From: Zoogloeaceae bacterium
GTDB taxonomy: Bacteria; Pseudomonadota; Gammaproteobacteria; Burkholderiales; Rhodocyclaceae
Assembly (NCBI GenBank): GCA_031276915.1
Contig: JAISME010000191.1
Span: 1-47,348, forward strand
Reading direction: 5' to 3'
DNA length: 47,348 nt
The stretch's first letter is position 1. Every line of letters starts with the position of its first letter. The notes beneath the pieces were generated by a model. The model saw nothing but the letters and a program-made list of their open reading frames with translations. It had not been told where the DNA came from and searched no databases. A program made the position numbers and the translations under genes. Below are positions 1 to 47,348 of this stretch, one piece after another.

Positions 1-12
1 AGAGGCTATGCC

Positions 13-2223
13 ATGCAGCGACATCCTTTGCCCCATCGCCTGAAAGTGGGCGCCTTGTGCCTTGCGCTGGGCAACCTGGGCTTGGCGCAGGCGCAGGAGA
101 ATGATAGCGCCACCCTTGACGCGGTCGTGGTCACCGCCCAGAAGCGGACGGAAACGGCGCAGGAGGTTCCGTTGACGGTCGATGTGATCGACGGGCAGGC
201 GCTCTCCGATTCCGGCGCGGGGCGCACGGCGGGCGAGATCACGCGCTTCATTCCGAATGCGTCCGCCGCGACGCTGGACAACCATGGCTTCCCGCGCTGG
301 TTCATTCGTGGTGTTGGAACGGGCGAGCCGTCGCTCAATAACGTCACGCCCATTGGCATCTACACGGACGATGTTTACCTGGGGTCGGCCTTTCTCACCG
401 GCGCGCCGCTCTTCGACATCGAACGGGTGGAAGTGCTGCCCGGCCCGCAGGGGACGCTGTGGGGCAAGAACAGTCCGGGTGGCGCGGTGCACATCGTGAC
501 GCGCAAGCCGGTGTTCAAGCAGGAAGGCTGGCTCAAGGCCGATCTGGGCGACTACAAGGCCCGGACGGTGCAGGGCGCGATCAACCATGTACTCAAGGAG
601 GATACGCTGGCGCTGCGCGTGTCGTTTTCGTCCGATGGACGCGAACAGTACGCGCGCAATATCACCAAGGACGCAACGGGCAAGCTCGATGACAATGCGC
701 TGCGCGCGCAACTCGCCGCCGTGCTCACGCCTGAACTGGATGTCTTGTTGAGCGCGCATCACCGCCGCTATACACAGAACGACATCACCTCCTACATCGT
801 CTTCGGCGAACAGGGCAAGACCGACTCGTATGGCAACCCTTACGCCGTATGGCCTGATCGTGTCTATGCGTTCAACGAGCCGAGCGATACGCTGCGCGAG
901 CAATCCGGAATCAGCCTCACGCTCAATTGGACGCCAGGGAAGTACACGCTGACCTCCATCACCGCTTTCGAGCGCGCGACAGAGACCGGCACGAGCGGGG
1001 ACGGCGTTCCCCAGGAAATCTACCGCAGCTATGCGGACAACACGATCAAGCAGGTTTCACAGGAATTCCGGTTGGCCTCGCCGCGCGAGGATCGCTGGAA
1101 CTGGATTACGGGCATACACCTGTACAAACAGGACATCGACTCGTTTTCCGCCACTGGCTCGCTCGATCCGGCAAGGCAATCGGTCTCCAACCCGGGTTTC
1201 ACCCGTGCTGACTGGACGCACCACAACAAGAGCTTTGCCGTGTTCGGCAGCACGACCTATGCCTTCACGGATCGCTTCAAGCTGACTGGCGGGCTGCGCT
1301 GGACGCGCGAGAGCAAAAAACTGGACAGCACCCGCGACCGACAGGTGACGGGGGTGAATTTCACAGGCAACAGGCACTGGTGGGACGCCAACGATGCCGC
1401 CCTCACGCGTTACGTGGCGACGGACGGCGACAAGACCTGGACCGCCATCAGCGGCGACATCACGCCGGAATACCGCATCAACGACAACCTGCGTACCTAT
1501 CTGCGCTTCGCGCGGGGCTTTCGCAGCGGCGGTTTCGTCGCCTCGCCCGCGACCCAGGCCGCGGCTGGCTCCTTCGCGCCGGAGTACCTCAATGCCGTGG
1601 AATGGGGGGTGAAGTCAGAGTGGCTGAATGGTCGCGCCATCCTGAACGCGAGCCTGTTCCATTACGACTACAAGGATATCCAGATCAATGTCATTCGTGG
1701 GGACGCGACACTGGGCGCCGTCTCGCGCATGCAGAACGCGGGTTCCGCCAGGGTCTATGGCGCGGAATTCCAGGGCGTCTGGGCGCCGACGGACAACCTG
1801 CGCCTGCGCGGCTCCATCGGGCTGCTGCGCACCCGCTACACGGATTACACGTCGGGCGGCAATGACTATTCGGGTAACGAGTTTGGCCGCGCGCCGCACA
1901 TCACCGCCGTACTGGGTTTCGACTATCGCCTGCCCTTGGGCGGTGACCATGCGCTGACATTCGGTGGCGACATCAACACGCGCAGCAAGTTTTCCTTCAG
2001 CGCGACCGACCCGGAAAACCCGGCCAACCAGCAGTCCGGCTACACGCTCATCAACCTGCGCGCAGGTTACCGGCTCGACCCAAAGACACATCTCAACTTT
2101 TATGTGGATAACGCTACCGACAAGGCCTATTCCCAAGCCTCGCTGCCACGGGGCCTGACCGCTGTCGGCAGTTCGCTCGGCGCGCCACGCACCTGGGGCG
2201 TTACCCTGAACTACCAATGGTAG
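13..2223 (+). CDS. TonB-dependent receptor (TBDR-1)
   Basis: 736 aa; plug motifs VEVLPGPQGTLWGKNSPGGAVHIVTRKP; beta-barrel ending in aromatic residues (GVTLNYQW); signal-like N-terminus. Confidence 0.93.
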   Translation: MQRHPLPHRLKVGALCLALGNLGLAQAQENDSATLDAVVVTAQKRTETAQEVPLTVDVIDGQALSDSGAGRTAGEITRFIPNASAATLDNHGFPRWFIRGVGTGEPSLNNVTPIGIYTDDVYLGSAFLTGAPLFDIERVEVLPGPQGTLWGKNSPGGAVHIVTRKPVFKQEGWLKADLGDYKARTVQGAINHVLKEDTLALRVSFSSDGREQYARNITKDATGKLDDNALRAQLAAVLTPELDVLLSAHHRRYTQNDITSYIVFGEQGKTDSYGNPYAVWPDRVYAFNEPSDTLREQSGISLTLNWTPGKYTLTSITAFERATETGTSGDGVPQEIYRSYADNTIKQVSQEFRLASPREDRWNWITGIHLYKQDIDSFSATGSLDPARQSVSNPGFTRADWTHHNKSFAVFGSTTYAFTDRFKLTGGLRWTRESKKLDSTRDRQVTGVNFTGNRHWWDANDAALTRYVATDGDKTWTAISGDITPEYRINDNLRTYLRFARGFRSGGFVASPATQAAAGSFAPEYLNAVEWGVKSEWLNGRAILNASLFHYDYKDIQINVIRGDATLGAVSRMQNAGSARVYGAEFQGVWAPTDNLRLRGSIGLLRTRYTDYTSGGNDYSGNEFGRAPHITAVLGFDYRLPLGGDHALTFGGDINTRSKFSFSATDPENPANQQSGYTLINLRAGYRLDPKTHLNFYVDNATDKAYSQASLPRGLTAVGSSLGAPRTWGVTLNYQW

Positions 2224-2258
2224 GACGGCTTCCTTCACTTTCCGGATACCCTGACATC

Positions 2259-3572
2259 ATGGAATCTCTCCTTCCTGTTTCCGCCCTGCGCCGGTTCGCC
2301 TGCGCCATCCTGGCCATGCTCGCCTTGTCTGCGACCTGGGCGTCCGGCGCGAACCTCGAGCGGGACCCCGCCGCCGTGTTCTACATCAAGGCGGATCGCC
2401 TCCTGGATGTCCGCACCGGACGATTCATCGCGCGTCCAGTGATCGGGATTCGCGGCGAATTCATCGCGGCGGCGGCATCCGACTTGCCCATCCCGGAAGG
2501 CGCGCGGGTCCTCGATCTGGGCAAGGCCACCCTGCTGCCGGGGTTGATCGACTTGCATGTGCATCTGGGGGGTGGTTCCTCCGGCGCTCAATCCCCGGCG
2601 CGTGGCGTGCTGCATTCGGCGCGTCTGGCGCGCAACGGACTGGATGCCGGGTTTACCACGTTGCGCAGCATGGGGGGAGGCGGTTATGTGGGCGTGGCCC
2701 TGCGCGACGCCATCGCCGCTGGCGACATCGTTGGCCCGCGCATCTTCGACGCGGGCGCGTTGCTGGCCGTCACCGGCGGGCATTGTTCCGGCCCGCGCGT
2801 CTATCAGCCCAACGCGGTTCCCGGCGAAGGCGTGGCCGACAGCGCCGAAGGCTTCCGCCAGAAAACGCGCCAGGTCATCCGCTATGGCGCCGATTTCATC
2901 AAGACCTGCATCACCGGAGGTTTTGTCTCCGGAACGAATCCCAACACCACGCAGTTTTTCGAGGATGAATTGCGGGCCATTGTCGAGACGGCGCACAGGA
3001 ACGGCAAGCGCGTGACGGTGCATGCCCACGGCGCGGATGGGGTTCTTCTTGCCGCGCGGGTGGGGGTGGATTCCATTGAGCATGGCACCCTGATTGACGC
3101 CGAAGGTATTCGCCTGCTGCGCGAGCGGAAGATTTTCCTGATCCCGACGGTAGCGACAATGGGCACGGCGCTTGAGCGGGCGCGGCAGGTGGGGGCTTCC
3201 GCCGGGAATCTCCGCGCCCTGGAAGCCGCCCGTGACGCGCAACGCGAACATCTCGCGCGCGCTGTCGCCGCTGGCGTGGTGATCGGTTTCGGTTCCGATT
3301 TCCAGCAGGATGGCAGCAACGCCCGCGAGTTTTCCGCCCTTCTTTCGATTGGCGCTACGCCGCTCCAGGCCATCCAGGCCGCCACAACCAACGCCGCCCG
3401 GATTCTTGGTCAGGAAACCCTGCTGGGCGCGGTGGAACCCGGAAAATACGCCGACATTATCGCCGTTGACGGTGACCCCCTGGAGAACATCCGCACCCTG
3501 GAACGGGTGCGCGCCGTCATCAAGGGCGGCGTCATTCATCGCAACGATTACGTCATTTCCCCGTCACGCTGA
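2259..3572 (+). CDS. Exported amidohydrolase-family (metal-dependent hydrolase) protein
   Basis: LPGLIDLHVHLGG metal-binding motif, HAHG, SIEHGTLID, GSDFQQDG, C-terminal GKYADIIAVDGDPLENI; signal-like N-terminus; start chosen at ATG 2259, ORF open from 2217. Confidence 0.88.
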   Translation: MESLLPVSALRRFACAILAMLALSATWASGANLERDPAAVFYIKADRLLDVRTGRFIARPVIGIRGEFIAAAASDLPIPEGARVLDLGKATLLPGLIDLHVHLGGGSSGAQSPARGVLHSARLARNGLDAGFTTLRSMGGGGYVGVALRDAIAAGDIVGPRIFDAGALLAVTGGHCSGPRVYQPNAVPGEGVADSAEGFRQKTRQVIRYGADFIKTCITGGFVSGTNPNTTQFFEDELRAIVETAHRNGKRVTVHAHGADGVLLAARVGVDSIEHGTLIDAEGIRLLRERKIFLIPTVATMGTALERARQVGASAGNLRALEAARDAQREHLARAVAAGVVIGFGSDFQQDGSNAREFSALLSIGATPLQAIQAATTNAARILGQETLLGAVEPGKYADIIAVDGDPLENIRTLERVRAVIKGGVIHRNDYVISPSR

Positions 3573-3614
3573 CCCGTCTTCTTTTTTTACCCGCCTTGCA
3601 CAAGGGAGTTTTCC

Positions 3615-5219
3615 ATGGTTTTGCTGCCGCATCGTCTCTTTTCCTCTTTCTTGCGTCGGATCACGTTGCTTGCCATGTGTATCCTTGCGCCACAACTGCT
3701 TCACGCGGCGGAAGCGTCGCCGGAACGGCTGGAACGGATCAAGCTGGATTTGCTCTCGAAAATCGAGACATATCGCAAGACAGGGCAGGTCGTCAATGAC
3801 AAGTTGTTCAGTTTCTCGGAGCTAGCCTACGAGGAAAAGGAAACCGCGCGCTTTCTCACCGGGCTGCTGGAGCAGAATGGTTTCCGGATCAAGCGCGGCG
3901 TGGGTGGTCTGCCGACCGCGTGGATCGCCACATGGGGAAACGGCAAGCCCGTGATTGCCCTGGGCAGCGATGTCGATGGCGTGCCCAAGACCTCGCAGAA
4001 ACCCGGTGTCGCCTGGCGGGAACCATTGGTCGATGGCGCGCCGGGCCATGGAGAAGGACACAATTCCGGACAGGCGGTCAATATTGTCGCTGCCCTGGCG
4101 CTCAAGGAAATCATGACGCGTGAACGCTTGCCGGGTACGATCGTGCTGTGGCCGGGGGTTGCCGAGGAATTGCTTGGCGGCAAGGCTTTTCTTGTGCGCG
4201 CCGGGGTTTTCAGGGATGTCGATTTCGTGCTCTTCAATCATGTGGGCAACAACCTCGGCACCGGTTGGGGACAGGGTTTCGGCACCGGGCTGGTGTCGAT
4301 CGAATACACCTTCACAGGGGAATCCGCGCACGCGGCGGCGGCCTGGCACGGGCGGAGCGCGCTTGACGCGGTGGAAATCATGAATACGGCGTGGAATTTC
4401 CGGCGCGAGCACCTGCGCCCGGAACAGCGTTCGCACTATGTAATCACAGATGGCGGCGACCAGCCCAATGTCGTGCCGTCGCGCGCGTCTGTCTGGTATT
4501 ACATCCGCGAGATGGATTTCGAGAACATCCGCAAGAACGTGAAAATCGCCGACGATATTGCGGCGGGCGCGGCGCTTGCCACGGGAACACAGATAACGCG
4601 CCGCGTCGTGGGCAGCGCCGCGCCACGACACTTCAACCGTCCTCTGGCGGAGGCCGCCCAGCGCAACATCGAGCGCGTGGGCCTGCCCGCCTGGACGGAG
4701 GAAGAACAGCGTTTTGCCAAGGCCGTGCAGGCGCTGGTGGAACAGCCGCAGACGGGGCTGAACACCAGCCTGGCGGGATTGCGCCCGCCTGTCCCGGTGA
4801 GCGGGCCTTCGGACGACATCGGCGATGTGACGTGGATTGTGCCGACCATTACCATCAGCTATCCGGCCAACATCCCGAACCTGCCTGTTCATCATTGGTC
4901 AGCCGCCATCGCCATGGCGACGCCCATTGCACACAAGGGTGTGATTTCCGGCGCGAAGGCGGTGGGGCTGACGGCGCTCGACCTGTTGCTGCAACCCGCG
5001 CTTGGGCATGCCGCCAAGGATTATTTTTCCAATGTCCAGTCCAGGGCGGGGACCTATGTGCAATTCCTGGGGCCGGATGACGCACCCGTCCTGGATCGCA
5101 ACCAGCAGACCACGGCGCGGTATCGCCCCCTGCTCGAGAAGTTCTACTACGACCCAGAACGCTACGACACCTATCTGGATCAATTGGGCGTGCGCTTTCC
5201 GCAGTTTTCCAAACCTTGA
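3615..5219 (+). CDS. M20-family amidohydrolase/peptidase (AbgB-like) with signal-like N-terminus
   Basis: GHNSGQAVNIVAALALKEIM, LWPGVAEELLGGKAFLVRAG, GESAHAAAAWHGRSALDAVEIMN typical of aminobenzoyl-glutamate utilization protein B. Confidence 0.85.
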   Translation: MVLLPHRLFSSFLRRITLLAMCILAPQLLHAAEASPERLERIKLDLLSKIETYRKTGQVVNDKLFSFSELAYEEKETARFLTGLLEQNGFRIKRGVGGLPTAWIATWGNGKPVIALGSDVDGVPKTSQKPGVAWREPLVDGAPGHGEGHNSGQAVNIVAALALKEIMTRERLPGTIVLWPGVAEELLGGKAFLVRAGVFRDVDFVLFNHVGNNLGTGWGQGFGTGLVSIEYTFTGESAHAAAAWHGRSALDAVEIMNTAWNFRREHLRPEQRSHYVITDGGDQPNVVPSRASVWYYIREMDFENIRKNVKIADDIAAGAALATGTQITRRVVGSAAPRHFNRPLAEAAQRNIERVGLPAWTEEEQRFAKAVQALVEQPQTGLNTSLAGLRPPVPVSGPSDDIGDVTWIVPTITISYPANIPNLPVHHWSAAIAMATPIAHKGVISGAKAVGLTALDLLLQPALGHAAKDYFSNVQSRAGTYVQFLGPDDAPVLDRNQQTTARYRPLLEKFYYDPERYDTYLDQLGVRFPQFSKP

Positions 5220-5245
5220 ATCTTGAATGGAGGAGGTCCCTTGCC

Positions 5246-6496
5246 ATGAACACATTTTCTTTTGCGTCACGCGGGTTGCTGGTTTTGGGGATTTTCATTT
5301 CCCTTGTTTCCAATGGCCTTGCCCAGCACCGCGCGCCTTCCCCGAACCCGCGTCATGGGGACGGACGTGTTTCGGCGTTTTATACCTGGGAAGCGGAAAT
5401 TCCTTCCTCGCCGGGGCGGCTGTTGCGCGCCGAGCTGCTGGAGAGCACGGTGGGCCTTGCCTCCGCCGGACAGCAGTGGCGCATTCTATTCACATCCACA
5501 GATGGCGTCGGCGGCAAGGAACCCATTGTGGTTTCGGGGGCGCTGTTTCTTCCCAGGGGAACGCCGCCATCCGGAGGTTGGCCTCTGGTGGCCTGGGGAC
5601 ATGGCACGCTGGGCGGCGCTGATATTTGCGCGCCATCGTGGCAAGGCCGTTCCTATCGTGACGTGCGTTATCTCAACCGCTGGCTCGAAGAGGGTTTCGC
5701 GGTTGTGGCCTCGGATTATCAGGGAATCGGCGTGCCCGGGCCGAATCCGCAGTTCAACAACCGTTCCAACGCCTACACGATCCTGGACAGCGCGCGCGCC
5801 GCGCTGACGGGAATTCCCGGCCTTGCCAACAAGGTGCTGCTGATCGGGCAATCCCAGGGCGGGTCGGCTGTGGTCGCCGCCTTGGGATACGCGCCGGAAT
5901 ACGCGCCGGAGCTTGGCGTGCTCGGCGCGGTGGGCACCGGCATTGTCTATGCGCCCGGTCGTCCGGTTCCACCGCTGAAGTCGGGGAATCCGTCCGGCAA
6001 CCAGGATCGCAAGGGCGATCCGACCATCGCCTACAGTTTCTTCCACGCGATTGCCGCGGAATCACAGGACCCAACGTACAAGGTTTCCGATGTCTATACG
6101 GATCTTGCCCTGCCGCTGGTGGATCAGGCGCGTGTGGCCTGCCTTGCGACGCTGACCGGCGATGTTGCCGGATTGGGGCTTACGCGCGCGACCGCGTTCA
6201 AGAGTGGCGCCTCGCAATCATCCGCGGGCGATGATGTGAACCGGGCTTTCCACACATTGAAATTCGCCGCGCCACTTTTCATTGGCGCGGGCAAGGAGGA
6301 TTCCCTGGCGGCTGTTGACATCGCCCTGGCCAAGGATGCCTGTGCCGCAGGCACGACAGTGGAAATCCATGTGTACCCGGATCGTGACCACAGTGGCGCG
6401 GTCAATGAATCACTGCGGCATTCGATCCCGTTCGCCAAGAAACTGCTCGCGGGGAAGCCGATCGTTCCCGTCTGCAAACCGCCGGAATTGCGATGA
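5246..6496 (+). CDS. Exported alpha/beta hydrolase, secretory lipase-like
   Basis: GQSQGGSAVV nucleophile elbow, AWGHGTLGGADICAPS, SDYQGIG; signal-like N-terminus MNTFSFASRGLLVLGIFISLVSNGLAQ. Confidence 0.82.
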   Translation: MNTFSFASRGLLVLGIFISLVSNGLAQHRAPSPNPRHGDGRVSAFYTWEAEIPSSPGRLLRAELLESTVGLASAGQQWRILFTSTDGVGGKEPIVVSGALFLPRGTPPSGGWPLVAWGHGTLGGADICAPSWQGRSYRDVRYLNRWLEEGFAVVASDYQGIGVPGPNPQFNNRSNAYTILDSARAALTGIPGLANKVLLIGQSQGGSAVVAALGYAPEYAPELGVLGAVGTGIVYAPGRPVPPLKSGNPSGNQDRKGDPTIAYSFFHAIAAESQDPTYKVSDVYTDLALPLVDQARVACLATLTGDVAGLGLTRATAFKSGASQSSAGDDVNRAFHTLKFAAPLFIGAGKEDSLAAVDIALAKDACAAGTTVEIHVYPDRDHSGAVNESLRHSIPFAKKLLAGKPIVPVCKPPELR

Positions 6497-6625
6497 TGGA
6501 AGATTTTCCCGCCCGGCGTGAACCGCGTGCCGGGCGGTTGTACAGGGGCGAGGGAGTTTATATGTGGGGGGATGGGATCATGTGTGCGAGGGGAGGGGAG
6601 CACACATCTGGAAGGATGTATGGAT

Positions 6626-6660
6626 TGCCGCGCTGCTACGCTCCTCGCAATGACGACAAA
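6626..6660. repeat. Dispersed palindromic repeat (GGATTGCCGCGC...CTCGCAATGACG type)
   Basis: ATTGC...GCAAT arms in intergenic DNA, resembling widely dispersed CGTCATTGCGAG-type repeats. Confidence 0.5.
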
Positions 6661-6725
6661 GCAGGGGGAGGAGGGCATCCTGCTTCCATGTGGAAGGCCG
6701 GGAGCATCCTGCTTCCGCTACCTTG
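6647..6725. repeat. Intergenic repeat, copy 1 (GCAATGAC..AAAGC..GGGGGAG..GCCGGGAGC..GCTACC)
   Basis: Aligns by eye to 28684..28755. Confidence 0.55.
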
Positions 6726-6885
6726 ATCGCGCGCGGGGCATTTCCCCAACGGCGCGAAGCGTCCGCAGGAAAACTCCCTCGTTTCCCGGGATGTACAAGT
6801 GGTGTGGGGGAGGGCGGCCAGGGTGTCTGGTCGTCCCTGTCCCGGCGTCGCACTTGCTGGAAATTCAGTAATTCGTTGTCCAAGC

Positions 6886-6901
6886 TGTTCTCCAGACAAC
6901 A
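6886..6901. promoter_or_regulatory. Candidate enhancer/UAS palindrome TGTTCTCCAGACAACA
   Basis: TGTT-N8-AACA, about 73 bp upstream of a GG-N10-GC promoter; related to sites at 17631, 22925, 24420, 25812. Confidence 0.55.
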
Positions 6902-6965
6902 GGGCATGAGCGCGTGATTATAAAAAAACCGTTGTAAATCAATATGTTGTTTCGATTTCTCGACA

Positions 6966-6981
6966 TGGTACGTTTGTTGCC
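6966..6981 (+). promoter_or_regulatory. Candidate sigma-54 promoter TGGTACGTTTGTTGCC
   Basis: GG at 6967-6968, GC at 6979-6980, N10 between; 48 bp upstream of TBDR-2 start. Confidence 0.72.
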
Positions 6982-7028
6982 TATGAAGACAGTACGCCTA
7001 GAGCGGGTTTTTCAACTGAGGTCAGGAA

Positions 7029-9458
7029 ATGGTTTTTGCACAACGAAGAATTTTTGCGCAACAAGAAAAAGTGGAACAGGCGCTTTCGTTTCGCGCGTCG
7101 CAGGCGGAAGCGCGCCCCGGTCGATTCGCGCGCGCGCCCCTGTCTGTCCTGGTGGCGGTGGCTTTGGGCGTGGGCGGTACGGCGTTCCTGGAGTCTGCCG
7201 TTGCGCAAACCGCGAAACCGGCCAGTGAGACCGGCGGAGGGGAATTGGTCGAACTGGAGGCTGTCAAGGTGACGGCGCAAAAGCGCGAGGAATCGGCGCA
7301 GGAAGTGCCTTCCGCCATCACCGTGCTCTCCGGCGACGATTTGATCGACCAGGGCATTGGGCGTTCCGCGAGCGAAATCCTGAACTACGTGCCGAACGCC
7401 TCGGCGGCGACACAGCAACACGGGCGTCCGCGCTGGTGGATTCGTGGCGTTGGCGCGGGACAACAACAGCATGACCTCGCCAATCCGGTCGGCTTCTACC
7501 TGGACGAGGTCTACATCAGCAACGCGAGCGCGACGGGCTTTCCCCTCTTTGACCTTGACCGCGTTGAGGTGTTGCGCGGGCCGCAGGGCACCCTGTGGGG
7601 TAAGAACACCACCGGCGGCGCGATCAGCGTCCTTTCCCGGAGACCCGAATTCGGCCTGGATGGCCCCACTGGCTACGCCAAGATCGACTATGGCAGCTAC
7701 AACACCCTGCTCCTGGAAGGCGCGGTGGGTGCGGAAATCAGCCAGGACAGGCTGGCCGCCCGCGTTTCCTTCCACAGCGAAAACCAGAACAAAGGCCGTT
7801 TCCGAAACGAATTCACCGGGCAAAAGGAGGACGAGTTGCGGGATGACGCTTTCCGTGTGCAACTCTTGGCGAAAATCAATCCGGATTTCGAGGCGCTTTT
7901 GAATATCCATCGCAGGGAATACAAGACAGGGGGCAGCACATGGACGATTGCATCCTACAACGCGGATGGCTCCCTGCACCGGCCAGGCGGCGCGTACGCC
8001 TATACCCCGAGCACCGGTCGCGACACGGTAAACGCGAATGATCCGGCGGAAAGTGACACCGTGCAAAACGGCGCCGCGCTCAACCTGAAATGGCAGTTGG
8101 GCAGGCTCGCCCTGACCTCGATTACCGGCTACGAAAACTTTTCCCAGGAAAGCCAGGGGGGCGACTATACGCCGCTCGAACTCTCGCGCAGTTACGGAGA
8201 TGACAAGAGCCACCAGTGGTCGCAGGAATTCCGTCTCTCTTCCCCCAGGGAAGACAAGGTTTCCTGGGTGACGGGGCTGCACTATTTCAAGGAGAATATC
8301 GACTCTTACAGCGCCACCGCCAACAATTTGACGGGCGTTCCCGCCTCCGCGCCACCTGTCGGCGCGCTGCAATTTTCCGACACGGAGTATGACCATTCCG
8401 CCAAGAGCCTGGCGCTTTTCGGCAGCGCGCGGGTCAATTGGACAGACAATTTCGACACCGTGTTTGGCCTGCGCTGGACGAAAGAAACCAAGGAAGTGGA
8501 CATTCGCCGACGCAACACGCAAGGGGCGGGCAGCGTGACCTTTGGCAACCTCGCCAACTGGTGGGATACTGCTGTGCCGACGTTTCCCGCGAGCGATGGC
8601 AATTTCGATGTCTCCCAGAAACAAACCTGGAAGAAATGGACCTGGGACATCACGCCGGAATACCGCTTTTCCAACAGCCTGCGCGGTTTCTTCAAGTACG
8701 CGCACGGCATCAAATCCGGGGGGTTCAACACCAGCGCGACGGATATCGAGGCGGTCAACGTGGTCGATCCGGAAACACTGGACTCCTACGAACTGGGCCT
8801 GAAATCGGAATGGTTCAATCGCCGCCTGATTTTCAACGCCACCCTGTTCCATTATCAATATGACGATGTGCAGGTCAATGTGGTCGGGCCGAAAGCTTTT
8901 TCAGCGGGTTCCAGCGTTTCCTATTTGCAGAATGTCGAGAAGGCGCACGTCAACGGACTGGAGTTGGAAGTCGAAGCCCTGCCGACCTCTCGTCTGCACC
9001 TGCGCGGTAGCCTGGGGCTACTGAAGACGAGGTTCGACAAGTTCGACATCCAGAACAACGGCGGTTCCCGCGACGGCAACGAATTTGTGCGCTCGCCGCA
9101 TCTGACCGCGCAACTGGCGGTGGATTACCGGATCCCCTTTGAAAACGGCGGCAGCCTCCTCCTGGGCGGGGATTATCGTCACACTTCGAAGCAGTATTAC
9201 TACGTCGCCCAGCAAAAACCCTCTCAATACAGCAACAGGACCGTCGACTATCTTGGTGCTGATCCCTACGGCATCCTGAATCTGCGCGCCGCCTATTCGA
9301 CGCCGGGCGGGGACCAGACCCTGACTTTCTACATCAACAACGCAACCGACGAGGAATACATCCAGCATGCCTTGCCCGGCGGAACGTTCACGGACGGGAA
9401 CAGCTTCACCCAAGGCCCGCGCCGTACTTTCGGCGTTTCCTACACCGCCCGCTTTTGA
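7029..9458 (+). CDS. TonB-dependent receptor (TBDR-2)
   Basis: 809 aa; VEVLRGPQGTLWGKNTTGGAISVLSRRP; C-terminal RTFGVSYTARF; paralogous to TBDR-1. Confidence 0.93.
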   Translation: MVFAQRRIFAQQEKVEQALSFRASQAEARPGRFARAPLSVLVAVALGVGGTAFLESAVAQTAKPASETGGGELVELEAVKVTAQKREESAQEVPSAITVLSGDDLIDQGIGRSASEILNYVPNASAATQQHGRPRWWIRGVGAGQQQHDLANPVGFYLDEVYISNASATGFPLFDLDRVEVLRGPQGTLWGKNTTGGAISVLSRRPEFGLDGPTGYAKIDYGSYNTLLLEGAVGAEISQDRLAARVSFHSENQNKGRFRNEFTGQKEDELRDDAFRVQLLAKINPDFEALLNIHRREYKTGGSTWTIASYNADGSLHRPGGAYAYTPSTGRDTVNANDPAESDTVQNGAALNLKWQLGRLALTSITGYENFSQESQGGDYTPLELSRSYGDDKSHQWSQEFRLSSPREDKVSWVTGLHYFKENIDSYSATANNLTGVPASAPPVGALQFSDTEYDHSAKSLALFGSARVNWTDNFDTVFGLRWTKETKEVDIRRRNTQGAGSVTFGNLANWWDTAVPTFPASDGNFDVSQKQTWKKWTWDITPEYRFSNSLRGFFKYAHGIKSGGFNTSATDIEAVNVVDPETLDSYELGLKSEWFNRRLIFNATLFHYQYDDVQVNVVGPKAFSAGSSVSYLQNVEKAHVNGLELEVEALPTSRLHLRGSLGLLKTRFDKFDIQNNGGSRDGNEFVRSPHLTAQLAVDYRIPFENGGSLLLGGDYRHTSKQYYYVAQQKPSQYSNRTVDYLGADPYGILNLRAAYSTPGGDQTLTFYINNATDEEYIQHALPGGTFTDGNSFTQGPRRTFGVSYTARF

Positions 9459-9570
9459 TGAGATGTGACCCCCTGCGCGAATCCCGTTCCACGAAAACAG
9501 GCATGGCAATAAAACCCGTGGGGTTTCGCAGGGGCAACGTCAGGTTTTCCCCCGAAACACAGAGAACGCA

Positions 9571-11859
9571 ATGAAAACATGCAATGACAAACGCAGTTCC
9601 CGGCAGTGGGCGAAACGTCCTGTCGCCCTCCTGGTTTCCCTTGCCCTTGGCGGCGGGTTGTTCTCCGGGACGGTGGCGGCGCAATCTTCGCGGCAGGAAG
9701 ACGAAAACGTCACGCTGGACGCGGTCGTCATTCGCGGCGATGGGCAGCGAAAAGTCGTGGGTGACGCGGTCCAGGAAACCGCGCCGGATTCGCAGGTCAC
9801 CTTGGGCAAGGAAACGCTGGAAAAATTCGTCGGCCTCGACAGCCCGGTCACGGGTGCCTTGAGTTACACGCCGGGCGTGTTTTTCGCGGGCAGCGACAGT
9901 TCCGGCGTGACGGAAGGCTCATTCAGCATACGCGGGTTCTCGCAGGACCAGGTGGGCGTGACCCGCGATGGCGTGCCGGTCAATGATCCGCAATACGGTT
10001 CGCCGCACGCGGATTTCTTCGGGGAGCCGGAAAACTACGATTCCATAAGCGTGCTCTATGGTTCGGCTTCCAACGCCAGCCCCGCCCTGACGGCGAGCGG
10101 CGGCTCCATCGCGCTCACGACCGTCGCGCCCACAGCAAGGGCAGGGGCGTTTCTCAAGCAATCCTTTGGCGGCAACCATCTCAGGAAAACCTTTGTCCGC
10201 GCCAATACCGGCGAACACAACGGTTTTTCCGCCTGGGTTTCCGCCTCCCGGACAACCGCGGAGTTATGGACGAAAGGCGGGGGCGACATCGAATCCAACC
10301 GCTACGAAAGCAATCTGCAATATCGCTGGGGCAACGGCAACCGCGTCAACGCCGTTCTTTCCAGTTTCATCATGAAGACGAACTCGTATCACACGCCGAC
10401 ATTGGCCGAATACCGTTCGCAATCTTATTCGGCGGGCTATCCGGAACAGGGTTATCCCACTGTCGGCCCGGATCCGGACGCGCCCGTCACGCCGAGCCTG
10501 GAAGGGCAGCGGGCGGATTTCAAAATCCAGACCGTCGGCGTCAATGGCCTTTTCAATCTTTCCGATGCCGTGCAATTGAGGGTGAATCCCTACTACGTGC
10601 ATGTCACCGAAGGCACGGCCTCGATCATGGCCTTTGGGTTGAACGAAACGCAAATCAACCGGGACCTCAACCAGGATGGCGACAGGGCGGATACGCGCCC
10701 GGTCATCGGCGCCCTGTTCCCCACCCAATACCGGGTCGGCGGCACGGTGACGACGGACTGGTTCCTCAACGCGCAACATACCCTGCAATTCGGACTCTGG
10801 CATGACCTGATCCATGCCCGTCACCAGATCCAGTTCCAGCCCGCGGACGGCAAGGGCAAACCGTATGAAATAGACGGCTCGAACCCCATCCGCGACGGCA
10901 ATGGCGAGGTTGTCCATCTCGCCAACAAGGGCAACCGGGTCACCTCCAGGAAAATATGGGTACAGGACACATGGAACGGCATTGACGATGTGACCATCAC
11001 CGCTGGTCTGGCCGCGTTGCATACGCGGCTGGAAAGCGAAAGGAAGGCGGAATTGTTTACGCCGGGGCTTGCCTACAAGCGTAGCGCGACCTACAACCGC
11101 CTGTTGCCCAGTGTCAAGCTCGCCTGGCAGCGCAACGCGACGGAACAGGTTTTCTACAGCGTGACCTCCAATGTGAAGTTGCCGCTGGTGGAATCCCTCT
11201 ATTCCGCGCCCGGTTCCGGCGAGCAAAAACCGGAAAAAGCCATCAACCAGGAATTGGGCTGGCGTTACGGCACGGATAATCTGCTCCTGGGCGCAACGCT
11301 GTTCTTCAATTCCTTTAAGGATCGCCAGGCGTCTACCGATGTGGGTGGAGTGACTTCCTATATCAACGCGGGCGATGTCAAGACAAGGGGACTGGAACTT
11401 TCGCTGAACGGCAAATTCGCCACATCCTTTCGCTATTTCGGCAACCTGAGCTACACGAGCGCCAAACAAGGCAGCGATTACCGCGTCGACAACGGTCCGG
11501 TGTACGACACCCGGGGCAAGCAATTGTTCAATACGCCGAAATACCTGGCTTCCGTCGGCATTGGTTATGACGATGGCGCGCTCTATGGCAATTTCCTCGC
11601 GCGGTATGTCGGCAGCTTCTACGGCGATCTCGCCAACCGGGAAAAAATCGGTGATTACACGGTTTTCGATCTGAACTTCGGCTACCGGAAAAAACTGTCC
11701 GGACATGAAGTGGTGTTTCGCCTGAATTTGAACAACGTCTTCGACAAGCATTATCTCTCCGGCGTGAAGGGGGGCGTCGTCCTGGCGGACGCGAGTTCTC
11801 CCACCTACTACCGGGGACAGCCCCGCAGTGTGCTCGGTACGCTTTCGGTCGATTTTTGA
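9571..11859 (+). CDS. TonB-dependent receptor (TBDR-3)
   Basis: 762 aa; plug-domain pattern ALSYTPGVFFAGSDSSGVTEGSFSIRGFSQDQVGVTRDGVPVND; barrel ending LGTLSVDF. Confidence 0.92.
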   Translation: MKTCNDKRSSRQWAKRPVALLVSLALGGGLFSGTVAAQSSRQEDENVTLDAVVIRGDGQRKVVGDAVQETAPDSQVTLGKETLEKFVGLDSPVTGALSYTPGVFFAGSDSSGVTEGSFSIRGFSQDQVGVTRDGVPVNDPQYGSPHADFFGEPENYDSISVLYGSASNASPALTASGGSIALTTVAPTARAGAFLKQSFGGNHLRKTFVRANTGEHNGFSAWVSASRTTAELWTKGGGDIESNRYESNLQYRWGNGNRVNAVLSSFIMKTNSYHTPTLAEYRSQSYSAGYPEQGYPTVGPDPDAPVTPSLEGQRADFKIQTVGVNGLFNLSDAVQLRVNPYYVHVTEGTASIMAFGLNETQINRDLNQDGDRADTRPVIGALFPTQYRVGGTVTTDWFLNAQHTLQFGLWHDLIHARHQIQFQPADGKGKPYEIDGSNPIRDGNGEVVHLANKGNRVTSRKIWVQDTWNGIDDVTITAGLAALHTRLESERKAELFTPGLAYKRSATYNRLLPSVKLAWQRNATEQVFYSVTSNVKLPLVESLYSAPGSGEQKPEKAINQELGWRYGTDNLLLGATLFFNSFKDRQASTDVGGVTSYINAGDVKTRGLELSLNGKFATSFRYFGNLSYTSAKQGSDYRVDNGPVYDTRGKQLFNTPKYLASVGIGYDDGALYGNFLARYVGSFYGDLANREKIGDYTVFDLNFGYRKKLSGHEVVFRLNLNNVFDKHYLSGVKGGVVLADASSPTYYRGQPRSVLGTLSVDF

Positions 11860-11886
11860 ACATTCGCCTTGCGCAAGGGAATTCCC

Positions 11887-13506
11887 ATGACGGACATTGT
11901 TTTTGACTACATCATCATTGGCGGCGGCACCGCTGGTTGTGTGCTGGCAAACCGCTTGTCGGCCAATCCCGACAAGCGTGTGCTGTTGCTCGAATCGGGC
12001 GTCGACACGACGGAAAACACCACGCCGGAGGAAATTGCCGATGGCCTGCGCCCGTACCTGCCGCGTTTTGCGGGCACGCGCTTCCTGTGGCCGGAACTAA
12101 ACATCTGGCGCGCCGCCGAGCATCCCGGCGTCCCGCGTGAACCGCAGTTCTATGAACAAGGGCGAATACTGGGCGGCGGATCAAGCGTCAACATGATGAT
12201 TTCCAATCGCGGCATTCCTTCCGATTACGATGAATGGGAACGGCATGGCGCGGCAGGCTGGGGCTGGAAGGACGTGTTGCCCTATTTTCGTCGCCTGGAG
12301 TCCGACCCGGAGTTCGGCAATCGCCCGGAAAGCGCTGCCCTGCATGGTTTGCATGGTCCCTTGCCGATCGTCCGCGTCAATCCGGAAACCTGGAGTCGCT
12401 TTACCAAGGCGGCGGCGGCATCGCTGGAAACCCTGGGCTTGCGCAACATCGAGGACCAGAACGGCAGGTTCGAGGATGGTTACTTTCCGCCAACCTTCAC
12501 CATCCGGGACGGCAAGCGCGTTTCTTCCGCCATTGCCTATCTCGATGACGCCACGCGCCTGCGTTCCAACCTGAGCATCTGGACGGAAACGACAGCCTTG
12601 GCGTTGACGCTGCGCGGAGCGGACGTCGACGGCGTGGAAGCGCGCCGGGGCGGGGTCAAGACGCAAATCAAGGCGCGGCAGGTCATTCTCGCGGCGGGCG
12701 CGTTGCAAACCCCCGGTTTCCTGCTGCGCGCCGGGATTGGTCCCGCCGACGAATTGCGCGCCTTGGGGATTTCCGTGCGCTCCAATTTGCCCGGCGTGGG
12801 CAAGAATCTTTGGGATCACGCTTCGTTGGCCCTTGCCGCTTCATTGCCGCCACAAGCGGCGATAGACGCCTATTTCGAGCGGACGACCATGCACCAACTG
12901 GGCATCCGCCTGTCTTCCGGGGTCGACAAGGCGGTTCCTTCCGATATTTTCATGCACATTGGCGCAGACCCCGGAAACGCCGTCGCCAGCATTGTGTTCT
13001 GGGTCAACAAACCCAGTTCCAGGGGCGCGCTCGCCTTGCGGGACACGAACCCGGAGAGTCCGCCCGTCGTGGATTTCCGCCTGCTCTCCGACGCGCGCGA
13101 CCTGGAGCGTCTCAAGTTCGCGCTACGCTTTGCCGCCAGGGTGTTCGAGTATCCCGTGCTCAAGCAGTATGGATTGAAATTCGGCCTGACCCGTTTTGCC
13201 GTTCCCGCACTGGGCGGACCTGAACTTGTCGACATCCTGCAAGACGAAACCGCGCTGGAACATTTCCTGCGCGTCAATGTCGGCGGAGTCTGGCATGCCA
13301 GCGGCACGGCGCGCATCGGTCGGCCCGACGACCCGGAGGCGGTGGTCGATCCCTCCGGGCGCGTCTATGGCGTGGGCGGCCTGCGCGTCGCGGACGCTTC
13401 GGTGTTTCCGACCATTCCCGCCGCCAACACGAACCTGCCCGCCGTATTGGTCGCGGAAAAGATCGCCGACGCGATCCTGGCGCAAGACACAGGGCACGGG
13501 ACATGA
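11887..13506 (+). CDS. GMC-family FAD-dependent oxidoreductase (choline dehydrogenase-like)
   Basis: DYIIIGGGTAGCVLANRL FAD motif; GRILGGGSSVNMM; ILAAGALQTPGFLLRAGIGP; C-terminal VWHASGTARIG...LRVADASVFPTIPAANTN. Confidence 0.93.
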   Translation: MTDIVFDYIIIGGGTAGCVLANRLSANPDKRVLLLESGVDTTENTTPEEIADGLRPYLPRFAGTRFLWPELNIWRAAEHPGVPREPQFYEQGRILGGGSSVNMMISNRGIPSDYDEWERHGAAGWGWKDVLPYFRRLESDPEFGNRPESAALHGLHGPLPIVRVNPETWSRFTKAAAASLETLGLRNIEDQNGRFEDGYFPPTFTIRDGKRVSSAIAYLDDATRLRSNLSIWTETTALALTLRGADVDGVEARRGGVKTQIKARQVILAAGALQTPGFLLRAGIGPADELRALGISVRSNLPGVGKNLWDHASLALAASLPPQAAIDAYFERTTMHQLGIRLSSGVDKAVPSDIFMHIGADPGNAVASIVFWVNKPSSRGALALRDTNPESPPVVDFRLLSDARDLERLKFALRFAARVFEYPVLKQYGLKFGLTRFAVPALGGPELVDILQDETALEHFLRVNVGGVWHASGTARIGRPDDPEAVVDPSGRVYGVGGLRVADASVFPTIPAANTNLPAVLVAEKIADAILAQDTGHGT

Positions 13507-14951
13507 GCGACCGTTCCGCTTACGCCCTCTATATTGACGGGACGCCAGAGCGCGCGAGAGACGCCTTTCCGGTCATCAATCCGGCCACGGAAGAAACGAT
13601 TTCCGACGCGCCGCGCGCCAGCCGGGCACAGGTCGAGGCGGCAGTCGAGGCCGCACACAGGGCGCAAAAACCGTGGGGCGCGGATGAGGACGCCAGACGG
13701 TTGGCGCTGGCGGGCGCGGCGGTGCGGCTGGCCGCGCATCAGGAAGAAATTGCCCGACTGATTACGCTCGAACAGGGGCGTCCGCTCAAATTCGCCCTGG
13801 GCGAGGCGGCGGGCGCGGTCGCCATCTTGCGCCAGTACGCCGAATTGCCGCTGGAGCCGGGTGAACTGACATTGCGTGATGATGCCGAACGACTGGTGCG
13901 CGTGGAAAGACGCCCCTTCGGCGTTGTCGCCGCCATCACGCCGTGGAATGTGCCGATCATCCTGCTGGCGCTCAAGCTGGCTCCCGCGTTGCTGGCGGGC
14001 AATACCGTCGTCGCCAAGCCTTCGGAATACACCCCGCTTTCCACATTGCGACTGGCTGAGATCATTGGCCCGGAATTCCCGCCCGGCGTGTTCAACGTCG
14101 TCAGCGGAGCGGGCGAGACAGGGCAGATACTGGCGGAACACCCCCTGGTGAAAAACATTGCCTTCACCGGCAGCGTCGCCACAGGTCGGCGCATCTTTTC
14201 CGGCGCGGCCAACGATTTCAAGCGCTTTACGCTGGAACTGGGCGGCAATGATCCCGCGCTCGTGCTGGAAGACGCCGATCCCGCAGCGATTGCCGAGAAG
14301 ATCTTCTGGGGTGCGTTCTGGAACAGCGGGCAGATCTGCTTTGCGATCAAGCGCCTGTACGTTCCCGAACGTCTCGCGCCCGCCCTGGTTGCCGCGTTGT
14401 CGGCGCGCGCCCGGCGCACGGTCGTGGGCAATGGCCTGGATGAAAAAACGGAACTTGGCCCCTTGAGCAATTCCGTCCAGTTTGAACGGGTCAGGAAACT
14501 GGTCGACGACGCGCGTCTCCAGGGCGCGCGCGTGCATGCCGGGGGAGGGCCGCTGGCCGGGCCGGGCTATTTCTATCCGCCCACGATCATCGGCGACGTG
14601 GATAACGGCGTTGCGCTGGTCGATGAGGAACAATTCGGCCCGGTCTTGCCGGTTGTCGTCTATACGCGTCTGGAGGAAGCGTTGCGCAAGATCAATGCCA
14701 ATGTCTATGGCCTGGGCGCGTCGGTGTGGACGGCGGACAGCGAACGCGGTCATGCCGTATTGCGGGAAATCGATGTCGGCCTGGGTTGGGTAAACGACCA
14801 CCAGAACCTGCACCCGGGCGCGCCCAAGGGCGGCTTCAAGTGGAGCGGCTTCGGTTATGAAGGCGGACGGCAAGGACTGGAAGCCTACAGCCAATTGCAA
14901 ACCGTGAATGTAAACCGCGCCTTGCCGGTTTCGCAGGGTGAATCCCCATGA
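13503..14951 (+). CDS. NAD(P)-dependent aldehyde dehydrogenase
   Basis: FGVVAAITPWNVPI, FTGSVATGRRI, TLELGGNDPALVLEDAD, FWNSGQICFAIKRLYV (catalytic Cys). Confidence 0.95.
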   Translation: MSDRSAYALYIDGTPERARDAFPVINPATEETISDAPRASRAQVEAAVEAAHRAQKPWGADEDARRLALAGAAVRLAAHQEEIARLITLEQGRPLKFALGEAAGAVAILRQYAELPLEPGELTLRDDAERLVRVERRPFGVVAAITPWNVPIILLALKLAPALLAGNTVVAKPSEYTPLSTLRLAEIIGPEFPPGVFNVVSGAGETGQILAEHPLVKNIAFTGSVATGRRIFSGAANDFKRFTLELGGNDPALVLEDADPAAIAEKIFWGAFWNSGQICFAIKRLYVPERLAPALVAALSARARRTVVGNGLDEKTELGPLSNSVQFERVRKLVDDARLQGARVHAGGGPLAGPGYFYPPTIIGDVDNGVALVDEEQFGPVLPVVVYTRLEEALRKINANVYGLGASVWTADSERGHAVLREIDVGLGWVNDHQNLHPGAPKGGFKWSGFGYEGGRQGLEAYSQLQTVNVNRALPVSQGESP

Positions 14952-16150
14952 AAAACGCGAGCGGGTTTTCCATTTTCCTGATCCTGTTGTTCGCTGTGCT
15001 GATCGCCATCTGCCACGGCAAAAGCATGTTGCTGGTGGGGGATTTCGCGCGGGCGTTCGATGTCGCGCCCGCGCGGGCGAGCTGGATCGTCTCCGCCGTC
15101 GCGGTCATCGCCGCGCTGGCTTCCCCCATTGTCACCTGGCTGGTTACCCGCTTTGGCGAACGGCGCTCGATTACGGTCGGCTTGTTGATTGCGGGCGGTT
15201 GCAGTTACCTCGAAAGCCTGACGGGAGGGTTCTACCCTTTCCTGGCGTTACGCGTCGTTGAAGGTGCGGGCTACATTACCGTCGTGCTCGCCGCGCTGGC
15301 CTTGCTGATCCATACCACGCAAGGCGCCTTGCGCGTTCGGGCGCTGGCGTTCTGGTCGGTGGCCTCGCCATTGGGTGGCGCGATCGCCATCTTTGCCGTG
15401 TCGCCCTACATCGGCGGTGACTGGCGCGTGGTGTTCAAGGGGCACGCGATCGTGCTGGCCTTGCTGTTGCTGGCGATTCCCCTGTTGCCCGCCGCGAACC
15501 TGGCCAGCAAGGGGGAACGCAAACCCTTTGCCGGGATTTTCGGCATCTACCGGCATCCTTCCATCCTCCGGCTCGCCGCTGCGGTCGGCGCTCCCCTGAC
15601 GGCAGCCCTGGGCCTGGTGACGGTCGTGCCGCATTACTTCATCAATGTGCTCAACATCGAACCGGCCACCATCGGCATGGTCGCCACGCTCAGCATTCTT
15701 TCCTCCGTGCTGGCAGGCGGCGTCGCGGGCTACATCCTGACCGCGCGCGTCGGCCCCCTGGCGGTGGTGATCGGTGCGTTCGGCGGGCTGGCGCTGGAAA
15801 TCTTTGTTTTCCTGCCCGGCGTAAGCGCCAATGCGGCGATTCTGGCCAAGATTTTCCAGGGATTCTTCGGCAGCTTTGTCACGGCGTGGGTCTTCACCAA
15901 TATCCCGAAAATGTCGCCTGGCGGCAATGTGATGGGCGCGGGCGGCATCGCGGAACAGTTCCTCTACATTTCCATGTTCCTTGGCCCCATGATCCTGTTT
16001 CCGCTCTATATGCTGGAATCCCGCCTGCCGTTCTTCATCGTGCTTGCCATTGCCAGCCTGTTGCCCCTGCTCCTGTTGCCGCTTGATTTGCGCAATGTCT
16101 GGAACGCGCGCCGACCAGAAGACAAGCGCGTCGCGCCAGAAGCCAGGTGA
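14948..16150 (+). CDS. MFS transporter
   Basis: About 400 aa, about 12 hydrophobic segments; overlaps the ALDH stop codon (ATGA). Confidence 0.85.
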   Translation: MKNASGFSIFLILLFAVLIAICHGKSMLLVGDFARAFDVAPARASWIVSAVAVIAALASPIVTWLVTRFGERRSITVGLLIAGGCSYLESLTGGFYPFLALRVVEGAGYITVVLAALALLIHTTQGALRVRALAFWSVASPLGGAIAIFAVSPYIGGDWRVVFKGHAIVLALLLLAIPLLPAANLASKGERKPFAGIFGIYRHPSILRLAAAVGAPLTAALGLVTVVPHYFINVLNIEPATIGMVATLSILSSVLAGGVAGYILTARVGPLAVVIGAFGGLALEIFVFLPGVSANAAILAKIFQGFFGSFVTAWVFTNIPKMSPGGNVMGAGGIAEQFLYISMFLGPMILFPLYMLESRLPFFIVLAIASLLPLLLLPLDLRNVWNARRPEDKRVAPEAR

Positions 16151-16380
16151 TCCGCCGGGTGATGCCTGTCCTCGTTCCTTCGCCCGCAAGGCGGCGCGAC
16201 GGCGGCTGTCGCCGTGTGACACTGGAGGCCCGTATCCGTCTCTGCCCGTTCCCAAGGGAAAATGCGACAGGGATGCCTGGAAAACAACCTCGATTGTTTT
16301 GCAAATCCCGCCAATCTTGCCAATTACCCATCGGTTCTGGCCAAGATTCATGACATTCAAAGTTTTTTGAGGCGTCCCCG

Positions 16381-17586
16381 ATGAATATTCCCCCTCCCGG
16401 TTTGTTGCATCGCCCCGGACGCTTCGCCGCTGCTTTCATTTGTTTGTCCCTGACCAGCGGCGTCACCATCGGCATGAACAAGATACTGGTGACGTTGATG
16501 GCCTTGCGGCTGGAAGCGGAAGCTTGGCAAATCGGCTTGCTCATCAGCGCGGAAAGCTTGTCGATGATGCTGATGTCGTTACCGGCGGGAATGCTCATCA
16601 CCCATTTTGGCGCGCGTTCTGTCTATGCTGTTTCCAGCCTTGCCGCGATGTGTCTCTATCCCCTGGTGGCCTATGCGCCAAGCTGGTACGCGGCGGCGGG
16701 TCTTCTGTTCCTGGCGGGGATTTGCATTCCCTTCCGGGTGGTGTCCATGAACACTTCGTGGCTGGAACGCCTGCCGGAATTGGGGGCCTCGAAGGGAGGC
16801 TGGTATCGGGGCGCGTTGATGCTGGGGATTGGCCTCCTGGGGCCGCTGGCGGGCAATTTCACCGCCAACAGGCTCGGCGTGCGCGGCAGTTACTGGGTAA
16901 CAAGCGGACTTTTTGCCTTCATGGCCCTGTATGGTTTCCTGATTCTTTCCCGGACGACCAGCGTCAATAGACATGAAGGCGTGTTCCGCGCGCTTTCCGC
17001 GATGCTCGGCCAGTTGCGCAACCCGGTGGTGCGCGAGGTGTGCACCTACGATGGCATGGCAAGCGTCGTGCAGGGATTCCTGGGCGTATTCGTCATTGTC
17101 ATTGCCGTGCGGGTGTTCCACTGGAGCGAACCGAAAGCGGTCATGGTGATGGTGGCGGCGGGTTCGATGTTTGTGTTTACGCTCTTCGTGCTGGCGCCCT
17201 TTGCCTTCAGGTTGGGGGAAAAGTGGATGTATGACCTGGGGCATGCCGGGATGATCGGCGGCCTGCTTGTCCTTGGCCTGACGACGCACGGCAACCTGCT
17301 TTTCGTCGGCGCGCTTCTGCACGCTTGTGGGCATGGGCTGAACCAACTGGTCAACATCGCCCGTATTTCGCATTGCCCCGGACACAAGGGGCATATTTCC
17401 GGCCTGCAAACCATGGTCGGCATGGGGGGCGGCTTCGCAGGCGCGGCGGTCGGCGGCCTACTCAGCAAGGGCATGGCCTTGCAGGACATCTTCCTGCTCT
17501 GGATTCCTCTCTGGCTCCTGATTTGCCCCGGGTTTCGCCGCGTCCTCCAGCGCGGCGCAAGGAAATTGAAATGGAAACGCCAATAG
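16381..17586 (+). CDS. MFS transporter
   Basis: 401 aa, multiple hydrophobic segments, MFS-like layout. Confidence 0.83.
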   Translation: MNIPPPGLLHRPGRFAAAFICLSLTSGVTIGMNKILVTLMALRLEAEAWQIGLLISAESLSMMLMSLPAGMLITHFGARSVYAVSSLAAMCLYPLVAYAPSWYAAAGLLFLAGICIPFRVVSMNTSWLERLPELGASKGGWYRGALMLGIGLLGPLAGNFTANRLGVRGSYWVTSGLFAFMALYGFLILSRTTSVNRHEGVFRALSAMLGQLRNPVVREVCTYDGMASVVQGFLGVFVIVIAVRVFHWSEPKAVMVMVAAGSMFVFTLFVLAPFAFRLGEKWMYDLGHAGMIGGLLVLGLTTHGNLLFVGALLHACGHGLNQLVNIARISHCPGHKGHISGLQTMVGMGGGFAGAAVGGLLSKGMALQDIFLLWIPLWLLICPGFRRVLQRGARKLKWKRQ

Positions 17587-17630
17587 ATCGGGACGCGGGC
17601 GAGCGCCGGGGGCCAGGCAAGGTCCGCTGA

Positions 17631-17646
17631 TGTTGCCTGGGCAACA
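17631..17646. promoter_or_regulatory. Candidate enhancer/UAS, perfect palindrome TGTTGCC-TG-GGCAACA
   Basis: 7-bp perfect arms, 2-bp spacer; about 104 bp upstream of the sigma-54 promoter at 17742. Confidence 0.65.
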
Positions 17647-17741
17647 GCTTCTGTTTCCCGAACAACGATTTCTTCCCTGTCAAAATCCAGGAAAAATATC
17701 AAGTGATTGTATTTAAACGATAAATTCAAGGGATTTTGTTG

Positions 17742-17757
17742 TGGCATGAAAGCTGCT
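17742..17757 (+). promoter_or_regulatory. Candidate sigma-54 promoter TGGCATGAAAGCTGCT
   Basis: GG 17743-17744 and GC 17755-17756; 65 bp upstream of the monooxygenase start. Confidence 0.72.
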
Positions 17758-17821
17758 CATTCCGGTACATGGGATTCCGGTTCCATTCTTGATCACTGTC
17801 TTCATCGAAAAGGAGCCTTTC

Positions 17822-18898
17822 ATGGCAACAGAATTCATCTGGCAATTGCCGGTTGCAAGTGACGGTCGTTATGGCGATGCGCGCGCGATTCGGCGGGGTG
17901 AGCGCGACGGATCCGAGCGTTCGGTGTTTTCGCCGGGCGTGAGCGACCCGCGCGGCGACAACTTCAATTATTTCGATTACCTGTACCAGGTGGCGCGCGC
18001 CACCGACCTGGCCGGTTTCGACGGCCTGCAAATCCCCGATGATCCCGACGCGGACGAATCCTGGATCGTGGCGGCCTACGCGGCGCGGGCGACGCGCCAT
18101 GTCAGGATACTGGCCGAGTTTCCGGCTTCGCGCGGTTCTTCCGTGTTTGCCGCGAAGAACGCCATTTCCTTCCAGCGTTTCAGCAAGGGACGTTTTGCCT
18201 GGCAAATTGGCTTGGGCGGCAATGAATTGCAACGCCGCTGGTATGGCGATCATCTTGAGGAAGCCGATCTGCTGCCGCGCATCGAAGAGTTTGTCACGGT
18301 TGCGCGCGGCGTGACGAGTGGCAAGAAATTCAGTTTCGCAGGACGTTTCTTCGAGGTGCTGGAAGGCGGCTTTGGAGGGCCGCTTTCCGCCTATCCACTG
18401 CCGCCGGTTTATCTCTCCGGCAACAGTGACGCTGCATTGTCGCTGTCGGCGCGGGTGGCGGATGTGCATATTTTCGACGCCCTGCCGGTGGCGCAGTTGC
18501 GTCCGGCCGTCGCACATCTCAAGGCCCTGGCGGATCAGGAAGGACGCAAGGTGGCGGCTGGCCTGCGCATTGACCTGGTGGCGCGGGAAACCGAGCGCGA
18601 GGCGTTGTTCGAGGCGCGTCGCTATCTCAATCAATCCGGCCAGCAACGCACGGTTGCCGACCCGGCGGTTGGGTCCAATTACTGGCATGGCCTTTCCTAC
18701 GGTCGCAACGGCGCGGCGGCTTCCCTGTTCGGCGACTATGAACAGGTGGCCAAACGCCTGGCCGAGTATGGGGAAGCAGGCGTCGAGTCTTTCATCCTGA
18801 GCGCGGTTCCGCATCTTGAGGAAGCCTATCGCATCGGCGAGCTTGTCTTGCCTGTGGCGCGTGGCCTTGCTTCCGCCGAGCGACGCCTTGCCGCCTGA
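17822..18898 (+). CDS. LLM-class flavin-dependent monooxygenase, divergent SsuD-like
   Basis: FDGLQIPDDPDADESWIVAAYAARAT, RGSSVFAAKNAISFQRFSKGRFAWQIGLGG, PPVYLSGNSDAA, ESFILSAVPHLEEAYRIGELVLP. Confidence 0.88.
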   Translation: MATEFIWQLPVASDGRYGDARAIRRGERDGSERSVFSPGVSDPRGDNFNYFDYLYQVARATDLAGFDGLQIPDDPDADESWIVAAYAARATRHVRILAEFPASRGSSVFAAKNAISFQRFSKGRFAWQIGLGGNELQRRWYGDHLEEADLLPRIEEFVTVARGVTSGKKFSFAGRFFEVLEGGFGGPLSAYPLPPVYLSGNSDAALSLSARVADVHIFDALPVAQLRPAVAHLKALADQEGRKVAAGLRIDLVARETEREALFEARRYLNQSGQQRTVADPAVGSNYWHGLSYGRNGAAASLFGDYEQVAKRLAEYGEAGVESFILSAVPHLEEAYRIGELVLPVARGLASAERRLAA

Positions 18899-18930
18899 CC
18901 TGATTTCCTGACCTTACATTGGAGTGTCAC

Positions 18931-20091
18931 ATGAGCATCGATATTTTCTGGAGAATTCCAACACATGGCGAGCCTCGCCACCATCGCGCCCGCACGCCGT
19001 ATCGCGGCGACTGGTTTCCGGGTGACGAAACCCGCCGGGAACCGGGCATTGCCGGCGATGGCAACGATGGTTACACCTATATCGACTACCTGGCCGAGAT
19101 TGCCCACGCGGCGGAGATTTCCGGCTTCCAGGGCGGGCTGATCCCGACTTTCCCGAGCACGGAAGAGCCGTGGGTGATTTCCCCCTTCCTTGCCCGCGAG
19201 ACCAAAACCTTCCGTTTCATGATTCCCTTCCAGCCCGGTTTCCAGAATCCCGTGCTGGTTGCGCGCGCCACGGCGAGCCTGCAACGCGCCACAGGCGGGC
19301 GGGCGCTGTACAACATCATCAGCGGCGGCGGCGGCCCGGAACAATTGTGGTGGGGCGATTCCATCGCGCACGATGACCGCTATACGCGCACGACGGAGTT
19401 CCTGGATGTCCTGCGCGGCGTCTGGGATGGCGGCCCCTTTTCCTACCGGGGCAAGTTCTACCAGATTGAGGACAGTGGTTTGCCCTCTTCCTTGTCGCGT
19501 GAAGCGTTCCCGGAAATCTATTTTTCCGGTTCTTCCGACGCCGCGCTGGCTTCGGCTTCCAAGCACGCGGATTACTACCTCTCCTGGCTGGAGCCTTTTG
19601 AGCAGTTGGGCAACAAGTTCAAGCGGGTGCAGGAAAAAACAGCGGCGCTTGGGCGCCAGATCAAGACCGCTGTACGCGTCGACATCGTCGCGCGTCCCAC
19701 GGAAGAAGAAGCCTGGCGGGAAATACAACGCGGTTTCGAGAACGTCGACAAGAAGGTATGGGAGCAGTACTACGCTTCCGTGCAAAGCGAGTCGGTCGGC
19801 GCGGCGCGGCAGCGTTCCTTCCGGCCCACGACCATCAACAGCTACAAGGACCTGATTATCGAACCCAATGTCTGGTCTGGCTTCAGTCTCCTGCGGGGCG
19901 GGCAAACCCAGGGAATTGTCGGTAGTTATGAACAGGTCGCCGAACGTCTCGACCAACTGGTGGCGTTGGGCGCCGGCGCTTTCATCCTGGCAAGTACGCC
20001 GCATCTGGAAGAAGCCTATCGCGTTGGGGAAGAAGTGCTGCCGCTGGTGCGCGGGCGCTCCGACGAAACCGTATTGCGCAAGGTCGCCTGA
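18931..20091 (+). CDS. LLM-class flavin-dependent monooxygenase, SsuD-like (alkanesulfonate monooxygenase family)
   Basis: MSIDIFWRIPTHGE, QPGFQNPVLVARATASLQRATGGRALYNIISGGG, IYFSGSSDAAL, LIIEPNVWSGFSLLRGGQTQGIVGSYEQVAERL, ASTPHLEEAYRVGEEVLPLV. Confidence 0.92.
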   Translation: MSIDIFWRIPTHGEPRHHRARTPYRGDWFPGDETRREPGIAGDGNDGYTYIDYLAEIAHAAEISGFQGGLIPTFPSTEEPWVISPFLARETKTFRFMIPFQPGFQNPVLVARATASLQRATGGRALYNIISGGGGPEQLWWGDSIAHDDRYTRTTEFLDVLRGVWDGGPFSYRGKFYQIEDSGLPSSLSREAFPEIYFSGSSDAALASASKHADYYLSWLEPFEQLGNKFKRVQEKTAALGRQIKTAVRVDIVARPTEEEAWREIQRGFENVDKKVWEQYYASVQSESVGAARQRSFRPTTINSYKDLIIEPNVWSGFSLLRGGQTQGIVGSYEQVAERLDQLVALGAGAFILASTPHLEEAYRVGEEVLPLVRGRSDETVLRKVA

Positions 20092-20199
20092 AGTTCGGGG
20101 CGCGCCTGCGCGGAAACAAACCATTCCTCTTCCCGTCCGCCCTGAATCCGGGGTGGCGAACGGGAAGAGGGCATCTGACAGCCTTTGGAGGGAGAGAAT

Positions 20200-21270
20200 A
20201 TGTCCGTAACGCACGCGCACACAGGATTCGCCGAAAACCGGACGATCTGGTTTACCCGTTGTCCGGTTCCCACGGCGACCGGGTTGGCCTACCGCCTGGG
20301 CTGGCTGGAAGAGGAATTTCGTCGTGATGGCCTCGCGGTGGCAACCTTGCAGGATGCCGCGCCCGCCCTGTTGCGCCATCATTACGACCATGAAATCGAC
20401 AGCCTGATTCGTGAGGGCGGGGCCTTGCTGGCGCTCGCCGCGCGCGCGCAGGGCGCGCCGACCAGATTGATCGGACTGACCTGGATCGATGAATGGCAGG
20501 TCATCCTGACGCGGCGGGGGTCGGGAATCGACGCGCCCTTGAAACTCAAGGGCAAGCGGCTGGCCCTGCCCGCGTTCGTGGAACGGGAAATTGCCGCGCA
20601 CGCGCGCGGCAGCAGCATCGCGCGTGGCATGAGCCTGCAAGGTTACAAGGGCGCGCTGGATGCCGTTGGCCTGACGCTGGATGATGTGCGTTTTGTCGAG
20701 GTGGGTTCGGGGCAGTCGGAAGAAAGAGGCGGCGGCAATCTCTGGCAGGGGTTGCAAGCCCTGCGGGAGAATGCGGTCGACGCGGTATACGCCAAGGGCG
20801 CGAGCGCTGTGGAAGCGGCGCGAAAGTTTGACGCCGAAGTCGGCATTGACCTGGACGCCCTGCCGGAACGGCGTTACCGGGTGAATAACGGCACGCCGCG
20901 CCCCATCACCGTGCACGCAGATTTTCTCGAACGGCATTTTGACCTGGTGACGCGCTTTCTCGCGCAAACCCTGCGGGCGTCGGATTGGGCGGCGGAAAAT
21001 CCCGACGCGGTGCGCGAGATTCTCAAGGGGGAAACCGGGGCTGGCGATGCGGCGGTCGCCACCGCATATCGCCATGATTTCCATCGTTTCCTGCACCCCG
21101 ACCTTACGGCGGAGCGGCGCGATCTGCTGGAGATCCAGAAGCGATTCATGCTCGTGCATGGTTTTCTCGATCGGGATTTCGCCCTCGAAGACTGGATTGA
21201 CGCGCGTCCGCTGGAGGCGGCGCGCGCGCTCCTGGAGCAAAACCCGGAGTCTTTCCGGGCGGCGGCCTGA
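20200..21270 (+). CDS. DszB-like sulfinate desulfinase candidate (SsuA/NMT1 binding-protein fold, no signal peptide)
   Basis: FTRCPVPTATGLA...HYDHEIDSLIREGG retains Cys, His, Arg and RxGG in the spacing recalled for DszB (C27, H60, R70, G73); no signal sequence; RBS GGAGGGAGAG. Confidence 0.78.
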   Translation: MSVTHAHTGFAENRTIWFTRCPVPTATGLAYRLGWLEEEFRRDGLAVATLQDAAPALLRHHYDHEIDSLIREGGALLALAARAQGAPTRLIGLTWIDEWQVILTRRGSGIDAPLKLKGKRLALPAFVEREIAAHARGSSIARGMSLQGYKGALDAVGLTLDDVRFVEVGSGQSEERGGGNLWQGLQALRENAVDAVYAKGASAVEAARKFDAEVGIDLDALPERRYRVNNGTPRPITVHADFLERHFDLVTRFLAQTLRASDWAAENPDAVREILKGETGAGDAAVATAYRHDFHRFLHPDLTAERRDLLEIQKRFMLVHGFLDRDFALEDWIDARPLEAARALLEQNPESFRAAA

Positions 21271-21351
21271 TGTGCTTGATGTGGGATGGCAGTTTCATCC
21301 ACCGTGGCGCGGTCGGTTATCGCGCGTTTTTCAAGTATTGGAGACTCTTTG

Positions 21352-22074
21352 ATGGGAACTGAAAATTTTGCGTTATCCGCGGCGGCGCGGGAATTTGTCG
21401 CCAGCGTCAAGGCGGATGGAGAAAAAGCCTTTCGCATCCTGCGTGAAACCGGGACAACCACCGCTTTTGGCACAGTGGGTTTCGTGGTGCGCATCCCGAA
21501 CGACGACAAACTGGCCGTCATCAATGATCCCGGTCCCTGGAACCGGGGCGAACCGGTCGAGCCCGCGATCTACAGCCTGGAAGGAAAGCTGCTGCACGGC
21601 AAGGGAGGCGGGGGCGACAATCGCTACGCCAAGCTCTTCCGCGTACGTCCCGAAATCACCATCATTTCGCATGTGCACACGCCGTATGTCGCCGTTTGGG
21701 GGCAGACGCACCGCACCTTGCCGGTCACGTATGTCGCTTTTCAGCGACATCACCTGCTGCGCGAAATTCCGATCTATATCGACCGTCGCCAGGAAGAGGT
21801 GGATTTCATCATTGACCGGATCACGGAAAACCCGCACAACACCGCCATTCTCGAGGCCAATGGCGGCGGCACGGTCTGGGGCAGGAAAGGCATTCGTGAA
21901 CAAACCGAGAACATCATCCTGTTCGAGGAAGCCGCGCAACTGGCCACGCTTTCCGAATTGGTCGGCGGCCCACGCAATTATGGCGCCGGCGTGTTGTGGC
22001 GCAACTGGAACATGACCGGTCTCTTCGAGGAAGGCAAGGCGCTTGGCCTGGTTCCCGTAACCGACCTGCTCTGA
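21352..22074 (+). CDS. Class II aldolase/adducin family protein
   Basis: ISHVHTPYVAVWGQ metal-binding motif; ENIILFEEAAQLATLSELVGGP; 240 aa from ATG 21352. Confidence 0.88.
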   Translation: MGTENFALSAAAREFVASVKADGEKAFRILRETGTTTAFGTVGFVVRIPNDDKLAVINDPGPWNRGEPVEPAIYSLEGKLLHGKGGGGDNRYAKLFRVRPEITIISHVHTPYVAVWGQTHRTLPVTYVAFQRHHLLREIPIYIDRRQEEVDFIIDRITENPHNTAILEANGGGTVWGRKGIREQTENIILFEEAAQLATLSELVGGPRNYGAGVLWRNWNMTGLFEEGKALGLVPVTDLL

Positions 22075-22082
22075 CGCCTTCC

Positions 22083-22120
22083 GAGGGTCCTCATGCGCGT
22101 GACGACCCTCTTTTCCTTTT
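22083..22120 (+). terminator. Candidate Rho-independent terminator after the desulfurization operon
   Basis: GAGGGTC (22083-22089) pairs with GACCCTC (22104-22110), followed by TTTTCCTTTT. Confidence 0.6.
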
Positions 22121-22153
22121 GTTATCGCGCTTTTAGCATGATGGAGTTTTCCC

Positions 22154-22744
22154 ATGTCACAAACACGCCAGATAGAACGGGGCGTCAACCCTCTTTTTGT
22201 AGAGCGCTGGTCTGCCCGCGCCTTCGATGAATCCACGTTGACAGAAGCCGAATTGCAAACAGTGTTTGAAGCGGCGCGCTGGGCGCCCTCCGCCTATAAC
22301 GCCCAGCCCTGGCGGTTCCTGTATGCACGGCGGGGTACACCCGATTGGCGGAAATTTCTCGATTTCCTCATTCCCTATAACCGCGACTGGGCGCAGCACG
22401 CTTCGGCGCTGATTATCGCGCTTTCGGCGCGGCGGCTTGTTCCGCCCGGCAAGACGGAAGCCATTGACTCCATCTACCATTCGCACGACACGGGCGCGGC
22501 AGTCGGTTTTCTCGTGTTGCAGGCGCACCTTTCCGGGTTGAATACCCGCATCATCGGAGGCTTCGATCAGGAAAAGGTAAAAAGCGAACTGGGCGTCCCG
22601 GATGATTACGCCGTCGAAAGCCTGATCGTGATCGGCAGGAAAGGAAAACCCGAAACGCTCTCCGAGAGTTTTCGGGCGCGGGAAGCGCCGAGTGAACGCT
22701 TGCCCCTGCAAAATCTGGTTGCCGAAGGCCGATTCGGTTTCTGA
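22154..22744 (+). CDS. Nitroreductase-family FMN-dependent oxidoreductase
   Basis: RWSARAFDESTLTEAELQTVFEAARWAPSAYNAQPWRFLYARRG nitroreductase signature. Confidence 0.9.
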   Translation: MSQTRQIERGVNPLFVERWSARAFDESTLTEAELQTVFEAARWAPSAYNAQPWRFLYARRGTPDWRKFLDFLIPYNRDWAQHASALIIALSARRLVPPGKTEAIDSIYHSHDTGAAVGFLVLQAHLSGLNTRIIGGFDQEKVKSELGVPDDYAVESLIVIGRKGKPETLSESFRAREAPSERLPLQNLVAEGRFGF

Positions 22745-22847
22745 CAGGAATCCCGTCCCCCGCAGAGCCACGGAAACATTACAGGGAAACCCTCCCTTGG
22801 TGTTTTCCGTGCCTGTATCTTCGTAGTTTCCCGTAAATAGTCTTCGT

Positions 22848-22871
22848 AAAAGCCTGCTTTCCAGGCTTTTT
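22848..22871. terminator. Rho-independent terminator (possibly bidirectional)
   Basis: AAAAGCCTG-CTTTC-CAGGCTTTTT. Confidence 0.75.
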
Positions 22872-22924
22872 CAATTCGCGGTCAATTTTCCGGTGATGCT
22901 GTAATTCTTGCGTCATGCATGCGT

Positions 22925-22940
22925 TGTTGCCAGAACGACA
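22925..22940. promoter_or_regulatory. Candidate UAS-like site TGTTGCCAGAACGACA upstream of the activator gene
   Basis: Matches the 17631 palindrome at 12 of 16 positions; adjacent CTGTT-GAAAT-AACAG at 22946-22960. Confidence 0.42.
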
Positions 22941-23104
22941 GGTATCTGTTGAAATAACAGCATATCGTCCGTGGCGCGCCCGCGTTCTTTCTTCATATGC
23001 GATATTTCCATATATAAGTAATATTTTACTATTACAGATCACTGTTTTTACGCTTTAGAATCAAACCAGAAATCGATGAAATCTCTCTTTTCATGGAGCA
23101 TGAC

Positions 23105-24325
23105 ATGAATGGTATTGCGCTGTACCCGCCGGTCTCGCCGCTCCCTGATTATGGAGAACAGGCCGGTGGCGTCACTGATGACGAGTTTCCAGTCGATGAA
23201 CCGCTTTCGTTCCGCGACAAGGGCGGCCTGCTCGCTTTCCGGGAACCTCATTCCTACGCCCTGAGTATCAGGGCGCGCGCCCTGGTGTTTGAAGATCCCA
23301 AATCCCGGCAAATCAGGGAACACATCGAGCGCCTTGCGCCGCACGATGTCAATGTCTTGGTCTGCGGAGCAACCGGGACCGGGAAGGAACTGATTGCGCG
23401 TTATCTCCATTCGCAAAGCCAGCGGGCGCGCAAGTCTTTCCTGGCGATCAATTGCGGCGCGATCGCGGAAAACCTGATTGAAGCGGAATTGTTCGGTTAT
23501 GAGCGCGGCGCGTTTACCGGCGCGGTGGCCTCCAAGGCTGGATGGTTCGAGGCGGCGGATAACGGTTCCCTGTTCCTTGATGAAATTGGCGATCTGCCGC
23601 TCAACCAGCAAGTCAAGCTGTTGCGGGTGCTCCAGGAGCGCGAAGTGGTGCGATTGGGAGGGCGCAAGCCCATCCCCATCAATGTCCGCCTGATTGCCGC
23701 GACGAATGTCGATCTGGAAGAGGCCGTTTCCGCCGGACGTTTTCGTGAGGACCTGTATTATCGACTCAAGGTCGCCACGGTTGTCCTGCCGCCCCTGCGC
23801 GAGCGTCCGGCGGATATTCCCATCCTGCTCAGTCATTTTGTCCAGTATTACTCGCAGCGTCTGGCGCGCTCCGGTGTTTTCATCGCGCCCGCGACCATCG
23901 CCTCCCTGATGGCCTTCCCTTGGCCGGGCAATATCCGGGAACTGGAAAACGCCGTGCATCACGCGCTGATTGTTGGCCGTGACAAGGAGTTGAAATACGA
24001 GGATTTTGGCTTGATGGACAGGCTGGTTTCGCATAATGGCAGCGACAGCGATGTGGGCAATCTCAAGGATGCCCTGCGGAGAATCTACGCGAGCAAGCCG
24101 CAAGGCGGCGCTTCGGTGGATGAACTGATCGCGAAAACCATTATCGAGGAGGCATTCGAATATTGCGGTCGCAACCAGTCCGCTACGGCGCGCCTGCTGG
24201 GAATTACCCGAAATGTCGCGCGGGGACGTCTGCTTGCACATGGTTTGATTAGCGATGAACTTGACCCCCCTCGCGTTTTCGGGATGGGTTTTAACGGCCG
24301 GCCCCAGGACTCTACAAACGCATGA
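23105..24325 (+). CDS. Sigma-54-dependent transcriptional activator, SfnR-like (short N-terminus, AAA+, Fis-type HTH)
   Basis: GATGTGKELIARYLH Walker A, ELFGYERGAFTGA, LFLDEIGDLPLNQQVKLLRVLQEREVVRLGG, WPGNIRELENAVHHAL, C-terminal HTH NQSATARLLGITRNVARGRLLAHGLI. Confidence 0.93.
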   Translation: MNGIALYPPVSPLPDYGEQAGGVTDDEFPVDEPLSFRDKGGLLAFREPHSYALSIRARALVFEDPKSRQIREHIERLAPHDVNVLVCGATGTGKELIARYLHSQSQRARKSFLAINCGAIAENLIEAELFGYERGAFTGAVASKAGWFEAADNGSLFLDEIGDLPLNQQVKLLRVLQEREVVRLGGRKPIPINVRLIAATNVDLEEAVSAGRFREDLYYRLKVATVVLPPLRERPADIPILLSHFVQYYSQRLARSGVFIAPATIASLMAFPWPGNIRELENAVHHALIVGRDKELKYEDFGLMDRLVSHNGSDSDVGNLKDALRRIYASKPQGGASVDELIAKTIIEEAFEYCGRNQSATARLLGITRNVARGRLLAHGLISDELDPPRVFGMGFNGRPQDSTNA

Positions 24326-24417
24326 AATACTGAACGACATATATTGCCAGGGCGCTTTTCGAAAACAAGGTAAACGGGATTTGCCCGGGGTTTTTTGGTG
24401 GCCCGCCAAAGCGGAAG

Positions 24418-24435
24418 GTTGCTGGAATAGCAACA
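24418..24435. promoter_or_regulatory. Candidate UAS palindrome GTTGCT-GGAAT-AGCAACA
   Basis: Inverted repeat about 60 bp upstream of the sigma-54 promoter; 16-mer TGCTGGAATAGCAACA related to the other sites. Confidence 0.5.
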
Positions 24436-24487
24436 GGTCGACGTTGCCTGAAATAAAAAAAGTCATGGAAGTCAATCAGATAATATT

Positions 24488-24503
24488 TGGCACGGTTTTT
24501 GCG
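24488..24503 (+). promoter_or_regulatory. Sigma-54 promoter TGGCACGGTTTTTGCG
   Basis: Near-perfect match to TGGCACG-N4-TTGC; GG 24489-24490, GC 24501-24502; 48 bp upstream of the start codon. Confidence 0.85.
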
Positions 24504-24515
24504 AAACCGGTCTCC

Positions 24516-24539
24516 CACTATGAACAACACTATGAACAA
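24516..24539 (+). repeat. Perfect 12-bp tandem duplication (CACTATGAACAA)x2 at the predicted transcription start/5'UTR
   Basis: Read directly from the sequence. Confidence 0.9.
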
Positions 24540-24550
24540 AGGAGACAAAC

Positions 24551-25654
24551 ATGAAAAAACACCTGGACGTTCTCTGGTATACCCGTTGTCCGGTTCCTAC
24601 CGGTCTGGGCATTGCCGTACAAAAAGGCTGGCTGGATGAAAGTTTTCGCCAGCGACGCACGGAGATCCGTTCGCTGCGTGAATCCAGGGAGCAAGCGGTT
24701 CGGGAATCCCATTTCGACCATACCCTGAAAAACTCGGTGCGCCACGGCGGCAACATTCCGGCGCTCTGGGCGCGTGCTTCCGGACGCGACACCCGCCTCC
24801 TGGGGCTTTCCTGGGTCGATGAAACGCAGCGCATCCTGACCACGCCGGATTCCGGCATTCGCACGGTGAAGGATTTGCGGGGACGCCGTTTTGGACTGCC
24901 GAAACGTACCCGGGTGCAAATCGACTTTACCCGCGCGCAGGCCCTGCGCGGACTGGAAAATGCCCTGCGTCTCGAGGGTCTCGACATCCCGGATGTGGAA
25001 ATCGTCGATTTCCAGATTGACGCGGGTTTCAGCGGCACGGCAACAAGCAAGGCCGCGGGAGGACACTACGTGTTCGGCAGTTCGCATTCCGGCGGACAGA
25101 ACGCCGAACTGGTCGGTTTGTTGCGTGGCGAGGTCGACGCCATTTTCCTGAAAGGCGCGATCGCCGCCGAGTTCGCGCATCATTTCGACCTGCATACCGT
25201 GATTGACACCGGTACGCATCCTGATCCCCGTATCCGTTCCAACAACGGAACGCCGCGCACATTGACCGTGGATCGCCATTTGCTCGACCATCATTTCGAC
25301 TCGGCGACGCTGCTGGTCGAGCAGGTTCTGCGCGCGGAAGCATGGGCGCGCACGCACGCGGAAGAGACGCGACGTTTCCTGGCGCTGGAAACCAACAGCA
25401 GTGAGCACTGGGTCAGCATTGCCTACGGCGAGAGCGTCCATCAGCAGATTGCCACCGACCTGACCGAAACCGCGATTCACGCCTTGCAGGATTTCAGCGA
25501 TTTCCTGCATCGCTGGCAGTTCATTCCCGCGCCGGTTGATGTGGACGCGTGGATCGATGCGCGCCCGCTCGAAGCGGCAAACCGGACGCGCGACACGTTG
25601 GCAGCCGGAATCGTGCTCAAGGAAAGGGAAGAAGCGCTCTGCGCCCTGAATTGA
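24551..25654 (+). CDS. DszB-like sulfinate desulfinase candidate, second paralog
   Basis: WYTRCPVPTGLGIA...SHFDHTLKNSVRHGGNIPAL preserves C, H-x9-R-x-GG; no signal peptide; RBS AAAGGAGACAAAC. Confidence 0.78.
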   Translation: MKKHLDVLWYTRCPVPTGLGIAVQKGWLDESFRQRRTEIRSLRESREQAVRESHFDHTLKNSVRHGGNIPALWARASGRDTRLLGLSWVDETQRILTTPDSGIRTVKDLRGRRFGLPKRTRVQIDFTRAQALRGLENALRLEGLDIPDVEIVDFQIDAGFSGTATSKAAGGHYVFGSSHSGGQNAELVGLLRGEVDAIFLKGAIAAEFAHHFDLHTVIDTGTHPDPRIRSNNGTPRTLTVDRHLLDHHFDSATLLVEQVLRAEAWARTHAEETRRFLALETNSSEHWVSIAYGESVHQQIATDLTETAIHALQDFSDFLHRWQFIPAPVDVDAWIDARPLEAANRTRDTLAAGIVLKEREEALCALN

Positions 25655-25811
25655 GCGCCACGGGAATGTGGGAGCGTGGCAGCGTGGCTGGATGCGGGCA
25701 GCGTTTGCGATCCTTTGCGAAACTGGTCAATGCGGAACCTCGTTCGCGGGCTTGAGTCCCGCCGCTCCCTTCTTTCCCCTTTTCGTTGCTGTCCGCCTGG
25801 CATGGAAGGTC

Positions 25812-25827
25812 TGTTTCTACAGCAACA
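25812..25827. promoter_or_regulatory. Candidate UAS TGTTTCTACAGCAACA
   Basis: TGTT-N8-AACA, about 122 bp upstream of the sigma-54 promoter at 25941. Confidence 0.55.
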
Positions 25828-25940
25828 GGCATGGCTTGCCAGCATCACCAGGAAAGCTACACAGAATTCTGGCTTTTGTTCCTTGAGAAAAACCCTATAA
25901 AAATCATTGTGTTAGAAACACACGTTCATCCGGGGGGGAT

Positions 25941-25956
25941 TGGCATGGAAACTGCT
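25941..25956 (+). promoter_or_regulatory. Candidate sigma-54 promoter TGGCATGGAAACTGCT
   Basis: GG 25942-25943, GC 25954-25955; 14 of 16 identical to the promoter at 17742. Confidence 0.72.
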
Positions 25957-26009
25957 GGAAGGGAATACATGGAATTTCTTCGGCAAATAAAATCCACAGG
26001 AAATCACGC

Positions 26010-26669
26010 ATGAGCAATGCCTTTAGTTACGCGCAGCAACAACGCGATCCACGCCGCCACCTGGGTGGCATTGCGTTTGTTGTGCTTTTCCATCTCCTGT
26101 TGGCGTGGGCGCTGGCGAATGGTCTCGCGCGCGATGTAATCAAGGTGTTCCAGCCGCCGCTTGACGTGCGCCTGATCGAGGAAGTCAAGCCGGTTGTCGA
26201 GGAACCCCCGCCGCCCCCGCCCCCGCCACTGGAAAGGCGAAGAATCGTTGCCCAGCCACAACCCCTGCCGCCGTCTTCCTATGTTCCGCCGCCGGAAGTC
26301 CAGGTCGACGCGCCTGAAGCGCCGGTGATTGTCGCCATCCAGACGGAACCTCCCCCGCCTGTCGTTGCGCCGGAACCGCCGCCGCCGCCAGAGCCGGTTG
26401 CCGCCGCCGTCAGCGTGACCTGCCCGAATCATCTCGATGTGCGCAGCAGCGTGCCTTATCCGCCGCAAGCCCTGCGCGGCAACAAAAGCGGCGAGGTGTC
26501 CGTCGAGTTTGTCGTCGATACCAACGGTTCCATTGGCAATATCCGCGTCATTCGTTCCAGCGACCCGGTTTTCAACAAGGCCGCCACTGGCGCGGTCAAG
26601 CGTTTCCGTTGCGTCGGACAGGCGCGTCCGGTGCTGGTCAAGGTGCCTTTCCAGTTTGAACTGAACTGA
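26010..26669 (+). CDS. tonB: TonB energy transducer
   Basis: N-terminal TM anchor, PPPPPPPPLERR proline-rich spacer, C-terminal YPPQALRGNKSGEVSVEFVVDTNGSIGNIRVIRSSDPVFNKAA. Confidence 0.92.
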   Translation: MSNAFSYAQQQRDPRRHLGGIAFVVLFHLLLAWALANGLARDVIKVFQPPLDVRLIEEVKPVVEEPPPPPPPPLERRRIVAQPQPLPPSSYVPPPEVQVDAPEAPVIVAIQTEPPPPVVAPEPPPPPEPVAAAVSVTCPNHLDVRSSVPYPPQALRGNKSGEVSVEFVVDTNGSIGNIRVIRSSDPVFNKAATGAVKRFRCVGQARPVLVKVPFQFELN

Positions 26670-26826
26670 TCGACACGACGCTTGGCGCTTTTCCCCGGAC
26701 ACCATGAAAACTTCGAACATCATGAATCCTGTCTCAAAAAACCAATGGGCTTCCGGTGTGGTTCGCAAAACCATCTGGATTTTTCAGGATGCCCTCCCTT
26801 TTATTTACCCTGTCATGGAGAACATC

Positions 26827-27729
26827 ATGTCAAACTTTCTTTCCCGTCTTGGTCGTCACGCGCGCCAGACACTTCTTGTCATCGGCACGGCGCTCGCGAT
26901 TACCCAGATTTCCATCGCGCACGCCCAGGAAGCGGACGCGGCGGCGGATGTCGCCCCTACGGCCGTTACGGAAGCGGTCGCGGAAACCGCTGCCCCCGCC
27001 CCCGCTCCGGCAAACCCCGCGCCAAGCGAAGAAAAGACCGTTGCCAATCCCTACGGGCTGGATGCCTTGTGGCATCAGGGCGATTTTGTCGCCAGGGGTA
27101 CGCTGGCGATTCTCCTGTTCTTGTCCGCCGCGAGTTGGTACGTGATCGTCACCAAGTTCTATGAACAACAGAAATTGTTCCGGCACGCCAGGGAAGCCCA
27201 CCGGAAATTCTGGGTGTCCAGCGATGTGCGGCAGGGCACCGAAACCCTGAGCGCCAACGGCGCGTTTCGTTTTATCGCCCAGACCGGACTGGAAGCGAAA
27301 GTACACCATGTCGGACTCCTGGAGCACATTGATCTCAATACCTGGATCGAACAATCCATCCAGCGCGCGGTCGAGAATGTGCACAATCGCCTTCAGGATG
27401 GGCTGGCGTTGCTGGCGACGGTGGGTTCTACCTCGCCGTTCATTGGCCTGTTCGGCACGGTCTGGGGGATCTATCACGCGCTGACCGCGATCGGCATCGC
27501 CGGGCAGGCATCCATTGACAAGGTGGCCGGGCCGGTGGGCGAGGCGTTGATCATGACCGCAATCGGCCTTGCCGTCGCTGTTCCGGCCGTGCTCGGCTAC
27601 AACTGGCTGGTGCGTCGCAACAAGGCGGCCCTGGATGAGGTGCGCGCCTTCGGCATTGATCTCCATGCCACGCTCCTGGGCGGTGAAACCTCGCGCACCA
27701 TCGCCGCCAAGGTGTCCGCCGTTGCCTGA
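26827..27729 (+). CDS. exbB: ExbB-like proton channel (MotA/TolQ/ExbB) with N-terminal Ala/Pro-rich extension
   Basis: LLATVGSTSPFIGLFGTVWGIYHALTAIG...VGEALIMTAIGLAVAVPAVLGYNWLVRRN; start 26827 after GGAG. Confidence 0.93.
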   Translation: MSNFLSRLGRHARQTLLVIGTALAITQISIAHAQEADAAADVAPTAVTEAVAETAAPAPAPANPAPSEEKTVANPYGLDALWHQGDFVARGTLAILLFLSAASWYVIVTKFYEQQKLFRHAREAHRKFWVSSDVRQGTETLSANGAFRFIAQTGLEAKVHHVGLLEHIDLNTWIEQSIQRAVENVHNRLQDGLALLATVGSTSPFIGLFGTVWGIYHALTAIGIAGQASIDKVAGPVGEALIMTAIGLAVAVPAVLGYNWLVRRNKAALDEVRAFGIDLHATLLGGETSRTIAAKVSAVA

Positions 27730-27747
27730 AAATCGAGGAGATACGTC

Positions 27748-28167
27748 ATGGGAATGAATATCGGCCAGTCTGCGGAAGAAGAGGCGATTTCGGCCATCAA
27801 CACCACGCCGCTGGTAGATGTGATGCTGGTGCTGCTGATTATCTTCCTGATTACCATTCCCGTTGCGACGCATGTCGTGCCGGTGGCCTTGCCCAGGGAA
27901 ATCAACCAGCCGCAGGAAACCAAACCGGAAAACATCAATATCACGGTGGCGCGCGATGGTCGGGTATTCTGGAACCAGGAAGCCCTGGACAACGAAACCT
28001 TGCGGGATCGCCTGCGCCAGGCGGCAACCAGCAAGCCACAACCGGAAGTGCAAATCCGCGGCGATGAGGCGGCGCAATACGAGCATGTGGGTCGTGTCGT
28101 GCTGGCTTGCCAGCGCAGCGGCATCTTGAAAATCGGCTTTATTACCGAACCTCCGCCACGTGGCTGA
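27748..28167 (+). CDS. exbD: ExbD/TolR biopolymer transport protein (copy 1)
   Basis: MGMNIG...INTTPLVDVMLVLLIIFLITIP. Confidence 0.93.
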   Translation: MGMNIGQSAEEEAISAINTTPLVDVMLVLLIIFLITIPVATHVVPVALPREINQPQETKPENINITVARDGRVFWNQEALDNETLRDRLRQAATSKPQPEVQIRGDEAAQYEHVGRVVLACQRSGILKIGFITEPPPRG

Positions 28168-28195
28168 GTTCGGCAAGGAATGAAGGGACAGTTTT

Positions 28196-28615
28196 ATGGG
28201 AATGAATATCGGGCATTCATCCACGCAGGAAGTGATGGTCGACATCAACACGACGCCGTTGATCGATGTCATGCTGGTCTTGTTGATTATGTTGATTATC
28301 ACGATTCCGATCCAGCTTCACTCGGTGGAACTCAACCTGCCCCAGGGCAACCCGCTGCCGCCCCTCGCGCAGCCGGAGGTTGTGCGCATCCATATTGAAC
28401 AGGACAGCAGCATCCTGTGGAACGGCGAAATCGTACCCGACGTTGCGACGCTTGAACCGCGTCTCGCGGCGGCATCGCGCCAGGGTGTCCAGCCGGAGCT
28501 GCACATTCGCCCCCACCGCGCCGCGTCTTACGCAACCGTTGTGGCCGTCATGGCGGCGGTGCAACGCAATGGCCTCACCAAGATTGCGCTTGTCGGGTCA
28601 GAACAGTTTTTGTAA
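28196..28615 (+). CDS. exbD: ExbD/TolR biopolymer transport protein (copy 2)
   Basis: MGMNIG...INTTPLIDVMLVLLIMLIITIP. Confidence 0.93.
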   Translation: MGMNIGHSSTQEVMVDINTTPLIDVMLVLLIMLIITIPIQLHSVELNLPQGNPLPPLAQPEVVRIHIEQDSSILWNGEIVPDVATLEPRLAAASRQGVQPELHIRPHRAASYATVVAVMAAVQRNGLTKIALVGSEQFL

Positions 28616-28683
28616 CGAAGTCCCGCTAGCCGGTCAGGTCGCCGCCAATCGACGGTTGCCCCGCGGGCGTGTCCTGGTGGACG

Positions 28684-28755
28684 GCAATGACAAAGCGGGG
28701 GAGCTTCCAGCTCCCCCGTATTGAATGGCCGGGAGCGGATGCTCCCGCTACTTTA
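28684..28755. repeat. Intergenic repeat copy 2 with two hairpins (GGGGGAGCT-TCC-AGCTCCCCC; GGGAGC-GGAT-GCTCCC) between convergent genes
   Basis: Perfect 9-bp stem at 28697-28717 and 6-bp stem at 28731-28746; similar to 6647..6725. Confidence 0.65.
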
Positions 28756-28763
28756 TTTCGCCC

Positions 28764-29093
28764 TTACACGCTGAAGCTTTCCCCGCAGCCGCACTGGTCC
28801 CTGATGTTGGGATTGTTGAAGCGAAAGCCTTCATTCAGTCCTTCCCGGCCATAATCGAGTTCGGTGCCTTCCAGATAGGGGAGGCTTCTGGCATCCACGA
28901 AAACCTTGACGCCATGGCTTTCGTAGATTTCGTCGTCACTGCCCGCTTCATCCACGAACTCCAGCTTGTAGGCCATGCCGGAGCAGCCGCTGGTGCGCAC
29001 GCCCAGGCGCAGGCCCAAGCCCTTGCCGCGCCTGGCGAGGTAGTCGGCGACGTGCCGGGCCGCTTGTTCGGTAAGGGTTACTGTCATGTCCAT
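28764..29093 (-). CDS. iscA: Iron-sulfur cluster assembly protein IscA
   Basis: [21 protein letters not shown] ... [14 protein letters not shown]. Confidence 0.95.
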
Positions 29094-29099
29094 CCTCCT

Positions 29100-29483
29100 T
29101 TAGCCGGAATGCTTCTTCTTGTAGTCGGCCACGGCTGCCTTGATGGCGTCCTCGGCCAGGATGGAGCAATGAATCTTGACCGGCGGCAGCGCCAGTTCCT
29201 CGGCAATCTGGGTATTCTTGATTGCGAGCGCTTCATCCACGGTTTTTCCCTTCACCCATTCCGTCACCAGACTGGACGAGGCGATCGCCGAACCGCAACC
29301 GTAGGTCTTGAAGCGCGCGTCCTCGATGACGCCGTTTTCGCCGACCTTGATTTGCAACTTCATCACGTCGCCGCAGGCGGGCGCACCCACCATGCCGGTG
29401 CCGACGCCTTCCTCATCCTTGTCGAAGCCCCCGACATTGCGGGGATTTTCGTAATGGTCGATGACCTTGACGCTATAGCTCAT
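29100..29483 (-). CDS. iscU: Fe-S cluster scaffold IscU
   Basis: YSVKVIDHYENPRNVG, GAPACGDVMKLQIKV, FKTYGCGSAIASSSLVTEWVKG, KIHCSILAEDAIKAA. Confidence 0.97.
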   Translation of the reverse strand: MSYSVKVIDHYENPRNVGGFDKDEEGVGTGMVGAPACGDVMKLQIKVGENGVIEDARFKTYGCGSAIASSSLVTEWVKGKTVDEALAIKNTQIAEELALPPVKIHCSILAEDAIKAAVADYKKKHSG

Positions 29484-29515
29484 CCTTTGTTCTCCTGTAT
29501 CGTTTCACGCGGGCA

Positions 29516-30727
29516 TCAATGCGCCGCCCATTGCACCGTGCTCAGGTCGACGCCATCCCGCACCATTTCCCAGAGCGGCGACATTTCCCGCAGCCTTTCG
29601 ATTTTCCGGTGCAGGAGCGCGACCGCATAGTCGATTTCCTCTTCCGTGGTAAACCGTCCCAAGGTAAAGCGAATGGAACTGTGCGCGAGTTCGTCCTCGC
29701 GCCCCAGGGCGCGCAGCACGTAGGAAGGCTCCAGGCTCGCCGAAGTGCAGGCGGAACCGGAGGATACGGCCAGATCCTTGATCGCCATCATCAGCGATTC
29801 CCCTTCCACGTAGGCGAAACTCACGTTCAGATTGTGCGCGATCCGCCGCGTGAGGTCGCCGTTTACATAGACAGCCTCAATGCCGGAAAGCCCGGCGAGG
29901 AGCCGGTCGCGCAGCCTGCCGACACGCGCGTTTTCCTCCGCCATTTCTTCCTTTGCCAGCCGATAGGCCTCGCCCATGCCGACGATCTGGTGTGTGGGCA
30001 GCGTGCCGGAGCGAAAACCCCGCTCATGGCCGCCGCCGTGCATCTGCGCTTCCAGCCGCGCGCGGGGTTTGCGGCGCACGTAAAGCGCGCCGATGCCTTT
30101 GGGCCCGTAGATCTTGTGGGCGGAAAAGCTCATCAGATCCACCTTCAGGCACGCCAGATTGATTTCCACCTTGCCAGCCGCCTGCGCCGCGTCGACGTGG
30201 AAGATGATTCCCTTCTCCCGGCAGATTTCGCCGATTTCGGCAATCGGCTGGATAACGCCGATTTCGTTGTTGACCAACATCATGGAGACAAGGCTTGTGT
30301 CGGGCCTGAGCGCGGCCTTGAACGCTTCCAGATCGATGAGGCCGTTTTCCATGACGTCAAGGTAAGTCGCCTCGAATCCCTGGCGCTCCATTTCCCGCAT
30401 GGTGTCGAGCACCGCCTTGTGCTCGGTCTTCACGGTGACCAGGTGTTTTCCCCTGGAGGCGCCGTAGAAATGCGCAGCGCCCTTGATGGCAAGGTTGTCG
30501 GATTCCGTCGCGCCGGAAGTCCAGATGATCTCCCGGGGGTCGGCATTCACCAGCGCGGCGACCTGCCCGCGCGCTTCCTCCACGGCGGTTTCCGCCTCCC
30601 AGCCAAAACTGTGTGAACGCGAGGCGGGATTGCCGAATTTTTCGGCAAGCCAGGGCAGCATCTTGTCCACGACCCGTGGGTCGACCGGGGTCGTCGCGGA
30701 ATAATCAAGATAAATGGGCAATTTCAT
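29516..30727 (-). CDS. iscS: Cysteine desulfurase IscS
   Basis: [61 protein letters not shown]. Confidence 0.97.
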
Positions 30728-31913
30728 GGGACAGGCTCCGTGAGCGCTGGATGTGCAGCGCTGTCAATTCCTTGAGTTCGGAAAGGGTTCTTTCCAGGGC
30801 AAGCAAAAAATCGTCGATATGCCGGGCGGTGTTTTCAATTCCCAGGCTTACGCGCACAGCGCCGCGCGCGAGGCGGTCCGGCACGCCCATTGCGACAAGC
30901 ACATGCGATGGCCCGGGGCTGGCGCTCGAACAGGCCGCGCCGCTGGCTATGGCGAATCCGGCCCGGTCAAGCCTGCCGACCAGCGTCTCGCCGTCCAGAT
31001 CGGCAAAGGCGAAACAGACGGTGTTGGGAAGACGCGCTGCCGCCGCGCCGAAAATCGCCGCGCCCATGGCGCGCAGCCCCGTTTCGAGACGCGCGCGCAG
31101 TTCCGTCAGGCGCCACGCCTCTGTCTCGCGTTCCGCCGCTGCCCATTCCACCGCGGCGCCGAAGCCGACAATGGCCGCCACGTTTTCGGTGCCGGAACGC
31201 AGACCCCGCTCTTGCCCGCCGCCAGCGATCAGGGGAAAGAGGTCCAGGCGCTTGTCTGCGATCAGCGCCGCCGCGCCCTTGGGACCGTGGACCTTGTGCG
31301 CCGCCACGGAAAGCGCGTGGACCCCCGCCTGGTTGAGCGCGCGAAAATCCATCGGGATTTTACCGAACGCCTGTACCGCATCGGTATGGAAATACGCGCC
31401 AGGGACGGCTTCGCGCACCTGGCTTGCGATGTTCGCCACGTCTTGCAGGACGCCGGTTTCGTTGTTCGCCAGCATCACCGACCAGAGCGACGGGCGTTCT
31501 CCCAGCGCCGTTGTCACGCCATCCGGCGTCACGCGGCCCGCGTCGTCTACGGGCAACTCCAGGATGCGCCAGCCCTGCCGGACAAGCTGCCGGGCCGGCG
31601 CACGCACGCTGGCATGCTCGACAGCGCTCACGGCGACAATGCCAGGCTTGCCGCTGGCCGCCGCGACACCTTTCAGGAAGAGATTGTTGGCTTCGGAACC
31701 GCCACTTGCAAACACAACTTCCGTTGGGTGCGCGCCTGCCGCTACCGCCACCTGCTCGCGCGCGCGCTCGATGGCTTTCAGGGCGGCGCGCCCGTATTCA
31801 TGCCGGCTGGAGGGATTGCCGCAACGCGCGCCGAGATACGGCAACATGGCCTCCAGCACGCGCGCGTGCACCGGCGTGGTCGCGTTGTGGTCCAGATAGA
31901 CGGGTGTGAACAC
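30705..31913 (-). CDS. Second cysteine desulfurase (NifS/IscS family)
   Basis: [51 protein letters not shown]; overlaps iscS by 23 nt. Confidence 0.93.
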
Positions 31914-31925
31914 GGGATGTGATTC

Positions 31926-32378
31926 CTACGCCGCCAGGGGAAAAGATCCCGGATGTTCCTGGCCCTGCCGGTGTTGCGCGATCAGGTCGCCGAGGGAGAC
32001 GGATTCCAGATAGTCGTAGATTCTGCGGTTCAGGGCTTGCCACAGTTCGTGGGTCATGCAGTTGCCATCGTCGCGGCAATTGCCGTTGCCGCCGCACAGG
32101 GTCGCGTCCAGGCAATCGTCTACGGCCCGGATGATGTCCGCCACGCGCAGGTCAGCCAGCGGACGCCCCAGGTAATAGCCGCCGCCCGGTCCGCGCACGC
32201 TCCGCACAAGACCATGGCGACGCAGCTTGCCGAACAGTTGTTCGAGGTAGGAAAGGGAAATGCCCTGCCGTTCGCTAATGCTTGCCAGCGCCACCGGCGC
32301 GGCAGGCGTCGCGTGGGCCTGGAGCGCCAGATCCATCATGGCCGTGACGGCAAATCTTCCCTTGGTGGTCAATCGCAT
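31926..32378 (-). CDS. iscR: Rrf2-family Fe-S regulator IscR
   Basis: MRLTTKGRFAVTAMMDLALQA; cluster ligands C-x5-C-x5-C (CGGNGNCRDDGNCMTH). Confidence 0.95.
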   Translation of the reverse strand: MRLTTKGRFAVTAMMDLALQAHATPAAPVALASISERQGISLSYLEQLFGKLRRHGLVRSVRGPGGGYYLGRPLADLRVADIIRAVDDCLDATLCGGNGNCRDDGNCMTHELWQALNRRIYDYLESVSLGDLIAQHRQGQEHPGSFPLAA

Positions 32379-32419
32379 GGGAATTCTCTCTGTACGCAAC
32401 GCGGGGCTCAAATATAACA

Positions 32420-32444
32420 ATACCTGAGCACATTAATCAACTTT
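32420..32444 (-). promoter_or_regulatory. Candidate type-1 IscR operator AAAGTTGATTAATGTGCTCAGGTAT
   Basis: About 20 of 25 match to recalled consensus ATASYYGACTRwwwYAGTCRRSTAT, 41 bp upstream of iscR. Confidence 0.5.
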
Positions 32445-32470
32445 TTGGTTGAACCGGGGATCTGCTGGAA

Positions 32471-33226
32471 TCAGTCAACGATTTTGTTGAGATAGGCGGG
32501 ATCGAACGAGGGCCGGGGCGTTTCGTCGCCAATGTCGATTCCGGCTGCCCGCAGTTGCGCGACCAGTGTCTGGATGCGACTGTCGACCTTTACGGCGTGG
32601 TCCAGAAGCGCGTGGATGGCCTGCGCCAGCGGATCGCCTTGATCCCTGCCGACGGCGTAGGCGGAAAATCCCAGCCGGTTGGCGTGCGCTTCCCGCGAAT
32701 CCTCGTATCCTGTTCCACTCAGGATATTGTGGGCGGGAATGCCGACGGCTGTTGCCCCGGAAGGCACGTCACGGGTCACTACGGCGTTGGAGCCCACGCG
32801 CGCGTCGGCGGCCACGGTGATCGGCCCAAGCACTTTCGCGCCTGCGCCCACCACCACCCGGTCGCCCAGGGTGGGATGCCGCCGTCCCTTGTTCCACGAA
32901 GTACCGCCCAGGGTGACGCCGTGATAGAGCGTCACGTCGTCACCGACTACCGCTGTTTCGCCGATCACCACGCCCATTCCGTGATCGATGAAAAATCGCC
33001 GCCCGATCACCGCGCCCGGATGGATTTCGATGCCGGTACACCAGCGCGCCATGTGCGAAACGAAGCGCGCCAGCCAGCGGAACCGCCAGCGCCACAGTTG
33101 GTGCGCCAGGCGATGCGCGGCAATGGCGTGCACGCCGGGATAACAGGTCAGAACCTCCCAGGTCGAACGTGCCGCGGGATCGCGATCAAACACCGAACGG
33201 ACATAGGCGCGCAGGGAGGAGAACAT
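32471..33226 (-). CDS. cysE: Serine O-acetyltransferase
   Basis: [71 protein letters not shown] hexapeptide repeats. Confidence 0.95.
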
Positions 33227-33319
33227 GAAAAAACATCGCCGTATGAAGGGATGAGCATTGTAGTTTGCCCGAAGAGGTTCTTCCAAGCCGATTGCGCGGA
33301 AAAATTTCCCCTCGGACGA

Positions 33320-34074
33320 CTAGATTGTGTCGTCACGAAAAATTTGCGACTCTATTGAGAATGTCTACCAACAAGGGTGGAGCATGGATACGGCGCAACA
33401 CTGTCACGATATTCCAGAGCATGTGTGGGAGCTTCTGGAACCCCATCTTCCGGGTTGGAAAGGTTCCTGGGGAGGCAAGGCGCGGGATAACCGGCAATTC
33501 ATCAATGCGGTGTTCTGGATTTTGCGTACCGGAGCGCCCTGGCGGGATTTGCCGCCATCGTATGGAGACTGGAAGAACGCGCATCGGCGTTTTTGCCGTT
33601 GGCGAGACAAGGGAGTCTGGGAGTCCCTGCTAGCGTGTCTGATCGACGAAGCGGATCACGAATGGCTGATGATTGACGCGAGCCACGTGAAGACGCATAC
33701 GCATGGTACGCAGGTCAGAGTATTTGTTACAGAGGGTTCCCGAGCGGATTGCGCAAAGGCGAGCGGGTTGATCGAAGGGATTGACGCGCAGTGCCTACTG
33801 GCGGATCGGGGTTGCGACACGAATGGAATTGTGGAAAGGGCGGAAGGGGCGGGAATGCAAGTGGTGATTCCGCCGGAGAAGAACCGGAAAGTATTGCGTC
33901 CGTATGACGAACATCTGTATCGGCATCGACATCTGGTGGAGAATGCATTCATGCATCTGAAGCGTTGGCGCGGCATTGCGACCCGCTATGCCAAGAATCT
34001 GGCGTCTTTCGTAGCTGCCGTGCAAATCCGCTGCATCGCTCTGTGGATTGCTATCTTGTGACGACACTATCTAG
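33320..34074 (+). mobile_element. IS5-family (IS427-type) insertion sequence with CTAG target duplication
   Basis: CTAG at 33320-33323 and 34071-34074; IRL ATTGTGTCGTCACGA, IRR (rc) ATAGTGTCGTCACAA; element body 747 bp, 33324..34070. Confidence 0.88.
33384..34061 (+). CDS. IS5-family transposase, apparently internally deleted
   Basis: ORF with LMIDASHVKTHTHGTQ joined directly to VRVFVTEGSRADCAKA; DRG and VENAFMHLKRWRGIATRYAKN retained. Confidence 0.85.
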   Translation: MDTAQHCHDIPEHVWELLEPHLPGWKGSWGGKARDNRQFINAVFWILRTGAPWRDLPPSYGDWKNAHRRFCRWRDKGVWESLLACLIDEADHEWLMIDASHVKTHTHGTQVRVFVTEGSRADCAKASGLIEGIDAQCLLADRGCDTNGIVERAEGAGMQVVIPPEKNRKVLRPYDEHLYRHRHLVENAFMHLKRWRGIATRYAKNLASFVAAVQIRCIALWIAIL

Positions 34075-34139
34075 GCAACACGTACTTTACCAGTGGATAA
34101 TACGTCCCCCGATTTTTTCACCGTACAGGAATGCACATC

Positions 34140-34415
34140 ATGAACAAAACCGAGTTGGTTGAAGCCCTGGCCGCCAAGAGCGGCATTTCCCGCAGCACGG
34201 CCGCGAATACCTTGGACGACCTCCTGGCGGTCGTGGCGGAAACCCTTGCCAAGGGCGATGGCATCTCACTCGTCGGGTTTGGTTCTTTCACCTTGAGCAA
34301 ACGCGCCGCTCGCACCGGACGCAATCCGCGCACCGGCGCGACGATCAACATTCCCGCTTCCAGGAACGTCAAGTTTTCCGCGGGCGCCAAACTGAAAGCC
34401 GCGATCAACGATTGA
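34140..34415 (+). CDS. hup: HU-family DNA-binding protein
   Basis: MNKTELVEALAAKSGISRSTAANTLDDLL ... GFGSFTLSKRAARTGRNPRTGATINIPASRNVKFSAGAKLK. Confidence 0.95.
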   Translation: MNKTELVEALAAKSGISRSTAANTLDDLLAVVAETLAKGDGISLVGFGSFTLSKRAARTGRNPRTGATINIPASRNVKFSAGAKLKAAIND

Positions 34416-34530
34416 CGTTCCGTTTCAAACCAATCTTTCCCCGCCGGACGGTCTCGCAAGAGTTCGTTTTTGCGCGGGCGGAAAATGAGGTTTGCTAGAA
34501 TCCGCGTTTTTCTTCCCGGTAACCCACATT

Positions 34531-36372
34531 ATGTCCGTCCGCCCCATTCGCAACATTGCCATTATCGCCCATGTCGATCATGGCAAGACGACGCTCGTTG
34601 ACCAGCTTTTGCGCCAGTCCGGAACCTTCGCCGCGCATCAGCAGGTTTCCGAGCGGGTGATGGATTCCAACGATCTCGAAAAGGAGCGCGGCATCACCAT
34701 CCTTGCCAAGAATACCTCGGTGGAATATGAAGGCATTCACATCAATATTGTGGACACGCCGGGTCATGCCGATTTTGGCGGCGAGGTCGAGCGGGTGCTG
34801 GGCATGGTCGATGGCGTGTTGCTCCTGGTCGACGCCGTGGAAGGGCCAATGCCGCAAACCCGCTTTGTCACCAAGAAAGCGCTCGGGCTGGGGCTTTGCC
34901 CGATTGTGGTCGTAAACAAGGTCGACCGCGACGGCGCCAATCCGGACAACGCCATCAACCACACGTTCGACCTCTTCGACAAACTGGGCGCAAGCGACCG
35001 GCAACTGGATTTTCCCATCGTTTACGCTTCCGGCCTGAACGGCTGGGCGGCGCTGGACCTGAAAGCACCGCGCGAAAACATGCGACCGCTTTTCGAGACC
35101 ATCTTGAGCCACATCCCCGCGCCGGAAGCGGATGTGGACGCGCCCTTGCAATTGCAGGTCTCCGCGCTCGATTACAGCTCCTACGTGGGCCGCATCGGCG
35201 TGGGTCGTGTCCGGCGCGGACAGGTGAAGCCCGGCCAGCAAGTGATGGTGATGTTTGGCTCCGAGGAAGAATCCGCGCAGCACGAACGCGCGCCCTTCAA
35301 GGCGAAAATCGGGCAGGTGTTTGGCTTCAAGGGCCTGCACAAGGTGGAGCTGGAAGCGGGCCAGGCTGGCGACATCATCCAGGTAACGGGGATTGAGGAT
35401 CTAGCCCTGGGTTGCACGCTTGCCGACCCGGAAAAACCGGAATCTCTTCCCTTGCTGAAAATCGACGAGCCGACGCTCGCCATGCAGTTCATGGTCAATA
35501 CAAGTCCGCTCGCGGGCACTGAAGGGAAATTCGTCACCAGCAGGCAAATCCGCGACCGCTTGCACAGGGAGCTCCTCATTGACATGGCGCTGCGTGTGGA
35601 GGACACGCCCAACGGCGACGTATTCGACGTTTGCGGGCGTGGCGAGCTGCACCTTTCCATCCTGCTCGAAAACATGCGTCGCGAAGGCTACGAACTGGCA
35701 GTGGGGCGTCCCCGCGTGGTTAAGCGCGTGGTCGATGGCGTGGAGTGCGAGCCCTACGAAATGCTGACCGTAGACATGGAGGAGGCGCACCAGGGCGGCG
35801 TCATGGAATCGCTGGGTTTGCGCAAGGGCGACATGCTGGACATGGTTCCGGACGGTCGCGGCCGGGTGCGTATCGAATACCGGATTCCGGCGCGCGGCCT
35901 CATTGGTTTTCAGGGTGAATTCATGAATCTCACGCGTGGCACGGGTCTCATGAGCCACGTTTTTGACGAATACGCGCCGACGCGGGAAGGCGGTGTCGCC
36001 GAGCGCAGGAATGGCGTTCTCATCTCGCAGGAAAGCGGCGAAGCCGTTGCCTATGCTCTCTGGAAATTGCAGGACAGGGGGCGCATGTTTGTGAATCCCG
36101 GCGAAAAACTCTACGAAGGCATGATCATCGGCGTCCACAGCCGCGACAACGACCTTGTGGTGAACCCGGTGAAAGGAAAGCAGCTCACCAACATCCGCGC
36201 CTCCGGCACCGACGAGGCCGTGCGCCTCGTCCCCCCTGTGCTTCTGACACTGGAATCGGCCATCGAATTCATCGCCGATGACGAGCTCGTGGAAATCACG
36301 CCGAAAAATATCCGCCTGAGAAAACGGTATCTGACGGAAATCGAAAGAAAACGAGCTCTGCGTCCGACATAG
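34531..36372 (+). CDS. typA: Ribosome-associated GTPase TypA/BipA
   Basis: [65 protein letters not shown]. Confidence 0.97.
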
Positions 36373-36588
36373 CAGGATGATAAATCCGCGCGATCTCCGC
36401 GTGCCCGCTTTTGCCATATCGGGCGGTCAATCAATGAATGCTGTCGCATTTCTCCGCAGGGAATTCCTGGAGGGGGAGGGGGGCAGGATGGTTTCTACAG
36501 CGCCGGGCGCAAAATATAAGAATAGATCAAGGGGATCCGATTGAATTTCCAAAGATTCCCACTTCAGGGGAAAACCTGAAAAGAATTG

Positions 36589-36664
36589 TGGTGCCGGAGA
36601 AGAGATTCGAACTCCCGACCTTCGCATTACGAATGCGCTGCTCTACCAGCTGAGCTACACCGGC
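36589..36664 (-). tRNA. tRNA-Thr (anticodon CGT), CCA encoded
   Basis: GCCGGTGTAGCTCAGCTGGTAGAGCAGCGCATTCGTAATGCGAAGGTCGGGAGTTCGAATCTCTTCTCCGGCACCA; 76 nt cloverleaf. Confidence 0.95.
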
Positions 36665-36725
36665 AAAGCGTATAATTATACATTTCGCGCCTTGTGCAGG
36701 CAATGGTCTTGATAACCTCCTTTTC

Positions 36726-38351
36726 ATGAATCTTCTTCGCGCGCTCGCTACCGTCAGCGGCATGACCATGTTTTCCCGCATTCTGGGTTTCGCGCGGGAT
36801 TACGTGATTGCCGATGTTTTCAAGACCAGTTTCACCGACGCATTCTTTGTTGCTTTCAAGTTGCCCAACCTGCTGCGGCGGCTGTTCGCCGAAGGCGCGT
36901 TCTCACAGGCCTTCGTGCCGATTCTGGGAGAATACAAAAACAAACAGGGGATCGAGCGAACACGGGAACTGCTGAATCACACGGCGACCGTCCTGAGTTT
37001 TGTCCTTTTCCTTGTGACCTGCCTGGGCGTTCTGGTCGCGCCGGCGCTGGTCCTGGCCTCCGCGCCGGGATTTACGGCGGAGCCGGGCAAATTCGCGCTC
37101 ACCGTCACGCTTACCCGCATTGCCTTTCCCTATATCCTGTTCATGTCGCTCACCGCGATGGCGGCGGGCATCCTGAACACCTGGAGCCGTTTTGTCATTC
37201 CCGCGCTCACGCCGGCGCTCCTGAATTTCAGCTTCATCGGCATGGCGCTTTTCGCCGCCCCCTGGTTCGACCCACCCATCCTGGCGCTTGCCTGGGCCGT
37301 ATTCCTGGGCGGCGTGTTGCAACTGGGGCTGCAACTGGTCGCGTTGCGCCGGATCGGCATGCTGCCGCGTCCTTCCCTGCGGATTTCGCGCGCCTGGCGG
37401 GACGAGGGCGTGCGCCGTATCCTGAAGCTCATGGCGCCCGCGACCCTGGGCGTTTCGGTCTCGCAAGTCAGCCTCCTCATCAACACCATCTTCGCTTCCT
37501 GCCTGGTGAGCGGCAGCGTTTCCTGGCTTTATTACGCCGACCGCCTGATGGAACTTCCCGCCGGAGTGCTGGGCGCGGCGCTTGGCGCCATTCTGTTGCC
37601 CTCGCTCGTCAAATGCCACGCCACGGATGACTGGGAAAACTACCGGCGCATCTTGGACTGGGGATTGCGTCTCACCTTGCTGCTTGCGCTTCCTGCCGCG
37701 CTTGCCCTCGCTATTTTGTCCATGCCGCTGATTGCCACCCTGTTTCATCATGGCGCGTTCACGGCGCACGATGTGCTGCAAACCCGTGTGGCGCTCGTTG
37801 CCTACAGCTTTGGGTTGACCGGCATGATCCTGGTCAAGGTGCTGGCTCCCGGCTTTTACGCGCGCCAGGACATCAGGACACCGGTCAGGATCGCCCTTCT
37901 TTCGCTTGCCGCCACGCAGTGCATGAACCTCATGTTCATTTTTGGACTTGGCTTTGCGCATTTTGGATTTCTTCCCTCGGTCGCGAGCCTGCGCCACATC
38001 ATCACACACTTCGATCAGATACGTTTCGGACACGCTGGCCTTGCGCTTTCCATCGGACTTGCCGCCTGCTTCAACGCCTTCCTGCTTTACCGGGGGCTGT
38101 GCCGCCGCCATGTTTTCACACCCTTGCCGGGATGGCGCGGTTTCAGCCTGAAGCTCCTGCCGGCGCTCGGCATCCTCGGCGTCACATTGTGGTTCGGCAT
38201 GGGCAGCGCGGAACACTGGCTCGCCTATGGCTTTGCCGAGCGCCTGGCGCGCCTGGGCATCCTGGTGGCGGGCGGCATGGTTGTCTATTTCGCCGCGCTC
38301 TGGTTCCTGGGATTCCGGCCAGGGGATTTTAAACTGGCCGCCGCGACCTGA
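36726..38351 (+). CDS. murJ: Lipid II flippase MurJ (MviN)
   Basis: MNLLRALATVSGMTMFSRILGFARDYVIA; NLLRRLFAEGAFSQAFVPIL; polytopic. Confidence 0.96.
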   Translation: MNLLRALATVSGMTMFSRILGFARDYVIADVFKTSFTDAFFVAFKLPNLLRRLFAEGAFSQAFVPILGEYKNKQGIERTRELLNHTATVLSFVLFLVTCLGVLVAPALVLASAPGFTAEPGKFALTVTLTRIAFPYILFMSLTAMAAGILNTWSRFVIPALTPALLNFSFIGMALFAAPWFDPPILALAWAVFLGGVLQLGLQLVALRRIGMLPRPSLRISRAWRDEGVRRILKLMAPATLGVSVSQVSLLINTIFASCLVSGSVSWLYYADRLMELPAGVLGAALGAILLPSLVKCHATDDWENYRRILDWGLRLTLLLALPAALALAILSMPLIATLFHHGAFTAHDVLQTRVALVAYSFGLTGMILVKVLAPGFYARQDIRTPVRIALLSLAATQCMNLMFIFGLGFAHFGFLPSVASLRHIITHFDQIRFGHAGLALSIGLAACFNAFLLYRGLCRRHVFTPLPGWRGFSLKLLPALGILGVTLWFGMGSAEHWLAYGFAERLARLGILVAGGMVVYFAALWFLGFRPGDFKLAAAT

Positions 38352-38424
38352 ATCCCAGGGATGTTTTTTGCATGAAATTGCCGTATGGCGCGATTGCGTG
38401 TACAGTCTTTTCCCCGCATAACAC

Positions 38425-39426
38425 ATGGGATTTCGGATGCATGTCGCCGATGCCGTACACGCTGTGTCTTCCACGATGATCGTCGTACAGGACGTCACTT
38501 ACGATTATCCCGGCCATCGGGCGCTTGACGGAGTCGGCTTTGAATTGCCGGCGGCTTCCATTACGGCGCTGGTCGGACCGAATGGCGCGGGGAAAACCAC
38601 GCTCCTGCGCACCATGGCGGCGCTGGAGGAGCCGATGGAAGGCCATATTTTCATGAATGGCCTTGATATCTGGGAAACGCCGCGCGCGGCGCACCGGATC
38701 ATGGGCTATCTTCCGGATCATTTCGGCCTGTACAAGGATTTGAGCGTTCGCTGTTGTCTGCTCCACGCTGCCTGTGCCCGCAACTTTGCCGATGATGAAG
38801 CGGAAGAAGCTGTGCAATGGGCGGCAAGACAGGTTGCGCTGGAAGCCAGTCTGGACGATCGCGCCGGAACGCTTTCCCGCGGACAACGCCAACGCCTGGC
38901 GTTGGCGCAGGCCATCGTGCATCGTCCCATGGTCCTGCTTCTCGACGAACCTGCTTCCGGTCTTGATCCACAGGCGCGCGCGGATTTGTCCCGTTTGATG
39001 AAGAACCTGGCCGCTGCCGGAATGACCTTGCTGATCTCCTCCCACATTCTCGCCGAACTGGAAGATTACTGCACGGCCATGCTGGTGCTGGAGCAGGGGC
39101 GGCTACTCTCGCACCGGCGACTGGAGACAGCGCACAGCAACACCTCGGACATCCCCTCTGAACGGACGTTTCGCCTGCGCCTGGCCGCGGGAACGGAAAG
39201 CGACCTGGCGTGTCGTCTTTCTGCCTGGCTGTCCGAGCGTCATGTGCGCGCGGAATTCGCTGGAGAAGCCGTTTGGACGCTCACTGGCGTGCTGGACGAG
39301 GCCGCGCAGGCGCGCCTGCTGCGCGAGCTGGCGAGCACGTGGGATGTGCTGGAATTCATGCCGCAAACGCGCAATTTGCAGGAAATGTATTTGCAGGCGT
39401 TTGCCGCACGGGAGAGCGGGGTATGA
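38425..39426 (+). CDS. ABC transporter ATP-binding protein
   Basis: Walker A GPNGAGKTT, signature LSRGQRQRLALAQAIVHRPMVLLLDEPASGLDP; start uncertain. Confidence 0.92.
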   Translation: MGFRMHVADAVHAVSSTMIVVQDVTYDYPGHRALDGVGFELPAASITALVGPNGAGKTTLLRTMAALEEPMEGHIFMNGLDIWETPRAAHRIMGYLPDHFGLYKDLSVRCCLLHAACARNFADDEAEEAVQWAARQVALEASLDDRAGTLSRGQRQRLALAQAIVHRPMVLLLDEPASGLDPQARADLSRLMKNLAAAGMTLLISSHILAELEDYCTAMLVLEQGRLLSHRRLETAHSNTSDIPSERTFRLRLAAGTESDLACRLSAWLSERHVRAEFAGEAVWTLTGVLDEAAQARLLRELASTWDVLEFMPQTRNLQEMYLQAFAARESGV

Positions 39427-40823
39427 GTACCTTCAATCCGGAATTCAGGCGCCACCTCTGGCTGGAATTGTCGTTGCCGCGTTTGATCCTCATGCCGATG
39501 CTGATCGCGTTGAGCTGGTTGTGCATCGTCGTGGCCTTTGGCGGATTTGGCGAGGAACAGCTCAGGCAGAAGATATTGGCCTTTTCCCTGTTCGGCTTTA
39601 CCACCGTCACGATCTTGTGGGGAAGCGTGCAAGCCTACAATAGCGTGTACCGGGAATTTGCCGAAGGCACCTGGGATGGTCAGCGCATGTCGGCGCTCAC
39701 TCCCTGGCAGATGGCGTGGGGCAAGCTCCTGGGCGCCACTGTTTTCACCTGGTATGGCGGTATCCTTCTGCTGGCGATTGCCGGCGCGAGCGCGCATCAG
39801 CTCGGGTATCCGAATCCGGATATTTTTCTTTATGGGACGGGGACCATTTGCGTTACCGTGTTCATGCATGCCCTTGCCATGATGTATGCGCTGCTTGCCT
39901 GTCGTCGAAAACCGGACGGCGGCGCGCGCTTTGGCATCGGTGGCGTTTTGTCCATGGTCCTGTTGCTGGGCTTGTTCCAAACGTTCTATTTCAGTTCCGG
40001 CAATACTTTTGGTTCGCACATGACCTGGTGGCATCACGACTGGCTTGCCCGGAAGTTCGTGGTGTGCTCCCTGCTTGCCCTGGCTGTCTGGGCGCTGACC
40101 GGGTTGTGGCTCTTCATGCGCGCCGAGCTCCTGTCGCGTAACGCCATCTGGTGGTGGCCGTTCTTCCTCGTATTCTGGATGATCTGGGGTGCGGGGTTCG
40201 TGCGGGAATACGAGGAGTGGTTCGGCTTTTTCAGCGTCTGCGATGGCCTGATCTGGATCGGTGTCTATGTGCTGCTCCTGACTGGTCGCAAGGATCAAAG
40301 CGCGTGGCTGCGCCTTATCGCCGCGTACCGGCGCGAGGACAAGGCGCTGACGTTGCGTTTGTTGCCTTATTGGCTCCGTAACCTTGTCATCGCCATTGGC
40401 GTGGGTATCGTCGCCATATGTTTCGGACCGGAAGCATCCTTCTGGCGGCACACGCTTATCCTGTTGAGCATCTGCCTGTTCGTCCTGCGGGACGTTGCCG
40501 TGATTCTCTGGATCAATCTCGCGCCCAATCCGCGCCGTGCCGACGGTATGATGCTGGTGTTCCTGTTCGTTGCTTACGGCTTGCTGCCCTTTTTGACCGA
40601 CCACACATGGCGCGACTTCACGTTGGCCTTGCTGCCGCCATTCATGGACATTCTTCGCCATGTCCATGACCCTGGAATTACCCCGAAGGTGGTCAAGAGT
40701 CTCGTTGCGGCCCTGGTGCAGGCCATGCTCGCCTTGTATCTTTTCCGGAATCGCTGGACAGCGGTATTTGGACGTCGAGAGGAGATGAACGGGAAACAGC
40801 AAAAAATGGCGCGTTCCGCCTGA
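39423..40823 (+). CDS. ABC exporter-type membrane/permease protein
   Basis: Multiple hydrophobic segments; ATGA overlap with the upstream ATPase gene. Confidence 0.72.
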   Translation: MSTFNPEFRRHLWLELSLPRLILMPMLIALSWLCIVVAFGGFGEEQLRQKILAFSLFGFTTVTILWGSVQAYNSVYREFAEGTWDGQRMSALTPWQMAWGKLLGATVFTWYGGILLLAIAGASAHQLGYPNPDIFLYGTGTICVTVFMHALAMMYALLACRRKPDGGARFGIGGVLSMVLLLGLFQTFYFSSGNTFGSHMTWWHHDWLARKFVVCSLLALAVWALTGLWLFMRAELLSRNAIWWWPFFLVFWMIWGAGFVREYEEWFGFFSVCDGLIWIGVYVLLLTGRKDQSAWLRLIAAYRREDKALTLRLLPYWLRNLVIAIGVGIVAICFGPEASFWRHTLILLSICLFVLRDVAVILWINLAPNPRRADGMMLVFLFVAYGLLPFLTDHTWRDFTLALLPPFMDILRHVHDPGITPKVVKSLVAALVQAMLALYLFRNRWTAVFGRREEMNGKQQKMARSA

Positions 40824-40886
40824 AAAATGGAATACGGGAAAATCTATCCGTTCCGCGCCTGAGAAAAATCATGTATAATCACGCAC

Positions 40887-41291
40887 ATGCCTTTGAATCC
40901 ACTTGTTTCTTCGCTCATCAGCAGCATCATTTCGGCGATCTTGGAAGCGCCTTCCGCGCCTCCGCCGCAAACGCCGCAGTCGATGGGTGTGCCTTACGGC
41001 TTGACGCGGATGTTTCCGGGCAATGCCGTGTCGGGGTCGCTGGATAGCGCACCCAGGCTGGGCAAGGTATCGATCAGCGGCAAGACATTCCCTGCCGCGC
41101 CAGGGTTGCAGATTCGCAACGAATTCAATCGTATTGTTCTGCCTTCCATGCTGTCCGGTTCCAATTTCCCGGTTCTCTATCAAATGGACGCAACGGGCGC
41201 GAACGTGTGGCGCATCTGGATTTTGACGCCGTCGGAAATATCCGCGCTGAAAATCTCCATGCCGTCTCCGCTGCCCATGCCGCTCTATTGA
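40887..41291 (+). CDS. Hypothetical protein, 134 aa
   Basis: Same-strand ORF filling the gap before miaB; no recognisable family. Confidence 0.4.
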   Translation: MPLNPLVSSLISSIISAILEAPSAPPPQTPQSMGVPYGLTRMFPGNAVSGSLDSAPRLGKVSISGKTFPAAPGLQIRNEFNRIVLPSMLSGSNFPVLYQMDATGANVWRIWILTPSEISALKISMPSPLPMPLY

Positions 41292-41342
41292 TCCAGCGCG
41301 TGCCTGTTCCGGTTTCGCGTCTGTTTTCCCTGGTTTTCTTTT

Positions 41343-42677
41343 ATGTCCAAGAAACTGTTCATCCGCACTTTCGGGTGCCAGATGAACGCATACGATTCGG
41401 ACAAGATGGCCGATGTGCTTGCCGAACACGAGGCAATCATCAGAACCGACCGGCCCGAGGAAGCGGACATCATCCTGTTCAACACCTGTTCCGTGCGTGA
41501 AAAAGCGCAGGAAAAGGTGTTTCACGATCTGGGGCGCATCCGGCGCCTGAAAGCGCAAAACCCCGACCTCCTGATTGGCGTTGGCGGCTGTGTCGCCAGC
41601 CAGGAAGGCGAGGCCATCATCACGCGCGCGCCCTATGTCGATCTGGTTTTCGGTCCGCAGACCCTGCATCGGCTGCCACAGCTCATTACCGAGCGACGCG
41701 AGAAAGGCGCGCCGGTCGTTGACATTTCCTTTCCCGAAATCGAGAAATTCGACGCCATGCCGCCTGCCGGGACCAGGGGGTCGTCCGCCTTCGTCTCTGT
41801 CATGGAAGGGTGCTCCAAATTCTGTACCTTCTGCATCATTCCCTATACGCGCGGCGACGAAATTTCCCGGCCTTTCGACGATGTGCTGACGGAAATCGCG
41901 GGGCTTGCGGATGCCGGGGTGCGGGAAGTGACCCTGCTCGGACAAAATGTCAATGCCTATCGGGGCGCTCTGGGGAAAGGTGGCGAACAGGCCGATCTCG
42001 CGATGCTGATCGAGTACACGGCGGAAATTCCCGGTATCGAACGCATTCGTTACACCACCTCGCATCCGCGCGAGATGACAGAACGGTTGATCGCGGCCTA
42101 CACGCGCGTGCCCAAGCTGGTTTCACATCTGCATCTGCCTGTGCAGGCCGGCTCGGACCGCGTGCTGGCGGCCATGAAGCGCGGCTATACGGCACTGGAA
42201 TACAAGTCGGTCGCGCGCAGGCTGCGCGCCGCGCGGCCCGACATCGCGCTCTCGTCGGATTTCATCGTCGGTTTCCCCGGTGAGACAGAGGCCGATTTCG
42301 AGAAAACCTTGCAATTGATCGACGAAGTTGGCTTTGATGCGTCGTTCTCTTTTCTTTTCAGTCCTCGCCCCGGCACTCCGGCGGCGGAAATGGCGGACGA
42401 TACGCCCAGGGAAGTGAAATCGGCGCGCCTCACCCGCTTGCAGGAACGTATCGAAGACGGGGCGCAGGCTATCTCCCGGGCGATGATCGGCACGATCCAG
42501 CGGGTTTTGGTCGAGGGCGTCTCCCGGAAGAATCCCGGCGAACTGGCCGGGCGCACCGACAACAACCGCGTTGTCAATTTCGTCGGCAATCCGCGCCAGA
42601 TCCATCACTTCATCGATGTCCGGGTTACCGGGGCGCTGCCGCATTCCCTGCGGGGAGAGGTAGTGATACATGACTAG
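41343..42677 (+). CDS. miaB: tRNA-2-methylthio-N6-dimethylallyladenosine synthase MiaB
   Basis: [18 protein letters not shown]; radical [22 protein letters not shown] domain. Confidence 0.97.
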
Positions 42678-43650
42678 GAAAACCACAATCGCGCAACATT
42701 CGCTGGAATTGCTCCTGACTCCCGTTGACAATGCGCGGTTGGCCAACTTGTGCGGGCCGCTTGATGAAAACCTGCGCCAGATCGAAAGCGCGCTGGATGT
42801 GGTGATTGCCCGTCGCAACGAACGTCTGACGGTGCGTGGCGCGGCGGCGGCGGATGCCGTGAAGATTCTGGAACGTTTCTACGAGCAGGCTGTGGCGGAT
42901 CTGTCGATCGACGCGATCCAGCTTGGCCTGATTGAATTCCGCAATGCGCCCATCCGTCGTCTTTCCGTGCCGGGTGGTCCCGTCGAGGGTCCGCAACTGG
43001 TGACGCGCAAGACCGAGTTGCATGGTCGCACGCCGCGCCAGGTCGAATACCTGAAGCATATCCAGGAGCACGATATCACCTTCGGCATCGGTCCGGCAGG
43101 CACCGGCAAGACCTATCTGGCCGTCGCCTGTGCTGTCGACGCCTTCGAGCGCGATCTGGTCGAGCGCATCGTGCTTACGCGCCCGGCGGTGGAGGCGGGC
43201 GAACGCCTGGGTTTCCTGCCCGGCGATCTGGCGCAGAAGGTTGATCCCTACCTGCGTCCCCTTTATGACGCCCTTTACGATCTGATGGGCTTCGACCGCG
43301 TCGGCAAGCTCTACGAAAAAGGCGCGCTGGAAATCGCGCCGTTGGCGTTCATGCGTGGTCGCACCCTGAACCATGCGTTCGTGATTCTGGACGAGGCGCA
43401 AAATACCACGCCCGAACAGATGAAGATGTTTCTCACCCGCATCGGCATCGGCGCCAAGGCTGTGGTGACCGGCGATCCCTCGCAGGTCGACTTGCCCAGG
43501 GGGCAAGGGAGCGGCCTTGCCGACGCGGTCGGTATCCTGTCGGAAGTACGCGGCATCGCCATCACCCGTTTCCTGAAGGAAGATGTGGTGCGTCACCCGC
43601 TGGTTGCGCGCATCGTGGCGGCCTACGAGGGCGCGCAGGGAAAACCGTGA
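42670..43650 (+). CDS. PhoH-family ATPase (PhoL/YbeZ type)
   Basis: [74 protein letters not shown]. Confidence 0.95.
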
Positions 43651-43786
43651 GGGGGAAAAAAGGCGTGGCGCGTCCGGGCGCGCTCGTGTCCGGACGCGGC
43701 AAGATTTTTTCCTCCTCGCGCATTCCCGCTGTTTTCGCGTTCGCGGGCGGCAATTTCCCCCTTGTGTCTCACGTGTGAAAGCGGAT

Positions 43787-44689
43787 ATGCGCATCGACAT
43801 TGGCGATCTGTTTTTGGAAACCGAGGTACACGGCGACCCTGCCGCGCGGTCGGCCTTGATCCTGATTCAGGGTCTGGGAACGCCACTCATCCGCTGGCCC
43901 CGCGCGCTCATCGAGCGGCTTTGCGACGCGGGCCTGTGCGTGATCTGTTTCGATAACCGGGACATTGGGCTTTCCTCGCGCATGGACAAGCTGGGCAATC
44001 CGGATCTGAAGCGTTTACGCGGGCTGAACCCGTTTGCGCCCACTTTCGTGCCGGTGGCGACGTTGCCCTACACGCTTGCCGACATGGCGGACGATACCGT
44101 GCGCCTGATGGACGCACTCAACATTCGGGAGGCGCATGTCGCCGGGGCCTCGATGGGCGGCATGATTGCGCAGATCGTGGCGGCCAGTCAGCCGGCGCGT
44201 TGCCTGTCGCTTACGTCCATCATGTCCTCTTCGGGAAACCCCCTGTTGCCGCCGCCGACACCCGCCGCGCTCCGGGCGATGTTCGCGCCCCTGCCGCTTG
44301 GCCAGACCGAGGCCGCCATCGTGGCCGACAGTGTCCAGCGGCAGAAAGTCCTGATGAGTCCCGCTTATCCAACGCCGGATGACGAACTGACGGCCCAGTT
44401 CACCGCCGAATTCCGGCGTGGTTTTCATCCGATCGGAGTGGCGCGGCAGCTTGCGGCCTTGCTGATGGGGGGTGATCGGCGGCGCATGCTGGCTGGCATC
44501 TGCGCGCCGACGGTGGTGTTGCATGGCGCGGACGATCCCCTGATTCCCTTTGCCTGCGGACGGGATACCGCGGCCAGCATTCCCGGCGCGGAATTTCGGA
44601 TCGTGCCCGGCATGGGGCATGATTTCCCCGCCGCGCTCGCGCCAACTTTTGCCGAAGCAATCCTGGACGCGGCGCGCCGGGCGGAGTAG
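43787..44689 (+). CDS. Alpha/beta hydrolase
   Basis: ALILIQGLGTPLIRWP, CFDNRDIGLSSRMD, VAGASMGGMIAQIVAASQP, PTVVLHGADDPLIPF. Confidence 0.9.
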   Translation: MRIDIGDLFLETEVHGDPAARSALILIQGLGTPLIRWPRALIERLCDAGLCVICFDNRDIGLSSRMDKLGNPDLKRLRGLNPFAPTFVPVATLPYTLADMADDTVRLMDALNIREAHVAGASMGGMIAQIVAASQPARCLSLTSIMSSSGNPLLPPPTPAALRAMFAPLPLGQTEAAIVADSVQRQKVLMSPAYPTPDDELTAQFTAEFRRGFHPIGVARQLAALLMGGDRRRMLAGICAPTVVLHGADDPLIPFACGRDTAASIPGAEFRIVPGMGHDFPAALAPTFAEAILDAARRAE

Positions 44690-44702
44690 TCGAAGAAAAA
44701 GC

Positions 44703-46541
44703 ATGTTTTCCACCGTCCCTGAAAATGCGCGTGACACCCTTCCAGATGCATCCGGACTCCTGCTCGCGCAAGCCTTCGCCGACCAGTGCCAGCGCTGGTC
44801 GGCGCGCGCGGGTGCGTCCGATTCCGCGATACAGGCGGTGCGGCAAGCCGGGTTGAACCTGGCGCTGGCGGTGGCGGAGGGGCATGCCTGCTGGCGCTTG
44901 CCGGAAACACCGGCGAATTTCCCGGACTTGCTGCGGGTCTCCGGCATCGTCGGCGCGGCGCGCGAGGCACGCGCAAAACCCTTGGTCCTGGAAGCGAATC
45001 GCCTTTATCTGGCGCGTCATTTCGACGCGGAACAACGTCTGGCGACGGCCCTGCGGACACGCCACCAGGCCTCCCCGCCGCCTGGAAAGGGAGCGCGACG
45101 GATGCTGCGCGAGATTTTTCCGGACGCCGCGCCCGGCGACGGTCAGAAACTGGCGGTGGCGCTCGCCTTGTGTCGCCAGTTGACCGTTGTCAGTGGTGGA
45201 CCGGGCACGGGCAAGACCGCCACGGTGGCGCGTTTGCTCGCCTGCCTGCTGTCGGACACGCCTGACTTGCGTGTCGCGCTCGCCGCCCCCACGGGCAAGG
45301 CGGCGGCGCGCCTGCAGGAATCCCTGGCGACGCGCGCGCGCGCGCTGCCGCTGGACATCGCCGCCCTCCTGCCCCGGCAGGCCACGACCCTGCATCGTCT
45401 CCTGGGCCTGCGTCCGGACAACGATGCGGCGCTTTACCACGCGCGCAACCCCCTGCCGGTCGACGCGCTGGTGGTCGACGAGGCCTCGATGCTGGACCTC
45501 GATCTCGCCCTGAAACTCATGGAAGCCCTGCCCATCCGGGCGCGCCTGGTCCTGCTGGGCGACAGGAACCAGTTGCAATCCGTGGAGGCGGGATCGGTGT
45601 TTTCTGTCCTGTCCACGCACGCCAGTCTCACTGCGCCGTTTCGCCGGCAGATCGCCAGGTTGCTCGACTGGCCGCCGGAAATTCTGGAGGAGCTGCCCCA
45701 TGCGGGAAATGAGGATTTCCCCCTGAAAAACGCCGTGGTCTGGCTCACGCGTAACTATCGTTTCGATGCTCCGTCTCCTCTGGGGCGGCTGGCGGCAGCC
45801 TTGGCCGCAGGGCAGGCAGGCTCGGCCTGGGAAGCGTTCGCCGATGTTTCCCACGATGGGCAGGAAGCGCTGTTGCACGTGGAATCCCTGGATTTTCCCC
45901 GGTTGCTGGAAGGATTTTCGGCCTATCGGGCGGCGCTCGCGGATTGGGAAACCCGACACCGGGACGCGGTCTGCCGTCCGGCGCTGTTGTTTGCCCTGTT
46001 CCAGGCTCTTGGCGCGTTCCGCGTCCTGTGCGCGGTGCGCCAGGGAGAGCAGGGTGTGGAAGGAATCAACGCGCGGCTGGAAAAGGCGTTTGCCGACGCG
46101 TGTCGTCCGGCCTGGCGAACTCGCCAGCCATTTCACGGCCAACCCATACTCATTCTGAAGAATGATCCGGCCACGCGGCTCAACAATGGCGATGTCGGCC
46201 TGGTTCTGGAAACGGAGGGGGAAACATGCGTCTGGTTTTCCGACGGACGGGAAGGGTTCCTGCGTCTGCCGCCTGCCCGCTTGCCCGCATGGGAATCGGC
46301 ATTTGCCATGACGGTGCACAAATCCCAGGGCTCGGAATTCGACCGTATCGCCTTGGTGTTGCCCACGCGGGACAACCCGCTGCTGACCCGTGAGCTTATC
46401 TATACCGCGGTCACGCGCGCGCGAAAAGGCGTCCTGTTGTTGGGCAACCGGGAATTGTTCCTGCAGGCCGCGACCCGTGTTACCCGTCGCGCCAGCGGCC
46501 TGGCGGAAGCCCTGGTATCCGCGAGCGAAGATCCCCGCTGA
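44703..46541 (+). CDS. recD: Exodeoxyribonuclease V subunit RecD
   Basis: LTVVSGGPGTGKTATVARLLA, LAAPTGKAAARLQESL, LVVDEASMLDLDLALKLMEALP, FAMTVHKSQGSEFDRIALVLP, ELIYTAVTRARKGVLLLG. Confidence 0.92.
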   Translation: MFSTVPENARDTLPDASGLLLAQAFADQCQRWSARAGASDSAIQAVRQAGLNLALAVAEGHACWRLPETPANFPDLLRVSGIVGAAREARAKPLVLEANRLYLARHFDAEQRLATALRTRHQASPPPGKGARRMLREIFPDAAPGDGQKLAVALALCRQLTVVSGGPGTGKTATVARLLACLLSDTPDLRVALAAPTGKAAARLQESLATRARALPLDIAALLPRQATTLHRLLGLRPDNDAALYHARNPLPVDALVVDEASMLDLDLALKLMEALPIRARLVLLGDRNQLQSVEAGSVFSVLSTHASLTAPFRRQIARLLDWPPEILEELPHAGNEDFPLKNAVVWLTRNYRFDAPSPLGRLAAALAAGQAGSAWEAFADVSHDGQEALLHVESLDFPRLLEGFSAYRAALADWETRHRDAVCRPALLFALFQALGAFRVLCAVRQGEQGVEGINARLEKAFADACRPAWRTRQPFHGQPILILKNDPATRLNNGDVGLVLETEGETCVWFSDGREGFLRLPPARLPAWESAFAMTVHKSQGSEFDRIALVLPTRDNPLLTRELIYTAVTRARKGVLLLGNRELFLQAATRVTRRASGLAEALVSASEDPR

Positions 46542-46646
46542 CGGCAATCTTCGGTTCCGATTTCCTCTGGTCATTGCGCCGCCTTCGTTCGCCGGTCGGT
46601 GTGACATCGCGCCTTCATGCTGGTTTGCGGCTTCACGAAAACGATC

Positions 46647-47087
46647 ATGGAATACACCCCGACCGCCGACTGCACGCTGATCGCCGTGATCGCTGTATTG
46701 GTGATAGGTTGCGCCTTGGTCAAGCGCGTGCGTTTCCTGTCGCTCAATATTCCGGAACCGGTCGCGGGCGGCTTGGTGGCTGCCTTGCTGGCTTTGGGGC
46801 AGCATTGTTTCACCGGGCTTGCCCTGAACATCGATCCGGGCTTGCAGAACAGTCTGATGCTGGTGTTTTTCGCATTCATTGGACTGAATGCGGATTTTTC
46901 GCGTCCCAAGGCTGGCTGCGGCGCCTTTATTCGGATAGGAAAATCATCAAGCCCGCCGGGTGGCGGCAAGGGACCGGGAGGCGAGGAGGCTGGAGGTTGT
47001 GTTATTCCCGTGTTGTTTTGGGGATTGCCGTTGTGTGGTTTTGTTGTACAAACTGGATACATGGCGGCCCGGACCGCGCCCACCTGA
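46647..47087 (+). pseudogene. Truncated/frameshifted sodium/glutamate symporter (GltS) 5' fragment
   Basis: GltS N-terminal features FLSLNIPEPVAGGLVAALLAL, LMLVFFAFIGLNADFSRPKAG; degrades after about 46930. Confidence 0.65.
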
Positions 47088-47200
47088 TTTTTTCAAAGCG
47101 CGCTCCATTTCGCAAAGTATGAGTGCGCTGTCCGCCATTTCGGAAAATCCTTCGGCAACATCCGCCACTGGCAACCGCTTTTCAAAAGGTACATTTCCAT
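47054..47200 (-). pseudogene. IS5-type transposase relic with frameshift
   Basis: MEMYLLKSGCQWRMLPKDFPKWRTAHSYFAKWSAL* then, in another frame, KNQVGAVRA, typical of IS5-type transposases; both ends missing. Confidence 0.7.
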
Positions 47201-47348
47201 GCCCGCGACTCGTCGGCCTGCCGCACCTTCTCCCAATCCAGACCGAAGCGCAGCAGGTATTTTCTGAGGCGGTCGGCGTCGTTGGGGCGCGTTTTTTGTT
47301 GGCGTGATTGCGCAAACAGGGCGCGTCCGGCGGCGGAAAGGTTGGGGG
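47182..47348 (-). CDS. Partial C-terminus of an unidentified protein, possibly RtcR-like
   Basis: Frame reads NLSAAGRALFAQSRQQKTRPNDADRLRKYLLRFGLDWEKVRQADESRAWKCTF*; last residues may come from the IS relic; family recall weak. Confidence 0.3.
   Translation of the reverse strand, partial: PNLSAAGRALFAQSRQQKTRPNDADRLRKYLLRFGLDWEKVRQADESRAWKCTF

Follow-up and report, generated by a model that had tools for sequence, protein, structure and literature searches.

What does the gene at 24551-25654 of this DNA encode: a DszB-type enzyme that would release sulfite from sulfinates, a sensor of such compounds, or the binding protein of an ABC importer? The window, by which we mean the whole stretch of DNA that was analyzed, comprises 47,348 nt of a Zoogloeaceae bacterium (assembly GCA_031276915.1, contig JAISME010000191.1, positions 1 to 47,348, forward strand). 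A sequence-only reading of the gene had proposed a second, diverged DszB-like desulfinase with its own sigma-54 promoter, either acting on other sulfinates than its neighboring paralog or serving in sensing. Our results indicate that the product is probably a cytoplasmic DszB-type sulfinate desulfinase, a reading for which residues, fold, phylogeny, promoter site, activator clade and synteny were computed and from which we infer catalysis, substrate class and inducing condition.

Organization of the locus

Table 1. Features of the window around the 24551 gene, and Ser-bearing relatives in Pseudomonas
Feature	Coordinates	Strand	Remarks
Predicted DszB-like sulfinate desulfinase (window clade, 'DszB2')	24551..25654	+	367 aa, ATG start
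Codon of C13	24587-24589	+	in 24551 ORF
Codon of H54	24710-24712	+	in 24551 ORF
Codon of R64	24740-24742	+	in 24551 ORF
Codons of G66-G67	24746-24751	+	in 24551 ORF
Shine-Dalgarno AGGAG	24540..24544	+	read from sequence
Sigma-54 -24/-12 promoter site	24487-24502	+	TTGGCACGGTTTTTGC at 24487-24502; TGGCACGGTTTTTGC at 24488-24502
Sigma-54 activator	23093..24325	+	AAA+ and weak Fis-type HTH; without known sensory domain
Paralogous DszB-like protein ('DszB1')	20200..21270	+	separate clade; alignment, tree
SsuD-like FMN monooxygenase	17789..18898	+	start uncertain
SsuD-like FMN monooxygenase	18931..20091	+	
Class II aldolase-family protein	21355..22074	+	repeatedly beside DszB-like genes
Nitroreductase-family protein	22154..22744	+	possible flavin reductase, from inferred role
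Ser-bearing tandem paralogs (Pseudomonas)	L038:9084-10142; L041; L042:9077-10144; L043; L047:7980-9047; L100:2611-3666		

The ORF (GC3 of 0.70) stands alone, as the sequence-only reading had stated: a gap of 355 bp precedes the following ORF, which is a TonB gene located downstream of the sulfur genes (26010-26669), and the activator gene adjoins 24551. Three TonB-dependent receptors are encoded upstream of the sulfur genes (13-2223, 7029-9458 and 9571-11859), and TonB receptors flank DszB-like genes at other loci as well. A short tandem duplication, two copies of ACTATGAACA at 24519-24539, lies directly 5′ of the Shine-Dalgarno sequence and adds extra ATG codons. On the minus strand, two neighboring ORFs (29516-31913) resemble different cysteine desulfurases when their translations are compared by eye only. 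An Rfam scan gave no match at the 24551 locus.

Catalytic residues and fold

Both motifs on which the sequence-only reading relied, YTRCPVPTGLGIA and SHFDHTLKNSVRHGGNIPAL, are present, and alignment places C13, H54, R64, G66 and G67 of the 24551 protein on C27, H60, R70, G72 and G73 of DszB. The roles of C27, H60 and R70 in DszB have been described, and the C27S variant is inactive (PMC6100217). The Cys/His/Arg/Gly-Gly set is kept in nearly all DszB-like relatives of the alignment; its Cys, His and Arg are absent from E. coli SsuA and TauA and from the ssuA genes found inside the same clusters. The best PDB relative by sequence is DszB (E 9e-12, 27-28% identity over 332 aa), a Pfam scan of the protein gave no match, and the SsuA family model scored it at 73 bits against a cutoff of 163.5. 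An AlphaFold2 model, for which 27 aligned relatives from the window and loci served as input and rows from plasmid records were left out, reached a mean pLDDT of 92 with a single weak loop (residues 168-181), possibly the counterpart of DszB loop 187-204, whose conformation is rebuilt when substrate binds (PMC6100217). Foldseek searches with this model ranked three DszB chains first to third (E 9e-20 to 2e-19), followed by SsuA; the protein is thus nearer to DszB than to SsuA within a fold that is also common to Thi5. No signal peptide was detected by a simple Kyte-Doolittle measure: the motif starts at residue 8, N-terminal hydrophobicity is low, and the N-termini of the binding proteins tested are more hydrophobic than those of the DszB-like proteins of the window and its relatives.

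Paralogs and distribution

In a tree of 68 rows, DszB and all DszB-like proteins fall on one side and SsuA/TauA on the other (support of 99, the long outgroup branches being flagged). The 24551 protein groups with DszB rather than among the secreted SsuA/TauA proteins, and its orthologs retain the motif. Its clade contains proteins of Azoarcus (76% identity), Agitococcus, Duganella, Burkholderia, Sphingobium and Pseudomonas, these orthologs being 60-76% identical to it, together with a second copy from its own genome (C13, 67%). The sequence-only reading had counted two paralogs, which is too few, since the genome holds four DszB-like genes (C151:24551, C151:20242, C13:175 and C59:13350). The C59 copy forms a deeper branch (51% identity to 24551), and the 20200 gene, rightly described as clearly diverged (37% identity over 343 aa), belongs to a second clade; both this clade and that of 24551 have orthologs of their own, and the two genes are therefore old paralogs. 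The two copies may plausibly act on different substrates, in view of their separate clades and of pocket residues altered relative to DszB.

Matches at E 1e-3 were found in 17 of 200 genomes of the order, a count that takes in distant binding proteins, and matches at 1e-20 in 6 of 299 genomes of the phylum. Within the genus of genome G256, which we take as Pseudomonas-like by its matching gene arrangement, 15 of 25 genomes match; the viral contigs searched contain no relative. Plasmid relatives carry the annotation 'ABC transporter substrate-binding protein'. The proteobacterial branch that includes the 24551 protein is related to DszB, widespread and, for the most part, mis-annotated.

Sigma-54 promoter and activator

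The exact -24/-12 site upstream of 24551, which the sequence-only reading had called near-perfect, is the sole exact TGGCAC-N5-TTGC in the window (0.14 expected). Because 14 of 100 shuffles also held at least one such site, a lone exact match is only modest evidence; this one becomes convincing through its placement 63 bp upstream of the ATG and because similar sites recur in front of homologous operons. Of 28 operon heads, 6 have an exact site within 220 bp (background of 0.003 per head), and 15 are preceded by a site with at most one mismatch (background of 0.023 per head). With heads set by hand after the neighborhoods had been seen, some starts estimated and related species not independent, this recurrence is strong evidence but not a formal test. 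No site was found within 220 bp of the rhizobial, Paracoccus and Variovorax operon heads. Exact promoter elements, rpoN in the genome and a nearby activator are all present for 24551. Across the genome, ~38 copies of TGGCACATGTCTTGC are present. This sequence matches the sigma-54 consensus exactly, and its copies often sit at the ends of contigs or form inverted pairs. Two that were sampled (L060:1373-1893 and L063:1367-1865) are near-palindromes with arms of 243-248 nt that are 85-89% complementary, and neither matched Rfam.

Nine activators from DszB-like clusters group in a single clade that excludes three further activators of the genome (100/100), and the clade of the window activator travels with DszB-like clusters. 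In seven of the nine, a distance of 56-91 residues separates the Walker A motif from the start (91 in the window activator; not measurable in L072, and probably shortened by the start call in L037), which is too little for a usual sensory domain. The 24551 gene would depend on sigma-54 and on the adjacent SfnR-like activator for its transcription, with induction presumably under sulfur limitation.

Gene neighborhoods and proposed reaction

DszB-like genes are found beside SsuD-like or NtaA/DszA-like flavin monooxygenases, a class II aldolase-family protein and SfnB/DszC-like oxidoreductases, at loci that also hold ssuABC, ABC exporters and TonB receptors. An example of this organization is a Sphingobium plasmid, in which DszB1, an activator, DszB1, the aldolase-family gene, an NtaA-like gene and DszB2 follow one another, with ssuABC on one flank and an arylsulfatase farther along. 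The NtaA-like protein of C13 shares 35% identity with mycobacterial DszA, and Pseudomonas SfnB 32% with mycobacterial DszC. Rhizobial, Paracoccus and Variovorax relatives adjoin acyl-CoA-dehydrogenase-family or peptide-transporter genes. Another DszB-like locus of the genome to which the window belongs (L077:3148-12642), all on one strand, encodes a binding protein, a TonB receptor, a DszB-like protein, a nitroreductase, an FAD monooxygenase, an acyl-CoA-dehydrogenase-like protein and an ABC permease and ATPase.

Under the desulfinase reading, an organic sulfinate would be made by flavin monooxygenases encoded in the clusters, which are SsuD-like here and DszA- and DszC/SfnB-like at the paralog loci and in relatives. 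From this sulfinate the 24551 protein would release sulfite, leaving the sulfur usable by the bacterium. Within its periplasmic-binding-protein fold, Cys13 would act as proton donor and His54 and Arg64 would serve the sulfinate group.

Cysteine-less relatives and alternative explanations

In Pseudomonas, a tandem copy lies after the ortholog of the window clade; it reads THSPVPT, with Ser in place of the Cys, and retains the His, Arg and Gly-Gly residues (Table 1). The 13 Ser rows form one clade (SH-aLRT 100) and require one change on the tree, and their dN/dS values (0.09-0.38, versus 0.21-0.47 for Cys copies) indicate that they are maintained under purifying selection; a non-cleaving role or other chemistry is therefore plausible. 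The Cys is also lost in L025, L039 and L072 of the alignment. Because close Pseudomonas paralogs persist without it, the fold can serve without DszB-type catalysis, and in some relatives sulfinates may be bound and left intact. A more speculative reading, of rather low probability, is a sigma-54-controlled desulfinase branch that is widespread in proteobacteria and comprises several substrate clades; certain proteins of this branch, the Ser paralogs, would have turned into sulfinate-binding partners or sensors that do not cleave and that work next to an active copy.

Could the 24551 protein itself be a cytoplasmic sensor or carrier, binding a sulfinate or sulfonate uncleaved and informing the adjacent activator that lacks a sensory domain? 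The activator and DszB2 are neighbors here and in Agitococcus L037, the N-termini of the activators are short, and selection maintains the Cys-to-Ser relatives; yet the window clade keeps its Cys, and most relatives sit among monooxygenase genes with no activator directly adjacent, which makes this explanation unlikely. The desulfinase half of the sequence-only reading is best supported (residues, fold, tree, lack of a leader, neighborhood), whereas the sensing role finds no direct support in the case of this Cys-bearing copy. We give similarly low credence to an enzyme that uses this fold on a different sulfur group, for example in sulfonates, or for a different reaction, such as a self-sacrificing one of the Thi5 type: the fold common to Thi5 and SsuA and a pocket that differs from DszB would allow it, but the complete DszB residue set is retained. 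An SsuA/TauA-type substrate-binding protein of an ABC importer, to which the fold superfamily, the weak SsuA score and the annotation of the plasmid relatives point, is highly improbable and was rejected on the tree, the motif, the absent leader peptide and the score below the family cutoff, no permease or ATPase adjoining the gene in the window and the protein standing apart from the true ssuA genes present alongside DszB-like genes in the clusters.

Implications and comparison with known systems

One report describes DszB turnover as slow and limiting in biodesulfurization (PMC12168087). A broad proteobacterial branch that combines the catalytic residues of DszB with different pockets and a clear handle on regulation would provide candidate enzymes, and recognizing it would correct records that list its members as ABC transporter substrate-binding proteins. 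Whether sulfinate binding without cleavage has a cellular role becomes testable with the natural Cys-to-Ser paralogs. A search of the open-access literature, weak in that subscription papers lay mostly outside it, returned no account of a proteobacterial DszB-like family under sigma-54 control.

SsuA and TauA share the fold superfamily and an organosulfur neighborhood with the 24551 protein but are secreted, lack the Cys/His/Arg set and lie on the opposite side of the tree. Judging from titles cited in PMC13352529, the sulfone system SfnR/sfnFG of Pseudomonas putida DS1 may offer a regulatory parallel in which a sigma-54 activator drives organosulfur genes; here, by contrast, the DszB-like gene would be the direct target. 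The closest likeness is to DszB, the 2′-hydroxybiphenyl-2-sulfinate desulfinase of the 4S pathway of Rhodococcus IGTS8 (PDB 2de2, 2de3), in fold, in Cys27, His60, Arg70 and Gly72-73, in the lack of a leader, and in the DszA- and DszC-like monooxygenases linked to relatives and paralog loci, whose gene sets echo the 4S logic of sulfide to sulfone to sulfinate to sulfite. The 24551 system differs by a sequence identity of only 27-28%, by its sigma-54 promoter with its own activator, by several clades per genome, by the absence of two DszB inserts and by a pocket in which Y63 and Q65 of DszB are replaced by H57, nearly invariant across the DszB-like family, and L59. As judged from the aligned residues, this pocket change concerns the substrate and not the chemistry, and the substrate is probably a sulfinate other than 2′-hydroxybiphenyl-2-sulfinate.
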